In this document: piece by piece, positions 1 through 64,000 of the stretch
Layout of the letters: each line of letters starts with the position of its first letter
Numbering within the stretch: position 1 is the stretch's first letter
Assembly (NCBI RefSeq): GCF_000402035.1
Contig: NC_021287.1
Location: 124,001 to 188,000 of the forward strand
Direction: 5' to 3'
From: Caballeronia insecticola
Lineage (GTDB): Bacteria; Pseudomonadota; Gammaproteobacteria; Burkholderiales; Burkholderiaceae
DNA length: 64,000 nt
The notes under the pieces: generated by a model
What the model was told of the DNA's origin: nothing
What the model saw: only the letters and a program-made list of their open reading frames with translations
Database searches by the model: none
Made by a program: the position numbers and the translations under genes

Positions 1-426
1 CATCTGCAGCGCGTGCTCGATGGCCGCGCGCCGGAAGACGGCTGGTCGCGCGAGTTGCTCGCGCGAACCGGCGCGACGGATCGCGACAGTCTCGTCGTGT
101 GGCTGTGCAACGCGAATCAAACCGCGTATGCCACGCTCGCGCCCACGGTTTTCGAGTTCCGCGATCATCCGGAAGCCGCGCGTTTGCTGAATCTCGCGGG
201 GCAGGAGATTGAACGGCTCGTCGCGGCGCTCGATCCTGGCGCGACCTTGCCCGTCGCGCTGTGCGGCGGTCTCGCCGCGCCTTACGAACCGTTCGTGCCC
301 GACGCGCTGCGCGAGCGCCTGCGTGCGCCGCGCGCCGATTCCGCCGCCGGTGCGCTCGAACTGGCGCGGCGAGCGGCATCGGCGTCGGCATCGGCGCTCG
401 CGGGCTCGGCAAGCCCTTCGCGATAA
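1..426 (+). CDS. BadF/BadG-type ATPase, N-acetylglucosamine kinase-like (3' end only)
   Basis: The gene enters from outside the window; reading frame 1 is open from the first base to a TAA at 424-426, giving the last 141 residues. The C-terminal half of an actin-fold sugar kinase is suggested by the glycine-rich CGGLAAPY segment and the following DSAAGALELAR stretch, both typical of BadF/BadG/BcrA/BcrD ATPases that phosphorylate amino sugars such as GlcNAc with ATP in the cytoplasm. The catalytic N-terminal half is not visible, so the substrate is inferred from family resemblance. The end is Ala/Ser rich. A Cof-type phosphatase follows 57 bp downstream on the same strand. Confidence 0.6.
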   Translation, partial: HLQRVLDGRAPEDGWSRELLARTGATDRDSLVVWLCNANQTAYATLAPTVFEFRDHPEAARLLNLAGQEIERLVAALDPGATLPVALCGGLAAPYEPFVPDALRERLRAPRADSAAGALELARRAASASASALAGSASPSR

Positions 427-483
427 AATATCGAGCTTCGCGGCAGAACCCATCCGCGCATCTGGCGCATTAGAAAGGCAGTC

Positions 484-1323
484 ATGTACTCGGTTATCGC
501 TACTGATCTCGACGGTACGCTTCTGAACAGCGACCACCAACTCGATCCCTTCACCGCTGAAACCGTGCGCACGCTGGACGCGCGCGGCGTGCCCATCGTC
601 ATTGCGACGGGCCGGCATTATCGCGATGTCGCGGGCATCCGCGATGTGCTCGGCGTCGACGCCTACCTGATCACGTCGAACGGCGCGCGCGTGCACGCGC
701 CCGGCGACGAGCGGATCTATTCGCGCGACCTCGACCCCGCCGCCGTGCGCCGTCTCGTGCAGCCCGAACTGGCGGGCGGCGAGGGCCGCGTCATCGTGAA
801 TCTGTTTGCCGACGACGCCTGGCTCATCGATCGCCACGCGCCCGAACTGCTGGTCTTTCACCAGGATTCGGGCTTCAAGTACGAGGTGATGGATCTGCGC
901 GAACATGACGGGATGAATATCGCGAAGGTGCTGTATATCGGCGAGCCGGCGGATCTCAAGGAAACCGCGGCGAATCTGGAACGCGAATTCGGCGACGCGC
1001 TTTACGTCACCTATTCGCTGCCGGACTGTCTCGAAGTCATGACCGCCGACGTTTCGAAAGGCCGCGCGCTGCGCTTCGTGCTCGATCGGCTCAAAGTCGA
1101 TCCGTCGCAGTGCGTTGCGTTCGGCGACAACATGAACGACATCGATCTGCTGGAAACCGCCGGGCATCCGTTCATGATGAACAACGCGAACCCCGATCTC
1201 ATCACGCGGCTGCCGAACGTGCCGCGCGTCGGCAACAACTTCGAGGCGGGCGTCGCGCATCAACTGCGCAAGCTGTTCGACATTCGCGACGAACTCGCGT
1301 CGCCGGGACAGGCGCCGGACTGA
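484..1323 (+). CDS. Cof-type HAD-IIB family hydrolase (sugar/nucleotide phosphatase)
   Basis: A 279-residue cytoplasmic HAD phosphatase. Motif I is DLDGT with the nucleophile at D8 and the acid/base at D10, motif II is the ATGRHY segment near residue 42, the motif III lysine lies in DVSKGRAL, and motif IV is GDNMND, which binds Mg. A large C2-type cap sits between motifs II and III. Length and motif spacing match the Cof/YbiV/YidA group, which removes phosphate from sugar phosphates, PLP or FMN; the actual substrate cannot be read from the sequence. The start is the only ATG with the DxDGT motif at the proper distance. It follows the sugar-kinase fragment and may be co-transcribed with it. 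Confidence 0.85.
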   Translation: MYSVIATDLDGTLLNSDHQLDPFTAETVRTLDARGVPIVIATGRHYRDVAGIRDVLGVDAYLITSNGARVHAPGDERIYSRDLDPAAVRRLVQPELAGGEGRVIVNLFADDAWLIDRHAPELLVFHQDSGFKYEVMDLREHDGMNIAKVLYIGEPADLKETAANLEREFGDALYVTYSLPDCLEVMTADVSKGRALRFVLDRLKVDPSQCVAFGDNMNDIDLLETAGHPFMMNNANPDLITRLPNVPRVGNNFEAGVAHQLRKLFDIRDELASPGQAPD

Positions 1324-1409
1324 GCGCCTGACGCGCTTCGGGCGACGCGTCCGACTCCCGAGCGAGGGGGACGGGCGACGTCCGCCCCACGCCCGAAGAC
1401 GCCACATCC

Positions 1410-1715
1410 TTAGCCGCGATGGCCCCAGTTGTTGCCGTAACCGCCGTTGCCGTAACCGCCATTGCCGCGATGATCCCAGCCCGCGCGGTGTTCGTAGCCG
1501 CGGCCGTAGCCGTCGTGCCAGCGCGGCGCTTCATGGCGATAGTACGGCGCGCGATAAACGGGCGCTGCCGGACGCACGTACACCGGAGCCGGCGCCACAT
1601 AAGCGGGCGCGCCGAGCGAAACGCCGATGTGCAGATCGCTGTGAGCCTGAGCCGCTCCGACTGCACCGATTGCGAGGCCGGTCGCGACGAGCATTTGGGT
1701 GACGATGCGCTTCAT
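1410..1715 (-). CDS. small secreted PXPV-repeat protein, Gly/Tyr/His-rich
   Basis: A 101-residue exported protein. The ATG at 1713-1715 is chosen because a strong AAAGGAG site lies just upstream and an MKRIVTQMLVATG signal peptide follows, probably cut after AQA near residue 24. The mature part begins with PAPVY/AAPVY-type repeats (PXPV repeat family) and ends with a Gly/Tyr/Asn/His-rich tail containing two near-identical 15-bp units. Small PXPV proteins are common in Burkholderiaceae and have no firmly assigned function; the His and Tyr content could suit metal binding or surface association, but that is inference. It is monocistronic, with aqpZ upstream on the same strand behind its own terminator. 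Confidence 0.7.
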   Translation of the reverse strand: MKRIVTQMLVATGLAIGAVGAAQAHSDLHIGVSLGAPAYVAPAPVYVRPAAPVYRAPYYRHEAPRWHDGYGRGYEHRAGWDHRGNGGYGNGGYGNNWGHRG

Positions 1716-1756
1716 TGTGTTTCTCCTTTTTCGCGACGTGTGTCGCATGAGTCCAA

Positions 1757-1778
1757 TGTAAGGGCGCGTCGTCTTACA
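1757..1778. promoter_or_regulatory. inverted repeat upstream of the PXPV gene
   Basis: TGTAAG at 1757-1762 and CTTACA at 1773-1778 form a perfect six-base inverted repeat with a ten-base spacer, about 45 bp upstream of the PXPV gene start. The spacing, near two helical turns between outer edges, suits a dimeric regulator. No regulator is identified; this is a sequence observation only. Confidence 0.3.
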
Positions 1779-1909
1779 CGCTTCGACGACTTGTTACCGT
1801 GTGCAAGGGCTGCGTAAGGAGAGCGGGAAGAAGACGTGAGGCGGCGTAACGGCGGAGAGCCTTGTCGGACGGACCTCCGGCGGCATACGGCCGCGCGCGG
1901 GACAGCGTA

Positions 1910-1936
1910 ACGCAGCAAATCATAAGCATGCTGCGT
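1910..1936. promoter_or_regulatory. inverted repeat ACGCAGCA / TGCTGCGT
   Basis: Eight-base perfect arms at 1910-1917 and 1929-1936 around an 11-base spacer in the 340-bp gap between the PXPV gene and aqpZ. There is no T tract, so it is not an intrinsic terminator. It may be an operator or an RNA hairpin. Apart from this, the repeat at 1757 and the aqpZ terminator, the gap shows no gene. Confidence 0.3.
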
Positions 1937-1993
1937 AATTCGGCATTACATTTGTCGCGCCGGTTTAATCATTCGAATGCAGCGCGGTGGCGC

Positions 1994-2027
1994 AAAAACA
2001 AAAACGGGCGCCAATTGGCGCCCGTTT
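1994..2027 (-). terminator. intrinsic terminator of aqpZ
   Basis: On the minus strand an 11-bp stem (2002-2012 with 2017-2027) closes on an AATT loop and runs into two T tracts broken by a single G. It sits 29 bp past the aqpZ stop. Confidence 0.85.
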
Positions 2028-2055
2028 CGTTACTGCTATTTGACTGCGTCAATAC

Positions 2056-2754
2056 TTACTTCTGACGCGTTAGGCACGGATAGAGCAGACCGGCGAGGAT
2101 CGCACCGACGATCGGCGCAATCCAGAACAGCCACAGCTGATCCAGTGCCCAGCCGCCGACGAAGAACGCCTGGCTGGTCGAACGCGCCGGGTTCACGGAC
2201 GTGTTGGTGACCGGAATCGAGATCAGGTGGATCAGCGTCAGGCACAGGCCGATGGCGAGCGGCGCGAAGCCCTTCGGCGCGCGGTCGTCGGTGGCGCCGA
2301 GGATCACGAACAGGAAGAAGAACGTCATCGCGATTTCGCAGATCAGGCCAGCGATCATCGAGAAGTGACCCGGCGAGTGCTCACCGAAACCGTTCGCCGC
2401 GAAACCGCTGGAGGCGAATTGGAAATCCGGATTGCCCGTGGCGATCAGGTAGATGACCCATGCGCCCAGCGTTGCGCCGATAACTTGCGCCACGATGTAC
2501 GGCACGAGATCACGCACCGGGAAACGGCCTGCGGTCGCGAGACCGATGCTGACAGCCGGGTTCAAATGGCAGCCGGACACGTGACCGATGGCGTAGGCCA
2601 TGGTGAGGACCGTGAGGCCGAACGCCAGCGAGACGCCGGCGAAGCCGATGCCCAGTTGAGGAAAGGCCGCGGCGAGTACGGCGCTTCCGCAACCGCCCAG
2701 CACGAGCCAGAAAGTACCGAAAATTTCAGCGCCGAGACGCTTCGACAAATGCAT
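2056..2754 (-). CDS. aqpZ: aquaporin Z
   Basis: A 232-residue inner-membrane water channel of the MIP family. Both half-helix signatures are present: HLNPAV in the first repeat and SVNPARS in the second, and six hydrophobic membrane segments fill the length, as in E. coli AqpZ (231 residues). The ATG at 2752-2754 is preferred over upstream in-frame codons because the protein then begins [18 protein letters not shown] like other AqpZ proteins and an AAGGCAG ribosome site lies eight bases before it. The second NPA is followed by R, the arginine of the selectivity filter. The gene stands alone, with a terminator on its 3' side and GT4 genes separated by another terminator. Confidence 0.95.
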
Positions 2755-2930
2755 GATTCTGCCTTGGTGAAAAGATGAAAAGCCGTTGATTTGAAACAAG
2801 AACGTGTGACGGACTTGCGGAGCGCAGTTTAAGCGCGGTGTCGTCAACGAACTGTCAAAAATGGTTGATCGGCCGCCAATTCACCGGTATCGGGCAGAAT
2901 CTTCGGATTCTTCCTTAGTCAAATTGCCAC

Positions 2931-2963
2931 AAAAAAATGCCGCCCGGCATGCGGGCGGCATTT
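2931..2963 (-). terminator. intrinsic terminator of the GT4 gene
   Basis: A nine-base GC-rich stem (2937-2945 with 2953-2961, seven-base loop) is followed on the minus strand by seven Ts. It lies 25 bp past the stop of the glycosyltransferase gene. Confidence 0.85.
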
Positions 2964-2987
2964 CACTCAACAAGTTGAAGCTGGCAA

Positions 2988-4052
2988 TCAGCCCACGGCG
3001 ACCTGGCGCAGCACCGGGCGCTTCGCGGCTTGAAGCATGGCCGTGTAACTATCGACGTAGTTCTGCGCCATCGTCTTCGCGCTGAAACGGCGCTCGAACT
3101 GCGCGCGGATTTCCGTGCGCGACAATTCGTCCAGGCGCTGCAGCGCGCCGACCGCGCCCTGCACGTCTTCGCAAATGAAGCCCGTCACGCCGTGATCGAT
3201 CACTTCCGGCACCGAGCCGCGATTGAACGCGATCACCGGGGTGCCGCATGCCATCGCTTCGATCATCACGAGGCCGAACGGCTCGTTCCAGTCGATCGGG
3301 AAAAGCAGCGCCTTGGCGCCCGACAGGAATTCCGGCTTCTGCGCCTCGTTGATCTCGCCGATGAACTCGACATGCGCGTGCGACAGCAGCGGCTCGATCG
3401 TCGACTTGAAATACTCCTGATCGACCTTGTCCACCTTGGCGGCGATCTTCAGCGGCAAACCGCTTTGCGCCGCGATCTTGATGGCGAGATCGGCACGCTT
3501 TTCCGGGCAGATGCGGCCGAGGAATGCGAGATATTCGGGCTTCTTGTGCGGCTGCGGCGTGAGCAGCTGATCCGGCAGACCGTGATAAACAGTGTTCAGC
3601 CAGTTTGCCTGCGGCAGCGGTCCGCGCTGGTTGTCCGAAATCGAGATGACGTTCGCCTTCGTGAACGTGTCGAAGATCGGCTGCAGTTCGGGCAGGTCGA
3701 GGCGGCCGTGCAGCGTGGTCACGAACGGCGTGTCCATCTGCGTGAACAGCGGGAACGGCATGTAGTCGAGGTGGAAGTGCAGCACATCGAACTCGTGCGC
3801 GCGCTGGCGGACGTTTTCGAGCAGCAGCATGTGCGGGGCGAGCGCGTCGCGGATCGTCGGATCCAGGCGCAGTGCACGCGGCCAGGCCGCTTCGAGGGTT
3901 GCCTTCGTTTGCGAATCGCCGCTGGCGAACAATGTGACATCGTGCCCGAGGTCGACGAGCGCGTCGGTCAGATACGACACCACTCGCTCAGTGCCGCCGT
4001 AAAACTTCGGGGGTACTGCTTCGTGCAACGGTGCAATTTGTGCGATTCGCAT
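2988..4052 (-). CDS. glycosyltransferase family 4 (GT-B fold)
   Basis: A 354-residue retaining GT-B glycosyltransferase. The N-terminal acceptor lobe has the GGTERVVSYL glycine loop near residues 19-29, and the C-terminal nucleotide-sugar lobe has LGRICPEKR near 178-186 and the E-x7-E motif at E257 and E265 (EPFGLVMIE), the catalytic signature of the family. No signal peptide or membrane segment is seen, so it acts at the cytoplasmic face. GT4 members build polysaccharide, glycogen or glycan side chains; the product is not evident. It is divergent from flhDC across a 714-bp gap, and a glycan or flagellin role is possible but unproven. Confidence 0.85.
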   Translation of the reverse strand: MRIAQIAPLHEAVPPKFYGGTERVVSYLTDALVDLGHDVTLFASGDSQTKATLEAAWPRALRLDPTIRDALAPHMLLLENVRQRAHEFDVLHFHLDYMPFPLFTQMDTPFVTTLHGRLDLPELQPIFDTFTKANVISISDNQRGPLPQANWLNTVYHGLPDQLLTPQPHKKPEYLAFLGRICPEKRADLAIKIAAQSGLPLKIAAKVDKVDQEYFKSTIEPLLSHAHVEFIGEINEAQKPEFLSGAKALLFPIDWNEPFGLVMIEAMACGTPVIAFNRGSVPEVIDHGVTGFICEDVQGAVGALQRLDELSRTEIRAQFERRFSAKTMAQNYVDSYTAMLQAAKRPVLRQVAVG

Positions 4053-4498
4053 AACGTGACTCTCCTGTATCGATCAGAGTTGGCGCGGTAGCGTCTGACT
4101 CCGTTCTCAATGCCTGTTAGGGCCATATGTGAGGGCATTGCAGTCACGCTCCGGTCGAGCGCTCAACACATGCCATTCGGGCGGGCCGCGTAGTGAGACG
4201 CCGCCCGAGATCGGCCCGGATATGAAAAATCATCGCGACCGGGTTATCCCTTACTGCCCATTATCGGGATCGACGGCGGCATTTCACTTCATTTTTCAAT
4301 CGCTTATCGTTGTTACAGCGCGAAACAACTGCTGTTACGAAGTCAGAAATTGCACCGATATGGGCGATGGAGGCAAATGTGAAGCGCGAAAAAGACCGCG
4401 AGGCTTAGGTGAGCACGGACCGTTCCCGCTCCGCCCGGCGCGGCATCGAGAACACGGTTCGTGCTGGGCCAAAAAACGGCAAAACGAAAATGTCACCA

Positions 4499-4525
4499 TT
4501 AAGTCAGACGATTGAATGCCGATAA
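4499..4525 (+). promoter_or_regulatory. sigma-28-like promoter upstream of flhDC
   Basis: GCCGATAA at 4518-4525 is identical to the enterobacterial sigma-28 (FliA) -10 consensus. Exactly 11 bases upstream lies TTAAGTCA (4499-4506), a 5-of-8 match to TAAAGTTT. If used, transcription would start near 4533 and leave a leader of about 230 nt before flhD, similar in length to the long leader known in E. coli. Confidence 0.45.
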
Positions 4526-4566
4526 AGAATTTGGTCATCGGCAACAATGGCCGATGCGCTCGCACG

Positions 4567-4587
4567 ATGTAGGAAAAATTCCTACAT
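4567..4587. promoter_or_regulatory. perfect palindrome in flhDC leader, candidate NarL/LuxR-type operator
   Basis: ATGTAGGAA (4567-4575) and TTCCTACAT (4579-4587) are perfect nine-base arms separated by AAA. TAGGA/TCCTA half-sites are the general type bound by NarL/FixJ-family response regulators such as RcsB, BvgA and EvgA, and RcsB is a known flhDC regulator in enterobacteria. That this site binds such a regulator here is inference. Confidence 0.45.
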
Positions 4588-4766
4588 GAATCGTCGCGAA
4601 AATCCGTCGCGGTGTCGGAAGCTTTGTCCGACAGGCGCCGCCGTTCGCATCGGCGACAATCGAATCGACACAAAACCGCGCGCGGGGCCGGATTCGCCTG
4701 TCCGTTGCGAACCGAGCAAACGTTCCCCGCCAGGCCTGACCAGCCATGTATCGATTCGGGGAAAAG

Positions 4767-5090
4767 ATGACGACCAGTCATACGAATACGCTCGCGGAAA
4801 TCCGCGAGGTGAATCTGTCGTACCTGCTCCTCGCGCAGCGGCTTCTGCATGAAGACCGCGTATCGGCGATGTACCGGCTCGGACTCTCCGCGCAGGTCGC
4901 GCAGGTGCTCTCGTCGCTGACGCTCGCGCAGGCGGTGAAGGTGGCGTCGTCGAGCCATCTGCTGTGCCGGTTCCGCTTCGACGATCACACGATCCTTTCC
5001 TCGCTCGCCGACAAGGACAAGAGCGCGGCGCTCACGCAGGCGCACGCCGCGATTCTGCTGGCGGACGCCCCCGTTACGCAGATCGGCTGA
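4767..5090 (+). CDS. flhD: flagellar transcriptional activator FlhD
   Basis: A 107-residue subunit of the FlhD4C2 master activator of flagellar class II promoters. It carries the family core LAEIREVNLSYLLLAQRL near residues 8-25 and the LCRFRFDDH segment near 75. The second of two in-frame ATGs (4767) is chosen because a GGGGA ribosome site precedes it and the protein then begins close to the conserved LAEIREVN; the ATG at 4746 would add seven residues and lacks such a site. flhC starts 21 bp past the stop, so the two are co-transcribed. The leader is long and structured, suggesting control by several inputs. Confidence 0.93.
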   Translation: MTTSHTNTLAEIREVNLSYLLLAQRLLHEDRVSAMYRLGLSAQVAQVLSSLTLAQAVKVASSSHLLCRFRFDDHTILSSLADKDKSAALTQAHAAILLADAPVTQIG

Positions 5091-5111
5091 ACCCACGCAC
5101 CCGGGCCGCCG

Positions 5112-5675
5112 ATGGCGACGAAGAGCGTAATTGCGGAAGTCCGCGAGATCACCCTGGCGATCGAGCTGATCGAGCTGGGCGCGCGCCTGCAGTTGCTTGA
5201 AGCGGAGACGAGCCTGTCGCGCGACAGGCTCATCAAGCTCTATAAGGAATTGCGCGGCGCCTCGCCGCCAAAGGGCATGCTGCCGTTTTCCACCGACTGG
5301 TTCATGACGTGGCAGCCGAACATCCATTCGTCGCTGTTTCACGGCATCTACCGGTTTATCGGCGAGCATGGCGGCGCGGATGTCGCCCACAGCCCGATTC
5401 AGGCGATCGTCAAAAGCTACCGGCTTTATCTGGAGCACGTCGCGCTTTACGGCGACGAAGCCGTGCTCTCGCTCACGCGCGCATGGACCCTCGTGCGCTA
5501 TTTCGAATCCGGCATGCTCCAGACGAACGCGTGCACGCGCTGCGGCGGGCGCTTCGTCGCGCATGCATACGATCTGCGCGCGGGCTATGTCTGCGGTTTG
5601 TGCCAGCCGCCCTCGCGCGCCGGCAAGACGCGCAAGGCAGGCGAGAGCGCGGCAGCGCGGCGGATGGCGGCATGA
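5112..5675 (+). CDS. flhC: flagellar transcriptional activator FlhC
   Basis: A 187-residue partner of FlhD that provides most of the DNA contact. The zinc site is complete: C141 and C144 (CTRC) with C161 and C164 (CGLC). The SPIQAIVKSYRLYLEHV helix and DWFMTWQPNIHSS segment are typical. It follows flhD closely. The C-terminus is a short basic Ala/Arg-rich tail. Together with FlhD it would activate hook-basal-body genes and fliA elsewhere in the genome, and indirectly the motAB–che genes that follow. Confidence 0.95.
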   Translation: MATKSVIAEVREITLAIELIELGARLQLLEAETSLSRDRLIKLYKELRGASPPKGMLPFSTDWFMTWQPNIHSSLFHGIYRFIGEHGGADVAHSPIQAIVKSYRLYLEHVALYGDEAVLSLTRAWTLVRYFESGMLQTNACTRCGGRFVAHAYDLRAGYVCGLCQPPSRAGKTRKAGESAAARRMAA

Positions 5676-5694
5676 AGGCCGCGTGAGGGCGTGA

Positions 5695-6117
5695 CTAGAA
5701 GGTGTTCGAATACCTGAGGCCGACGGTCATGCTGTGCGCATTGCGCTGATACATGATCGCCCAGTGCGTCACCGATGCACCGATCAGCGCGCCGAGCGCG
5801 TCGGCGGCGAGGTCCTTGTAGGAAAAGCCGTCGGTGCGGCAGGTGCCGTCCAAAACTTCCTTGGCGAAGCCCGGCGCCGTGCCGATCAGCGTGCCGTAAA
5901 TCACCGGATGCGCGGTGTCGCGGGTCAGATAGGCGCCCAGCGCGCCGAACGGCGCGGACGCGGCCAGATGAACGAGCTTGTCGGAGCCCGTCCAGTCATC
6001 GGATGTCTGCATGCGCCAGCCGCCATGCGAGCCGCTGCAATCCAGTCCCGCATGCGCGAGCGAGCTTGCGGTCATCGTCAGGGCGAGTGCGCCCATCTGC
6101 TTCATTCCCTTGGTCAT
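5695..6117 (-). CDS. YfiM-like exported protein
   Basis: A 140-residue protein with an N-terminal signal sequence (hydrophobic stretch around residues 8-22, cut probably after AHA). The body has GSDKLVHLAASAPFGALGAYL, a KEVLDG segment and SYKDLAADALGALIGA, the pattern of the YfiM family of small periplasmic or outer-membrane proteins, and it ends in aromatic SNTF as many outer-membrane proteins do. Unlike E. coli YfiM there is no obvious lipobox. Function is unknown. An ACGGAGAGA site lies upstream of the chosen ATG. It sits on the opposite strand between flhC and motA and interrupts the motility block. Confidence 0.65.
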   Translation of the reverse strand: MTKGMKQMGALALTMTASSLAHAGLDCSGSHGGWRMQTSDDWTGSDKLVHLAASAPFGALGAYLTRDTAHPVIYGTLIGTAPGFAKEVLDGTCRTDGFSYKDLAADALGALIGASVTHWAIMYQRNAHSMTVGLRYSNTF

Positions 6118-6320
6118 CAGTCTCTCCGTGCTCTCTCTTTGTCGCGCCTTTTTTTCGGACGAATCCTAGGTGCGTGTCCGCATTATCGGCAGAGAACGTG
6201 ATTATTTGTAGAGAACTGAGAAATTTATTTTACTTTATTGCCATAAGTCAGTGATTTATTTCTTTTCGTCCGTCGCCCGGCAAACGGTGGCAACGATCCC
6301 GGCCGGGCCCGACGCCGGCC

Positions 6321-6347
6321 CAAAGTTTTTCAGTCGAGTGCCGTTAA
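6321..6347 (+). promoter_or_regulatory. sigma-28 (FliA) promoter of the motAB–che operon
   Basis: CAAAGTTT (6321-6328), an 11-base spacer and GCCGTTAA (6340-6347) match the FliA consensus TAAAGTTT-N11-GCCGATAA at 14 of 16 positions with exact spacing. Start of transcription would be near 6355, leaving about 47 nt before the motA GTG. The position fits a class III motility operon. Confidence 0.85.
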
Positions 6348-6401
6348 CGGACATAACTGCGCATCCGAGCGCAGGCTGATTGCGTCGAAAGAGGACTCAC
6401 C

Positions 6402-7262
6402 GTGCTGATTTTCGTTGGAACGCTCGTGACATTGCTGTCCGTCTTCGGCGGTTACGCGCTCGAAGGCGGCCACCTTGGCGCGCTCATGCAGCCCGTCGAA
6501 ATCCTGATGATCGCCGGCGCGGGCGTGGGCGCGTTCATCCTCGGCAATAACGTCAAGACCATCAAGGCGACCGTGCTCGTGCTTCCCACGCTCTTCAAGG
6601 GCGCGAAGTACGACAAGGACACGTACATGGAGTTGATGGGCCTGCTCTACGTGCTGCTCGCGAAGGCGCGCAAGGAAGGCACGCTCGCGCTCGAAGCCGA
6701 TATCGAAGACCCCGCGAAGAGCCCGGTCTTCAGCCAGCACCCGAAGATTCTCGCGGACCATCACATCGTCGAATTCCTGACGGACTATTTGCGCCTCATG
6801 GTGAGCGGCAACATGAACGCGTTCGAGATCGAAAGTCTGATGGACGAGGAGATCGAGACGCATCACGTCGAAGGCGAAGCGCCCGCGCATGCGTTGACGA
6901 AGGTCGGCGACGCGATGCCCGCGTTTGGCATCGTCGCGGCCGTGATGGGCGTGGTCCACACGATGGCATCCGCCGATCAGCCGCCCGCGATTCTCGGCGA
7001 GATGATCGCGCAGGCGCTCGTCGGCACCTTCCTCGGCATTCTGCTTTCGTATGGCTTCATCGGGCCGCTCGCCAACGTCGCGGAGCAGCGCGTCGCCGAG
7101 CAGACCAAGATGTTCCAGTGCATCAAGGTGACGATCCTCGCGAGCCTGAACGGCTACGCACCCGCGATCGCGGTGGAGTTCGGCCGCAAGGTGCTGTTCT
7201 CGACGGAGCGTCCGTCGTTCTCCGAACTGGAAGAACACGTGCGCCGGGTCAAGTCGAAGTGA
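6402..7262 (+). CDS. motA: flagellar motor stator protein MotA
   Basis: A 286-residue inner-membrane stator subunit that with MotB forms the proton channel driving flagellar rotation. Four membrane segments are apparent (residues 1-20, 30-50, about 170-190 and 200-225), with the large cytoplasmic loop between the second and third carrying the charged rotor-contacting region. GDAMPAFGIVAAVMGVV holds the conserved proline of the third segment. It starts with GTG behind AAAGAGGACTC. motB follows after 49 bp. Length matches E. coli MotA (295). Confidence 0.96.
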   Translation: MLIFVGTLVTLLSVFGGYALEGGHLGALMQPVEILMIAGAGVGAFILGNNVKTIKATVLVLPTLFKGAKYDKDTYMELMGLLYVLLAKARKEGTLALEADIEDPAKSPVFSQHPKILADHHIVEFLTDYLRLMVSGNMNAFEIESLMDEEIETHHVEGEAPAHALTKVGDAMPAFGIVAAVMGVVHTMASADQPPAILGEMIAQALVGTFLGILLSYGFIGPLANVAEQRVAEQTKMFQCIKVTILASLNGYAPAIAVEFGRKVLFSTERPSFSELEEHVRRVKSK

Positions 7263-7311
7263 TCGCAGTGACGCAGCGCTTCGCAAACGATCCAACCATC
7301 AGCGCACAGCC

Positions 7312-8295
7312 ATGAGCAACGAGAGCGGACGTCCCATTTTCATCAAGCGCATCGTCGCGGGCCGCAAGGGGCATCACGGCGGCGCGTGGAAGCTCGCCTA
7401 TGCGGACTTCATGACCGCGATGATGGCGTTCTTCCTGCTGATGTGGCTGCTGTCGTCGACGTCGCCCGTGCAGCGGCGCGGCATCGCCGAGTACTTCAAC
7501 ATGCCGCTCAAGGCCGCGATGGTCGGCGGCAAGTCGGTCGGCATGGACAACAGCATTCTGATGGGCGGCGGGCGCGATATCTCCAGCACCGAAGCGGGCG
7601 CGGCGCGCAAGACGAACGGCAGCACGCAACTCGCCGAGCGCGACGAGGAAATGCTCAAGGCGGCGCAAGGCGAACTCGAACGACGCGAGCAGGCGCGTCT
7701 GCACGACCTGCAGGTCAAGCTGATGGCCGCGATCGAGGCGAACCCGACGCTGCGCCAGTTCAAGCAGCAAATTCGCATCGAGTCGACGCAACAGGGCTTG
7801 CGCATCGAGATCGTCGATACGCAGAAGCGCCCGATGTTCGCGCTTTCCAGCGACGCCGTGCAGCCATACATGCGCGACATTCTGCGCGAGATCGGCAAGA
7901 CCCTGAACGACGTGCCGAATCGCATCGTTGTGCAGGGCCACACGGATGCCGTCAAGTATGCCGGCGGCGAGAAGGGCTACAGCAACTGGGAGCTGTCCGC
8001 GGACCGCGCGAACGCATCGCGGCGCGAACTGGTGGCGGGCGGCATGGACGAGGCGAAGGTGCTGCGCGTGCTCGGACTCGCGTCGACGCAGAACCTGAAC
8101 AAAAAAGATCCGCTCGATCCGGAGAACCGGCGTATCAGCGTGATCGTATTGAACCGCAAGACCGAGATGTCGATGCTGCGCGACGACGGCGGTCCGCGCG
8201 CCACGCTCGACAACGGCACGGACGACACCGACGCGCCCGCAACCGCGCTCGGCCAGCTCATTCCCGGCGTGGCGGCGAGGCCGGCTGCGCACTGA
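7312..8295 (+). CDS. motB: flagellar motor stator protein MotB
   Basis: A 327-residue stator subunit. The single N-terminal membrane helix KLAYADFMTAMMAFFLLMWLL places the proton-carrying aspartate at D32, the same number as in E. coli. A plug region follows, and the C-terminal OmpA-like peptidoglycan-binding domain (about residues 165-290) has the GHTDAVKYAGGEKGYSNWELSADRA pattern that anchors the stator to the wall. The start is the only ATG giving D32 at the usual distance. Confidence 0.96.
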   Translation: MSNESGRPIFIKRIVAGRKGHHGGAWKLAYADFMTAMMAFFLLMWLLSSTSPVQRRGIAEYFNMPLKAAMVGGKSVGMDNSILMGGGRDISSTEAGAARKTNGSTQLAERDEEMLKAAQGELERREQARLHDLQVKLMAAIEANPTLRQFKQQIRIESTQQGLRIEIVDTQKRPMFALSSDAVQPYMRDILREIGKTLNDVPNRIVVQGHTDAVKYAGGEKGYSNWELSADRANASRRELVAGGMDEAKVLRVLGLASTQNLNKKDPLDPENRRISVIVLNRKTEMSMLRDDGGPRATLDNGTDDTDAPATALGQLIPGVAARPAAH

Positions 8296-8376
8296 GCTCA
8301 TCGCATCCGGGAAATTGCTCAAAAAATACGCTCAAGACTCGACCCGTTTCGACCGTCATCAGGGCAAGAGACAAAC

Positions 8377-8754
8377 ATGATCAAGAACATTCTGGCAATC
8401 GACGATTCAGCCGCGATGCGGCAAATCATCTCGGCGACGCTGGCGACGGCGGGCTACGAAGTGACCGTCGCGTCTGACGGCGAAGAAGGGCTGGAGTGGG
8501 CGCTCGCCGAGCGCTTCGATCTCGTTCTGACCGACCAGCACATGCCGGGCAAGAGCGGGCTCGATCTGATCGTGGCGCTGCGCGCGAACCACGCCTACCG
8601 GGCGACGCCGATCCTGCTCCTCACGACCGAAGGCGGCGAGCCGTTCAAGGATGCGGCGCGCACGGCGGGCGCGACCGGCTGGATCGAGAAGCCGCTCGAT
8701 CCGGACCTGCTGACCGAACTGGTCGCGACGCTCTCGGACGGCACGCAGCACTGA
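8377..8754 (+). CDS. single-domain response regulator, first CheY-like protein of the operon
   Basis: A 125-residue receiver domain without output region. The acidic pair D9-D10, phospho-accepting D53, T83 and K105 are all present, so it can be phosphorylated, presumably by the adjacent CheA. It is distinct from the second CheY further down (131 residues, much closer to E. coli CheY). Paired receivers in one che operon often divide labour between motor binding and phosphate sink; this one lies directly before cheA and is the likelier accessory regulator. The assignment is inferred from position. Confidence 0.85.
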   Translation: MIKNILAIDDSAAMRQIISATLATAGYEVTVASDGEEGLEWALAERFDLVLTDQHMPGKSGLDLIVALRANHAYRATPILLLTTEGGEPFKDAARTAGATGWIEKPLDPDLLTELVATLSDGTQH

Positions 8755-8804
8755 AGCGAAAGCAAAAGACAACCGCGCACGCACGCGCCGACGGTGACTC
8801 AAGC

Positions 8805-11117
8805 ATGACACTCGACATTACCCAGTTCTATCAAACCTTCTTCGACGAAGCAGACGAACTGCTCGCGCAGATGGAACAACTGCTGCTCGTTCTGGACATC
8901 GCGAATCCGGATCCGGAAGACCTTGCGGCGATCTTTCGCGCGGCGCATTCGATCAAGGGCGGCGCTGCGACCTTCGGCTTTACCGCGCTGACCGAGACCA
9001 CGCACATTCTCGAATCGCTGCTCGATCGCGCGCGCAACAACGAACTCGTTCTGCGCCGCGACATGATCGACACGTTCCTCGCTACCAAGGACGTGCTCTC
9101 CGATCAACTTGCCGCATATCGCGCGAGCGCGGAGCCGGATGCGGCGGCGGCCGCCGCGATCTGCGCGAAGCTGGAACGCCTGAAGAACGAAAGCGCATGC
9201 GCACCCGCGACGCAGGTCGTGCAGACGACGCAAGCAGCGCATATCGAGCCGCCCGCGCTGCCGGGAACCACGGCGGATGCGGCGCGCGCGAACCTCGCGC
9301 CGGCTTACGAAGGCGTGAACGCGCCGCCCGCGCATGTGCTCGCGCAGGCAATGGACGCGATTGAAGACGACGGCAACTGGGACGGCGCCTTCGAACTCAC
9401 CGATGTATCGACGCATGCAGGAACCGTTGCCGATGCAACGCCGGGACACACCGGCGGCGAGGCAGCGGAAGTTGGACCCCACCTGAAAATTACGCTACGG
9501 GGGGTGGGCGAGAAGGACCTGGCGACTCTGATCGAGGAGCTGGGCAATCTGGGAAGCATCGTCGGGGAGAAGAAGACGGATGTCGAGTATGTCGTCTGGC
9601 TCGACTCGGACGTTTCGGCTGACGATATCGTCGCTGTGTGCTGCTTCGTGATCGATGAATCGCAGATCACGATCGGCCGTGGCGATGCGGCGGCACCATC
9701 GGCAACACAGCCGGCAACACAGCCGGCAACATCGGCGATGCAACCCGGCCTACGGGAAGAGCCGCAGCAATCGCAGGCGCTCGAAACGCCCGCATCCGCG
9801 GCGAGCAACGAAGCAGTCAAAGAAGAAGTGGCGACGGCGGCCGGGCAACCGGTCGCCGCACCGCCCCGCGATACGCAGAAACCCGCAAGCGACGCCGAGA
9901 AGAAGGCGCGCCCGCAAGCCGCCGCATCGGCGGAAGGCAGCTCGATTCGCGTCGGCGTGGAGAAGGTCGATCAGCTCATCAACCTGGTGGGCGAACTCGT
10001 CATCACGCAGGCCATGCTCGCGGAAACCACGAGCACGTTCGACCCCGCATTGCACGACCGTCTTTTCAACGGCATGGCGCAGCTCGAACGCAATGCGCGC
10101 GATCTGCAAGAGGCCGTCATGTCCATCCGCATGATGCCGATGGATTACGTATTCAGCCGCTTCCCGCGCCTCGTGCGCGACATCGCCGGCAAGCTCGGCA
10201 AGGAAGTGGAACTCGTCACGTTCGGTCAGGCGACCGAGCTGGACAAGAGCCTGATCGAACGCATCATCGATCCGCTCACGCACCTCGTGCGCAACTCGCT
10301 CGACCACGGTATCGAAACCGTGGAAGCGCGCCGCGCGGCGGGCAAGTCGACGACCGGCCAGCTCGTGCTGTCGGCGGCGCATCACGGCGGCAATATCGTG
10401 ATCGAAGTGAGCGACGACGGCGCCGGTCTGCGCCGCGACAAGATTCTCGCGAAGGCGCAGAAGCAGGGCATGCAGGTCAGCGAATCGATGAGCGACGAAG
10501 AAGTGTGGCAGCTCATCTTCATGCCGGGCTTTTCGACCGCCGAACAGGTCACCGATATTTCCGGCCGCGGCGTGGGCATGGACGTGGTGAAGCGCAATAT
10601 TCAGTCGATGGGCGGCCATGTCGAAATCATGTCGCGCCAGGGCGCGGGCACGACCACGAAGATCGTGCTGCCGCTCACGCTTGCAATTCTCGACGGCATG
10701 TCGGTGAAGGTCGGCAACGAGATCTTCATTCTGCCGCTGAACTTCGTGATGGAATCGCTGCAACCCGTCGCCGAAGATATCTACACGGTCGCGAACGGCG
10801 AACGCGTGGTGCGCGTGCGCGGCGAATATCTGCCGCTGGTCGCGCTGCATGCGGTGTTCGATGTCGAGAACGCGCGTACGGAGCCGACGCAGGGCATCGT
10901 CACCATCATGCAGACCGAGGGACGGCGCTTCGCCATGTTGATCGACGAACTCGTCGGCCAGCAGCAAGTGGTCGTGAAGAACCTCGAAACGAATTATCGC
11001 AAGGTGCACGGCATTTCCGCCGCGACCATTCTGGGCGACGGCAGCGTCGCGCTGATCGTCGACGTGGCCGCGCTCAATCGCGAATCGCGCGTGCAGCACG
11101 GCGCGCACGCGCACTGA
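8805..11117 (+). CDS. cheA: chemotaxis sensor histidine kinase CheA
   Basis: A 770-residue cytoplasmic kinase. The P1 Hpt domain has the phospho-accepting H48 in AAHSIKGGAATFG; a low-complexity Ala/Pro/Thr linker follows. The P2 CheY/CheB docking domain spans about 225-295 (LRGVGEKDLATLIEELGNLG to FVIDESQITI). A second linker contains an ATQP tandem repeat. P3 dimerisation starts near 379, P4 ATP-binding has the N box HLVRNSLDHG near 493 and the G2 box SGRGVGMDVVKRN near 583, and P5, the CheW-like coupling domain, runs to the end. The ATG at 8805 gives H48 exactly as in E. coli; in-frame sequence upstream overlaps the preceding gene and is not credible. Confidence 0.96.
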   Translation: MTLDITQFYQTFFDEADELLAQMEQLLLVLDIANPDPEDLAAIFRAAHSIKGGAATFGFTALTETTHILESLLDRARNNELVLRRDMIDTFLATKDVLSDQLAAYRASAEPDAAAAAAICAKLERLKNESACAPATQVVQTTQAAHIEPPALPGTTADAARANLAPAYEGVNAPPAHVLAQAMDAIEDDGNWDGAFELTDVSTHAGTVADATPGHTGGEAAEVGPHLKITLRGVGEKDLATLIEELGNLGSIVGEKKTDVEYVVWLDSDVSADDIVAVCCFVIDESQITIGRGDAAAPSATQPATQPATSAMQPGLREEPQQSQALETPASAASNEAVKEEVATAAGQPVAAPPRDTQKPASDAEKKARPQAAASAEGSSIRVGVEKVDQLINLVGELVITQAMLAETTSTFDPALHDRLFNGMAQLERNARDLQEAVMSIRMMPMDYVFSRFPRLVRDIAGKLGKEVELVTFGQATELDKSLIERIIDPLTHLVRNSLDHGIETVEARRAAGKSTTGQLVLSAAHHGGNIVIEVSDDGAGLRRDKILAKAQKQGMQVSESMSDEEVWQLIFMPGFSTAEQVTDISGRGVGMDVVKRNIQSMGGHVEIMSRQGAGTTTKIVLPLTLAILDGMSVKVGNEIFILPLNFVMESLQPVAEDIYTVANGERVVRVRGEYLPLVALHAVFDVENARTEPTQGIVTIMQTEGRRFAMLIDELVGQQQVVVKNLETNYRKVHGISAATILGDGSVALIVDVAALNRESRVQHGAHAH

Positions 11118-11162
11118 TCCAACTCATACCACCAGACCAACGACAGGCCAAAGGGAGCTCTC

Positions 11163-11690
11163 GTGGCAGACATTCAATCGATTCATCACGCAACGTCGTC
11201 CAGCGCCATGCGCCGCGATGCGCAACACGCCGAAGCGGCAGGACAGGAGTTCCTCGTCTTCACGCTCGGCGCCGAGGAATACGGCATCGACATCCTCAAA
11301 GTGCAAGAGATTCGCGGCTACGACAACGTCACGCGCATTGCGAACGCGCCGGGCTTCATCAAGGGCGTGATCAATCTGCGCGGCATCATCGTGCCGATCG
11401 TCGATATGCGCATCAAGTTCAGTCTCGGCCGCGTCGAGTACGACAACCAGACGGTCGTGATCATCCTGAATGTGGCGCATCGCGTGGTCGGCATGGTCGT
11501 CGACGGCGTCTCGGACGTGCTCACGCTCACGCCGGAACAGGTGATGCCCGCGCCCGAATTCGGCGGCACGCTCGCGACCGAATATCTGACGGGGCTCGGC
11601 ACCGTCGATGGCCGCATGCTGATCCTGATGGACATCGAAAAGCTCATGACGAGCCGCGAGATGGAGCTGATCGACTCCGTCGCCGTATAA
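11163..11690 (+). CDS. cheW: chemotaxis coupling protein CheW
   Basis: A 175-residue adaptor that links chemoreceptors to CheA P5. The SH3-like double barrel begins at [22 protein letters not shown] (near residue 29) and includes [13 protein letters not shown], the typical CheW core. A 28-residue N-terminal extension is unusual but not rare in this family. It starts with GTG behind AAAGGGAG. The chemoreceptor gene begins 18 bp after the stop. Confidence 0.96.
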
Positions 11691-11708
11691 GCATCAAGGA
11701 ACCAAGCC

Positions 11709-13559
11709 ATGCTGAAGAAGTTGTCGATCCGCACGACGCTCACGCTCGTCGGCCTGTTGTTCACCGGATGCGCCGCGGTGATCGGCGCGCTCGCGCTCAC
11801 CGGGCTCAATTCCGCGAGCAACGCGCTCAGCTCGCTCGCGCAACAGGACATGGTCGCGATGCGGTCGCTGGCCGAGACGTCGTCGTATCTCTTGCGCTCG
11901 CGCATCACGCTCGACCGCGTACGCTCGCTCGCCGAAGCGGGCAGCACCGAGGAAGCGAAGAAGGCGATCGAGCGCGGCCAGTATCTGCTCGACAAGAGTA
12001 ACGAAAACTGGAAGGTCTATCTCGACACGCCCAAGCCGACGCTGCCCAAGGAAACGCTCGACGCGCTCGTCGCGCAGCACGACGCGCTCTTGAAAAGCGG
12101 CGTGGAGCCTGAGTTCACCGCGATCCGCGCGAACGACATGGCCGCCTATCACGCGATCGCCGACACGAAGATCAGCCCGATGTTCGTCGCCTTCGATCAG
12201 GCCGTGACGGCCGCCGTCGCGTCGCATCAGGAACACGCGGAAAGTTCGCGCGCGGGCACGGCGTCGCATATCGCGGCGCTCAACGTGACGATCGGCGCGG
12301 TGCTTGCGCTCGCGGTGCTGATGCTCGTCGGCACGCGTATCGCGTTGTCGAGCCTGATCGTGAAGCCGATCAACGACGCCGTCGATCACTTCGACCGCAT
12401 CTCGCGCGGCGATCTCACGCAGTCCGCGCAGACCGACAGGACCAACGAGATCGGCCGCCTGTTTGCAGGCATCGAACGCATGCGCGGCAATCTCACGACG
12501 ATGGTCGGCGCCGTGCATCGCGGCGCGGAATCGATCGATGTCGGCGCGCATGAAATCGCGAGCGGCAACACGGATCTGTCGCAGCGCACGGAAGAGCAGG
12601 CGGCGTCGTTGCAGGAAACGGCGTCGAGCATGGAAGAGCTCACGAGCACGGTGAAGCAGAACGCCGACAACGCGCGTCAGGCGAGCCAGCTCGCGGTGAA
12701 TGCATCGGATATCGCGTCGCGCGGCGGCGAGGTGGTCGAGCAGGTCGTCGAGACGATGCACGCGATTGCGTCGAGTTCGAACAAGGTCGTCGACATCATC
12801 GGCGTGATCGAAGGCATCGCGTTCCAGACCAACATTCTCGCGTTGAACGCGGCCGTCGAGGCGGCGCGCGCAGGCGAAGAGGGCCGCGGCTTCGCGGTGG
12901 TCGCGGGCGAAGTGCGCTCGCTCGCGCAGCGCAGCGCGGCGGCGGCGAAGGAGATCAAGACGCTGATCGGCGATTCGGCCGCGAAGGTCGACAGCGGCAC
13001 GGAACTCGTCGCGCGCGCCGGTCAGACGATGGGTGAAATCGTGCAGGCGGTGCGCCGCGTGACCGACATCATGGGCGAGATCAGCGCGGCGTCGGAGGAA
13101 CAGTCCGACGGCATCGGGCAGGTCAACCTCGCTGTCACGCAGATGGACAGTGTTACGCAGCAGAACGCCGCGCTCGTCGAGCAGGCGGCGGCTGCGGCGG
13201 CGTCGCTCGAAGAGCAGACACGTCAATTGAAGGAAGTCGTCGCGCAATGGCGTGTCGAAGGCGCGGCTCCCGTGCGGACGAGCGCATCGGCGGCTGTGGC
13301 GAGGCTCGCGCCCACGATGCCGGTAGCGCGCGTGGAACCGCGCGTCGCAAAGCAAGCGAAAGTTGCGCCGCAGCCTAACGTCGCGCCGGATACGGCCGAT
13401 ATCAAGGAAGCGGGCAACGAAGTACGCAAGACCGCAAGCAAGCCGGCGAACGTCGCGCGTGCCGTGAAGCCCGCAGCGCGCACCGCGACAGCGGCAGTGG
13501 CTCCGGCGTCGCGCGCCAAAGCCACGACCGCCGACGACGGCGACTGGGAAACCTTCTGA
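11709..13559 (+). CDS. methyl-accepting chemotaxis protein (Tar/Tsr class)
   Basis: A 616-residue inner-membrane chemoreceptor. First membrane helix about 10-32, a periplasmic four-helix-bundle sensor of the Tar type (about 33-190), second membrane helix about 195-220, HAMP domain to about 270, then a long coiled-coil signalling domain with the CheA/CheW-contacting hairpin tip [22 protein letters not shown] region. After an Ala/Pro/Lys-rich flexible tail of roughly 100 residues the protein ends DWETF, the pentapeptide that tethers CheR and CheB. The ligand is unknown. Its place inside the che operon suggests it is the main partner of these Che proteins. Confidence 0.93.
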
Positions 13560-13712
13560 CCGAATGTGAAACGAGACGACCATGCAAGCACAGCGCAATG
13601 AAACCGGCAACCGGCGCTTCGTAAAAGCGTGCGGGATGCGCGCGTGCACATGGTCTTCGACTGCATCGCAAGCCGCGAGCGCGATCGACACGCCAAGGAC
13701 GCACGAAACATC

Positions 13713-14636
13713 ATGATGGCCACGCGCAACGCGCGCGCCGACTCGCCCGCCAGCGTGCGCGGCCCGGAAGTCGAGCGCGATTTCGAATTCACGGCGGCGG
13801 ACTTCGCCCGCATTCGCGAGCTGATTCATCGGCGCGCGGGCATTTCGCTGTCGGACCATAAACGCGACATGGCGTACAGCCGCCTCGCACGCCGTCTGCG
13901 CGCATGCGGCATCGACACGTTCAAGCAGTATCTCGATCGTCTCGAAACGCACGAGGACAACGCCGAGTGGGAAGCGTTCGTCAACGCGCTGACTACCAAT
14001 CTGACGGCGTTCTTCCGCGAGTCGCATCACTTTCCGATTCTCGCGGAGTTCGTCAAGCGCCGCCCGCAGCCGTTCTCGGTGTGGTGCTCGGCGGCGTCCA
14101 CCGGCGAAGAGCCGTATTCGATTGCGATGACGCTCGTCGAAGCGCTCGGCGAACACGCGGCGCGTCAGTGCACGGTGTTCGCGAGCGACATCGACAGCCA
14201 GGTGCTCGCGAAGGCGGAAGCGGGCGTGTATTCGCTCGATCAGGTGAAGGCGCTGCCGGTCGAGCGGCTGAAGCGCTTCTTCCTGAAGGGTACGGGCTCG
14301 CATGCGGGACTCGTGAAGGTGCGTCCGGAATTGCGCGCGATGGTGAACTTCGGCCGCGTCAATCTGACGGATGCGCGCTACGACATCAAAGGCCCGTTCG
14401 ACGCGATCTTCTGCCGCAACGTGATGATCTACTTCGACAAGCCGACGCAAGGACAAGTGCTGTCGCGCTTCGAGCCGCTGATGAAGCCGGGCGCGCTGCT
14501 GTTCGCCGGGCATTCGGAGAATTTCACGTACGTGTCGCAGGCGTTCAGGCTGCGCGGACAGACCGTGTACGAGCTGTCGCGCGACCTCAAGACGACGGGC
14601 AAGCCGCAGCGCGCGCTCGCAGGAGAGGTGGCATGA
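13713..14636 (+). CDS. cheR: chemoreceptor methyltransferase CheR
   Basis: A 307-residue S-adenosylmethionine-dependent methyltransferase that methylates receptor glutamates. The N-terminal helical domain ([22 protein letters not shown]) is followed by the SAM-binding [17 protein letters not shown] segment and [10 protein letters not shown]. Two adjacent ATGs at 13713 and 13716 are possible; an AAGGA site lies about 14 bases upstream. Longer in-frame starts reach back to 13629 but add an uncharacteristic Arg-rich lead. A 153-bp gap with no clear gene separates it from the chemoreceptor. Its stop overlaps the cheD start (ATGA). Confidence 0.94.
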
Positions 14637-15376
14637 GCGGCCTGCCTATCGCGTCGAATCTCTATTACGACAATCACTTCAAGAAGCCGGGCGTGAAGCT
14701 GCTGCCCAACGAGTTCTACATGACGAGCGAGGACATGGTGCTCGTCACCGTGCTGGGTTCGTGTGTCGCGGCGTGCATCAACGATCGCACGGCGGGCATC
14801 GGCGGGATGAATCATTTCATGCTGCCCGACGACGGCTCCGATGCGTCGCATGCGGCATCCGATTCGATGCGCTACGGCGCGTACGCGATGGAAGTGCTCA
14901 TCAACGAACTCATCAAGCGCGGCGGGCGGCGCGAACGTTTCGAAGCGAAGGTGTTCGGCGGCGGCGCGGTGCTCGCCGGCATGACCACGATCAACATCGG
15001 CGATCGCAACTCCGAATTCGTGCGGCGTTATCTGGCGCTGGAGAAGATTCGCATCGTCGCCGAGGACTTGCAGGGCATGCATCCGCGCAAGGTCGCGTTC
15101 ATGCCGCGTTCGGGCCAGGTGATGGTCAAGAAGCTGAAGACTGCGCACGATCCGGTGGTCGTCGAACGCGAACAGGCGCTCGTGCAGCGCTCGCCCGAAG
15201 AGCGCGCGGAGCGGCTCGCGAAGGCGCGTGCGCGCGTCGAATTGTTTCAGTCGAACGCGACGGCTGCGATGACCACAAAGCCGCGGGCGGAGTTGTTCGC
15301 GATGAATGCATCGAACGTGAAGCGCCCGCGCGCGGAACTGTTCTCGTCGCGCATGAAGACCGCGGAGGAAGCATGA
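14633..15376 (+). CDS. cheD: chemoreceptor glutamine deamidase CheD
   Basis: A 247-residue deamidase that converts receptor glutamines to glutamate. The catalytic Cys is C44 in VLGSCVAAC and the histidine H61 in [15 protein letters not shown] and [16 protein letters not shown] complete the family core, which ends near residue 175. Beyond it is an unusual 70-residue Arg/Ala-rich tail with three copies of a (K/R)xRxELF element (RARVELF, KPRAELF, RPRAELF) about 19 residues apart. It overlaps cheR and cheB by four bases each (ATGA), indicating translational coupling, and a GGAGAGG site precedes its ATG. Confidence 0.94.
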
Positions 15377-16470
15377 CACTCAGCCACGCGCCGAAGATCA
15401 AAGTGCTGTGCGTCGACGACTCGGCGCTCGTGCGCAGCCTGATGACCGAAATCATCAACTCGCAGCCCGACATGCACGTGTGCGCGACCGCGCCCGATCC
15501 GCTCGTCGCGCGCGAACTCATCAAGCTGCATAACCCGGACGTGCTCACGCTCGACGTCGAAATGCCGCGCATGGACGGCCTCGACTTCCTGGAAAAGCTG
15601 ATGCGTCTGCGGCCGATGCCGGTCGTGATGGTGTCGTCGCTGACCGAGCGCGGCAACGAAATCACGCTGCGCGCGCTGGAACTGGGCGCAGTCGACTTCG
15701 TCACGAAGCCGAAGGTCGGCATTCGCGACGGCATGCTCGATTACGCCGAAAAGCTCGCCGACAAGATTCGCGCGGCCTCGCGTGCGCGCGTCAAGCAGGT
15801 CACGCATGCGCCGAGCGCGCCCGCGAATGCCGCCGCGCACAAGCCCGCGCCGCACTTCAACAATCCGCTCGTGTCGACGGAGAAGCTCGTGATCGTCGGC
15901 GCATCGACGGGCGGCACCGAAGCGATTCGCGAAGTGCTCGTGCCGCTGCCGCCCGATGCGCCCGCGGTGCTCATCGCGCAGCACATGCCGCCGGGCTTCA
16001 CGAAGTCGTTCGCGCAGCGTCTGAACGGGCTGTGCCGCATCACGGTGAAGGAAGCGGAACACGGCGAGCGCGTGCTGCCGGGCCACGCGTATATCGCGCC
16101 GGGACACGCGCATCTGGTGCTCGCGCGAAGCGGGGCGAACTACGTCGCGCATCTGTCGGATGCACCGCCGGTGAACCGGCATCGGCCGTCGGTCGATGTG
16201 CTGTTCCGCTCGGCGGCGCAGCACGCGGGCAAGAACGCGATCGGCGTGATCCTGACCGGCATGGGCCGCGACGGCGCCGCCGGTCTGCTCGACATGCAGC
16301 AGGCGGGCGCGTACACGCTCGCACAGGACGAAGCGAGTTGCGTGGTGTTCGGCATGCCGCGCGAGGCGATTGCAATGGGCGGCGCAAGCGAAGTCGCGCC
16401 GCTCGTGGAAATGAGCCGGCGCGTGATGGCGCGACTGGCCTCGATGGGCGAACGCGTGCAGCGCGTCTGA
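15373..16470 (+). CDS. cheB: chemotaxis response regulator methylesterase CheB
   Basis: A 365-residue two-domain enzyme. The N-terminal receiver has D15-D16, phospho-acceptor D61 and the DFVTKP lysine; the C-terminal methylesterase carries the serine in GASTGG, the histidine in AQHMPPGF and the aspartate in GMGRDGAAG. It removes methyl groups from receptors after phosphorylation by CheA, opposing CheR. The ATG overlaps the cheD stop, with GGAGGAA upstream. The linker (about 140-165) is Ala/Pro rich. Confidence 0.96.
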
Positions 16471-16519
16471 CTTTTGAATTTAAGCGGCGTCGCCGCATTG
16501 AGAACACACGGGAGTGATG

Positions 16520-16915
16520 ATGGACAAGAACATGAAGATCCTCGTCGTCGACGATTTTCCGACGATGCGCCGTATCGTGCGCAACCTGCTCAAGGAACTG
16601 GGCTACTCGAACGTCGATGAAGCCGAAGACGGCGCAGCCGGTCTCGCGCGCCTGCGCGGCGGCGGCTTCGACTTCGTGATCACCGACTGGAACATGCCGA
16701 ACCTCGACGGTCTGTCGATGCTGCAGCAGATCCGCGCGGACGCATCGCTCTCGCATCTGCCGGTGCTGATGGTGACGGCGGAGTCGAAGAAGGAGAACAT
16801 CATCGCGGCGGCGCAGGCGGGCGCGAACGGCTATGTGGTGAAGCCCTTCACGGCCGCCACGCTCGACGAGAAGCTCACGAAGATTCTCGAGAAGATGGCC
16901 AAGGCCGGGAGCTGA
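16520..16915 (+). CDS. cheY: chemotaxis response regulator CheY
   Basis: A 131-residue receiver that binds the flagellar switch when phosphorylated. D11-D12, phospho-acceptor D56, the T in MVTAES and the lysine in VVKPFTA match E. coli CheY closely. Three consecutive in-frame start codons exist (GTG 16514, ATG 16517, ATG 16520); the third has the best distance from the GGGAG site and yields [12 protein letters not shown]. cheZ begins two bases past the stop. This is the main motor-binding CheY candidate of the two. Confidence 0.95.
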
Positions 16916-16917
16916 TC

Positions 16918-17646
16918 GTGAACGATCTGACCACTGAACTCACGGCCGCGGTGGCCGAAGCCGAAGCTGGAAGCGACGGCGATCCGTCGAGCGATCGCAT
17001 TCTCGCGCGCATCGGCCAACTGACGCGCACGCTGCGCGATTCGATGCGCGAGCTGGGCCTCGACAAGCAGGTCGAGGCCGCTGCGCAAGCCGTGCCCGAC
17101 GCGCGCGACCGCCTGAAGTACGTCGCGACGATGACCGAGCAGGCCGCCGAGCGCGCGCTCAACGCGATCGAACTCGCCAAGCCCGTGCAGGAAGCGATGC
17201 AGACCGAAGCGCAGGCGCTCGACGCACGCTGGGCCAAATGGTACGACGCGCCGCTCGCGCAGGCCGAAGCGGGCGCGCTGCTCGCGCAAACCCGCACGTT
17301 CCTGCAAAGCGTGCCGGAACGCACGCAGGCGACCAACGCGCAGTTGCTGGAAATCATGCTCGCGCAGGACTTTCAGGATCTGACCGGGCAGGTGATCAAG
17401 AAGATTACGGACGTCGTGTATCTGATCGAGCAGCAGTTGCTCGGCGTGCTGCTGGAGAACATCGCGCCGGAGCGGCGTGAGCAGTTCGCGGCGTCGGCGG
17501 CGGCGCTGATGTCGTCGTCGTTGTCGATGCCGGGCGGCAATCCGGAAGGCTTGCTCAACGGACCGCAGATCAATCCCGAAGGACGCAGCGATGTCGTGCA
17601 GGATCAGTCTCAAGTCGACGATCTGCTCGCAAGCCTCGGTTTCTGA
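16918..17646 (+). CDS. cheZ: CheY-P phosphatase CheZ
   Basis: A 242-residue phosphatase that dephosphorylates CheY-P. The long helical hairpin includes AQDFQDLTGQVIKK, where D154 and Q158 correspond to the catalytic D143 and Q147 of E. coli. The C-terminus DQSQVDDLLASLGF is the CheY-binding peptide, joined by a flexible Gly/Ser/Asn-rich linker. It starts with GTG two bases after cheY, so the two are translationally linked. It is the last gene of the operon, followed by a terminator. Confidence 0.95.
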   Translation: MNDLTTELTAAVAEAEAGSDGDPSSDRILARIGQLTRTLRDSMRELGLDKQVEAAAQAVPDARDRLKYVATMTEQAAERALNAIELAKPVQEAMQTEAQALDARWAKWYDAPLAQAEAGALLAQTRTFLQSVPERTQATNAQLLEIMLAQDFQDLTGQVIKKITDVVYLIEQQLLGVLLENIAPERREQFAASAAALMSSSLSMPGGNPEGLLNGPQINPEGRSDVVQDQSQVDDLLASLGF

Positions 17647-17693
17647 GGGCGGACCGGAGGCATCGTTTCGACCTGCCTGGAGCCGGTAAAAAG

Positions 17694-17728
17694 ACGCGAA
17701 GCGCATATGAATGTGCTTCGCGTTTTTT
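17694..17728 (+). terminator. intrinsic terminator of the motAB–che operon
   Basis: A 13-bp stem containing one G-U pair (17694-17706 with 17711-17723) closes on ATGA and is followed by a run of Ts to 17728. It lies 48 bp past the cheZ stop. Confidence 0.9.
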
Positions 17729-17815
17729 ATTGTGTGCGCTCGCGAACGTGAGGACCATTCCACGCGGCTGGCATACTGACGGTATTCGCACTGTGAGAGT
17801 CAGCGTGAAAAAGCG

Positions 17816-17831
17816 GTGACGCATCTGTCAC
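17816..17831. promoter_or_regulatory. GTGAC-N6-GTCAC inverted repeat before DUF2844 gene
   Basis: GTGAC at 17816-17820 and GTCAC at 17827-17831 form a perfect five-base inverted repeat about 60 bp before the DUF2844 start. It is a possible operator for a dimeric regulator; no partner is known. Confidence 0.25.
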
Positions 17832-17889
17832 TAATCGTCATGAGCCGGCCGCTCGGGAGGGCCGGACGGCGGAATGGATAGGAGGCCCA

Positions 17890-18423
17890 GTGAAGGCACC
17901 GAAGCAATCCCGACATGGGCATCTGGCTGGAACGCTGGCGATCGTCGCCGGCGCGTTGAGCGTGTTGTGCGCAGCGGCGCCCGCGTATGCAGTACTCGGC
18001 GGCGAGCCGATGAACGCGCCGCAGGGCGCTCTCGCCACATCCGCGAAGGCTGTCGTGCATGCGGCCGGCGCGAGCGGCGCAAGCGGCGCATCGTCGGCAT
18101 CGACATCGAATTACACCGTGCGCACGACGACGCTCGCTAGCGGCACCGTTGTTAACGAATATTTGTCCACCGAAGGCATCGTGTTCGGCATCGCATGGCA
18201 CGGGCCGCGCGTGCCCAATCTCCCGACCCTGCTCGGGAGCTATTTTCCGCAATATCAGCAAGGCCTTCTGGCGCAGCGCGCCGCACGCGGCGGCCGGGGG
18301 CAGGTGAGCGTGGATGATCCCGGTCTGGTCGTGAATTCGGGCGGACACATGGGCTCGTTCGCGGGCAGCGCGTATCTTCCGCAATCCTTGCCCGCCGGCG
18401 TGTCCGCCAGCGATATCCAGTAA
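17890..18423 (+). CDS. DUF2844 family secreted protein
   Basis: A 177-residue exported protein. The signal peptide runs to about residue 34 (cleavage after AYA), followed by the family's VLGGEP start, an Ala/Ser/Gly spacer, and the conserved TTTLASGTVVNEYLSTEGIVFGIAWHGP core that defines DUF2844. The GTG start is preceded by GGAGG. Function is unknown in the family. A DUF3443 lipoprotein gene follows after 18 bp; the two families occur together in Burkholderiaceae, so they likely act in one pathway at the cell envelope. Confidence 0.85.
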   Translation: MKAPKQSRHGHLAGTLAIVAGALSVLCAAAPAYAVLGGEPMNAPQGALATSAKAVVHAAGASGASGASSASTSNYTVRTTTLASGTVVNEYLSTEGIVFGIAWHGPRVPNLPTLLGSYFPQYQQGLLAQRAARGGRGQVSVDDPGLVVNSGGHMGSFAGSAYLPQSLPAGVSASDIQ

Positions 18424-18441
18424 GCGACGGGAGAACCCAGT

Positions 18442-19761
18442 ATGCATCGAACGACACGCGGCCTTCCCGCCCTCTCTTCGCAACGCGCCGGCGGCATGGT
18501 CCGCTGGCTCGGCGTGCTCCTGCTCTCCGTCATGCTGGCGGCCTGCGGTGGCGGCGGCGACAGTTCCAGCTCCAGCAGCGGCGGCAGCTCGGGCGGCAAC
18601 TCCGGTGGTAACTCGGGCGGCTCCGGCGGCGGAAGCTCATCCACCAGTTCGGCGAACGCACAGCCGACCGCGGCCAACGGCACGAACGCAGTGCCGATCA
18701 ACGTCAACTCGGGCGTCGCGAACTTCGTCAATATCCCGAACGTCAGCGTGACGGTATGCGCGCCGGGTTCGTCGGTATGCCAGACCATCGACAACATTCA
18801 GGTCGATACGGCGTCATTCGGCCTGCGCCTTCTCGGATCGGCGGCGCAGTCCGTGCTCGGCAGCCTGCCCGGCACGCGCGCGGCGAACGGCGGGCAACTC
18901 GCGGAATGCGCAGGTTTCGCCGACGGCTACACGTGGGGCACCGTGCGCACCGCTGACGTGAAGATTGGCACCGAGGTCGCCTCAGCCGTGCCGGTGCAGA
19001 TCATCGGCGATCTGGATGCAGCGGCGGCGCCGACCGGCGTCAACGGCTGCCCGTCGGGCAACGACGAGAACTCGACCGCCGATATCGGCGCGAACGGCAT
19101 TCTCGGCATCGGCCCGCAGACCTACGACTGCAGCGCCGGCTGCGTCAGCACGGCGCTCAACGGGATGTATTTCTCGTGCACCAACGGCGCGAATTGCGTC
19201 GGCAGTTCGGTGCCGCTCGCGCAGCAGGTCACCAATCCGGTCACGAAGTTTGCCGTCAACAACAACGGCGTGATCCTCCAGTTGCCGCCGGTGCCGGATG
19301 GCGGTGCACCGAGCGCGGCCGGCGTGCTGATATTCGGCATCGGCACGCAGAGCAACAACGGGCTTACGGGCGTGACGAAATACGGCACCGATCAATACGG
19401 CGATCTGAGCGGCACGTACAAGGGCAACACGTACACGACGTTCTTCGATTCCGGATCGAACGGCAACTTCTTCCCGGACAGCTATCCGCTGTGTTCGTCC
19501 ACCAGTGCGTTCTATTGCCCGAGTTCGGAGCAGTCGTTGTCGGCGACGATCCGCGGCACCGAAGGCAACAGCGCCGTCGTGCCGTTCCAGCTCGTGAGCG
19601 CACGCACGCTGACGCAGAACAGCTCGAACTTCGCGTTCAACAGTCTTGGCGGCCAGCTAGGCCTCGACAACATGTTCGACTTCGGCCTGCCGTTCTTCTT
19701 CGGGCGGCATGTGTATGTCGGATTCCAGTTGCCGAATAGTCCGGCCTATGTGGCGTTCTGA
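18442..19761 (+). CDS. DUF3443 family lipoprotein, possible aspartic-protease fold
   Basis: A 439-residue protein with a lipoprotein signal (LSVMLAAC, lipid on the Cys) followed by a Gly/Ser-rich stalk of about 40 residues that would lift the globular part from the membrane. The globular part has two related motifs, VDTASFGLRLL in the first half and FFDSGSNGNFF in the second, resembling the paired D-T/S-G-S catalytic loops of two-lobed pepsin-type aspartic proteases. The first motif has DTA in place of DTG. Several Cys pairs suggest disulfides, consistent with periplasmic exposure. Protease activity is inference; the family is formally uncharacterised. Confidence 0.8.
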   Translation: MHRTTRGLPALSSQRAGGMVRWLGVLLLSVMLAACGGGGDSSSSSSGGSSGGNSGGNSGGSGGGSSSTSSANAQPTAANGTNAVPINVNSGVANFVNIPNVSVTVCAPGSSVCQTIDNIQVDTASFGLRLLGSAAQSVLGSLPGTRAANGGQLAECAGFADGYTWGTVRTADVKIGTEVASAVPVQIIGDLDAAAAPTGVNGCPSGNDENSTADIGANGILGIGPQTYDCSAGCVSTALNGMYFSCTNGANCVGSSVPLAQQVTNPVTKFAVNNNGVILQLPPVPDGGAPSAAGVLIFGIGTQSNNGLTGVTKYGTDQYGDLSGTYKGNTYTTFFDSGSNGNFFPDSYPLCSSTSAFYCPSSEQSLSATIRGTEGNSAVVPFQLVSARTLTQNSSNFAFNSLGGQLGLDNMFDFGLPFFFGRHVYVGFQLPNSPAYVAF

Positions 19762-19785
19762 TCGTCGGGTTTTTTAGACGATGAC

Positions 19786-19821
19786 AAAACCGGCTGCGCA
19801 TTCACGCAGCCGGTTTTTTTT
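19786..19821 (+). terminator. intrinsic terminator, probably bidirectional
   Basis: ACCGGCTGCG pairs with CGCAGCCGGT, flanked by AAA on one side and eight Ts on the other. It sits between the convergent DUF3443 and SDR genes and can serve both. Confidence 0.88.
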
Positions 19822-19823
19822 CG

Positions 19824-20597
19824 TCACTCGGCGGCGCGCGGCTTGCGCGGCGCGCGCTCGAAAAGCGCGTCGTAGAGCCAGCGCGGCAACGCATGCAGCA
19901 GCATGCCCGCGATGCGCATCTGCCACGGAAACGTCGCGTAGCGCACCTTGCGGTCGATCGCGCTCGCGGCCTTCGCGGCGAAGCGCTCGGCGTCCATCAG
20001 GAAGGGCATCGGATACGGGTTGTGCGCGGTCATCTCCGAGCGCACGTAGCCCGGCGCGATCGTGACGACGGATACGCCGAGCGGCCGCATCTCGACGCGC
20101 AGCGCCTCCAGATATTTCGCCGCCGCCGCCTTCGACGCGCTGTACGCGCCCGATCCCGGCAACCCGCGCACGCCCGCGACGCTCGCGATACCGACGAGCG
20201 TGCCATGCCGCGCGGCCGTCATCGATGCGACGAAGGGCTCGAAAGTCGCGACCATGCCGAGATAATTGACGTCCATCACGGCGCGGAAGGTGGGGAGATC
20301 GCCGTGGCCGGTCAGCACGCCGCGGCTCATGCCCGCGTTCGCGATGACGATATCCGCCGCGCCATGCTCCGCGATGAAACGGCGCGCGGCGTCGGCGAGC
20401 GCGTCGGTGTCGCGGACATCGACGGGATAGATCGAAATGGGAGCGTGCGGATGGCGGGCCGCGAAGGCGGCGAGAGAATCGGCGCGGCGGGCGACGAGGC
20501 CGACCACGGCCCCGCGCGTCACATAATGTTCGGCCAGCGCGAGACCGATGCCGCTCGATGCGCCGGTGATGAAGACCTTCAGGCGAACTGCGTTCAT
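19824..20597 (-). CDS. short-chain dehydrogenase/reductase
   Basis: A 257-residue NAD(P)-dependent oxidoreductase of the classical SDR fold. The dinucleotide loop TGASSGIG is at residues 11-18, NAG follows beta 4, and the catalytic Ser plus YSASK are present. The C-terminal 50 residues are hydrophobic and basic, seen in SDRs that associate with membranes or act on acyl chains. The substrate is unknown. It is the last gene of a leftward run after dsbA, whose stop lies 26 bp upstream of this ATG. Confidence 0.85.
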   Translation of the reverse strand: MNAVRLKVFITGASSGIGLALAEHYVTRGAVVGLVARRADSLAAFAARHPHAPISIYPVDVRDTDALADAARRFIAEHGAADIVIANAGMSRGVLTGHGDLPTFRAVMDVNYLGMVATFEPFVASMTAARHGTLVGIASVAGVRGLPGSGAYSASKAAAAKYLEALRVEMRPLGVSVVTIAPGYVRSEMTAHNPYPMPFLMDAERFAAKAASAIDRKVRYATFPWQMRIAGMLLHALPRWLYDALFERAPRKPRAAE

Positions 20598-20623
20598 ACC
20601 GGCGCGCGGGGCGAAAAGGGGGA

Positions 20624-21271
20624 TCAGAGCTTCTTGTCGCGGACTTGCTGGACCAGGAAGTCCATCACCTGCGTGGTGCCGGACAGGCTGTTGGTCATCG
20701 CCGGGCCGGTTACGTATTTGCCTTGCACGATGACCGTCGGCACGCCGTCGATCTTGTAGTCCTGCAGCAACTTGGCGTCGCGCTGCACGGCGCTTTGCGT
20801 CGAGAAGGAGTTATACGCGTCCATGTACTTCTTCTTGTCGACGCCTTGCGTGGCGAGGAAGTCGGCCTGCGCCTGAGGCGTGAGCAGATAGTTCTTCTTC
20901 ACGTGGATTTCGTTGAACACGGCCGGCGTGACCTTTTCAGCAACGCCGAGCGCGTCGAGCGCGTGATACATCTTCGAATGCGGGATGAAGTCGTCGCGGA
21001 ACGCCACCGGCACGCGTTTGAACACGACGTCCGGGCCTTGCTTCTTCTCCCACGCCTCGATGTACGGCTCGAACTCGTTGCAGTGCGGGCAGCCGTACCA
21101 GAAGAATTCGATGACTTCGACCTTGCCCGCAGGCGCGCTGACCGGCTGCGCCGCCTGCAGCACCGTGTAATCCTTGCCCGCGGCGGGCTGGGCTGCGGCC
21201 GTGCCCGCGACGCTCAACGTGGCGGCAGCGATGCCGAGGGAAAGAGCAAACGCGCTAAACAGTTTTTTCAT
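20624..21271 (-). CDS. dsbA: thiol:disulfide interchange protein DsbA
   Basis: A 215-residue periplasmic oxidase that introduces disulfides into exported proteins. An N-terminal signal peptide (cleavage near residue 27, after AAA) precedes a thioredoxin fold with active site C61-P-H-C64 and the cis-proline loop GVPTVIV. ATG 21269-21271 gives a normal MKKLFSAFALSLG signal; the 16 extra in-frame residues upstream are not signal-like. It lies between a SPOR-domain protein and an SDR, a recurring order in the Burkholderiaceae. Confidence 0.95.
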   Translation of the reverse strand: MKKLFSAFALSLGIAAATLSVAGTAAAQPAAGKDYTVLQAAQPVSAPAGKVEVIEFFWYGCPHCNEFEPYIEAWEKKQGPDVVFKRVPVAFRDDFIPHSKMYHALDALGVAEKVTPAVFNEIHVKKNYLLTPQAQADFLATQGVDKKKYMDAYNSFSTQSAVQRDAKLLQDYKIDGVPTVIVQGKYVTGPAMTNSLSGTTQVMDFLVQQVRDKKL

Positions 21272-21411
21272 GATTGGAGAGTGAACGAAGGGTTCGCGAA
21301 TGGACCGCGACAGGTACAAAAGCTGGTGCGTAAGTGGGACATACGACGCTTAAACCACGCTTAAGCCGGACCGGCGATGCGAGACTTCGCAGCACCGGCC
21401 CTCTTGCTCGC

Positions 21412-21434
21412 CTGCGCGGTATTTAACCGCGCAG
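21412..21434. other. hairpin CTGCGCGGT / ACCGCGCAG downstream of the SPOR gene
   Basis: A perfect nine-base stem with loop ATTTA lies 23 bp past the SPOR gene stop. There is no T tract on the minus strand, so it may stabilise an mRNA end or weakly attenuate before dsbA rather than terminate fully. Confidence 0.45.
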
Positions 21435-21457
21435 ACGCCTCGACTTCGCTTGCTGCT

Positions 21458-22231
21458 TTATTGCTTGGAGAAACGGATCACGGCGGTATCGACGCCCGCA
21501 TCGGACAGACGCTGACGCGCGGTGTTCATGTCCTCGAACTTCGCGAACGGACCGATGCGCACGCGATAGTACGTCACGCCACCCGCATCGCGCTGCGTGA
21601 CCTTCGATTCGAAGCCCTGGAAGCCGAGACGCGCGCGCTGTTGCTCGGCGTCGGCCTGCGTCTTGTACGCGCCCACTTGCAGGAAGTAGCCGGTGTTCAC
21701 GTCACCCGGTGCGGGCGGCGTGTTCTTCGCCGTGGCGGGCGCCGAGGCGCCCTTCGGCGGCGTGGCGGCAGCGTTGCTCGACACGCCGGGTGCGGTCGGC
21801 GCGCTCGCGTTTTCGGGCTTCTTCGTGGCCGTCGTGCTGGCCGACTTCGGCGCGGACGTGGCGCCCGACGGCGGCACTTCGACGATCTGCGGCTCGTCGA
21901 GGATGCCCGACGACTGCGTCTGGTTGTTGGTCTGGCCCGGCGCGGTGTTCGGCGGCGTAGGCTGCGCGGCTTGCGGCACCGGCTGACCCGGCGTCTTGCC
22001 CTGCAGCGGACGATTCGGGTCGTACGGCTGCGTGGCGGCGGGCGCGGAGTTCGCCTCCGATGCCGGCGGCGCGACCTTCGCCACGAACGGCGTAGGCGCA
22101 CGCGTGATGTACAGCGCGACGATCACGGCGATCGCGAGGCCAACGATCAACCCGAGCACGATGCCGAGAAAGGTTCCCCCGGTTTGTTTCGACTGCTTGG
22201 ACTGCCTGGGCGTGCGGCTTGGTTTTGCCAT
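21458..22231 (-). CDS. SPOR domain membrane protein (FtsN-like)
   Basis: A 257-residue bitopic protein: short basic cytoplasmic N-terminus, one membrane helix (about 20-42), a long Pro/Ala/Thr-rich periplasmic linker, and a C-terminal SPOR domain (YFLQVGAYKTQADAEQQRARL to VRIGPFAKFEDMNTARQRL) that binds denuded septal peptidoglycan. This layout is that of FtsN and related division proteins. The ATG at 22229-22231 is used because an AGGTGA site is well placed; a GTG 12 bases further up is less likely. It is directly downstream of argS, the usual place of the FtsN-like gene in beta-proteobacteria. Confidence 0.85.
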   Translation of the reverse strand: MAKPSRTPRQSKQSKQTGGTFLGIVLGLIVGLAIAVIVALYITRAPTPFVAKVAPPASEANSAPAATQPYDPNRPLQGKTPGQPVPQAAQPTPPNTAPGQTNNQTQSSGILDEPQIVEVPPSGATSAPKSASTTATKKPENASAPTAPGVSSNAAATPPKGASAPATAKNTPPAPGDVNTGYFLQVGAYKTQADAEQQRARLGFQGFESKVTQRDAGGVTYYRVRIGPFAKFEDMNTARQRLSDAGVDTAVIRFSKQ

Positions 22232-22372
22232 CGTATGAATCACCTGCGAGAAAAGCTTCTGGTTGGCCGACGATTATAGCGGCGGCTCAAGACGAACCCG
22301 CCCGAAGTTCCCGTCCGCCCACACAGAAAACTCCTATTTTCTGGGTGTGCGTTCGGGAGGCGAGGCAGGCGT

Positions 22373-24157
22373 TCACATCTTTTGGGGAGCGGATACACCG
22401 ATTGTTGCGAGACCGTTTTCGAGGACCTGGCGCGTCGCCGCGAGCAGCGCGATGCGTGCGGTGCGTTCCTTTTCTTCGTCCACGAGCACGCGCTCCGCAT
22501 TGTAGAACGAGTGAAATTCGCCAGCGAGATCGCGCAGATAAAACGCAACAGCGTGCGGCGCGAGTTCGTTCGCGGCGTGTTCGAGCATTTCCGGATACTC
22601 GGCGAGCTTGTTGAGCAGCGCCATGGCGCGGTCGCTCGAAAGCGGCGAGAGATCGGCCTGCGCGGCCTGCGCGAGATCGCCGCCGTAACGCTCCTTCCAG
22701 TCATTCAGAATCGTGCAGATGCGCGCGTGCGCGTATTGCACGTAGTAGACCGGGTTTTCGTCGTTCTGCTTGAGCGCGAGATCGATATCGAACACGAATT
22801 CGGTGTCGGCCTTGCGCGAGATCAGGAAGAAGCGCACGGCGTCGCGGCCGCGGCGGATGGTGTCCGGATCGATCTGATCGGGCGCGGTCTCGTGGCCCGG
22901 CATCAGGCCGCCCGACCATTCGATCAGGTCGCGCACCGTCACGTAGCTGCCCGCGCGCTTGGAAATTTTCACTTCCTGACCGTCGCGCATGACGGTCACC
23001 ATCTTGTGCAGCACGTAGTCGGGATAGCCCTTCGGAATGCCGACGCCGAGCCCTTGCAACCCGGCGCGCACGCGCGCGATCGTGCCGTGATGGTCCGAGC
23101 CCTGAATATTGATGACCTTGGTAAAACCGCGTTCCCACTTGGCCACGTGATACGCGACGTCCGGCACGAAGTACGTGAACGTGCCGTCGGATTTTTTCAT
23201 CACGCGGTCTTTGTCGTCGCCGTCGTCGGTGGTGCGCAGCCACAGCGCGCCGTCCTGCTCGTACGTCTTGCCTGCATCGACGAGCGACGCGACCGTTTTC
23301 TCGACGCGGCCTTCCTTGTACAGCGACGACTCCAGATAGAACTGGTCGAAGCGCACGCCGAACGCGGTGAGATCCATGTCCTGCTCGTGACGCAGATACG
23401 CGACGGCGAAATGGCGGATGGCTTCGAGATCGTCGACGTCGCCTGCGCCCTTCACCGGCTCGCCGTCCTTCGCCGCGACCGTTGCGCCCGCCATGTAGTC
23501 GCGCGCAATGTCCGCGATGTACTCGCCGTTGTAGGCCGCCTCGGGCCATTCGGCGTCGCCCGGCTTGAGGCCGCGCGCGCGCAATTGAGTGGACGTGGCG
23601 AGATTGTTGATCTGCACGCCCGCGTCGTTGTAATAGAACTCGCGATGCACCTCGTAGCCCTGCGTTTCGAGCAGGTTGGAAAGCGCGTCGCCGAGCGCGG
23701 CCTGGCGGCCGTGGCCGACGTGCAGCGGGCCGGTCGGATTCGCCGAGACGAACTCGACGAGCACGTGCCTGCCGGCGTCGCGCGTGGAGCGTCCGTAAGC
23801 GGCGCCGCTGCCGAGCACGGCCGGGATCACGGCTTGCTTCGCCGTCGCTGCAAGACGCAGATTGATGAAGCCCGGGCCCGCGACTTCCGCGCCTTCGACG
23901 AGACCTGCCGCCTGCGGATGACCGAGCAGCGCATCGACGATTTGCTGAGCGAGCTGGCGCGGATTGGCGCGCAGCGGCTTGGCGAGCTGCATCGCGACAT
24001 TCGACGCCACGTCGCCGTGGGCCGCGACCTTCGGGCGTTCGAGTACGATCGTCGGGGCGATGAACGCCGCTTCGCTGGCGCCCTGCGTGGCGAGCGCGAC
24101 CTGCTTGACCGCGTCGGTGAGAAGCGTTTCGAGAGTGTGTTTGTGTGCGGGCAGCAT
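22373..24157 (-). CDS. argS: arginyl-tRNA synthetase
   Basis: A 594-residue class I aminoacyl-tRNA synthetase that charges tRNA-Arg. The HIGH-type motif is HVGH at 146-149 ([17 protein letters not shown]), and the KMSKS counterpart appears as KISKR followed by [10 protein letters not shown]. The N-terminal Add-1 domain and the C-terminal DALR anticodon-binding domain are present. The ATG at 24155-24157 gives the usual [13 protein letters not shown] start; open frame continues upstream another 52 codons but through a repeat of GGAACC units, so it is not taken as coding. Confidence 0.96.
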
Positions 24158-24193
24158 GCTGAATGTGATCCAGTGGAGCGGGTCCGAGGCGTC

Positions 24194-24238
24194 GGTTCCT
24201 TCGGTTCCGGCGGTTCCGAGGGTGTCGTTGGTTCCGAT
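24194..24238. repeat. nine-base tandem GGTTCC repeat before argS
   Basis: Five nine-base units start at 24194, 24203, 24212, 24221 and 24230; four begin with GGTTCC and the fourth is degenerate (GGTGTC). It lies 37-81 bp upstream of the argS start in a stretch that stays open in the argS frame. It could be a polymorphic microsatellite or part of a longer alternative N-terminus. Confidence 0.7.
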
Positions 24239-24355
24239 ACGGCGATTGGTTTGAGGCCGGCGCGGGCTGCGTCGAAGCGTCAGTCGCCGCATTCGCGAGG
24301 CGTCGCGGATCAATGCCGGATGATGACTCGGTTATAACCCTGCAAAGTGTGGATT

Positions 24356-24369
24356 TTAGCAGGTGCTAA
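24356..24369. promoter_or_regulatory. palindrome TTAGCA-GG-TGCTAA between argS and DUF1840 gene
   Basis: A perfect inverted repeat with two-base spacer in the divergent argS/DUF1840 intergenic region. The same half-sites with a four-base spacer form the palindrome at the start of the toxin–antitoxin operon (42787-42802). It is a candidate operator; the binding protein is unknown. Confidence 0.35.
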
Positions 24370-24472
24370 TATGTCGAATCAGGGTGTTGTCATGTAGTCA
24401 GGGAGACCGGCTCGTCTGCGTGTTGCGATTGCAAACCGCCAATAACCCAACATAAAGCAAAAGGACCATGCC

Positions 24473-24799
24473 ATGCTGATCACATTTAAAACCAGCGCTG
24501 CACCGGACGTCATGATGCTGGAAAACCTTGCGGAATACTTGCTCGGCATCATCGGCAAGCCGCTCGGCGAACGGGGCGTCATCACGCACGATGAATTGCC
24601 TTCGGCAATCCAGAAACTCGAAGCCGCGGTCGTCGTCGATAAAAAAGAACGCGCCGAGCACGACGGCCACTTCCACGAAGGCGAGGAAGGGCACGAGCCG
24701 CACGAAATTCCTATCGGCCTCGCACAGCGCGCCTATCCGTTCCTCGACATGCTGCGCCTCGCGCAGAAGGCGAACACGGATATTTTGTGGGGCGTCTGA
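24473..24799 (+). CDS. DUF1840 family protein
   Basis: A 108-residue cytoplasmic protein with no signal or membrane segment. The core APDVMMLENLAEYLLGIIGK and the C-terminal IPIGLAQRAYPFLDMLRLAQKANTDILWGV are the DUF1840 signature; the middle is a charged Glu/His-rich segment (HDGHFHEGEEGHEPHE) that could bind metal. The family is found mainly in beta-proteobacteria without known function. It is monocistronic, divergent from argS, and followed by a strong terminator. Confidence 0.85.
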   Translation: MLITFKTSAAPDVMMLENLAEYLLGIIGKPLGERGVITHDELPSAIQKLEAAVVVDKKERAEHDGHFHEGEEGHEPHEIPIGLAQRAYPFLDMLRLAQKANTDILWGV

Positions 24800-24844
24800 T
24801 TCCGCGCCTGAGCCTGAACTGAGCTTGAACGGGCCTGAAAACAG

Positions 24845-24877
24845 AAAACCCGCATCGCTGCCGATGCGGGTTTTTTT
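24845..24877 (+). terminator. intrinsic terminator of DUF1840 gene
   Basis: A 13-bp stem (24845-24857 with 24862-24874) around a CTGC loop, ending in seven Ts. The A tract on the other side lets it also act on leftward transcription. Confidence 0.9.
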
Positions 24878-24918
24878 CTTCCGATGTAACGTCTGACGGC
24901 TTCTAGTCGCGCCGTGCA

Positions 24919-25125
24919 TTACTGCGACTGACCGCCTTCCGCCGGAGCGGGTTTGGCGGGCGTGCGCGGCTTCTTCGGCTTCTTGGGTTTCTTCTTGTGC
25001 TCCGTCTGCGGCGGCGAGTACGAGGACGCCTGAGTGCTGCTGGCCTGCGCAAACGCAGCCGAACTCGATGCCGCGAGCACAGCCGCGGCGATCGCTACGG
25101 TTACGGTGGACGTCATCTTCTTCAT
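24919..25125 (-). CDS. small secreted Lys/Pro-rich protein
   Basis: A 68-residue exported peptide. The ATG at 25123-25125 follows a CGGAGAAAG site and begins MKKMTSTVTVAIAAAVLAASS, a clear signal peptide cut after AFA near residue 25. The mature 43 residues are Ser/Gln at first, then strongly basic (HKKKPKKPKKPR) and end in a Gly/Gln tail. No family is recognised. Basic Pro/Lys segments can bind nucleic acid, lipopolysaccharide or wall polymers, but no role is shown. Upstream in-frame codons to 25176 lack signal character. Confidence 0.6.
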   Translation of the reverse strand: MKKMTSTVTVAIAAAVLAASSSAAFAQASSTQASSYSPPQTEHKKKPKKPKKPRTPAKPAPAEGGQSQ

Positions 25126-25283
25126 GCGACTTTCTCCGTGACGAAAAAATGCGTGCCCGTCGTCGTGACGGTCCATCGCGGTGACAAGTCTACGGAAATC
25201 AAAAAGTTCCCGCCGTCAGCCCGTGTTTTTTTCGATATCACGCGGGCGATATGTTGCTTGCCCGCCGCGTTGCTTTCCGGTCC

Positions 25284-28001
<2,718 letters not shown>

Positions 28002-28043
28002 GGTGTCTTATCTCTTTTGTGGTGCTAGGTCAGGCACGCTGTT

Positions 28044-29105
28044 TTACGCAACTTCGCGATACTGCGAAGGGAACGCGCGCGGCTTCACTTCCGCAAGCGC
28101 CTTCGCGATCTCCGCGATGTGCTCCGGCGTCGTGCCGCAGCAACCGCCCGCGAGATTCACGAGCCCCGCCGTCGCGAATTCCTTCAGCAGGCCTGAGGTC
28201 ACGTCCGGCGTTTCGTCGAAGCCCGTGTCGCTCATCGGATTGGGCAGGCCCGCGTTCGGATAGCACGACACGTAGGTATCGCACAGCTTCGCCAGTTCGG
28301 CGATGTACGGGCGCATCAGCGCAGCGCCGAGTGCGCAGTTCAAGCCGAAGGTCAGCGGCTTCGCGTGACGCAGCGAGTTCCAGAAGGCCTCGACGGTCTG
28401 GCCGGAGAGGATGCGGCCCGAGGCGTCCGTGACGGTGCCCGAGATCATGATCGGCACGAGTTCGCCCGTGTCTTCGAACAACTCGTCGAGCGCGAACAAC
28501 GCGGCCTTGGCGTTCAGCGTGTCGAAGATCGTTTCGACCAGAAACAGGTCGCAGCCCGCATCGAGCAGCGCCTTCGCCTGCTCGTAATAGGCCTCGCGCA
28601 GTTCGTCGAAGCTCACGTTGCGCGCGCCCGGATCGTTGACGTCCGGCGAAATGCTGGCGGTTTTCGGCGTCGGCCCGATCGCGCCCGCGACGAAGCGCGG
28701 CTTGTCCGGCGTCGAGTACGCATCGCAGGCGGCGCGCGCGAGCTTCGCCGATTCGATGTTCATCTCGGCGGCTAAGTCTTCCATGCCGTAATCGGCCTGC
28801 GCCACGCGCGTCGCCCCGAACGTGTTCGTTTCGATGATGTCCGCGCCCGCCGCCAGATACTGCTCGTGAATCTCGCGGATGACGTGCGGCTGCGTAATCG
28901 ACAGCAGTTCGTTGTTGCCCTTGATGTCGCGGCCATAGTCCTTGAAGCGCTCGCCACGGTAGGCGGCTTCGTCGAGCTTGTAGCGCTGGATCATCGTGCC
29001 CATGGCGCCGTCGAGAATCAGGATGCGCGTGTCGAGAAGCGCGGGCAGCGCAGCGCCGCGCGTATAGGCGCGCGCGGAGGCTTTCGGAATGGCGTTCTGG
29101 GTCAT
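28044..29105 (-). CDS. metH: methionine synthase, homocysteine methyltransferase half
   Basis: A 353-residue zinc-dependent homocysteine-binding domain. [11 protein letters not shown] near residue 30, GLNCALG and the [10 protein letters not shown] segment supply the Zn-ligating cysteines. It equals the first module of E. coli MetH and must act in trans with the cobalamin half encoded next. The ATG at 29103-29105 is chosen; an extended -10-like TACAAT lies at 29149-29144 on the minus strand. Further in-frame upstream sequence is not MetH-like. Splitting metH into two genes is common in Burkholderiaceae. Confidence 0.93.
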
Positions 29106-29216
29106 GACGGACAAGGCCTGCACCAAGTGTGAAATAGCCTGACATTGTAGCCGCAGCGGGCAGCAGCCGCCCCGGCGGGCAGGCGCTTTGGCGGCACCGA
29201 CAGGATGGATGGCGGC

Positions 29217-29250
29217 AAAAAAAGAACCCCGCCGGTTACCGTGCGGGGTC
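29217..29250 (-). terminator. intrinsic terminator of DUF3567 gene
   Basis: On the minus strand a CCCCGC/GCGGGG-based stem with a TAA loop is followed by seven Ts. It lies about 113 bp past the DUF3567 stop and before the metH promoter. Confidence 0.8.
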
Positions 29251-29362
29251 TTTAGATGGGTCCTGCAGATGCAGGCAGGTGTCGCCTGTGCCGCATGCTG
29301 CCGAAGTGATCGAAGCGATTGCGGCAATGAGCGCGGGACGGCCAGCCGCCCGCGCCTGCGCG

Positions 29363-29620
29363 TCAGTGAAGCACGACTGGCTGATTCATCAAGATATCGA
29401 ACTGACCGAGAAATTCGTCGACGTCTTCGAGCGACAGTTCTTCCTTGATCAACTGCTGCACGCTCTCGCGAAACTTTGCGGCGAGCGCCCCGTCGATAAA
29501 AATTTCCCGCTGCGTGTTCTTGTCGACGATCTCGTATCCGCCCGCCTTCATGGCGAGATGGTTGTCCTGCGGCGGAAACTCGACGACGCAATAGTTGGGG
29601 CTGTTGTAAATCATTTGCAT
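29363..29620 (-). CDS. DUF3567 family protein
   Basis: An 85-residue cytoplasmic protein, [18 protein letters not shown] start, GGYEIVDKN and a C-terminal helical [19 protein letters not shown] segment, all typical of DUF3567, a small beta-proteobacterial family of unknown function. An AGGAG site eight bases upstream fixes the ATG at 29618-29620. It stands alone between metH and an alpha/beta hydrolase gene. Confidence 0.85.
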
Positions 29621-29756
29621 GGCGACACTCCTAATTCCTCGTTTGCTCCGTGGCAAAACCTGACGCGTATTTGGAGCGATTGGGTTGGAATTCAAGGGGT
29701 GGCCTCGATGTGATGCCGGTGATCGAGGCTTTCTTTTGCAGCAGAAACGGTACGAA

Positions 29757-30545
29757 TCAAGCGGAATCGCGCAAGAATCCTCCCAGAAGCGCGCTAAAGC
29801 GCTGCGATTCCTCGACCGGTGACAGGTGCGCCGCGTTGAGTAGTTCAAATTTCGCGTCCGGCACCGTGTCCGCAATCACACGGGATTGAGCATGCGGCGT
29901 GCCAACGTCATGCTCGCCTGCCACGACCAGTGTGCGTTTCGCAACGGAGGCGAGTTTGTCTCGTGCATCGAAACGGCTGACGGCCTCCGCCGCGCGCGCA
30001 AACCCTTCGGCAGGCGTGCGCGCGATGGTTTCCCCGATCGGCTCGACCACTTCGGGGTGCGCCTGGCGGAATCCGGGCGTGAGCCAGCGTTCGAGCGTCG
30101 CATCCACGATACTCGCTGTGCCGTTTTCGCGCACGGAAGCGGCTCGTTGCGCGAAGGCCGGGCGCGCATCCTCGGCAATGGCGGCCGGCGCGCCGACCAC
30201 GGTCAGCGTCTCCACTCGGTCGGCATGGTTGATCGCGAGCTTCTGCGCGACCATGCCGCCGATCGACAACCCGACCACATGCGCCGAAGGCGCGCCGAGC
30301 TTGTCGAGCAGCGTGGCCAGGTCGTCGGCGAGATCGTCGATGGTGAAGGGCTCGGGCGAGACCGCCGTTTCGCCGTGGCCGCGCAGGTCGTAGCGCAGCA
30401 CGGTGAAGTCGTGACGGAAGTAGCCGGCCATCTGATCCCAGACCGAGAGATCGCCTGCCAGCTGATGAACGAAGACGAGCCACGGACCGCCGCCTTCGTT
30501 GTCGAGTACATAGCGTGTGTCGATGCGATTGATCGTCAACTGCAT
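29757..30545 (-). CDS. alpha/beta hydrolase, 3-oxoadipate enol-lactonase-like
   Basis: A 262-residue alpha/beta-fold hydrolase. The nucleophile elbow is GLSIGG with S94, the HG-type oxyanion region is VHQLAGD, and the catalytic histidine is in NAAHLSP near the C-terminus. Overall it resembles PcaD, which opens the lactone ring of 3-oxoadipate enol-lactone in the beta-ketoadipate pathway, but no other pca or cat genes are nearby, so the true substrate is open. A CGGAG site precedes the ATG at 30543-30545. Confidence 0.75.
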   Translation of the reverse strand: MQLTINRIDTRYVLDNEGGGPWLVFVHQLAGDLSVWDQMAGYFRHDFTVLRYDLRGHGETAVSPEPFTIDDLADDLATLLDKLGAPSAHVVGLSIGGMVAQKLAINHADRVETLTVVGAPAAIAEDARPAFAQRAASVRENGTASIVDATLERWLTPGFRQAHPEVVEPIGETIARTPAEGFARAAEAVSRFDARDKLASVAKRTLVVAGEHDVGTPHAQSRVIADTVPDAKFELLNAAHLSPVEESQRFSALLGGFLRDSA

Positions 30546-30675
30546 ATCGGCTCCGAAATTGATGCGGGTTGAGATGCGGTTTCTGATTGACTGCATGAAG
30601 CGATTGACGCGCCCGTCCGCCGCTTGCTTGCCACGATGTGTTACGGCGATGTGACGGGCTGTCGTTACGGCTGCG

Positions 30676-31893
30676 TTACGGCTTGTCCGGTTGAGGCAGC
30701 GCGGGCGCGGCGGGCGCGGATTCCTCAGACGCATCTTGCGTGCCCGCGACGGCGTCCGGGGCGGGCGCGGCGGCCTGCGCGATCTTGCCGGCCCACAGCA
30801 GTTCGATTTGCATTCCGTTCGGTTCGGTTTGAAGAATCCGCACGGGCAGCCAGCCGACCGAGGGCGAGAGCCAGATATCGAGCTTGCGCCGGTCGCCGTC
30901 GCGGCGCGGCAGACGCGTGAAATGGCGCGCGGTCGTGAAACCGTCGCGCGTCTGCACGGTTTCGTCGCCGACGGTTTCTATCTGCCAGATTTCGTTGCTA
31001 TCGTTGTCCGACACGCTGAATTGCCGCGTGACGCCCGGCTTGTACTTGTCCGGGGCGCCGCGCACGAGGCTCGACAGTTGCATCACGACGCTGAAGCGGT
31101 CCTGCGCGCCGTCCGCGAGCGGCTGGCTCTGCGGCGTCTTCGTATAGACGATCTGCTTCGCTTCCCGATTGAAGATGGCGACATCGGCGGCACGGCGGCC
31201 ACGCTGCTCCGAGTACTGCTCGGGCGCGATACCGAAGCCGTCGATATGTCCCTTGCTCGAATACACGTACGGACCGACGAACGGCAGCGGAATCGACACG
31301 ACCATTTCGTAATGCTGGCCGTCGTTGCTCCAGTGGATCGTGCCGGTCTGATTCATCATGCCGTTCACGAGCGTGTCGTAGCGCAGATCGCCGGTGGGCG
31401 GAACGTCGAATTTATCGCCCGATGCGACGGCGGGCTGCGACGCGGCTTGCGGCAGCGCGGACGGCGCAGCGGTTGGCGCGGCAGGAGCGGACGCCGGAGC
31501 GGCAGGCGCTGCGGCGGGCGCAGACGCGACAGCGGCCGCGTCCGGCTGCGGTGTCGTCGCGCTCAGGACGGGAGCCGGAGCCGGGGCGGGGGCCGCGGGC
31601 TTCGGCGGCACCGGTGCGGGTTTCGGAGGCGCGGGCGCAGGCGCTGGCGGCACCGGCGCAGGCGGCGCAATAGGCTTCGGCGTCAGCAGTTCGATCTGCA
31701 CCGGCGGCGTTTCCGGCGGCGGATTCGCCGGCTGCCGATTGCGGTCGATCCATCGCATCGCGCTCAAATGCAGGCCCGCCACGATCAGCACGGCCAGCAC
31801 CCAGCGTCCCCAGCGGCGCGGGGCGGCGTCGGGAACGGCAGCGGGCGGCTCCCCGGAAGTCGGGCGAGGACGGCGGAACGGGAAAAATGGCAT
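30676..31893 (-). CDS. DUF3108 family protein with TonB-like Pro-rich N-terminus
   Basis: A 405-residue envelope protein: basic N-terminus, one membrane helix about residues 30-47 (VLAVLIVAGLHLSAM), then about 110 residues dominated by Pro and Ala (PPKPAPVPPKPA type, as in TonB spacers), then a globular DUF3108 domain (about 165-370, FDVPPTGDLRYDTLVNGMMNQ to GWLPVRILQTEPNGMQIELLW). The layout suggests an inner-membrane anchor with a domain held across the periplasm. Function is unknown. It follows the IclR regulator gene on the same strand after 102 bp. Confidence 0.8.
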   Translation of the reverse strand: MPFFPFRRPRPTSGEPPAAVPDAAPRRWGRWVLAVLIVAGLHLSAMRWIDRNRQPANPPPETPPVQIELLTPKPIAPPAPVPPAPAPAPPKPAPVPPKPAAPAPAPAPVLSATTPQPDAAAVASAPAAAPAAPASAPAAPTAAPSALPQAASQPAVASGDKFDVPPTGDLRYDTLVNGMMNQTGTIHWSNDGQHYEMVVSIPLPFVGPYVYSSKGHIDGFGIAPEQYSEQRGRRAADVAIFNREAKQIVYTKTPQSQPLADGAQDRFSVVMQLSSLVRGAPDKYKPGVTRQFSVSDNDSNEIWQIETVGDETVQTRDGFTTARHFTRLPRRDGDRRKLDIWLSPSVGWLPVRILQTEPNGMQIELLWAGKIAQAAAPAPDAVAGTQDASEESAPAAPALPQPDKP

Positions 31894-31995
31894 CGGGCAG
31901 AGGGCGGGGTGCAGGTCGCGCTGAGGCGGATGGTTTTCGACACGCGCCGAGGAAGCGATGTTCCTCGTTCGACCAAGCTTTACGTTCAGCGGCTT

Positions 31996-32832
31996 TTAAG
32001 CTTTGTACCCCAATTCATACGACAGACCGCGCGCGCACTCGCGCAGCGCGGAATCGATTTCACCGCCCCAGCGCGTATCGAATGCGCCTTCGTGGCCGAG
32101 CGCGATCAGCCCGAGCGCGAGTTCGCCGGTCGAATCGAAAACCGGCGTGCAGAACGCATGGATGGTCGGCAGCAGCATGCCCTCGACGCGCGCCGCGCCG
32201 TGCTCGCGCACATCGGCGATGAGCGGCTCGACGTCGGCCATGGTCTTCTTGAGCGCGGCGAGTTCGCGATCGAGCATCGGCTGCGTCTTGCTGCGCGGCA
32301 GATAAGCAGCGAACAGCAAGCCCGTGGCCGATGAGAGCAGCGGCATCACGTCGCCCAGTTTGAGCGAAGCCTTCGCCGGATGACTCGACTCCATCCAGTG
32401 CACGACGGTCGGCCCCTGATTGCCCCACACCGCGATGCCGACCGTCTGATCGAGCCGGTCGCGCAATTCCGCCAGCGCAATGCGCGCGAGTCTCACGCCA
32501 TCGACGCGCGCCAGCCGCGCCAGACCCATCTGCAACGCGAAGCCGCCGAGTTCGTAGCGCCCCGAAACCGGATCTTGCGACGCCAGCCCGAGCCGCAAAA
32601 AGCTCACGAGATAGCGATGCGCCTTCGCCGGGCTCATGCCCGCGCGCTGCGCGAGGTCGCGCAGCATCATCGCGCGCGGCTCGTTGGTGAGCACGTCGAG
32701 CAGCCGGAAGCCGACTTCGATCGATTGAATGCCGGAGCGCGTTTTCTCTTCGGCGGAATCGGTGGAGTCGGTGGAATCGGCGGCGTCGAGGGCGTCTTCG
32801 TCGTCGGGCAGGGCAGGTTGGAGCGATGGCAT
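31996..32832 (-). CDS. IclR family transcriptional regulator
   Basis: A 278-residue regulator with an N-terminal winged helix-turn-helix (about 35-95, MLRDLAQRAGMSPAKAHRYLVSFLRLG) and a C-terminal IclR effector domain to residue 275. An acidic lead (DSTDSTDS) encoded by a short repeat at about 32755-32785 precedes the HTH. It is divergent from a fumarylacetoacetate-hydrolase-family gene 79 bp away, the usual position for an IclR regulator and its target, so control of aromatic or keto-acid catabolism is likely. The effector is unknown. Confidence 0.88.
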   Translation of the reverse strand: MPSLQPALPDDEDALDAADSTDSTDSAEEKTRSGIQSIEVGFRLLDVLTNEPRAMMLRDLAQRAGMSPAKAHRYLVSFLRLGLASQDPVSGRYELGGFALQMGLARLARVDGVRLARIALAELRDRLDQTVGIAVWGNQGPTVVHWMESSHPAKASLKLGDVMPLLSSATGLLFAAYLPRSKTQPMLDRELAALKKTMADVEPLIADVREHGAARVEGMLLPTIHAFCTPVFDSTGELALGLIALGHEGAFDTRWGGEIDSALRECARGLSYELGYKA

Positions 32833-32911
32833 CGAGCGTTCAGGAACATCCAGGGGGATTCACCATCGTAAAATAGATTTCCCTTAACGTCATCTCACCG
32901 ACATTCGCTCT

Positions 32912-33898
32912 ATGAAACTCGCCACGCTGAAGGACGGCACCCGCGACGGCCAGCTCATCGTCGTTTCGCGCGATTTGCGCACGGCCGCCATCGCCGACGG
33001 AATCGTATCGACGCTCCAGCGCGCGCTCGACGACTGGACCTTCTACGCGCCGCAACTCATGGAGGTCTACGAAGCGCTCAACACGGGCCGCGCGCGCAAC
33101 ACGTTTTCGTTCGATGCGAAATCCTGCATGGCGCCGCTGCCGCGCGCGTTCCAGTGGGCGGACGGCTCGGCGTACGTGAATCACGTCGAACTCGTGCGGC
33201 GCGCGCGCAACGCGGAGATGCCGCCGGAATTCTGGACCGATCCGCTCATGTATCAGGGCGGCAGCGACGACTTCATCGGCGCGACGGACGACATCGTATG
33301 CGCGACAGAGTCCTACGGCATCGACTTCGAAGCGGAAGTCGCCGTGGTCACCTCCGACGTACCGATGGCCGCGACCCCCGACGAAGCGCTGCGCAGCGTG
33401 CGCCTGCTGATGCTCGCCAACGACGTGTCGCTGCGCAATCTCATTCCCGCCGAGCTTGCGAAGGGCTTCGGCTTCTTCCAGAGCAAGCCCGCGACGGCGT
33501 TCTCGCCCGTCGCCGTCACGCCCGACGAACTCGGCGACGCATGGCGCGAAGGCCGCGTGCATCGGCCGATGATCGTCCACTGGAACGGCAAGAAAGTCGG
33601 CCAGCCGAACTGCGGCGTGGACATGGTGTTCCACTTCGGCCAGTTGATCGCGCATGCGGCGAAGACGCGCAACCTGCGCGCGGGCGCGATCGTCGGCTCC
33701 GGCACGATCTCCAACAAGGACGCGACGCGCGGCTATTGCTGCATCGCCGAGAAGCGGTGTCTCGAGACCATCGAGCACGGCGCGCCGCAGACGCCTTTCA
33801 TGCAGTTCGGCGACAGCGTGAAGATCGAAATGTTCGACGAAGACGGACGGTCGGTGTTCGGCGCAATCGATCAGGCCGTGGTCCAGCCGGAACATTGA
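32912..33898 (+). CDS. fumarylacetoacetate hydrolase family protein
   Basis: A 328-residue metal-dependent C-C hydrolase of the FAH fold. YGIDFEAEVAVV carries the metal-binding acidic residues, followed by ANDVSLRNL, FQSKPATAFSPV and the GSGTISNKD segment near the active site. Members cleave fumarylacetoacetate, acylpyruvates or related ketoacids. Length favours the group next to homogentisate genes, but no hmgA or maleylacetoacetate isomerase is in view. It is divergent from the IclR gene. Confidence 0.85.
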   Translation: MKLATLKDGTRDGQLIVVSRDLRTAAIADGIVSTLQRALDDWTFYAPQLMEVYEALNTGRARNTFSFDAKSCMAPLPRAFQWADGSAYVNHVELVRRARNAEMPPEFWTDPLMYQGGSDDFIGATDDIVCATESYGIDFEAEVAVVTSDVPMAATPDEALRSVRLLMLANDVSLRNLIPAELAKGFGFFQSKPATAFSPVAVTPDELGDAWREGRVHRPMIVHWNGKKVGQPNCGVDMVFHFGQLIAHAAKTRNLRAGAIVGSGTISNKDATRGYCCIAEKRCLETIEHGAPQTPFMQFGDSVKIEMFDEDGRSVFGAIDQAVVQPEH

Positions 33899-34022
33899 AC
33901 GGGCGCGCCGGGTCTACCGCGCTGCAACGGGTTTAGCCCGATGCGACGCGCGCAAGCCTCGTCTTACACTTTGCCGGGCTGCGTTGGCGCGGCAAAAGAA
34001 CGATCAAAAAAAGGAGACTTCG

Positions 34023-35192
34023 ATGGCGGCAGGCGGGTGGAAATTTCTGGCGGGCGCGGCGTTCACGCTCGCCGCGACGGCGGCAGCATTCGCGCAGACG
34101 GCGCAGCACGTAAAAATCGGGCTCGTGCTTTCGCTCACGGGCCCGGCGGCGTCGCTCGGCATTCCCGCGCGCGACACGGTCGCGCTCTTGCCGAAGGAAA
34201 TGGGCGGCAGGCCCGTCGACTACATCGTGCTCGACGACGCATCCGACACCACGCAAGCCGTGCAGACCACGAAGAAGCTCATCAGCGAAGATCAGGTCGA
34301 TGCGATCATCGGCTCGTCGATCACGCCGAACTCGCTCGCGATGATCGATGTCGTGGCGCAAGGACAAACGCCGATGATCTCGCTGGCGTCGTCGGCGAAG
34401 ATCATCGAACCGGTCGACGACAAGCGCCGCTGGGTCTTCAAGACACCGCAGACCGACGCGATGATGGCCTCCGCCATCGCCGAGCATGCGAGCAATCACG
34501 GCGTGAAGACGCTCGCGTACATCGGCCAGGCGGACGCGCTCGGCGAGACCTTCTATGCGGAAGTCGCGAAGTTCGCGCAACTGCACAAGATAGAAGTGGT
34601 CGCGAACGAACGCTTCAACCGCACCGATCCGAGCGTGACCGGGCAAATCCTCAAGATCCTCGCGGCCAAGCCGGATGCCGTGGTGGTCGGCGCGGCCGGC
34701 ACGCCCGCCGCGCTGCCGCCGAAAACGCTCGCGCAGCGCGGCTACAAGGGCAAGATCTATCACAATCACGGCGTCGGCAACCGCGACTTCCTGCGCGTGT
34801 GCGGCGCGGACTGCAACGGCACGTTCCTGCCCGCGAGCCCGGTGCTCGTCGCCGCGCAATTGCCGGACGATCATCCCGCCAAGCGTCTCGCACTCGACTA
34901 CATCAAGCTGTATGAGGCGAAGCAGGGCGCGGGCTCGGTATCGGCGTTCGGCTCGTACGCGTGGGACGCGGGCATGCTGCTCAACCGCGCAGTGCCGATC
35001 GCGCTCAAGGCCGGCGCGCCGGGCACGCCCGCGTTTCGCCAGGCACTGCGCGACGCGCTCGAAGGCACGAAGAATTTCGCCGACACCAACGGGCAGGTCA
35101 ACATGACGCCCAACGATCACATCGGCCTCGATCAGCGCGCGCGCGTGATGGTCGAAATCCGCGACGGCAAGTGGATCTATCAGCCGCGCTAA
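34023..35192 (+). CDS. Liv-type ABC transporter substrate-binding protein
   Basis: A 389-residue periplasmic binding protein of the branched-chain amino acid class. Signal peptide cut after AFA near residue 22; the mature part begins VKIGLVLSLTGPAASLGIPARD, the usual type I binding fold. A strong AAGGAG lies before the ATG. No permease or ATPase genes accompany it, so it either serves a transporter elsewhere or is an orphan sensor. Aromatic acids are a frequent ligand of this subgroup, and the FAH and enoyl-CoA hydratase neighbours would fit, but this is inference. Confidence 0.88.
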   Translation: MAAGGWKFLAGAAFTLAATAAAFAQTAQHVKIGLVLSLTGPAASLGIPARDTVALLPKEMGGRPVDYIVLDDASDTTQAVQTTKKLISEDQVDAIIGSSITPNSLAMIDVVAQGQTPMISLASSAKIIEPVDDKRRWVFKTPQTDAMMASAIAEHASNHGVKTLAYIGQADALGETFYAEVAKFAQLHKIEVVANERFNRTDPSVTGQILKILAAKPDAVVVGAAGTPAALPPKTLAQRGYKGKIYHNHGVGNRDFLRVCGADCNGTFLPASPVLVAAQLPDDHPAKRLALDYIKLYEAKQGAGSVSAFGSYAWDAGMLLNRAVPIALKAGAPGTPAFRQALRDALEGTKNFADTNGQVNMTPNDHIGLDQRARVMVEIRDGKWIYQPR

Positions 35193-35210
35193 CCTTCGGT
35201 GAACGGAAAC

Positions 35211-36038
35211 ATGAGCGATCTTTCTCTTTACGCAGGCTATCAGTCGCTTCAGCTTCGCCGTCATCCGCACGGCGTGCTCGAAGTGGTGATGCCCGGCACG
35301 GGCGCGAACAAGAGCGGGCTCTCCACCGCCGACGCCAACATGCATCGCGAACTCGCGGACATCTGGCGCGACATCGACCGCGATCCCGATACGCGCGTCG
35401 CGCTGATCCGCGGCGAGGGCAAGGGCTTTTCGGCGGGCGGCGATCTCGGGCTCGTCGAGGACATGGCGAACGACTTCGACGTGCGCGCGCGGGTCTGGCG
35501 CGAGGCACGCGATCTCGTGTACAACGTGATCAATTGCGGCAAGCCGATCGTCTCCGCCATGCACGGCCCGGCGGTCGGCGCGGGGCTGGTCGCAGGGCTG
35601 CTCGCGGATATCTCGATCGCGTCGAAGACGGCGCGCATCATCGACGGGCACACGCGGCTCGGCGTCGCGGCGGGCGATCACGCGGCGATCGTCTGGCCGC
35701 TGCTGTGCGGCATGGCGAAGGCCAAGTACTATCTGCTGCTATGCGAGCCGGTGAGCGGCGAGGAAGCGGAGCGCATCGGGCTGGTGTCGCTCGCCGTCGA
35801 GGAAAGCGAACTCATGCCGAAGGCGATCGAAGTCGCGAATCGTCTCGCGCTGGGCTCGCAGACCGCGATCCGCTGGACCAAGTACGCGCTCAATAACTGG
35901 CTGCGCTCGGCGGGGCCGACCTTCGATACCTCGCTTGCGCTCGAATTCATGGGCTTCGCGGGGCCGGACGTGCACGAAGGCATGCGCTCGCTGCGCGAAC
36001 GGCGCGCGCCGGATTTTCCGGGCGGCGCGCCGTTCTGA
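35211..36038 (+). CDS. enoyl-CoA hydratase/isomerase family protein
   Basis: A 275-residue crotonase-fold enzyme. [16 protein letters not shown] gives the first oxyanion-hole element and [21 protein letters not shown] the second. The catalytic position equivalent to E144 of rat hydratase falls in [14 protein letters not shown], where an aspartate is present. The ATG at 35211 is preferred (CGGA five bases upstream) over a GTG at 35199. It lies 18 bp past the binding-protein gene and is probably co-transcribed, suggesting degradation of an imported acid via CoA thioesters. Confidence 0.85.
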
Positions 36039-36076
36039 GCCACGCGAACACACACGCAGGAAACAAGGAGAGGCGA

Positions 36077-36832
36077 ATGACCGATCACTCAGGCGGCACG
36101 CCGCCCTACTCGATTCCCGGTTTTCCCGGATTCGGCCAGGCGGACATGATGGGCAAGATGTGGGAACTGATGCGCCTGAATCCATTCGCCGCCGCAATGC
36201 CGGGCGGCGGGCAGGGCATGGGTCCTTCCCTTTCGATGATGTCCGACATGCTCGCACCGCTCACCAATATCGAAGAACTCGACAAACGCGTGACCGACAT
36301 GCGCGCCGTCGAGCACTGGCTGAAGCTCAACCTGAACATGCTGCAATCGGCGATTCAGGCGCTCGAAGTGCAGCGCGCGACGCTCGCGACGCTGCGCGCG
36401 TTCGGCGCGTTTGCGCAGACGTCGGTGGAAAGCGCGCAGAACACCGCGAGCGAAAAGCCGAAATCCGCGGCTGCCGGCTGGCCGATGAACACCGCCACCG
36501 CGAAACCGGAGGCGCCCAGGCAGCAGGCGGCCGCCGAAGAATCCGGCGCGGAAGGTGACGACCCGGCCGCGGGGCAGGCCGCGCCGCCGCCCGGTTTCGA
36601 TCCGTCCGGCTGGTGGAACGTGTTGCAGTCGCAGTTCAACCAGCTTGCGCATCTGGCGATGATTCAGCCCGGCATGACCGGCCCGCTCGGTTCGACGGGC
36701 GATGCGCCGTCCGCCGTCGCCCAACCGGGCGCGCAAGATCCGGCTGCGGGCGCCGGCGAGGAGAAATCCGAAGGCGCCGCCGCGAAGAAGGCGCCCGCGA
36801 AAAAGGCCGCGCCGCGCAAGAAACCCGAGTAA
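36077..36832 (+). CDS. phaM: PhaM family polyhydroxyalkanoate granule regulatory protein
   Basis: A 251-residue protein. The N-terminal half ([13 protein letters not shown], then [37 protein letters not shown]) is the PhaM/PHA-granule domain that contacts PHA synthase, and the C-terminal [15 protein letters not shown] tail is the histone-like, DNA-binding module that ties granules to the nucleoid in Ralstonia. An Ala/Gly/Pro/Gln linker joins them. AAGGAGAGG precedes the ATG. It follows the enoyl-CoA hydratase after 38 bp. Granule metabolism links to CoA chemistry upstream. Confidence 0.85.
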
Positions 36833-36838
36833 GCCCGA

Positions 36839-36861
36839 CGGCGGCGCGCCATGCGCCGCCG
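36839..36861 (+). other. GC-rich hairpin after phaM
   Basis: CGGCGGCGC (36839-36847) pairs with GCGCCGCCG (36853-36861) around a five-base loop, seven bases past the phaM stop. It lacks a T tract, so it may be a Rho-assisted end or RNA stabiliser. Confidence 0.45.
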
Positions 36862-37110
36862 CATCCACCGAATCCCTTCGATGCGCCGCGCATCGGACCG
36901 CGTCCAGCGTTTTTTGCATCCGTTGTGCATCCGTTGCGCATCCATTTGGCTCGCCGCTTCGTACACGAACGTGCAGGTGTACGTCCCGCTATTGCCAGGC
37001 GTTCAACTTTGTCTATGATGAAAACTGGACGTCGCTAGAATTTGTCCACCCTCTGGAGCGGGCACATAACCTGCATCGGTAGAGACGTCATTTTTTTCAT
37101 CGATCTGTCC

Positions 37111-38115
37111 ATGACAAATTCAACTGAACAGGAATTTGATTCCGATCCGATTTCTGACGACGCAACGCTCCCCGAGCCCGAGCCGAGGCGCGCGCAGGCG
37201 TCTGGAGCGGTGGGTGTCGGGATTGGCGCGATCGCGCAAGAGATTGGTCTGACGAAGGACACGCTGCGCGTCTGGGAGCGGCGCTATGGCTTTCCGAATC
37301 CGATGCGTTCGCCCGGCGGCGAGCGGCTGTATCCGCAGGAACAGGTGTCGAAGCTGCGGCTCGTGAAGCGTCTGCTCGACGCGGGGCATCGGCCGAGCAA
37401 GGTGCTCGCTCAGTCGGTCGAGATGCTGCAGCAACTCGCCGAGAGTTCGGGCGTGGGACAGGACGCGCCCGACGCGGAGCTCGATCATCTGATTGCCCTG
37501 CTGCGCGCCGGCTCGTTCGAAGATTTCCGCTTTGGGCTGCTGAAACGCGCGACCCGCGACGGGCTCGAACGCTTCGTACTGGACGTGGCGGCGCCGCTGG
37601 CGGCGCGCGTCGGCAATGCGTGGGCCGCCGGAACCTTGCAGGTGTATCACGAGCATTTGTTCAGCGAGGCGCTGCAAGCCACGCTGCGCAATTTGATGCG
37701 CCCGCTGTCCGACGCGCTGCGCGGTCGCGGCAGCCGCCCGCGCGTGCTGCTCACGACGCTGTCCGGCGAAGGCCACGGCCTCGGCATTCTGATGGCCGAA
37801 GCCATGTTCACCCTCTCCGAGTGCGAGTGCGTCCAACTCGGACTGCAGACGCCGCTGCACGATATCGTCGATGCCGTGGCGGCGCATAACATCGATATCG
37901 TCGCGCTGTCGTTTTCGGCTGTGCTGCCCGCGCAATCCATCTCGAACGGCATCGCGGACCTGCGCAATCTGCTGCCGTCGCACGTGCGCATCTGGGTGGG
38001 CGGAAGCAGTCCGGCGCTGCGCCGCAAGTTCAACGACGGCGTGCATCACGTCGAAGGGCTGACGCCGATCGACGAAATTGTCGCGGATTGGCGTCAAACC
38101 TCCGTGCTAAGATGA
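37111..38115 (+). CDS. MerR-type regulator with cobalamin-binding domain, candidate CarH/LitR photoreceptor
   Basis: A 334-residue regulator. The MerR winged helix covers about 36-105 (IGAIAQEIGLTKDTLRVWERRYG, GGERLYPQEQV). A helical cap (about 125-200) follows with W171 and E181-H182 in the exact W-x9-EH spacing that marks AdoCbl-binding caps of CarH. The Rossmann B12 domain has E220-x-H222-x-x-G225 (GEGHGLG), where H222 would be the lower cobalt ligand. CarH/LitR proteins repress genes in the dark and fall off DNA when light breaks the Co–C bond. The ATG at 37111 is chosen over an upstream TTG. The start region has no strong ribosome site. Confidence 0.85.
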   Translation: MTNSTEQEFDSDPISDDATLPEPEPRRAQASGAVGVGIGAIAQEIGLTKDTLRVWERRYGFPNPMRSPGGERLYPQEQVSKLRLVKRLLDAGHRPSKVLAQSVEMLQQLAESSGVGQDAPDAELDHLIALLRAGSFEDFRFGLLKRATRDGLERFVLDVAAPLAARVGNAWAAGTLQVYHEHLFSEALQATLRNLMRPLSDALRGRGSRPRVLLTTLSGEGHGLGILMAEAMFTLSECECVQLGLQTPLHDIVDAVAAHNIDIVALSFSAVLPAQSISNGIADLRNLLPSHVRIWVGGSSPALRRKFNDGVHHVEGLTPIDEIVADWRQTSVLR

Positions 38116-38184
38116 GAAACGCTCGCAGGGCGGGCGTCGGCGCATGTGCGTGGCTCGCGTAGCTCTTGCGGCGGGCCAATTCAG

Positions 38185-38203
38185 CGTACGGAGCATCGTA
38201 CGG
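38185..38203. promoter_or_regulatory. direct repeat of CGTACGG, 12-base period
   Basis: CGTACGG at 38185-38191 and again at 38197-38203; the core CGTACG is itself palindromic. Repeats spaced about one helical turn are the kind of site bound by multimeric MerR/CarH proteins, but binding is not shown. Confidence 0.35.
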
Positions 38204-38219
38204 TTGTCACGCAGGCGCG

Positions 38220-38246
38220 CGATACTGCGCGGCCGGCGCAGTATCG
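38220..38246. promoter_or_regulatory. perfect 11-base inverted repeat, 5-base spacer
   Basis: CGATACTGCGC (38220-38230) and GCGCAGTATCG (38236-38246) flank GGCCG. There is no T tract downstream on either strand, so an operator or an mRNA hairpin after the regulator gene is more likely than an intrinsic terminator. Confidence 0.5.
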
Positions 38247-38537
38247 ACGGCAGGCTCGGCGCCGGTTGAACATACCCCAGGCACAGGTTTCGCTCCTCAC
38301 CCACGGTAGAACAAGACGCAGGACACGCAACATTTGCACGGTTAGTGCAGTGTTTTCGCGGGACCCGACGCGATGTCGCAGCGCTAATTCCGGCGCTTCT
38401 TTGTCGCTTTTCGTCTTAGGCCGACCGAATCCCGCGTAAAATTGAAAGCTTGGCTGCTCGCGTGCATGAATCGCCTGCATGCGTCGGTCGAACGTCTTGT
38501 AGATATAACGTCGCATAAGTGGCATCAGGGGTGGACT

Positions 38538-39416
38538 ATGAACACCATGCTTTATCCGGAACTTTATAAATCGCTGGAATCCGTCCGCTGGGATATGGAG
38601 AAGGATATCCCCTGGGACAAATTCGATGCGTCCCTGCTCACCGACGAGCAGGCCCGGACCATCAAGATGAACGCGATCACCGAATGGTCCGCTCTTCCCG
38701 CAACCGAAATGTTCCTGCGTGACAACCACAACGACAGCGATTTCTCCGCTTTCATCAGCGTGTGGTTTTTCGAAGAGCAGAAACACTCGCTGGTTTTGAT
38801 GGAATATCTGCGGCGCTTCAAACCCGAATTCGTGCCGACCGAAGAGGAGTTGCACGAAGTGCGCTTCGAGTTCGATCCGGCGCCGCCGCTTGAAACGCTC
38901 ATGCTGCATTTCTGCGGCGAAATCCGGTTGAATCACTGGTATCGGCGCGCGGCCGAATGGCATACCGAACCGGTCATCAAGCATATTTACGAAACCATTT
39001 CGCGCGACGAAGCCCGCCACGGCGGCGCGTATCTGCGCTACATGAAGAAGGCGCTGGCAACTGCGGGCGATACCGCGCGCGCCGCGTTCGCCAAGATCGG
39101 CGTGCTGATGGCGTCCGCGCGCCGCACGGAAAAGCCGCTGCATCCGACCAACCTGCACGTCAATCAGGCGCTGTTTCCGCGCGATACCGTGCAGTCGCGC
39201 CTGCCCGATCCGGAGTGGCTCGAGCGCTGGCTCGACGACCAGATCCGCTTTGACGACAGCTGGGAAAAGAAGGTGGTCGAACGCATTCTGCATAACCTGT
39301 CGATTCTGTTCGAGCGTTCGTTCGTGACCGCGCAGGAACTGAACCGCTACCGCAAGGAAGTGGTTTTGCGTCTGCAAGCCGCGGCGCCGGGCGGTGCGGC
39401 CGAGCAGCCGGCCTGA
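38538..39416 (+). CDS. ferritin-like diiron protein
   Basis: A 292-residue soluble four-helix-bundle protein. Six residues fit a carboxylate-bridged diiron site: E57, E80-x-x-H83 (EEQKH), E128 and E158-x-x-H161 (DEARH). The arrangement E/ExxH/E/ExxH is that of ferritin-like oxidases and acyl-ACP desaturases. The C-terminal third (about 190-292) is not part of the four-helix core. Oxygen-dependent chemistry such as desaturation, hydroxylation or peroxide handling is expected; no substrate can be named. The ATG at 38538 has GGGGTGG upstream. It follows the B12 regulator on the same strand. Confidence 0.75.
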   Translation: MNTMLYPELYKSLESVRWDMEKDIPWDKFDASLLTDEQARTIKMNAITEWSALPATEMFLRDNHNDSDFSAFISVWFFEEQKHSLVLMEYLRRFKPEFVPTEEELHEVRFEFDPAPPLETLMLHFCGEIRLNHWYRRAAEWHTEPVIKHIYETISRDEARHGGAYLRYMKKALATAGDTARAAFAKIGVLMASARRTEKPLHPTNLHVNQALFPRDTVQSRLPDPEWLERWLDDQIRFDDSWEKKVVERILHNLSILFERSFVTAQELNRYRKEVVLRLQAAAPGGAAEQPA

Positions 39417-39438
39417 GGTTTATCGCATCGAAGACGAG

Positions 39439-39472
39439 ACGGCCCGCCGGGTAATACCGGCGGGCCGTTTTA
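39439..39472 (+). terminator. intrinsic terminator of the diiron gene
   Basis: A 12-bp stem (ACGGCCCGCCGG with CCGGCGGGCCGT) around GTAATA, followed by TTT. It lies 22 bp past the stop. Confidence 0.82.
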
Positions 39473-39566
39473 CGTCGGCTGCGCTGATTCGCAGTCTGTG
39501 CGCGCAACTCGTCGTGGCACAATGCGCGCTTCCCGAAACCCCAAGATTCCTGCAACGAGCGCCGCT

Positions 39567-40049
39567 ATGTCCGTCATTTTCGAACGCAAGATCACCACGC
39601 GCGATGCGCTCGCCGCGCTCCGTCCGACGCTCGCCGGTCCCGTTGTGTTCACGAACGGCGTCTTCGACATTCTTCATCGCGGACACGTGACCTATCTGGC
39701 GGACGCGAAGGCGCTGGGCGCGACGCTGATCGTCGGCGTGAACAGCGATGCATCGGTGCGTACGCTCGGCAAAGGCGACGATCGCCCGATCAATCACGAG
39801 GACGATCGCATGGCGCTGCTCGCGGCGCTGGAAAGCGTCGACTGGGTAGTGAAGTTCGGGGAATCGACGCCGCTGGAACTGATCGAGGCGTTGCACCCCG
39901 ACGTGCTCGTGAAGGGTGGCGACTACGACATGGACAAGCTGGCCGAATCGGCGCTTGTGCGCAGTTGGGGCGGCAAGGCGCTCGCCATTGCCTTCGAGCA
40001 TGATCGCTCGACGACCGCGCTGCTCAGAAAGGTCCGCGCGCAGTCCTGA
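39567..40049 (+). CDS. rfaE2: D-glycero-beta-D-manno-heptose 1-phosphate adenylyltransferase
   Basis: A 160-residue nucleotidyltransferase of the cytidylyltransferase fold. FTNGVFDILHRGHVTYL has the HxGH ATP-binding motif, and the GVNSDASVRTLGKGDDRPI segment follows. It equals the C-terminal domain of E. coli HldE, here as a stand-alone enzyme, and makes ADP-heptose for lipopolysaccharide inner core. The ATG at 39567 gives the family MSVIFERKI start. Convergent with a small membrane-protein gene 13 bp away. Confidence 0.93.
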   Translation: MSVIFERKITTRDALAALRPTLAGPVVFTNGVFDILHRGHVTYLADAKALGATLIVGVNSDASVRTLGKGDDRPINHEDDRMALLAALESVDWVVKFGESTPLELIEALHPDVLVKGGDYDMDKLAESALVRSWGGKALAIAFEHDRSTTALLRKVRAQS

Positions 40050-40062
40050 TCCGCCGCGCCGC

Positions 40063-40302
40063 TCATTGTCCGAGCGGCACCGTCTGCACGTTCGCGGCGG
40101 GCGCCGGTCCGCCGACGCGCGGCTGATCGAACGATTCCTCGGGATGGATCGAACGTGTGATCAGCGCTTCGGGACGAACCTGCTGCAATAGATGATGCGG
40201 TTCGCGCGCGCCCGCGGCCGGCAACGGACCGAAGACGCCGCGCATGACCGCGAACATCAGCAGGTTGGCGAGAATCAGGAAGGCGATTAGCCAGCGCAGC
40301 AT
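40063..40302 (-). CDS. small single-pass membrane protein
   Basis: A 79-residue protein with one N-terminal membrane helix (LRWLIAFLILANLLMFAVM) and a Pro/Ala/His-containing tail of about 55 residues on the periplasmic side if N-in. ATG 40300-40302 has a CGGAG site about 11 bases upstream. No family recognised. It lies 37 bp past coaX and likely belongs to the birA–coaX operon. Confidence 0.6.
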   Translation of the reverse strand: MLRWLIAFLILANLLMFAVMRGVFGPLPAAGAREPHHLLQQVRPEALITRSIHPEESFDQPRVGGPAPAANVQTVPLGQ

Positions 40303-40339
40303 GCTTGGGGCTCCGTGCTTGGGTCCGTTTTTCGGCAGA

Positions 40340-41161
40340 TCAGGATGAATGGCGTGCCGTCGCGTCACGCGCGATGAGCGCGAGTCCGGACAGCACGAGG
40401 GAATCGTGTCGCGTATGCGGCACGCCGAGCGCGCCCGCGACTTCATTGGCGGCGCCGCCGCCGAGCACAAGACGGACATCGGCTTGCCAGTCCGCTTTCA
40501 AATCGCGCCACGCGCGTTCGATCAGGCTTGCCTGCGCGAGCAGACAGCCGGCGGAGAGCGCGGCGGCGGTGTCGGTGGCGAACAGGCTGCGCGTCTGATG
40601 GAGCGCTTCGCGTGCGGACGCGGCATCGAGTGTCGGTAACTGTGCCGTATGGCTGCCGAGCGATTCCATCATCAGCGACCAGCCGGGCGCGATCAGTCCG
40701 CCTGTGAAGACGCCGTCGGCGCGCAGCGCTTCGAGCGTGGTCGCGGTGCCGAAAGTGGCGACGAGCAAATGCTCGCCGGGATACGCCGCGCGCGCGCCGA
40801 TCATTCCGCACCAGCGGTCGCTGCCGAGCCGCGACGGTTCCTCGTAACGGTTGATCACGCCGCATTGTTCGGCCTTTGCGCGCACGACGGTGCGGGGCAG
40901 CGTCGGCCAGCGCGCGTCGATCAGGCGCTGGATGCGGTTCTGCACCGGCATGCCCGCGACGTTCGAGATCCATGCGCTCGCCGGCGCGGCGAGTTCGGAC
41001 CAGGCGTCGAGCGCGGCTTCGTCGGCGGCGCTCGAATGATGTGCGTGCTCGAACGCGCCGTGCGCCAGCACCGCGCCGCGTTCGTCGACGAGCGACCACT
41101 TGATGCGGCTGTTGCCGGCATCGATCAACAGATACGGCGCCTCGTTTGCCGACGCGTTCAC
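40340..41161 (-). CDS. coaX: type III pantothenate kinase
   Basis: A 273-residue kinase for the first step of coenzyme A synthesis. The ASKHA phosphate loop is [12 protein letters not shown] with D14, followed by [13 protein letters not shown] and the [10 protein letters not shown] segment. It starts with GTG that overlaps the birA stop (GTGA), with AAGGAG upstream, indicating translational coupling. Type III kinases replace CoaA in many beta-proteobacteria. Confidence 0.94.
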
Positions 41162-42060
41162 GGACGCTCCTTCGCGAGCCGCAGCGTCAGTTCGCCGGTT
41201 GCGACCGCGCGCGGGCCTTCGGGTGCGTCGATCAGCAACTGACCGCTTTCGTCGACGCCCGAGGCGATGCCGCGCGTCACTTCGCGGCCCTGATCGAGCA
41301 ACAGGACTTCGCGTCCGGACCACGCGTGGGCGTCGAGCCAGCGTTGGCGAAACGGCTTGAAGCCTTCGACCTCGAAGCGCGGCAGGGCGGCGTCGAGCGC
41401 GTTGAGCAACGCGGCGAGCGTGTCGGTGAGATTGGCGTCGGGCCATGCGCGAGCGAGCGTGGCGGGCATCGCGCCCGGCACGGACGACGTGGCGAGGCGG
41501 TTGGCGTCGTCGACCTGCGCGGCGAGTTGTTCCGCGCCATGCAGATTCGTGCCGATGCCGATGACCACCGCCGTCGCGCCCGGCGTGTTCCACGCGGTCT
41601 CGATCAGGATGCCGGCGAGCTTGCCGTCGTCGAGCAGGACGTCGTTCGGCCATTTCAGCGCCGGACGCGCGGACGGCGAGAGCGGCAGCCGCGCGAGCGC
41701 ATCGAGCACAGCGGTGCCGATGGCGAGGCTCAGGCCCGAGAGCCCTTCGATGGGCCGCCCGATCACGCAGCCGACCGACATCAGCAGCGCGTTGCCCGGT
41801 TCCGCGAGCCAAGTCCGGCCACGCCGTCCGCGCCCGGCCGTTTGCGAATACGCGACGCGCACGGTCGGTGCGGGCGGCGTGTGCGCGGCGCGGTCTCGCG
41901 GCAGTGCGCGCAATTGCGCTATCAGATCGGCATTGGTGGAGCCCGTTTCGTCGACGATCTCGATGGTCCAGTCGCGAGCGGGGCGTTCGGCGAGCGCGGC
42001 CAGCCGCGTGCGGTCGATGCGCCAGGGAGCGTCGGGGGCGAAGGAAGAGGTCGGGTTCAT
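41158..42060 (-). CDS. birA: biotin–[acetyl-CoA carboxylase] ligase
   Basis: A 300-residue biotin protein ligase. ETGSTNADL, the biotinyl-AMP loop GRGRRGR, and KWPNDVLL are present, along with the C-terminal SH3-like domain. There is no N-terminal helix-turn-helix, so it is a group I ligase that does not repress bio genes. It forms an operon with coaX and the small membrane protein. Confidence 0.94.
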
Positions 42061-42114
42061 GACGGATATTGTAGCGGCGCGGCAGCGTGGCTTGCGATGC
42101 CGCGTGGCCGGGCG

Positions 42115-42450
42115 TTACACCAGTGAGATGCGCAGTGTTTTGCCGCAGGCCTTCGCGTATTTACGCAGCGTCGAAATGGATGGTGAGTGCTTCTCGCTGA
42201 TCAGCGACCCTTCGAGCCGCGCGACTGCGGATGCGGTCGTTCCCATGCGCTCGGCGATTTGCGCTTGTGTCAGACCCGCTTCCTTGCGGGCGTGAAGCAG
42301 GGCGTCGAGTGCTTCGTATTCAGGTGCGAGTGCATCGTATGCGGCCTTGAGTTCGGGGTTGGCGGCCAGCTGCCGGGCGACCTTGCCGTCGTCATGCGAC
42401 ACAGGAACGTACTGTTCCGCCAATTCCTTTTGCCAACGCGTCTTAGCCAT
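42115..42450 (-). CDS. higA: HigA-type antitoxin, XRE helix-turn-helix
   Basis: A 111-residue DNA-binding protein. The Cro/C1-type HTH covers about 55-108 ([27 protein letters not shown]); the N-terminal half would bind the toxin. The ATG lies eight bases inside the toxin gene's end, so the two are co-translated, with the toxin first as in higBA. HigA proteins neutralise HigB and repress the operon through a palindrome such as the one at 42787-42802. Confidence 0.85.
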
Positions 42451-42793
42451 TCCGTTGAGCCTCCATTAAGCGATTCCGGGCAAGGCGCAGTTCCTTGGGC
42501 GGCGTCCTTTGCGTTTTCTTGATGAACGAGTGCAGCATGATGATTCGCTTTCCCTGCATTGCGCCGTAGAACACACGAGCGATCCCTTCCCGTCCTGCTG
42601 GCCGAAGCTCGAAAAGCTTGTCGCCCAGCGATCTGGAATACGGCATGCCCAGGTCGGGACCATGCTGTTTCAGCGCGGACAGGAGGCGCAGATAGCCGGC
42701 AAAAATTCCGACCGGCAACTCGGAAATCTCGCGCGCGATCCGCTCGCTGTAGTACGTAATCGCCCAGGCATCGACATCGGCGGATGTTAGCAT
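42443..42793 (-). CDS. higB: HigB/Gp49-type RNA-interferase toxin
   Basis: A 116-residue protein of the RelE/ParE superfamily, Gp49/HigB subgroup: RLLSALKQHGPDLGMPYSRSLGDKLFELRP, then GIARVFYGAMQGKRIIMLHSFIKKTQRTP, the usual small alpha/beta toxin that cleaves mRNA on ribosomes. The first in-frame ATG consistent with the family is at 42791-42793, sitting inside a palindrome, with no ribosome site before it. An upstream start would add residues unlike the family. It lies between birA and the lipid-transport operon and is probably acquired. Confidence 0.8.
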   Translation of the reverse strand: MLTSADVDAWAITYYSERIAREISELPVGIFAGYLRLLSALKQHGPDLGMPYSRSLGDKLFELRPAGREGIARVFYGAMQGKRIIMLHSFIKKTQRTPPKELRLARNRLMEAQRNG

Positions 42794-42802
42794 ATTTGCT
42801 AA
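42787..42802. promoter_or_regulatory. palindrome overlapping the higB start, candidate autoregulatory operator
   Basis: TTAGCA (42787-42792), spacer TATT, TGCTAA (42797-42802). The higB ATG lies inside the palindrome. Position and symmetry fit a HigA operator. Confidence 0.55.
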
Positions 42803-42976
42803 GTCAAAGAGAGTGGATGACTTTGCAGTTTTGCTTTTGCAACGATTCCGGGAAACTCGGCCATCCGATATAAGCCGATCTCCAAATGCAGCCCGCACAC
42901 CATCCCCGCGCCCCCAATACAACCTTCGCTACAATGTCCTTTCCCTTTTAACCGCGTCTCACCGCGCCTCCGATCC

Positions 42977-44104
42977 TTGGACTTCGACACGCCGCCGCGC
43001 CTGAGAGTGGAGGCCGGCCAGCAGGGCAAGGTGGTCCGGCTCTCGGGCCAGTGGACCGCGCTCGCGCTCGCCCGCGACCGCGCGAAGAGCGGCGTCACGC
43101 GAAGGCTGCGCGCCATCGGGCGCGAGGCGATCAGCCAGTGGGATCTGCTTTCCGTCGAACGGCTCGATCACGTCGGCGGTCAGGCGCTGTGGCGCGTCTG
43201 GGGGCGCAAGCTGCCCGCGACCATCGCGCTCTCCGACACGCAACGCGAAATCTTCGAACGCGTCGCGCTGCTCGACGCCGAGCGCGAGGAGCCCGAAGCC
43301 GTCGATCACGTCGATCCGGTCACGCGCCTCGGTCAGCTCATCTTCGGCTTCTTCGATCATCTCTACGGCGGTCTCGCGATGTTCGGCGGCTTCGTGCTCG
43401 ATCTCGCAAGCCTCGTGCGCCGCCCGCAGCGCACGCCGTGGACGGAAATCTCCGCCAACATCTACAGCGCCGGCGCGCAGGCGCTCGCGATCACCGCGCT
43501 CGTCGCGTTTCTGATCGGCATCGTGCTGAGTTATCTGTCGGCGCAACAACTGCGCGTGTTCGGCGCGAATCAGTACATCGTCAACATTCTCGGGCTGTCC
43601 GTGATTCGCGAACTCGGGCCGGTGCTTTCCGCGATTCTCGTCGCCGGACGTTCGGGCTCGGCGATCACCGCGCAGATCGGCGTCATGCGCGTCACCGAAG
43701 AACTCGACGCGATGCAGGTCATGGGCATTCCGCACGGCCTGCGCCTCGTGCTGCCGCGCGTGATCGCGCTCGGCGTCGCCATGCCGCTGCTCGTCATGTG
43801 GACCAACATCGTCGCGTTGACGGGCGGCGCGCTCGCGGCGAAGCTCGTGCTGTCCATCGACGTGAACTTCTTCGTGCGCTCGCTGCCGTCCGTCGTGCCG
43901 ATCGCGAATCTCTGGATCGGGCTTGGCAAGGGCGTCGTGTTCGGCATGCTGATTGCGCTCACCGCCTGCCATTTCGGCTTTCGCATCAAGGCGAATTCGC
44001 AGAGTCTCGGCGAAGGCACGACGACATCCGTGGTCACGTCGATCACCGTCGTGATTCTCGCGGACGCCGTGTTCGCGATCCTGTTCCAGAACGTCGGACT
44101 CTGA
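42977..44104 (+). CDS. MlaE-family ABC permease with N-terminal STAS-like domain
   Basis: A 375-residue membrane protein. Residues 1-110 form a soluble STAS-like (MlaB-type) domain fused to the permease; then five to six hydrophobic segments of the MlaE fold, with the signature IRELGPVLSAILVAGRSGSAITAQIG. It would move phospholipid across the inner membrane with the next two genes. The start is a TTG at 42977 without a clear ribosome site; the reading frame and family resemblance support it, but the exact start is uncertain. The fused STAS domain could take the place of a separate MlaB. Confidence 0.85.
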   Translation: MDFDTPPRLRVEAGQQGKVVRLSGQWTALALARDRAKSGVTRRLRAIGREAISQWDLLSVERLDHVGGQALWRVWGRKLPATIALSDTQREIFERVALLDAEREEPEAVDHVDPVTRLGQLIFGFFDHLYGGLAMFGGFVLDLASLVRRPQRTPWTEISANIYSAGAQALAITALVAFLIGIVLSYLSAQQLRVFGANQYIVNILGLSVIRELGPVLSAILVAGRSGSAITAQIGVMRVTEELDAMQVMGIPHGLRLVLPRVIALGVAMPLLVMWTNIVALTGGALAAKLVLSIDVNFFVRSLPSVVPIANLWIGLGKGVVFGMLIALTACHFGFRIKANSQSLGEGTTTSVVTSITVVILADAVFAILFQNVGL

Positions 44105-44109
44105 CCGCC

Positions 44110-44988
44110 ATGTCCACCACGCTCGCCACCGCCGTTCGACATCAGCCGCCGCCCGTGATCGCGGAGCCGGTGATCGAAGTGCGCGATGTGACCAAGCGCT
44201 ACGGCCGCACGGTGATCCACGAGCATCTGAATCTCGACGTGCGGCGCGGCGAGATCGTCGCGTTGCTGGGCGGTTCGGGCTCGGGCAAGACGACGCTCGT
44301 GCGGCAGATTCTAGGGCTCGAATCGCCGACTTCGGGCACCATTCGCCTGCTCGGCGAAGAATGGGCGCAGATGGACGAGGAAACCGCCAAGATGCTGCGC
44401 ACGCGCTCCGGCATGATGTTTCAGCAAGGCGCGCTGTTTTCTTCGCTGACGGTGTATGACAACATCGCGCAGCCGTTTCGCGAGCTGGGCAAGATTCCCG
44501 AGGACCTAATCCGCGAGTTCGTCATGCTCAAGCTCGAAATGGTCGGCCTTTCGTGCAAGCACGCGAGCAAGATGCCGGCGGCGCTTTCGGGCGGCATGAT
44601 CAAGCGCGTGGGCATCGCGCGGGCGATCGCGCTCGAACCCGAACTGCTGTTTCTCGACGAACCCACGGCCGGTCTCGATCCGAAGGCCTCGGACGAGTTC
44701 GTCGATCTGATCGCCACGTTGCATCGCGCGCTCGGGCTCACCGTCGTCATGGTCACGCACGATCTCGATACGATGGTCGCGCTGTCCACCCGCGTCGCCG
44801 TGCTGGCGGACAAGCGCGTGCTGGTCGCGGCGCCGGTGGAGGAAGCCTGCGCGGTGGATCATCCGTTCATCCGCGAGTATTTTCTCGGGCGGCGCGGACG
44901 CCGCGCGTTGCAGGCGCTGCCGCCGGAGCGCCGCGCGAAATTGCCCGCGGCCGCGCTCGAGGACGCGCCGATCGCCGTCAACAAGTAA
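44110..44988 (+). CDS. MlaF-family ABC transporter ATPase
   Basis: A 292-residue ATPase. Walker A GGSGSGKTT, Q loop in MFQQGALF, signature LSGGMIKRV, Walker B ELLFLDEPTAGLDP and switch H in VTHD are complete. Family members power lipid transport with MlaE and MlaD. The C-terminal 40 residues are a basic extension. It begins five bases after the permease stop. Confidence 0.92.
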   Translation: MSTTLATAVRHQPPPVIAEPVIEVRDVTKRYGRTVIHEHLNLDVRRGEIVALLGGSGSGKTTLVRQILGLESPTSGTIRLLGEEWAQMDEETAKMLRTRSGMMFQQGALFSSLTVYDNIAQPFRELGKIPEDLIREFVMLKLEMVGLSCKHASKMPAALSGGMIKRVGIARAIALEPELLFLDEPTAGLDPKASDEFVDLIATLHRALGLTVVMVTHDLDTMVALSTRVAVLADKRVLVAAPVEEACAVDHPFIREYFLGRRGRRALQALPPERRAKLPAAALEDAPIAVNK

Positions 44989-45045
44989 CCAGCCGCGCGA
45001 CGCGTTGCGCGGCCGGCGCCGCCGGGAAGTCAAAGGAACCTGCAG

Positions 45046-46005
45046 ATGGAAAACAAATCACATGCGTTCTGGACCGGGCTGTTCACGATCGCCCTCGTGC
45101 TGGCCGTCGCGTTCGCGGTGTTTTTCTTCAACGTGGATCGCACCGTGCGCGTGCCCTATGACCTGATCGCGCGCACCAACGTGACCGGGCTCTTCACCGA
45201 CGCGTCCGTGCGTTACCGCGGGCTGGGCGTCGGCAAGGTGGAATCGATCCGCTTCGATCGCGCGCATCCGGGGCAGATCCGCATTCGCATCCTCGTCGAT
45301 CAGAACGCGCCGATGACGCATTCCACCTTCGCGACGCTCGGCTTTCAGGGCGTGACGGGCATCGCGTTCGTGCAGCTCGACGACACCGGTGCCAACACGG
45401 CGCCGCTCGCGTCGTCGCCGCAGCATGTGGCCGAAGTGCCGATGCGCCCGGGCCTGTTCGAGCAGTTGCAGCAGCGCGGCGACGTGATCCTGAAGAAGTT
45501 CGAGCGCCTCTCCGAAGACGCCGACAAGTTCCTGTCCGACGACGTGCGCAATCAGCTCCTCGACACCACGAAGAGCCTGAAAGGCGCGGCGGACGGCATC
45601 GCGACGCTCGCGAGCCAGGTCCAGCCCGCGACGGCGCAATTGCCGCAGACGCTCAGGCAGCTCGACACCACGCTCGCATCGACCAATCGGCTCGTGCAGA
45701 ACCTGAATCGTCCGGATGGTCCGTTCGTCGTCAACCTGAACAAGGCAGGCAAGGCCGCCGAGGATGCAAGCGCGGCGCTCGCGGACATGAACGAGTCGCT
45801 GCGCTTCGTGACGGCGCGCGTGGGCTTCGAGGCGTTGCCGCGCTTCTATTCATTCAGCGACGACGTGAGCGCCGCCGCCCGCTCGGTCGACCGCGCCGCC
45901 GACGCGTTCAGCACCAATCCGCGCAGCGTGCTGTTCGGCGCGCCGCGTCAGGCGCCCGGGCCGGGCGAACCGGGTTTCACGTGGCCCGCGCAGCCGGCGC
46001 ATTGA
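45046..46005 (+). CDS. MCE (MlaD-family) substrate-binding protein
   Basis: A 319-residue protein anchored by one N-terminal membrane helix (about 8-30), then the MCE domain (about 35-120, TNVTGLFTDASVRYRGLGVGKVESI), then a long helical region of about 180 residues. MCE domains form hexameric rings that carry lipids; the long helical extension is like that of PqiB/YebT or mycobacterial Mce proteins and could reach further into the periplasm than the short MlaD. Confidence 0.9.
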   Translation: MENKSHAFWTGLFTIALVLAVAFAVFFFNVDRTVRVPYDLIARTNVTGLFTDASVRYRGLGVGKVESIRFDRAHPGQIRIRILVDQNAPMTHSTFATLGFQGVTGIAFVQLDDTGANTAPLASSPQHVAEVPMRPGLFEQLQQRGDVILKKFERLSEDADKFLSDDVRNQLLDTTKSLKGAADGIATLASQVQPATAQLPQTLRQLDTTLASTNRLVQNLNRPDGPFVVNLNKAGKAAEDASAALADMNESLRFVTARVGFEALPRFYSFSDDVSAAARSVDRAADAFSTNPRSVLFGAPRQAPGPGEPGFTWPAQPAH

Positions 46006-46036
46006 TCGAGAGAACGGAACGGATCTGGATAACGAC

Positions 46037-46663
46037 ATGGCAGACATCACGATGAAAAGAGCGCTCGCGGCGTGCGCGCTCGCCTGCGCCGCGCTGCTCA
46101 CGGGCTGCGCCTCGACTCCGGCCGCGATGCCCAACGCGCATTACGACCTCGGCATGCCGCCGGTCACGACTACGACCACCGGCGCCTCGCCGATGCCGCC
46201 GGTGAAGCTACTGGCGGTGAGCGCGCCGCGCAATCTCGAAACCGACGGTTTCACCTATCGCCTGAGTTACGTCGATGCACAGCGCGCCGGCACCTATTCG
46301 GACAGCCACTGGACGATGCCGCCCGCGCAACTGCTGACGCAGCGTCTGCGCGAGGCGCTCGCGGCGCGCGGGCCGATCCTGTCGGGCGCCGATCCGGTGC
46401 GCGCGGTGCCGCTGCTCGAAGTCGAGCTGACGAGTTTCGAACAGGTCTTCGATGCGCCCGAGCAAAGCCACGGCGCCGTGTCCGTGCGCGCAACGCTCAC
46501 GCAGCAGGGCCGCGTGCTCAGCCAGCGCACCTTCGCCGCGAACGCGCCCGCGTCGAGCGCGGATGCATCGGGCGGTGCGCGGGCGCTCGCCGCCGCATCG
46601 GACGATGTGATCGCGCAACTGTCCGCGTGGCTCGCGGCGCAACCGCTCGCTGCTTCGCGATGA
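46037..46663 (+). CDS. ABC-type transport auxiliary lipoprotein (PqiC-like)
   Basis: A 208-residue lipoprotein (lipobox LLTGC near residue 24) of the DUF330/PqiC-like auxiliary family, found with MCE transporters where it is thought to dock the system at the outer membrane. Two ATGs are possible, 46037 and 46052; the second would begin directly with the MKRALAACAL signal. The first has a GGAT sequence at fair distance. Confidence 0.82.
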   Translation: MADITMKRALAACALACAALLTGCASTPAAMPNAHYDLGMPPVTTTTTGASPMPPVKLLAVSAPRNLETDGFTYRLSYVDAQRAGTYSDSHWTMPPAQLLTQRLREALAARGPILSGADPVRAVPLLEVELTSFEQVFDAPEQSHGAVSVRATLTQQGRVLSQRTFAANAPASSADASGGARALAAASDDVIAQLSAWLAAQPLAASR

Positions 46664-46712
46664 CCTTCGGCTGTTGCACTTTCCGCCCAGCGCGAATGCA
46701 TCCGGGCGGCTC

Positions 46713-47873
46713 ATGACGATCAAGCAATGGCAGCGCCGCCCGTCGGCGTTTTCCCGGCAGGCGCTTGCAGCGTACGCGGCGCTCGTCGTGTATGGCTCGC
46801 TGTATCCGTTTTCCGGCTGGCGCTCGCTTGGCCTGAGTCCGTTCGCGTATCTCGCGGATCCGATGCCGCAGTATCTGACCGTGTTCGATGTCGTCACCAA
46901 CGTGCTCGGCTACATGCCGCTCGGCGCGCTGATCGTGCTCGCGCTGTATCCGCGTTATCGCGGCACGTTCGCGGTGGCGGCGGCGCTCGCGGGCGGCGCG
47001 CTGCTGTCCGGCGCGATGGAAGCGATCCAGACCTATCTGCCGACGCGCGTCGCCTCGAATCTCGATCTCGCCGCGAATGCGTTCGGCGCGCTGGTCGGCG
47101 GCGTGCTGACCGCGCCCGCGACGAGCGCGCTGCTCGATCGCGGGCTGCTGCGGCGCATCCGCTTCACGTGGTTCGAGCGCGACGCGGCGTATGTCATCGG
47201 GCTGTCGGCGCTCTGGCCGTTCGCGGCGCTGTTTCCCGCGCCGTATCTGTTCGGCGGCGGCGACCTGCCGCGCGTGCTGTGGGACGAACTCGATCCCGCG
47301 ATGCAGGACGCGATCCTCGTCTGGACGCCCGCCGCGTGGGATGTCGAAAGCTGGCCGGACCGGCTCGGCGCGCTGTTGCCGGACGACTCCTGGGAAGCAA
47401 TCATCACGTCGAGCAGCCTGTTCGCCGCGCTCGTGCTCGCGACGCTGCTGACGCGCACGCGCGCGCCGCGCATCCGCCTGATGCTCGGCCTGATCGCAAC
47501 GACGCTCGTCGCGAAGGTGGGCGCCGCGTTCCTGCAATCGCGCGCGGGCCTGACCTTCGACTGGGCGACGGATGGCGCGCTCGAAGGCATCGGGATCGCG
47601 ACGGTCGCGGGCGTGCTGTCGGTGTCGTTGCCGCGCGGCCTGCGGGCGGCGCTCGCGGGCGCGGCGCTGGTGCTGTCGCTGGCGCTCGTCAATCTGCTGC
47701 CGGTGAATCCGTATTTCGACATCGTGCTCGCCGACTGGCGGCAAGGCCGCTATCTGCACTTCAACGGGCTCGCGCACTGGCTCTCGTGGGTGTGGCCCTA
47801 TGCGGCGCTCGGCTGGCTCGCGTCGGCGGCGGAGCATGCGTGGCTCGCGCGGCGGCGCGCGCGACGGGCGTAG
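46713..47873 (+). CDS. VanZ family membrane protein
   Basis: A 386-residue polytopic membrane protein. The first 120 residues match VanZ (VVYGSLYPFSGWRSL, MPLGALIVLAL, EAIQTYLPTRVASNLDLAANAFGALVG), and three to four more membrane helices follow. VanZ proteins have a loose link to resistance against glycopeptides; here it is more likely a general envelope protein. It follows the lipid-transport operon and may be part of it. The start at 46713 has no strong ribosome site. Confidence 0.8.
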   Translation: MTIKQWQRRPSAFSRQALAAYAALVVYGSLYPFSGWRSLGLSPFAYLADPMPQYLTVFDVVTNVLGYMPLGALIVLALYPRYRGTFAVAAALAGGALLSGAMEAIQTYLPTRVASNLDLAANAFGALVGGVLTAPATSALLDRGLLRRIRFTWFERDAAYVIGLSALWPFAALFPAPYLFGGGDLPRVLWDELDPAMQDAILVWTPAAWDVESWPDRLGALLPDDSWEAIITSSSLFAALVLATLLTRTRAPRIRLMLGLIATTLVAKVGAAFLQSRAGLTFDWATDGALEGIGIATVAGVLSVSLPRGLRAALAGAALVLSLALVNLLPVNPYFDIVLADWRQGRYLHFNGLAHWLSWVWPYAALGWLASAAEHAWLARRRARRA

Positions 47874-47957
47874 GCGCATGCGCGGACCGGATGGTCGCCG
47901 GCAGCAGGCACAAACATCGCTCGTTATAATCGACCGACATTCCTACCGCCCACGCTC

Positions 47958-48287
47958 ATGGATTCCTTCTACAAGTATCACGTGTTCTTCTGCCTGAATC
48001 AGCGCGAGCCCGACGCTTCGCGGCCGAGTTGCGCGAACTGCAACGCGCAGGCCATGCAGGAGCACGCCAAAAAGCGCGTGAAGAAGCTCGGCCTCGCCGG
48101 CGAAGGCATGGTGCGCATCAACAAGGCGGGGTGTCTCGACCGCTGCGAACTGGGGCCGGTCGTCGTCGTGTATCCGGAAGGCACGTGGTACACGTATGTC
48201 GATGAAACCGACATCGACGAGATCGTCGATTCGCATCTCGCAAACGGCAAGATCGTCGAACGTCTTCTGATCGATCAACCGGCATGA
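47958..48287 (+). CDS. thioredoxin-like 2Fe-2S ferredoxin
   Basis: A 109-residue protein of the NuoE-like [2Fe-2S] ferredoxin type. Candidate cluster ligands are C12, C25, C59 and C63 (C28 is a further Cys). AGCLDRCELGPVVVVYPE is the family signature. Its redox partner is not evident. A TATAAT at 47925-47930 lies 27 bp upstream. Its stop overlaps the start of the following hydrolase (ATGA), suggesting the two act together. Confidence 0.88.
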   Translation: MDSFYKYHVFFCLNQREPDASRPSCANCNAQAMQEHAKKRVKKLGLAGEGMVRINKAGCLDRCELGPVVVVYPEGTWYTYVDETDIDEIVDSHLANGKIVERLLIDQPA

Positions 48288-48919
48288 ACGCGCAAACCGA
48301 GAAGTTTTTGATCGACGGGCCCGTCGGCAAGATCGAGTGCGCCCTCGATCGTGCGGATGCCAATGGCCAACCGGCGCGCGGCATTGCGCTCGTCGCGCAT
48401 CCGCATCCGCTGTTCGGCGGCACGATGGACAACAAGGTCGCGCAGACGCTCGCACGCACTTTCGTGCAGCTCGGCTACACGACTTACCGCTCGAATTTTC
48501 GCGGCGTCGGGCAGACGGCGGGCGAGCACGATAACGGCATCGCCGAGCAGGACGATCTGCTTGCGCTGATCGATCACATGCGCGCGCAACCCGGCCAGGC
48601 CGACGTGCCGATCGTGCTCGCGGGCTTTTCGTTCGGCACCTTCGTCCTGTCGCACGTCGCGAAGCGCATGCTTGATGCAGGCCGCGAGATCGAGCGAATC
48701 GTGTTTGTCGGCACGGCGGCGAGCCGCTGGGACGTCGCGCCGGTGCCCGACACCACGCTCGTGATCCACGGCGAAGTGGACGAAACGGTGCCCATCCAGT
48801 CCGTCTATGACTGGGCGCGTCCGCAGGAATTGCCCGTGGTCGTCATTCCGGGCGGGGAGCATTTCTTTCACCGCAAACTGCATATTCTGAAACGCGTGAT
48901 CGTCGATGCATGGCGCTGA
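48284..48919 (+). CDS. alpha/beta hydrolase
   Basis: A 211-residue hydrolase of the small esterase/dienelactone-hydrolase-like type. The nucleophile elbow is GFSFGT, HPHPLFGGTMDNK lies near the oxyanion hole, and EHFFHRKL supplies the catalytic histidine. Its start overlaps the ferredoxin stop. The substrate is unknown. Confidence 0.82.
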   Translation: MNAQTEKFLIDGPVGKIECALDRADANGQPARGIALVAHPHPLFGGTMDNKVAQTLARTFVQLGYTTYRSNFRGVGQTAGEHDNGIAEQDDLLALIDHMRAQPGQADVPIVLAGFSFGTFVLSHVAKRMLDAGREIERIVFVGTAASRWDVAPVPDTTLVIHGEVDETVPIQSVYDWARPQELPVVVIPGGEHFFHRKLHILKRVIVDAWR

Positions 48920-49072
48920 GGCCTTCCCGGCCGACAAGCGCCGCAAGGTCGCCGAAGGGCTTGCCGAGTGCGTGTTCCCCTAATCGGTAAAACCGGCTAG
49001 GCCTACCCTGAAAAACGTTAAAACGCGTGACAACGGCGCAGATTCCGAAGGAAATCGGCCGTGACCCGCGCG

Positions 49073-49078
49073 TATAAT
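49073..49078 (+). promoter_or_regulatory. TATAAT -10 box upstream of dacA
   Basis: A perfect -10 hexamer 270 bp before the dacA start, without a good -35. Just downstream are a CAGCAA/TTGCTG hairpin (49083-49097) and a direct repeat (49118-49140). The 428-bp gap shows no other gene. Confidence 0.4.
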
Positions 49079-49117
49079 GGCGCAGCAATTTTTGCTGTTT
49101 CCGGCCGCGCGCGATGT

Positions 49118-49140
49118 TAGTCCGAACGGTAGTCCGAACG
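49118..49140. repeat. 11-base direct repeat TAGTCCGAACG, 12-base period
   Basis: TAGTCCGAACG at 49118-49128 and 49130-49140, with a degenerate third copy after it. It lies about 45 bp past the likely dacA transcription start. Confidence 0.6.
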
Positions 49141-49347
49141 TCCGCAGTCCGCGAAACGCCAGCTTTCGAGAACCGTTTGCGCGTCCGTCTGTCGAACGAG
49201 CGCTGTTTCGCCGCGGCGCCGCGCGTGCCGCAGTCATGGCGCAGCGCCCGACCCGAGCGGACGGTCTGCCTGTCCAACCCGTGCTTCGCCGATCATCCGA
49301 TCCCCGATCCCTGTCGTCGCAGCCTGCTTTTTCCGCCGATCGATCCT

Positions 49348-50568
49348 ATGCGCTTTGTCCCTCCCGGCCTGACCGTTTCTTCCGTATCCACTTCCACCGT
49401 TCATCGCCGCGCCTTCAAGGCCGCCCTCGCGCTGCCCGCCGTTCTGGCCGCCGCGAGCGCGTTCGCGCAAGTTCCGCCGCCCGATGTGACGGCGCATTCG
49501 TGGGTGCTCGTCGATGCCACGAGCAATCAGGTGCTCGCATCGGGCAATGCCGATGAGCGCGTCGAGCCGGCATCGCTCACGAAGCTGATGACCGCGTATC
49601 TCGTCTTCGACGCGCTGAAGTCCAAGAAGATCAACATGGACCAGACCGTCACGCCGAGCGAGGCCGTGCGCCGCGTGCGCACGGACGAATCGCGCATGTT
49701 CATCGAGGCGAACAAGCCGGTCACCGTGCACGATCTCGTCTACGGCATGATCATCCAGTCGGGCAACGACGCGGCTATCGCGCTGGCGGAACTCGTCGGC
49801 GGCAGCGAAGCCAACTTCGTCACGCTGATGAACGCGGCGGCGAAGCGCATCGGCATGAAGCACACCAATTTCGCCGATGTAAACGGCATGCCCGATCCGC
49901 AGCACTACACGACCGCCGGCGACCTGGCCGTGCTGTCGACGCACCTGATCCGCGAATTCCCCGAGTACTACAGCATCTTCTCGGTGCGGGACTTCACGTA
50001 CAACAAGATCAAGCAGCCGAACCGTAACCGCCTGCTGTGGCTCGATCCGACCGTCGACGGCCTGAAGACCGGCCACACGAAGGCCGCCGGCTACTGCCTG
50101 ATCGCGACGGCACAGCGTTCGCTTGCGAGCACGCCGGATGCCAAACGCCGTCTCGTCGCCGTGATGATGGGCGAACCGAAAGAGATCAATCGCGTGCAGG
50201 ACGCCCTGAAGATGCTGAACTACGGCTATTCGGCATATGACTCGGTGCGTCTCTACAAGGCGAATCAGGTGATCGAGTCGCCGCGCGTGTACAAGGGCGC
50301 GACCGACAACGTGCAGGCCGGCGTGTCGACCGACCAGTACATCACCGTGCCGAAGGGCATGGGCGACAAGGTCAAGCCGACGGTCACGAAATCCGACCTG
50401 CTCGTCGCGCCGATCAAGAAGGGCCAGCAGATCGGCACCGTCAAGATGATGGCGGACGGCAAGGAAGTCGCGCAGTTCCCGCTGGTCGCGCTGCAGGACG
50501 TGCCGGAAGCCGGTCTGTTCGGCCGCCTGTGGGACTCGGCGCTGCTGATGTGGCAAAAGCGTAAGTAA
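49348..50568 (+). CDS. dacA: D-alanyl-D-alanine carboxypeptidase (PBP5/6 type)
   Basis: A 406-residue penicillin-binding protein that trims the terminal D-Ala of peptidoglycan. Signal peptide cut after AFA near residue 40; active site S76-x-x-K79 (SLTK), SGN in IQSGNDAA, and KTG in GLKTGHT. The C-terminal PBP5 domain and an amphipathic anchor (GLFGRLWDSALLMWQKRK) hold it to the inner membrane. The ATG at 49348 gives a normal signal. A D-amino-acid transaminase gene follows after 27 bp, matching D-Ala metabolism. Confidence 0.95.
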   Translation: MRFVPPGLTVSSVSTSTVHRRAFKAALALPAVLAAASAFAQVPPPDVTAHSWVLVDATSNQVLASGNADERVEPASLTKLMTAYLVFDALKSKKINMDQTVTPSEAVRRVRTDESRMFIEANKPVTVHDLVYGMIIQSGNDAAIALAELVGGSEANFVTLMNAAAKRIGMKHTNFADVNGMPDPQHYTTAGDLAVLSTHLIREFPEYYSIFSVRDFTYNKIKQPNRNRLLWLDPTVDGLKTGHTKAAGYCLIATAQRSLASTPDAKRRLVAVMMGEPKEINRVQDALKMLNYGYSAYDSVRLYKANQVIESPRVYKGATDNVQAGVSTDQYITVPKGMGDKVKPTVTKSDLLVAPIKKGQQIGTVKMMADGKEVAQFPLVALQDVPEAGLFGRLWDSALLMWQKRK

Positions 50569-50595
50569 TCCACTGACTGAAAAGGAGCGGTCTCG

Positions 50596-51507
50596 ATGAG
50601 CCAGGCTGAAGTATTCGATCCGACGGTCTATCTGAACGGCGAGTGGGGTCCGCTTTCCGAAGCGCGCATTCCCGTGCTCGACCGCGGGTTCATCTTTGGC
50701 GACGGCGTGTATGAAGTCGTGCCGCTCTACGCACAGGCCGAGGGCGCGCGTCTGCCGTTCCGGCTCGCGCAGCATTTCGCGCGGCTGAACCGCAGTCTCG
50801 GCAAGATCCGCATCGACAATCCGTTCGACGACGCCGGCTGGCGCGCGCTGATCGATCGCGTCATCGACGACAATGCGGGCGCCGGCGACGCGCTCGTGTA
50901 TATCCAGGTCACGCGCGGCGTCGCGAAGCGGCGCGGGCATGCGTTTCCGGCGGGCCTCACGCCGACCGTGTTCATCATGCTCAGCAAGATCGCTTTCCCG
51001 AGCACGGAAGAACGCGCGCGCGGCGCGGTGGCCGTGACCGCCGAGGACAAGCGCTGGCTGCATTGCGACATCAAATCGGTGTCGCTGCTGGGCAATGTGC
51101 TGATGGCGCAGCACGCAGCCGAAAACGACGCGCTCGAAACCATCCAGTTGCGCGACGGCTTGCTGACCGAAGGTTCGTCGTCGAATGTGTGGATCGTGAA
51201 AAACGGCACGCTGCTCGGCGCGCCGCGCGGGCCGCGCATTCTGGAAGGCATCCGCTACGGTCTCATCGAGGAACTGGCGAGGGAAGCGGGCATCGCGTTC
51301 GAGGAACGCGACATCACCGAAGCCGAACTGCGCTCGGCCGATGAAATCATGATCAGCTCCGCGACCAAGGAAGTCATGCCGATCACCACGCTCGACGGGA
51401 AAAGCGTCGGCGGCGGCCGGCCCGGTCCGGTCTATGCTGCGCTCTTCGAGGCTTACCAGCGAGCCAAAACGCGCGAGTTCGCCGCTGAGGCGGCTCGGGC
51501 CAAATGA
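50596..51507 (+). CDS. D-amino acid aminotransferase
   Basis: A 303-residue fold-type IV PLP enzyme. RGFIFGDGVYEVVPLY starts the family, the PLP lysine is in CDIKSVSLLGN, and TEGSSSNVWIV and ISSATKEVMPIT are the cofactor contacts. It interconverts D-alanine and D-glutamate for wall synthesis. AAGGAGCGG lies upstream. It is downstream of dacA and upstream of DUF493, an order also known around lipB in related species. Confidence 0.9.
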   Translation: MSQAEVFDPTVYLNGEWGPLSEARIPVLDRGFIFGDGVYEVVPLYAQAEGARLPFRLAQHFARLNRSLGKIRIDNPFDDAGWRALIDRVIDDNAGAGDALVYIQVTRGVAKRRGHAFPAGLTPTVFIMLSKIAFPSTEERARGAVAVTAEDKRWLHCDIKSVSLLGNVLMAQHAAENDALETIQLRDGLLTEGSSSNVWIVKNGTLLGAPRGPRILEGIRYGLIEELAREAGIAFEERDITEAELRSADEIMISSATKEVMPITTLDGKSVGGGRPGPVYAALFEAYQRAKTREFAAEAARAK

Positions 51508-51530
51508 AGCGCGAAGTGAAGGAGAAAGCC

Positions 51531-51878
51531 ATGTCCGAATCGAAACCTGAATCAAAACCTGAATCGAAACCCGATCTCAAGCCCCAACGCACCGACCCGA
51601 CCGACGCCGCAGCACACAGCGCCGACGAACTCTTCGACTTTCCGTGTGACTTCCCGATCAAGGTGATGGGCAAGTCGCATCCGGATTTTCAGGACACGAT
51701 CGTCGACGTACTCAAGGCGTTCGATCAGGATTTCGACGCCTCGCGTGTCGAGACGCGGCCGTCGTCCGGCGGCAACTACACGGGCCTCACCTGCACGGTG
51801 CGCGCGCAAAATCGCGCTCATCTCGACGATATTTATCGCGCGCTCACCGGCCATCCAATGGTCAAGGTAGTGCTTTAA
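51531..51878 (+). CDS. DUF493 (YbeD) family protein
   Basis: A 115-residue cytoplasmic protein. The DUF493 core (LFDFPCDFPIKVMGKSHPDFQDTIV to ALTGHPMVKVVL) is the ACT-like domain of E. coli YbeD, encoded next to lipB there too. A 20-residue N-terminal lead has SKPE repeats made of 12-base units. GGAGAAAG precedes the ATG at 51531; an earlier ATG at 51504 overlaps the transaminase stop. Its 3' end overlaps the convergent LysR gene by 17 bp. Confidence 0.88.
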   Translation: MSESKPESKPESKPDLKPQRTDPTDAAAHSADELFDFPCDFPIKVMGKSHPDFQDTIVDVLKAFDQDFDASRVETRPSSGGNYTGLTCTVRAQNRAHLDDIYRALTGHPMVKVVL

Positions 51879-52815
51879 GCTCGCCTGCGGGCGCATCGCA
51901 CACAGCCGGCGTGCGCTCGTATAGCAGCCTGAACTGGTCGACCTCGTCGACCAGCCATTCGCGGAACGCCTGCACGCGCGCCGTTTCGAGCAGCGCGGCC
52001 GGGCACACGAAGTAGTATCTCCACGGACTCGGGCCGTCCACATTGAACAGCCGCACGAGGCGCCCCGCGAGAATTTCCTGCATCGCGAGCGAGCGCCGCA
52101 CGAGCGCGATTCCCTGACCGTCGATGGCCGCCTGCAGCAGATTCGACGAATCCTCATACAAGACGCCGCGCTTCGGTTCCGCGAAATCGGCAAGTCCGGC
52201 CGCGTCGAACCATGGCCGCCACAGTTCTTCATCCGAGCGCAGCAGCGGCACGTTCGCGAGATCGCGTGGCTCGCGCGGCAAGTCGCCGCCGCGGAAATTC
52301 GGCGAGCACGCCGGAAAGAACACTTCGTCCAGCAGTTCCTCGGCGTGCACGCCGGAATATTTGCCGTAGCCGAAGCGAATCGCGACATCGACGTCATCGC
52401 GGTTGAAATCGGTGAGGGCGTTGGTCGACAGCAGTTCGAGGTCGATTTCCGGGTGCTTTTCGATGAACCTGCCGACACGCGGCGTCAGCCAGCGCGCGGA
52501 AAACGACGACAACATCGACACGATCAGCCGCCGGTCGCGATCGCCGGAGCGGATGCGGCGCGTTGCGTCCGCCAAGGCGACCAGCGCCGCGCGCACTTCG
52601 GCCGCGTACTGCCGGCCGCGGTCGGTGAGGCGCACGCGCTTGCCGTCGCGCGCGAAGAGCGGCAGGCCGAGCTCGGCCTCCAGCGCGCGAATCTGGTGAC
52701 TGACCGCGCCGTGCGTGACGAAAAGTTCGTCGGCGGCGCGCGAAAAACTTTCGTGACGGGCGGCGGCCTCGAAGGCGCGCAGCGCGTTCAGTGCTGGAAG
52801 CTGGCGGAGGTCCAT
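51862..52815 (-). CDS. LysR family transcriptional regulator (GcvA-like)
   Basis: A 317-residue regulator. The HTH covers about 10-60 (ALRAFEAAARHESFSRAADELFVTHGAVSHQIRALE), and the substrate-binding domain follows (RRLIVSMLSSFSARWLTPRVGRF). Overall type is GcvA-like. The start at 52815 (MDLRQLP) is used over a TTG at 52842. It is divergent from a DUF2917 gene, a pairing often seen in Burkholderiaceae, and likely controls it. Confidence 0.9.
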   Translation of the reverse strand: MDLRQLPALNALRAFEAAARHESFSRAADELFVTHGAVSHQIRALEAELGLPLFARDGKRVRLTDRGRQYAAEVRAALVALADATRRIRSGDRDRRLIVSMLSSFSARWLTPRVGRFIEKHPEIDLELLSTNALTDFNRDDVDVAIRFGYGKYSGVHAEELLDEVFFPACSPNFRGGDLPREPRDLANVPLLRSDEELWRPWFDAAGLADFAEPKRGVLYEDSSNLLQAAIDGQGIALVRRSLAMQEILAGRLVRLFNVDGPSPWRYYFVCPAALLETARVQAFREWLVDEVDQFRLLYERTPAVCDAPAGELKALP

Positions 52816-52938
52816 ATGGAGTGTCGGAGAGGTCGTTGTCAATGAAACTCACATAGCCGTGAAAATTGCTCGTTTTGCCTGATGCCTTGCCACGCCTAGG
52901 ATTGTAGTCATCGAAACGTTCCCTTGGCGGAGTCGATC

Positions 52939-53265
52939 ATGCGAGAAATATCAACAAGTGTCACCTTCGAAATCAAGCCCGGCGAGACTATCCCGATGCG
53001 CATTGCACGCGGCACGCGTCTGAAAGTCCACGGCAGCGCCGTCTGGGCGACGCGCAGCAACGACATCGAGGATTACTGGCTCACGCCCGGCGATCAACTG
53101 AAGCTGCGCGAACGCGAGCGCCTGTGGCTCTCGGTGGAAGGCGACCGTCCGGCCTATGTCGTGTTCACGATTCTGCCGCGTTGCGACGAGCGCGCCATGC
53201 GCTGGCTCTCGACGCGCATCGAGCGTCTGACGCAGCGGCTGCGCGCGGGCTGGCGGGTGGTCTGA
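52939..53265 (+). CDS. DUF2917 family protein
   Basis: A 108-residue small protein, probably cytoplasmic, with cupin-like beta strands. The ARGTRLKVHGSAVWATRSNDIEDYWLTPGDQLKL stretch is the family signature. GGCGGAG lies before the ATG. Function is unknown; the LysR gene next door is a likely regulator. Confidence 0.82.
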   Translation: MREISTSVTFEIKPGETIPMRIARGTRLKVHGSAVWATRSNDIEDYWLTPGDQLKLRERERLWLSVEGDRPAYVVFTILPRCDERAMRWLSTRIERLTQRLRAGWRVV

Positions 53266-53359
53266 CGCGTGGTGTGACGCAAGTATTCGCATTTGTCATC
53301 GAAGGCATGCGAATTCACCATCGGCGGGCATGGTTCGATTTCGGTAAACTACCGGCACC

Positions 53360-54184
53360 ATGTCCGCCACTCCGCTTGCACTCCCGCCGGAAACACGCAG
53401 CGCGCCCGGCACCGAACTCGCGTCCGGTGATTTTCCGGTCACGCTGCACTGGCGCGGCCTCGAACCGTATCAGGCGAGCTTCGACGCAATGCGCGCGTTC
53501 ACCGACGCCCGCACGCCCGACACGCCCGACGAAATCTGGCTCGTCGAGCATCCGCGCGTGTTCACGCTCGGCCTCGCGGGCGATCCCGCGCATTTGCTGC
53601 TCGCCGACAGCGGCATTCCGCTCGTCAAGGTGGATCGCGGCGGACAAATCACGTATCACGGGCCGGGACAGATCGTCGCTTATCTGCTGATCGACCTGCG
53701 GCGGCGCAAGCTGGCGGTGCGCGAGCTGGTGCGGCGCATTGAAGAGGCCGTGATCGAAACCCTTGCATCGTATAATCTCGCGACTGGCCGCAAGCCCGGC
53801 GCGCCCGGCATTTACGTCGCGCAACCCTCCGCGCGGCAGGCGGAAGACGGCGCGAACGTTCGTCTGCATGGCCTTCATCCCGGCGCGAAGATCGCCGCGC
53901 TCGGACTCAAGATTCGCAACGGCTGCAGCTATCACGGCGTCAGCCTCAACGTGAACATGGACTTGCAGCCGTTTCTCGCGATCAACCCGTGCGGCTACGC
54001 GGGACTCGAAACGGTCGACATGGCGACGCTCGGCGTCGCAGCCGGCTGGCGCGACGTAGCCCTGACGCTCGCCGAACGGCTGGCACATCAAATCGGCGGC
54101 CTCCCCGCAAGCGCCGCTCAACCGCAAGACGGCACGACGGCGCAAACCGTCCCGCTGCAACAACCGGATCGACCGAATGACTGA
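53360..54184 (+). CDS. lipB: lipoyl(octanoyl) transferase
   Basis: A 274-residue enzyme that moves octanoyl from acyl carrier protein to lipoyl domains. [12 protein letters not shown] is at 93-104, the catalytic lysine K177 in [12 protein letters not shown] and the acyl-carrying C211 in NPCGYAG are in place. The C-terminal 40 residues are an Ala/Gln/Pro tail. It overlaps lipA by eight bases. Confidence 0.95.
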
Positions 54185-55175
54185 CGCAACCGCAAACCTG
54201 GCTGGCGACACCGCTTCCGTCCCGGCGGCTCCCGCCTACGACGCCACCGCGAAACAGAAAGCGCAGGCGAAGACTTCGCGCATTCCGATCAAGGTCATTC
54301 CGATCGAGAAGCTCAAGAAGCCGGAATGGATCCGCGTGCGCACGGCGACGGGCAACTCGCGTTTCAACGAGATCAAGCAGATCCTGCGCGAGCACAACCT
54401 GCATACGGTCTGCGAGGAGGCGAGCTGCCCGAATATCGGCGAATGTTTCGGCAAGGGCACGGCCACCTTCATGATCATGGGCGACAAGTGCACGCGCCGC
54501 TGCCCGTTCTGCGACGTCGGCCACGGTCGTCCCGATCCGCTCGATCCGGACGAGCCGCTGAATCTCGCGCGCACGATCGGCGCGCTCAAGCTGAAATACG
54601 TGGTGATCACGAGCGTGGACCGTGACGATCTGCGCGATGGCGGCGCGGCGCATTTCGTCGAGTGCATCCGGCAAGTGCGCGAGCATTCGCCGGAAACGCG
54701 CATCGAAATCCTGACGCCGGACTTCCGCGGCCGGCTCGATCGCGCGATCAACATCCTGACGGCCGCGCCGCCCGATGTGATGAACCACAATCTCGAAACG
54801 GTGCCGCGTCTCTACAAGGAAGCGCGTCCGGGCTCGGACTATCATCATTCGCTGAAGCTGCTGAAGGACTTCAAGGCGCTGCATCCGGAAGTCGCGACCA
54901 AGTCGGGGTTGATGGTGGGCCTGGGCGAAATGGAAGACGAAATCCTTCAGGTGATGCGCGATCTGCGCGCGCATGACGTCGACATGCTGACGATCGGCCA
55001 GTACTTGCAGCCGTCGGAGCACCATTTGCCGGTGCGGGCTTACGTGCATCCGGATACGTTCAAGATGTACGAGGAAGAGGCGTACAAGATGGGCTTCACG
55101 CACGCGGCCGTCGGCGCGATGGTGCGCTCAAGCTATCACGCGGACGAGCAAGCGCACGGCGCGGGCGTGGTCTGA
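54177..55175 (+). CDS. lipA: lipoyl synthase
   Basis: A 332-residue radical-SAM enzyme that inserts two sulfurs into octanoyl chains. The auxiliary cluster uses C79, C84, C90 and the SAM cluster C105, C109, C112 (CTRRCPFC). The N-terminal 35 residues are variable. It is the second gene of the lip operon, followed by a terminator. Confidence 0.96.
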
Positions 55176-55198
55176 GCGGAACGCATCGGCAGAAAGCG

Positions 55199-55227
55199 AA
55201 AAACCCACGGGATGCCGTGGGTTTTTT
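55199..55227 (+). terminator. intrinsic terminator of lipBA
   Basis: AAAACCCACGG pairs with CCGTGGGTTTT around GATG, and the T run continues. It begins 24 bp past the lipA stop. Confidence 0.9.
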
Positions 55228-55357
55228 CTTTTGAGCGTTCCGGTCGCGGTGATTTTCCCGTGCCGCGTCTTCCAGATCACCGGACACATCGATTCCGGAT
55301 TTCCGGAAAGCCGGATTGCGGCGCGCCTGCGCCTTAAAAATATCCAGCAATATCAAT

Positions 55358-55373
55358 GGTTTGCGGGCAAACC
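55358..55373. promoter_or_regulatory. palindrome GGTTTGC-GG-GCAAACC, candidate DctD site
   Basis: A perfect seven-base inverted repeat with two-base spacer whose end lies only five bases before the sigma-54 -24 element. Sigma-54 activators such as DctD bind palindromes upstream; here the site is unusually close. Assignment to DctD is inferred from the operon. Confidence 0.55.
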
Positions 55374-55378
55374 AAAGC

Positions 55379-55393
55379 TGGCATTCCCCTTGC
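55379..55393 (+). promoter_or_regulatory. sigma-54 promoter of dctA
   Basis: TGGCATTCCCCTTGC matches the TGGCAC-N5-TTGC consensus, with GG at 55380-55381 and GC at 55392-55393 separated by the required ten bases. Transcription would start near 55405, giving a leader of about 215 nt before dctA. dctB and dctD downstream encode the expected two-component activator. Confidence 0.85.
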
Positions 55394-55446
55394 GATAAGA
55401 AAGGCACGGCCATCGAGCCGCCCATAAAATCCAAGGAGACAAATCG

Positions 55447-55476
55447 ATGACCCCTCTCGCATCCCAACGTCCCTGA
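55447..55476 (+). CDS. short leader reading frame before dctA
   Basis: ATG to TGA encodes MTPLASQRP, nine residues, behind an excellent AAGGAG site at normal distance. It lies inside the predicted dctA leader, 143 bp before the dctA start. Such strong initiation signals before a tiny frame suggest a leader peptide used for attenuation or translational coupling, or the remains of a longer gene. Translation is inferred, not shown. Confidence 0.45.
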   Translation: MTPLASQRP

Positions 55477-55619
55477 TCCGTCGACGAAGCGGCTATCGCT
55501 TACGCGACGCGATTCGACGTGCGCATCCCACGGAGTGATCGCGCACCTCAACGCTCCCGCGCGTCAAGGCCCGCCGCTGGCTGTACCTCGCCAACTGCTT
55601 GTCATTGCCTGGAAACATC

Positions 55620-56909
55620 GTGAAAAAACCTCTTCATAAAGTCCTGTACGTGCAGGTGATCGTGGCCATCATCATCGGCATCGCGCTCGGGCACTTCTAT
55701 CCTGCGCTCGCCACCGACATGAAGCCGCTCGGCGACGCGTTCATCAAACTCATCAAGATGGTGATCGGGCCGATCATCTTCTGTACGGTCGTGACCGGCA
55801 TCGCGGGCATGGAGGACATGAAGAAGGTCGGGCGCGTCGGCGGCAAGGCGCTGCTGTACTTCGAAATCGTGTCGACGTTCGCGCTGGTGCTCGGTCTCGC
55901 CGCGACGCACATCCTGAAGCCGGGCGTCGGCTTCAACGTCGATCCCGCGACGCTCGACCACAAAGCCGTCGACTCGTTCGTGACCAAGGCGCACGGCCAG
56001 AGCACGGTCGATTTCTTCATGCACATCATCCCGGACACGCTGGTTTCGGCGTTCGCCCAAGGTGAAATCCTGCAGATCCTCTTGATCGCGCTCTTGTTCG
56101 GCTCGGTGCTGGCGCACATCGGCGAGCGCGGCCGTGTTGTGACGACGTTCATCGAAGGGCTGTCGAGCATTCTGTTCGGCATGGTCGGCATCATCACGAA
56201 GCTCGCACCGATCGGTGCATTCGGCGCGATGGCGTTCACCATCGGCAAGTACGGCATCGGTTCGCTGCTGCCGATGCTCAAGCTCATCGGCACGTTCTAT
56301 CTGACCTCGATCATCTTCGTCGTCTTCGTGCTCGGTGCGATTGCGCGCATGGTCGGCTTCTCGATCCTGAAGTTCGTCGCGTACATCAAGGAAGAAATGC
56401 TGATCGTGCTCGGCACGAGTTCGTCCGAAGCCGCGCTCCCGCAACTGATGCTCAAGCTCGAAAAGCTCGGCTGCTCGCGCTCGGTAGTGGGTCTCGTCGT
56501 GCCGACCGGCTATTCGTTCAACCTCGACGGCACCAACATCTACATGACGATGGCCGTGCTGTTCATCGCGCAGGCGACGAACACCGACCTCACGTGGGGC
56601 CAGCAACTGACGCTGCTCGCCGTGACGATGCTGACCTCGAAGGGCGCGAGCGGCGTGACCGGCGCAGGCTTCATCACGCTCGCGGCGACGCTCGCCGTCG
56701 TGCCGACCATTCCGCTCGCCGGCATGGTGCTGATTCTCGGCATCGACCGATTCATGAGCGAGTGCCGGGCACTGACGAACATCGTCGGCAACGGCGTGGC
56801 GACGGTTGTCGTGTCGGCGTGGGAGCACGAGCTGGATCGCTCGAAGCTGAAAGCCGCGTTGTCGCGCGAGGTCGACGTGACCGACACCGAAGAAGCCAAG
56901 TCCGTCTAA
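55620..56909 (+). CDS. dctA: C4-dicarboxylate transporter DctA
   Basis: A 429-residue inner-membrane symporter of the DAACS family that imports succinate, fumarate and malate. The serine-rich re-entrant loop ([18 protein letters not shown]) and the [16 protein letters not shown] helix are the family signatures. The GTG at 55620 gives [13 protein letters not shown] as in other DctA; a GGAAA sequence lies before it. Confidence 0.95.
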
Positions 56910-56947
56910 GCAGCCTCATCAAGCGGCTTCATTCTCCGGACGCGATC

Positions 56948-58939
56948 ATGCAAGCGGCGAAGCCTCACCCTGCGAGCGCTTCGCCGCAGCCGCTTTCGGC
57001 GGCCGCTGGCGCTTATCCCGAAGGCGCCTATGCCACAATGACAGATCCTCTTTCGCGGGAATCTGCTCACGTGACGCGCCGCATCCTCGTGTTCTTCGCG
57101 CTCGCCGCCACGCTCGTGGCGTGCTGCGCGCTCACGTGGCACGTCGCCTGGCAGCGCGGCATCGACGAATTGCGGCTCAATGCCGCGAGCCGCGTCGATC
57201 GCACCACGAACACGCTCAAGAGCACGCTCGACCGCTACGAATATCTGCCGTATCTGCTGTCGCGGCATCCGGTCGTGCAGGGCGTGCTCGAGCATCCCGA
57301 TCAGGCCAACGTCGATCGCGCGAACCGCTATCTCGAAGACCTCAACGCGCGCGCGCACGCGACCGTCACGTATCTCATCCGCGCGAACGGCATGTCCGTG
57401 GCCGCGAGCAACTGGAACGGCGCGGACAGTTTCGTCGGCGTGGACTATAACTTCAGGCCGTATTTCATCGATGCGGAGAAGGGCGGCGTGGGCCGGTTCT
57501 TCGGCATCGGCACGATTTCGACGGAGCCCGGCTATTACATCTCGCAGCCGGTGTACCGCGAGCACACGAAAGAGTTCATCGGCGTGGCGGTGGTGAAGCT
57601 CAACCTCGAATGGCTGCAAGGCGCGGATGCCGCCGAGCCGCTCATTGTCACGGACGATCACGGTGTGATCTTTCTCTCGTCGGTGCCCGCGTGGAAATAT
57701 CACACGGTGCGGCCGCTGCCGCAGAACATCGAGGCGTCCGTCTACGCGACGCGCCAGTACGCGCAGCAGGTCATCACGCCGCTGCCGATGACCATCGTCA
57801 AGACGCTCGAAGGCGGCGCGCAGATCGTGCGCGTCGGCGGCGGACGCAATGCGCCGGCGTTTCTCGCAACGCATCGTTCGATCGGCGAGCCGGACTGGCA
57901 ACTGATCACGATGGCGCCGCTCGATCCCGTCGAAAGCGCGGCGCAGAACGCGGTGATCGTCACGGCGCTCGTGTTCGTGTCGCTGTGTCTGCTCGCGTTT
58001 TACTGGCGCATGCGGCGCGCGCGCGTGCGCGAGATGATTCGCAGCCGCGGTTTGCTGCAAACGGCCTATGCCGAACTGAACGAGCGTGTCGCGGAGCGCA
58101 CGGCTGATCTGTCGGAGGCGAACGCGCAACTGACGAAAGAAGTGAACGAGCGCACGCGCGCCGAGCAGGATCTGCGCGCCGCGCACGACGAACTGATTCA
58201 GGCGAGCAAACTCGCCGCGCTCGGCCAGATGGCGGCGGGCATCACGCACGAACTGAATCAGCCGCTGGCCGCCTTGCGCAGTTTCTCGGACAACACGCGC
58301 GTGCTGATCGAGCGCGGCGATCAGGCGGCGGCGCGCGAGAATCTCGAAGCCATCGCGTCGCTGACCGAGCGCATGGGCAACATCACGAATCAGCTCAAGC
58401 TGTTCGTCACCAAGGCGCGGCCGAAGAACGCGCGGGCGGACGTGGCGCACGCGCTGCGCAATGTGTTCTCGATGCTGCGTCCGCGCATGAAGAACGTCGT
58501 GGTCGATATCGCGCCCGAACTGAGCGGCGACAGCGCGCCCGTGTTCGTGCGCTGCGAAGATCTGCGTCTCGAACAGGTGCTGATCAATCTGGTCGGCAAC
58601 GCGCTCGATGCAGTGGCGTCGTGCGACAAGCCGCGCATCGTTATCGAACTGGATGCGCGCGCGGATATCGTCGAACTCATCGTGCGCGACAATGGTCCGG
58701 GCATTCCCGCCGATGCATTGCCGCGCCTCTTCGAGCCGTTTTTCACGACCAAGGAAATGGGCCAGGGACTGGGCCTTGGACTGGCGATTTCATCGGCGAT
58801 CGCGCGCGATTACGGCGGCACGCTCCTCGCGCGCAACCGCGAGGCGCCGATCGTCGCGGACGGCCCCGAAGGCGGCACACAGGCCGACGCCGATCACTCT
58901 CACGGCGCGGAATTCGTGCTGACGCTGCGTCGCGCGTAA
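56948..58939 (+). CDS. dctB: C4-dicarboxylate sensor histidine kinase DctB
   Basis: A 663-residue membrane kinase. First membrane helix about 45-65, a large periplasmic double-PAS sensor (about 70-335), second membrane helix about 342-360, a coiled coil, then the HisKA domain with H434 in GITHELNQPLA, and the ATPase domain with the N box NLVGNALDAV and G boxes DNGPGIP and GQGLGLGLAIS. The ATG at 56948 may be too early; an ATG at 57038 is also possible. It phosphorylates DctD on sensing dicarboxylate. Confidence 0.93.
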   Translation: MQAAKPHPASASPQPLSAAAGAYPEGAYATMTDPLSRESAHVTRRILVFFALAATLVACCALTWHVAWQRGIDELRLNAASRVDRTTNTLKSTLDRYEYLPYLLSRHPVVQGVLEHPDQANVDRANRYLEDLNARAHATVTYLIRANGMSVAASNWNGADSFVGVDYNFRPYFIDAEKGGVGRFFGIGTISTEPGYYISQPVYREHTKEFIGVAVVKLNLEWLQGADAAEPLIVTDDHGVIFLSSVPAWKYHTVRPLPQNIEASVYATRQYAQQVITPLPMTIVKTLEGGAQIVRVGGGRNAPAFLATHRSIGEPDWQLITMAPLDPVESAAQNAVIVTALVFVSLCLLAFYWRMRRARVREMIRSRGLLQTAYAELNERVAERTADLSEANAQLTKEVNERTRAEQDLRAAHDELIQASKLAALGQMAAGITHELNQPLAALRSFSDNTRVLIERGDQAAARENLEAIASLTERMGNITNQLKLFVTKARPKNARADVAHALRNVFSMLRPRMKNVVVDIAPELSGDSAPVFVRCEDLRLEQVLINLVGNALDAVASCDKPRIVIELDARADIVELIVRDNGPGIPADALPRLFEPFFTTKEMGQGLGLGLAISSAIARDYGGTLLARNREAPIVADGPEGGTQADADHSHGAEFVLTLRRA

Positions 58940-58960
58940 AAAACATAGTTGAGGCAAGAC

Positions 58961-60295
58961 ATGAGCACCGGTTTGCAGGTGATCTTCATCGAAGACGACG
59001 AACTCGTGCGGCGCGCGAGCGTGCAGAGTCTGCAACTCGCGGGCTTCGACGTGACGGGGCACGGCAGCGTCGAATCCGCCGCGCATGCGATCGACGCGCG
59101 GTTTCCCGGCGTGATCGTGAGCGACATTCGCCTGCCGGGCGCAAGCGGCCTCGATCTGCTCGCGCAATGCCGCGAACGCGCGCCCGAAGTGCCGGTGATT
59201 CTCGTGACCGGCCACGGCGATATCTCGATGGCCGTGCAGGCGATGCGCGACGGCGCGTACGACTTCATCGAGAAGCCGTTCGCATCGGAGCGATTGATCG
59301 AAGCCGTGCGCCGCGCGCTCGAACGCCGCAAGCTCGTGCTGGAGAATCAGGCGCTGCGGCGCGAGCTGGCCGAGCAGAGCAGCGTCGCGCCGCGCATCAT
59401 CGGGCGCAGTCCTGCGATCGATCAGGTGCGCCGTCTGATCGCGAACGTCGCGCCGACGGATGCGTCCGTGCTCATCAACGGCGATACCGGCGCGGGCAAG
59501 GAACTGATCGCGCGCAGTCTGCACGAGATGTCGCCGCGCCGCGACAAGCCGTTCATCGCGGTGAATTGCGGCGCGCTGCCGGAACAGATGTTCGAGTCCG
59601 AAATGTTCGGCTACGAGCCGGGCGCGTTTACCGGCGCGCAGAAGCGGCGCATCGGCAGGCTGGAGGCGGCGTCCGGCGGTACGCTGTTTCTCGATGAAAT
59701 CGAGAGCATGCCGCTGTCGCTGCAGGTGAAGCTCTTACGCGTGCTGCAGGACGGCGTGCTGGAGCGGCTCGGCTCGAATCAGCCGGTGCGCGCGAACTTG
59801 CGCGTCGTCGCGGCCGCGAAGGGCGACATGAACGAACACGTCGCCGATGGCACGTTCCGGCGCGATCTGCTGTACCGGCTCAACGTCGTGACGATCACGC
59901 TGCCGCCGCTCAACGAGCGTCGCGAAGACATCGTGCCGTTGTTCGAGCACTTTCTTCTCGACGCCGCCGTGCGCTACGAGCGTCCCGCGCCGCTCATCAC
60001 GGACCGTCAGCGGGCGGAACTGATGCAGCGCGACTGGCCAGGCAATGTGCGCGAGCTGCGCAACGCGGCGGACCGGATGGTGCTGGGCATTCTCGACGAC
60101 GGCGGCGCTGCATCGTCCGATACGTCGACGCAATCGCTCAAGGAGCGCACCGAGCAATACGAACGCGCGGTGATCGGCGAGACCCTGGAGCAGTGCGGCG
60201 GCGCGGTTGCGGTGGCGGCGGATCGCCTGCAGCTCGGCAAGGCGACGCTGTACGAGAAGATCAAGCGGTATGGAATCGTCGTGAAGGGTGACTAA
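58961..60295 (+). CDS. dctD: sigma-54-dependent response regulator DctD
   Basis: A 444-residue activator. Receiver with phospho-acceptor D55, AAA+ domain with Walker A GDTGAGKE, the sigma-54-contacting GAFTGA loop and Walker B GTLFLDEI, then a Fis-type HTH at the end ([24 protein letters not shown]). It should activate the dctA promoter. GAGGCAAG lies upstream of the ATG. Confidence 0.95.
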
Positions 60296-60315
60296 GGGCG
60301 ATTCGTCGGAGCGTT

Positions 60316-60350
60316 AAAAAAGCCCGCTGGTATTTGCCAGCGGGCTTTTT
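60316..60350 (+). terminator. intrinsic terminator of the dct operon, bidirectional
   Basis: A nine-base GC stem (GCCCGCTGG with CCAGCGGGC) flanked by six As and five Ts around TATTTG. It separates dctD from the convergent tlpA-like gene and can act both ways. Confidence 0.9.
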
Positions 60351-60377
60351 CGTTGTCTTCGTTCGACCGGATACGCG

Positions 60378-60914
60378 TCAGGCCGAACCGAGCGCGTTGT
60401 CGAGCAGTTGATCCAGTTCCGCGAAGGTCGGCTCGCCGACATAGCGCTTCAGAATCCTGCCGTTTTTGTCGATGACGAAGGTCGTCGGCGTGAGCTGGAC
60501 ATTGCCGAATTGCTTGGCCGCGCTGCCGTCGTCCATTGCGACCTTGAACGGCAGATTGCGGGTCTGCGCGTAATTGCTCACGTACATCGGCGCGTCGTAG
60601 TTCATTGCGACCGCGACGAACTCCAGTCCGCGACCCTTGAACTTGTTGTACGTGTCGATCATCTGGGGCATTTCTTTCATGCAGGTCTCGCAACTCGTCG
60701 CCCAGAAATTGACGAGATAGACCTTGCCCTTCAGATCGCCCGTGGTGGAAATCTTCTGTCCCGACAACAGCGTGAAGGTGGCGTCCGGCGCCTTCTGCTG
60801 GCCGCCGAAGGCGAAGTAGCCGGTGCCTGCGATCACGGCCGCGACGAGCGCCATCACGATGTAGCGCAGCGGGCTCTTGGCGCGCGTGGATGTTTCTTGC
60901 GTGGCTTGGGACAT
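60378..60914 (-). CDS. TlpA/ResA-like membrane-anchored thioredoxin
   Basis: A 178-residue thioredoxin-fold protein with an N-terminal membrane anchor (about 17-37) facing the periplasm. The active site is C-E-T-C (WATSCETCMKE) rather than the usual C-x-P-C, and the cis-proline is in LTPTTFVID. Such proteins reduce or isomerise disulfides, often in cytochrome c maturation. The ATG at 60912-60914 gives MSQATQE; longer frames upstream are not signal-like. Confidence 0.88.
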   Translation of the reverse strand: MSQATQETSTRAKSPLRYIVMALVAAVIAGTGYFAFGGQQKAPDATFTLLSGQKISTTGDLKGKVYLVNFWATSCETCMKEMPQMIDTYNKFKGRGLEFVAVAMNYDAPMYVSNYAQTRNLPFKVAMDDGSAAKQFGNVQLTPTTFVIDKNGRILKRYVGEPTFAELDQLLDNALGSA

Positions 60915-61082
60915 TTGAAACCTCGGATGGCCGGACCCGCCGCCGCGATCGGGCGACAAGCGACGGATAAGTGACGCGTATTTTAGCGCCGTTTTCAGGA
61001 TGCAGTCGTGACGCGCCGATAAGGCCGGAATTGCAGCGCGATAATGATGGTTTTCACGCATCCGCCTGCGCATTCATCCTTT

Positions 61083-61676
61083 ATGAAACGAGTTTTCTCC
61101 CGCCATCCTGGCCTCGCTGCCAAAACGTTTCGTCTGAATTTTTCCGTGTTTCGTGCGGCCGTGTGCGCATCTGTCGCATGCGGCGCGCTGCTCGCGTGCA
61201 CGCCGGCATACGACTGGCGCACAGTGATGAACAACGACGACGGCTACGAAGTCACGCTTCCCGCCAAGCCGCGCTCCGAAGAACGGAAGATCGAGATCGC
61301 CGGCCAGCCGATGACGATGCGCATGCAAACCGCCGAAGCCGGCGACGCCGTGTTCGCCGTCGGCACCGTGGTCCTGCCGAGCGCCGATCCCGCGCTGCAG
61401 CGCGCGACGCTCGATTTCCTGCAACAGGGACTCGCGCGCAACGTGAGCGCGCAACCGGCGGCGCGCGCGGCACAGATCGATCTCGCGGCGGGCGGACGTG
61501 TGCTGGGCAGCGAGATTGAAGTGAACGGCGCGAGCGGAGAAAAGCGCGAGTCGCGGACCATTCACGCGCGCTTCGTCGCGCGCGGAACGCATGTTTATCA
61601 GGTGGCGATCGTCTCGGACAAAGCGCCGCCACAGGAGCAGGCCGACCAATTCTTTACGTCCTTCAAACTCTTTTAG
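61083..61676 (+). CDS. putative lipoprotein
   Basis: A 197-residue protein with a long N-terminal signal and a lipobox-like CGALLAC near residue 39. The mature part (YDWRTVMNNDDGYEVTLPAKPRSEERKIEIAG) resembles unassigned proteobacterial lipoproteins. Start alternatives at 61044 and 61083; the latter begins MKRVFSRH. Function unknown. Confidence 0.65.
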   Translation: MKRVFSRHPGLAAKTFRLNFSVFRAAVCASVACGALLACTPAYDWRTVMNNDDGYEVTLPAKPRSEERKIEIAGQPMTMRMQTAEAGDAVFAVGTVVLPSADPALQRATLDFLQQGLARNVSAQPAARAAQIDLAAGGRVLGSEIEVNGASGEKRESRTIHARFVARGTHVYQVAIVSDKAPPQEQADQFFTSFKLF

Positions 61677-62044
61677 AGGAAGGTCTCGAATTCTGCGACC
61701 ACTGATTTCGGAATGATCTTAGGGTTAATTTCAAACCGGAAGTTTCTTCGCAGCAAATTCAGCTAATGCCTAGATTTGTATGGACTTTTTTAACTATCCA
61801 CAATGTCTGTGGATAACTATGTGGAAAAGAATGTGCGGCAACGCGCAAAAGCCCGGTCTGTGCGGTTAACGTTAGTTTGCCTCCGTTCGCGGCAAGTTAA
61901 ATAGTTCAATAAAATCAATGGTCTGCGAAATAGGCAGGAGCAGCGGAATTGATCCGAGGAAAAGGTGTCGCGGATCGACTCAGTGTGCATAAGTCAAGTC
62001 TTGACAGGCGATTTTCTGTCCGGCATGGCGTGATCGGCGTGGTC
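61677..62044. other. AT-rich gap between lipoprotein gene and comM
   Basis: A 368-bp stretch with no convincing gene and lower GC than its surroundings. It contains the DnaA-box-like pair (61795-61815) and a TAACGTTA palindrome (61867-61874). Confidence 0.6.
61795..61815. promoter_or_regulatory. inverted pair of DnaA-box-like sequences
   Basis: TATCCACA (61795-61802) and TGTGGATA (61808-61815) are mirror images around ATGTC. With flanking bases, the right copy TGTGGATAA is an exact reverse complement of the TTATCCACA consensus and the left copy CTATCCACA differs at one base. A weaker TGTGGAAAA follows after them. Confidence 0.5.
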
Positions 62045-63598
62045 TCAAGCAAGCGATAGCATCCGCCGATATTGCACCGCCTCGGCTACATGAGCGACGT
62101 CGGGCGTTTTGGCGTCGGCGAGGTCCGCGATCGTTCGCACCACCTTGAGTACGCGGTAGTAGGCGCGCGCCGACCAGCCGAAGCGCTCGCCGGCTGCGCG
62201 CAGCAACGCCTCGCCGGCTGAATCGGGGCGGCAGACGTCGTCGGCCTCGCGGCCATCGAGTTCGCGGTTGGTCTTGCCTTGACGCTGCGTCTGAATGTCG
62301 CGGGCCGCCGCGACGCGCGCCGCGACCACGGCGCTCGACTCGCCTCGCTCGGCGCCGCGCGCGGACAATTCCGCCGGCGTCAGCGCCGGCAGCTCGATCT
62401 GAATGTCGATGCGATCCATCAACGGTCCCGACAACTTGCGCAGATAGCGCGCGGCGATATCCGGCGAACAGCGGCAACGCCCGCTCGGATCGCCGCGCCA
62501 GCCACACGGGCATGGATTCATCGCCGCGATCAGCTGACATGCGGCGGGAAAGTCCGCCTGCTGCGCCGCGCGCGAAATCGTGATGTGCCCGACTTCGAGC
62601 GGTTCGCGCAGCGTCTCGAGCACCTTGCGGTCGAATTCGGGAAGTTCGTCGAGGAACAGCACGCCGTGATGCGCGAGCGTGATCTCGCCCGGCTGCGGCG
62701 GATTGCGTCCGCCGACCAGCGCCGCCGAACTCGACGAGTGATGCGGCGCGCGAAACGGCCGCCGCCGCCATTGCTCCGGCGTGAAGCCGATCGAACTCGC
62801 AGAAAGAATCGCGGCGGATGTGAGCGCTTCGTCGTCGCTCATGGGCGGAAGGAGGCTCGGCAGGCGCGCCGCGAGCATCGATTTGCCCGCGCCGGGCGGG
62901 CCGATCATCAGCAAATGATGGCCGCCCGCCGCCGCCACTTCGAGCGCGCGGCGCGCGGCGGGATGACCGATCACGTCGGCGAGATCGGGCGCGGGCGCGG
63001 CTGTTTGCGGAAGCGTCACGGCGTGCACCGGCCGCAGGCGCGCGTCGGGCACGCCGTTCAGGTGCGCGCAGAGCGCGGGCAGGTCGGCCGCGCCGAAGAC
63101 GTCGATGCCCGGCACCAGCGCCGCCTCCGCCGCGCTCGCAAGCGGCAGATAGATTTCCGGCGCGCGTTCGTCACGTTCGCCACGTTCGCCCGCCGCCGCG
63201 TGATGGCGCGCCGCGCCGCACACCATCGCGAAGGCGCCGCGCATCGGCCGTAACGCGCCGGTGAGCGATAGCTCGCCCGCGAATTCGCGATTCGCCAGCG
63301 ACTCGGCCGGGATTTGCCCGCTCGCGGCGAGAATGCCGAGCGCGATCGGCAGATCGAAGCGCCCCGATTCCTTCGGCAAATCGGCGGGCGCGAGATTGAC
63401 GGTGATTCTGCGGACGGGAAAGTCGAAGCCGCAGTTCTGCAGCGCGGCGCGCACGCGCTCGCGGCTTTCGCGCACTTCGAGATCGGGCAGGCCGACGATG
63501 GAAAAAGACGGCAGCCCGTTAGCGAGATGGACTTCGACGACGACTTCGGGCGCGCGCCCAGGAGCGGGCGCGCGGCTGCGTACCACGGCAAGCGACAT
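62045..63598 (-). CDS. comM: YifB/ComM family Mg-chelatase-like AAA+ ATPase
   Basis: A 517-residue protein. An N-terminal Lon-like domain (SIVGLPDLEVRESRERVRAAL) precedes the AAA+ core with Walker A GPPGAGKS and Walker B VLFLDELPEF, a Cys-rich insert (NPCPCGWRGDPSGRCRCSP) and the C-terminal Mg-chelatase domain. ComM is a helicase that widens branch migration during natural transformation. ATG at 63596-63598. Confidence 0.93.
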   Translation of the reverse strand: MSLAVVRSRAPAPGRAPEVVVEVHLANGLPSFSIVGLPDLEVRESRERVRAALQNCGFDFPVRRITVNLAPADLPKESGRFDLPIALGILAASGQIPAESLANREFAGELSLTGALRPMRGAFAMVCGAARHHAAAGERGERDERAPEIYLPLASAAEAALVPGIDVFGAADLPALCAHLNGVPDARLRPVHAVTLPQTAAPAPDLADVIGHPAARRALEVAAAGGHHLLMIGPPGAGKSMLAARLPSLLPPMSDDEALTSAAILSASSIGFTPEQWRRRPFRAPHHSSSSAALVGGRNPPQPGEITLAHHGVLFLDELPEFDRKVLETLREPLEVGHITISRAAQQADFPAACQLIAAMNPCPCGWRGDPSGRCRCSPDIAARYLRKLSGPLMDRIDIQIELPALTPAELSARGAERGESSAVVAARVAAARDIQTQRQGKTNRELDGREADDVCRPDSAGEALLRAAGERFGWSARAYYRVLKVVRTIADLADAKTPDVAHVAEAVQYRRMLSLA

Positions 63599-63690
63599 GA
63601 TTTCACCTGAAACGGCGCAGCGGCTGCGCCGGCAATGACACTAGAAACTCACGGCTCGCTAGCCGAGGTATGACGGAGCGCTGAGGACGC

Positions 63691-63954
63691 TTAGTCTTGC
63701 GCGGCGGAGCCGCCGCTCGCGAGACGCTGCTCCAGCTGCGCCACGCGCTTTTCGAGCTCTTCGAGACGCGCGCGCGTGCGCACGAGCACCTGCGTTTGCG
63801 TGTCGAATTCTTCGCGCGTGACGAGATCAAGCTTCGAAAAACCTTGCGACAGCATGGCCTTCATGTTCCGTTCGACGTCCTTCGCCGGCGAATTCTTGAA
63901 CAGCTCGCTCATTTTCTGCTGCAGATCGTTGAAAACGTCGTTGGGCTGCTTCAT
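63691..63954 (-). CDS. ubiK: ubiquinone biosynthesis accessory factor UbiK
   Basis: An 87-residue coiled-coil protein of the UbiK/YqiC (BMFP) family that helps the aerobic ubiquinone-synthesis complex at the membrane. MKQPNDVFNDLQQKMSELF and the heptad-rich LEELEKRVAQLEQRL C-terminus fit the family. AAGGGAG precedes the ATG at 63952-63954; an upstream start at 63972 lacks such a site. It lies 92 bp upstream of comM on the same strand. The last 46 bp of the window are its upstream region. Confidence 0.92.
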   Translation of the reverse strand: MKQPNDVFNDLQQKMSELFKNSPAKDVERNMKAMLSQGFSKLDLVTREEFDTQTQVLVRTRARLEELEKRVAQLEQRLASGGSAAQD

Positions 63955-64000
63955 CGTTTTTCTCCCTTGCACAAAATTAGTGCATTCGTTGTTAGGTCAG

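Follow-up and report, generated by a model that had tools for sequence, protein, structure and literature searches.

The product of an intact carH/litR-like gene in the genome of a Caballeronia soil bacterium is best explained as a class I LitR/CarH-type repressor with adenosylcobalamin (AdoCbl) as its light-sensitive cofactor, a reading to which a probability of roughly 70% can be assigned. The gene is situated in the window, the whole stretch of 64,000 nucleotides of DNA analysed here, which corresponds to positions 124001-188000 of contig 1 in a genome of 6.96 Mb on five contigs (Table 1). The explanation builds on the observed sequence, domains, fold, conservation, selection, operator element and gene neighbourhood, and the agreement of domain order, signature, structural model and conservation supports an assignment to the AdoCbl-based class I. 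Equally, the protein is a good candidate for a green-light switch as judged from its sequence, and would sense light by analogy to its characterised relatives. The gene neighbourhood and the form of the putative operator, both computed, go beyond what has been known, with the protein itself being a well-conserved class I LitR/CarH member. Under these wordings, no paper pairing 'Caballeronia' with 'CarH' or 'CarH' with 'furan fatty acid' was found in the open-access literature. If the reading is true, Caballeronia would possess a light response via vitamin B12, and class I LitR/CarH proteins would be connected with the furan fatty acids, which are reportedly protective lipids against singlet oxygen. 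Furthermore, a natural 'H132A' branch of CarH would make the role of the bis-His step open to testing.

Table 1. Features of the carH locus, in positions of the window.
Feature	Position	Strand	Basis
phaM-like gene upstream of carH	36077..36832	+	NF043076
Sigma-70-like carH promoter, TTGCCA-N16-TATGAT (predicted)	36992..37019	+	consensus scan
Candidate operator element 1, TTTGTCTATGATGAA, dyad with 2 mismatches	37008..37022	+	comparison of loci
Candidate operator half-site 2, TTTGTCCACCC, 33 bp past element 1	37041..37051	+	comparison of loci
Candidate operator dyad TCTGTCC-ATG-ACAAA, 1 mismatch, encloses carH start codon	37104..37118	+	
carH/litR-like gene (P0001), MerR HTH and two B12-binding domains, 334 aa	37111..38115	+	translation, Pfam, model
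MerR winged helix-turn-helix, residues 38-94	37222..37392	+	Pfam PF13411
Four-helix B12-binding subdomain, residues 122-203	37474..37719	+	PF02607; helices in model
W171-x9-E181-H182, aligned with TtCarH adenosyl-face residues	37621..37656	+	motif, alignment, conservation
A172, in place of TtCarH His132	37624-37626	+	alignment, conservation
Rossmann-type B12-binding subdomain, residues 211-333	37741..38109	+	PF02310; model
E220-x-H222-x-x-G225, H222 predicted lower cobalt ligand	37768..37785	+	motif, alignment, conservation
Ferritin-like diiron protein gene (FA_desaturase_2/AurF-like), downstream of carH	38538..39416	+	Pfam

The carH frame (37111-38115, plus strand) translates into its 334-residue product with zero internal stops; ATG 37111 is the likely start, and the open frame extends 5' as far as TTG 37042. 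The N-terminal MerR helix-turn-helix (HTH) scores 48.3 bits against PF13411 (cut-off 21.6), both B12-binding domains, PF02607 and PF02310, exceed their cut-offs and the fold match in the model agrees with them. The six residues initially proposed as CarH photoreceptor signatures (W171, E181, H182, E220, H222 and G225) are located exactly where they had been placed, with each motif present once in the protein. In a six-frame chance count over the 64 kb, stop-free occurrences numbered two for W-x9-EH and eight for E-x-H-x-x-G, and the ordered signature GxxW-x9-EH ... ExHxxG ... GxxxP occurred a single time, in carH. The signature of light-responsive cobalamin domains published in PMC11796333 (GxxW, EH, GxxH and GxxxP) is complete in the protein. 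Among six matches to B12-binding domains in the own genome, two of these below the family cut-off, carH has W-x9-EH and the five others are without it; as a query, the carH protein obtained one match in this genome, which also encodes a BtuR/CobA-type adenosyltransferase. The original prediction had set the motifs against ordinary MerR proteins, and the signature was borne out; the useful contrast is, however, also with other B12 domains, as the MetH-like locus L003 has DVHDIG (D-x-H-x-x-G) in place of the E-x-H-x-x-G of the carH protein. D-x-H-x-x-G is the defining lower-ligand motif of the MetH/corrinoid methyltransferase type, and it is lacking in the carH protein. In the window itself, a B12-binding domain with DVHDIG is seen at 26460-26741 on the minus strand in a MetH-like frame of 907 codons, which probably encodes a B12-dependent enzyme approximately 10 kb from the sensor gene. 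Rfam and tRNA scans over the window gave zero matches.

Conservation was analysed in 121 proteins, the carH protein (P0001) and the best 120 listed homologues, in which W171 is kept in 117, E181 and H182 in 120 each, E220 in 119, and H222 and G225 in 118 each. The exceptions at these columns are fragments with gaps (P0092, P0103) and real substitutions (P0052, P0072, P0100, P0115), and a regular expression recognized both claimed motifs in 114 and the full ordered signature in 112 of the same 121 proteins. Close homologues without the tryptophan or the EH pair had been named as what would speak against the original prediction; nearly all homologues retain both, and in the alignment the claimed residues line up with pocket residues of Thermus thermophilus CarH (TtCarH). 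On the other hand, the Thermus mechanism does not transfer residue by residue, as the position of TtCarH His132 is occupied by Ala172. Among the 121 proteins, P0001 and the best 120 listed, this column holds alanine in 115, threonine in three, serine in two, methionine in one and histidine in none; Azoarcus and Eleftheria plasmid homologues have glutamate. According to PMC10442372, His132 of TtCarH becomes the second cobalt ligand in the light, so that with Ala172 any switch must do without a bis-His ligand pair, a mode of action reported for CtMerR of Chloracidobacterium thermophilum (8JBS/8JBT). CtMerR shares the B12 domain fold, the signature and the absence of a histidine at this position, where it has arginine rather than alanine; its DNA-binding domain is divergent with 25% identity to TtCarH in that domain. 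Since CtMerR is reported in PMC11796333 as a dark tetramer that becomes a monomer in the light, Ala172 need not abolish sensing. Equally, a slow or damped switch could by analogy be the consequence of Ala172, because TtCarH-H132A stays mostly tetrameric after light, with disassembly in an earlier report cited alongside (PMC10442372). H180 adjoining E181 is a histidine in 102 of the 121 proteins (P0001 and the best 120 listed), and it might be speculated to act as a substitute cobalt ligand.

The LitR family is divided into five classes, with class I based on AdoCbl, class II having the helical subdomain only and class III occurring mainly in Burkholderia. With its Rossmann B12 subdomain (PF02310) the carH protein differs from class II, and with a C-terminus that resembles B12 domains from class III. 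LitR of Burkholderia multivorans, suggested in the original prediction for comparison, turned out to be an unsuitable counterpart as a class III protein, which shares the MerR HTH and the organism family but has no B12 domain. Class III-like proteins, one each from five of the 22 family genomes with an HTH-only match described below, possess MerR domains only (5/5) and none of the carH motifs; their length and HTH suggest that these five belong to class III. Class II LitR proteins (PplR1-3 of P. putida, PmlR2 of P. mendocina) are members of the same LitR family, yet are distinguished by the helical B12 subdomain only and the box T(G/A)TACA-N12-TGTA(C/T)A, with a reported regulon that includes ufaM, phrB and folE and with inverted-repeat operators (PMC9758184). 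In the NCBIfam CarH equivalog NF052513 the carH protein obtains 129.5 bits versus 400 required, and the Thermus-type His132 for light-state bis-His ligation is replaced by Ala172. As TtCarH passes with 510 bits and three other betaproteobacterial homologues with 116-134 bits all fail, the model is narrow, and the carH protein is not filed under it.

Footprinting across relatives identified a recurring TTTGTC half-site in the region upstream of carH, which forms the dyad TTTGTC-N3-GACAAA. At a threshold of at most one mismatch, this dyad is found at 47 of 63 carH starts of related loci (23 exact; the window, L007-L050, L090-L092, L096-L098 and L127-L138) and at none of 198 control starts in the same loci (diiron gene 0/52, hldE 0/52, phaM 0/45, coaX 0/49); given the relatedness of the loci, the 47 do not count as independent cases. 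It is missing at this threshold from 16 of the 63 carH loci (L021, L023, L026, L032, L047, L048, L050, L092, L127, L129-L133, L135 and L136). Outside Caballeronia, the dyad is present in six of ten separately scanned loci (Comamonas L096, Azoarcus L097, Eleftheria L098, L134, L137 and L138), at two mismatches only in L129 and L136, and absent in L132 and L135. In most Caballeronia loci, the dyad encloses the start codon as TTTGTCC-ATG-ACAAA. Half-site 2 and the start-codon dyad are 63 bp apart in the window and the dyad-to-dyad spacing is 62 to 64 bp in L098, L134 and L138 and 74 in L097, distances to the carH start resting in some loci on extrapolated start positions. A promoter consensus scan gave two sites in the region on both strands (0.5 in shuffles), one of them on the plus strand, of which the -10 TATGAT overlaps candidate operator element 1; the GTCTATGATGA block is kept in most relatives of the window arrangement and the -35 is not visibly conserved. 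Characterised CarH operators are tandem 11-bp direct repeats nnnnTnnACAn, with inverted repeats formerly proposed for the CarA operator (PMC9304148). Single half-sites of the candidate operator match nnnnTnnACAn (TTGTCTATGAT, other strand), but the arrangement consists of a dyad with 33 and 63 bp spacing and not of contiguous tandem repeats, unlike the three tandem 11-bp repeats of Thermus thermophilus. A PplR-type box CGTACA-N12-TGTACG at 36960-36983, class II LitR-like with the outer bases free, was discarded, as none of 44 relatives has it and its pattern is genome-wide rarer than the reversed control (4 versus 10).

The gene neighbourhood was compared, separately from the window, in 63 loci (L007-L050, L090-L093, L096-L098 and L127-L138), the counts of which are not independent events since the Caballeronia loci share ancestry, one contig appears twice (as L047 and L129) and L091 nearly duplicates L093. 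The order phaM - carH - diiron gene - hldE is shared by the window and 23 Caballeronia loci (L007-L025, L027, L028, L035 and L045). Thirteen further Caballeronia loci (L029, L031, L033, L034 and L036-L044) carry, on the strand opposite carH and facing it, an operon for a FAD oxidoreductase, a DUF1365 protein and a CFA-type methylase, to which a chalcone-isomerase-like gene is added in 10 of the 13. Azoarcus sp. KH32C also has this operon facing carH, as do seven further family or order loci (L130, L133-L138), with a start-to-start spacing of 1.1-1.9 kb in five of these and a broken carH in L133; in total, the facing operon is seen in 21 of the 63 loci besides the window. At the window carH locus this operon is absent and carotenoid genes were not seen. 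In R. sphaeroides, furan fatty acids are the product of the methylase UfaM, the NAD/FAD-binding UfaD and the DUF1365 protein UfaO, and cells that cannot produce these lipids are killed by singlet oxygen (PMC7380195). Family membership and operon structure predict that the facing operon consists of such furan-fatty-acid genes (UfaD-, UfaO- and UfaM-like). Because carH lies between this operon and the diiron gene in three loci from other families of the order (L135, L136, L138), the order operon-carH-diiron gene suggests an older arrangement from which the window lineage may have lost the operon at the locus. An ECF sigma factor gene (83-85% alike) is located near the carH-linked operon in L029, L031 and L033, and is present in C. 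glathei (L030), whose 13 kb stretch lacks the operon. In L137 (3787-5316), a photolyase-related protein (DPRP, PF04244) is encoded immediately 3' of the carH homologue.

A genome-wide search for the dyad with at most one mismatch gave nine sites versus seven for the reversed control, thus no clear enrichment, and according to mechanical ORF calls all eight sites outside carH are inside ORFs. For the paired pattern TTGTCYA-N14-27-TTGTCYA, the genome holds two sites, one in the carH promoter and one at C4:586773, and the control gave none. Either the regulon is small or its sites are looser; with no second target supported by the dyad and half-site searches, the own promoter, that is autoregulation, would be the sole target with sequence support in the own genome. 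The diiron gene lies downstream of carH in almost every Caballeronia chromosomal locus seen, but was rejected as a specific target and is probably not one, as it also occurs where carH is absent. Among 120 family genomes it is matched in 94, and of 25 fetched diiron loci 15 have a carH match upstream, six lack one and are preceded by phaM (L150, L151, L152, L155, L160 and L162) and four have neither within the stretch. Terminator-like sites are present between carH and the diiron gene, and read-through from one into the other is possible. The own UfaD/UfaO/UfaM-like cluster on C3, with 54, 42 and 50% identity to the genes of L034, likewise lacks support as a target, having neither dyad nor paired half-sites and two isolated half-sites; it adjoins an ECF sigma/RskA-type anti-sigma pair. 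The whole row (G000:C3:46200-53600; L088, L089) comprises ECF sigma, RskA-type anti-sigma and DUF1295 genes with a weak CFA-methylase match, continues with FAD oxidoreductase, DUF1365 and CFA-methylase matches with an apparent lipocalin-like gene between, and can be read as a second furan-fatty-acid-like cluster under another regulator. The own photolyase gene has one half-site 3' of the gene and none 5' in the fetched stretch.

From these features we infer AdoCbl binding, photolysis, a change of oligomer, repression and a lipid target. In the dark, AdoCbl would be held between the helical subdomain, with W171, E181 and H182 round the adenosyl group, and the Rossmann subdomain, with H222 on the cobalt, and would keep the carH protein in a DNA-binding oligomer. 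This oligomer would bind the TTTGTC-N3-GACAAA elements, which cover the -10 box and the start codon of carH, and would repress carH itself, and in relatives also the facing UfaD-like/UfaO-like/UfaM-like operon. Light would cleave the Co-C bond, upon which the adenosyl group would depart and repression be lifted; with an alanine at the His132 position, this would proceed without the two-histidine coordination of cobalt known from Thermus CarH. With the operon gone from the window-lineage locus, the own promoter would be the one target backed by sequence. A wider proposal, tentative and held at somewhat less than even odds, is a distinct betaproteobacterial branch of B12 photoreceptors with TTTGTC-N3-GACAAA dyads that may surround the start codon of the regulator itself, a bis-His-free switch and a furan-fatty-acid instead of a carotenoid output, of which the window lineage would be a self-regulated orphan; parted from the operon and yet persisting, the sensor must in such a branch now control something unlinked.

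Related carH loci from named genomes, 46 in number, are titled Caballeronia or, under older or informal names, Burkholderia, Candidatus Burkholderia or Paraburkholderia, in addition to one Burkholderiales MAG, with 'Burkholderia peredens' (Caballeronia peredens) LMG 29314 being the closest (91% identity). In a sample of 120 family genomes, of which 48 without match are not listed, all 11 listed own-genus genomes have a long uninterrupted match and seven non-genus genomes have a match covering the B12 part, interrupted by a stop in one of them and without the HTH end in another. Another 22 genomes have an HTH-only match (E 1e-9 or better, frames about 320-400 aa), and the overlap with the 18 B12-part genomes is zero. 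Class I and class III are nevertheless not strictly mutually exclusive, since three genomes of the genus (G021, G027, G033) have both kinds of match. Among 37 genomes of the genus, 31 of 5.5-10.3 Mb carry a match that spans 89% or more of the protein without interruption, which represents 31 of the 32 genomes of at least 5.5 Mb and none of the five of at most 4.2 Mb. The 10.1 Mb genome G001 has a 60-residue remnant; the small genomes (2.4-4.2 Mb) have no match (G002, only 60% complete, and G034), a 58-residue remnant (G035) or pieces (G017, G025). Fragmentation of carH into two or three frames is seen in the 'Candidatus' assemblies L046, L048 and L050, which we take to be leaf-nodule symbionts, and in Caballeronia sp. 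BR6202001590007 (L049), all four with a full-length match to the diiron gene. 'Candidatus Burkholderia verschuerenii' (L025) retains an uninterrupted carH, which counts against a simple symbiont rule. The size-linked presence and the fragments indicate that carH tends toward loss in reduced genomes, a pattern that fits a host-external sensor and equally general gene loss. Across 21 of the 23 loci that share the operon-less arrangement, dN/dS versus the window gene is 0.06-0.15 for the HTH and 0.11-0.21 for the B12 part; carH is under purifying selection in this lineage.

Such constraint bears on the proposal that carH became functionless after operon loss and is disappearing from the window lineage, which is highly improbable. 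The operon is missing from the locus, paired half-sites are restricted to carH and one other place in the genome, and small genomes within the genus have the gene in fragments or not at all; against this, selection among the 21 operon-less relatives, promoter elements kept in most of them and the uninterrupted gene in all but one of the larger genomes speak for function. The selected B12 part and the conserved cofactor-contact residues equally argue against a B12-independent repressor, in which the B12 domains would be an oligomerisation scaffold and release would come from an anti-repressor protein or redox. Precedents for the latter are Myxococcus CarA, a CarH paralogue acting without B12 according to PMC9304148, and the class II LitR PmlR2, which is controlled by a LOV protein (PMC9758184), and it is considered very unlikely.

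A sensor of the AdoCbl level, the photolysed form of which would stay oligomeric and DNA-bound without a His132 equivalent so that light would matter little, is an unlikely reading, although it accommodates the alanine at position 172, the tetramer largely retained after light by TtCarH-H132A (PMC10442372) and the fact that the dyad and half-site searches found no photoprotection target in the own genome. It is opposed by the light-induced monomer reported for CtMerR with its arginine (PMC11796333), by the retention of residues corresponding to the adenosyl-facing ones of TtCarH and by the facing operon of the relatives, predicted to serve singlet-oxygen-protective lipids and not B12 enzymes.

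Additional copies and fusions of related genes were observed. Caballeronia sp. NK8 (L090-L093; G010 C5, C7) has five carH copies, four of them on two plasmids, and the furan-fatty-acid-like operon is absent from all four plasmid loci. Two paralogues (L032:5683-6999 and L092:5635-6942) of about 435 aa have an N-terminal extension of roughly 105 residues with CxxC ... CxxC, possibly a zinc-ribbon fused to a B12 regulator; the extension of L032 had zero Pfam matches. Of the class III-like genes, one is located beside folE (GTP cyclohydrolase I; L123) and one between a photolyase gene and FAD/DUF1365/CFA genes (L126), so that the B12-less LitR class appears to be linked to similar target genes.
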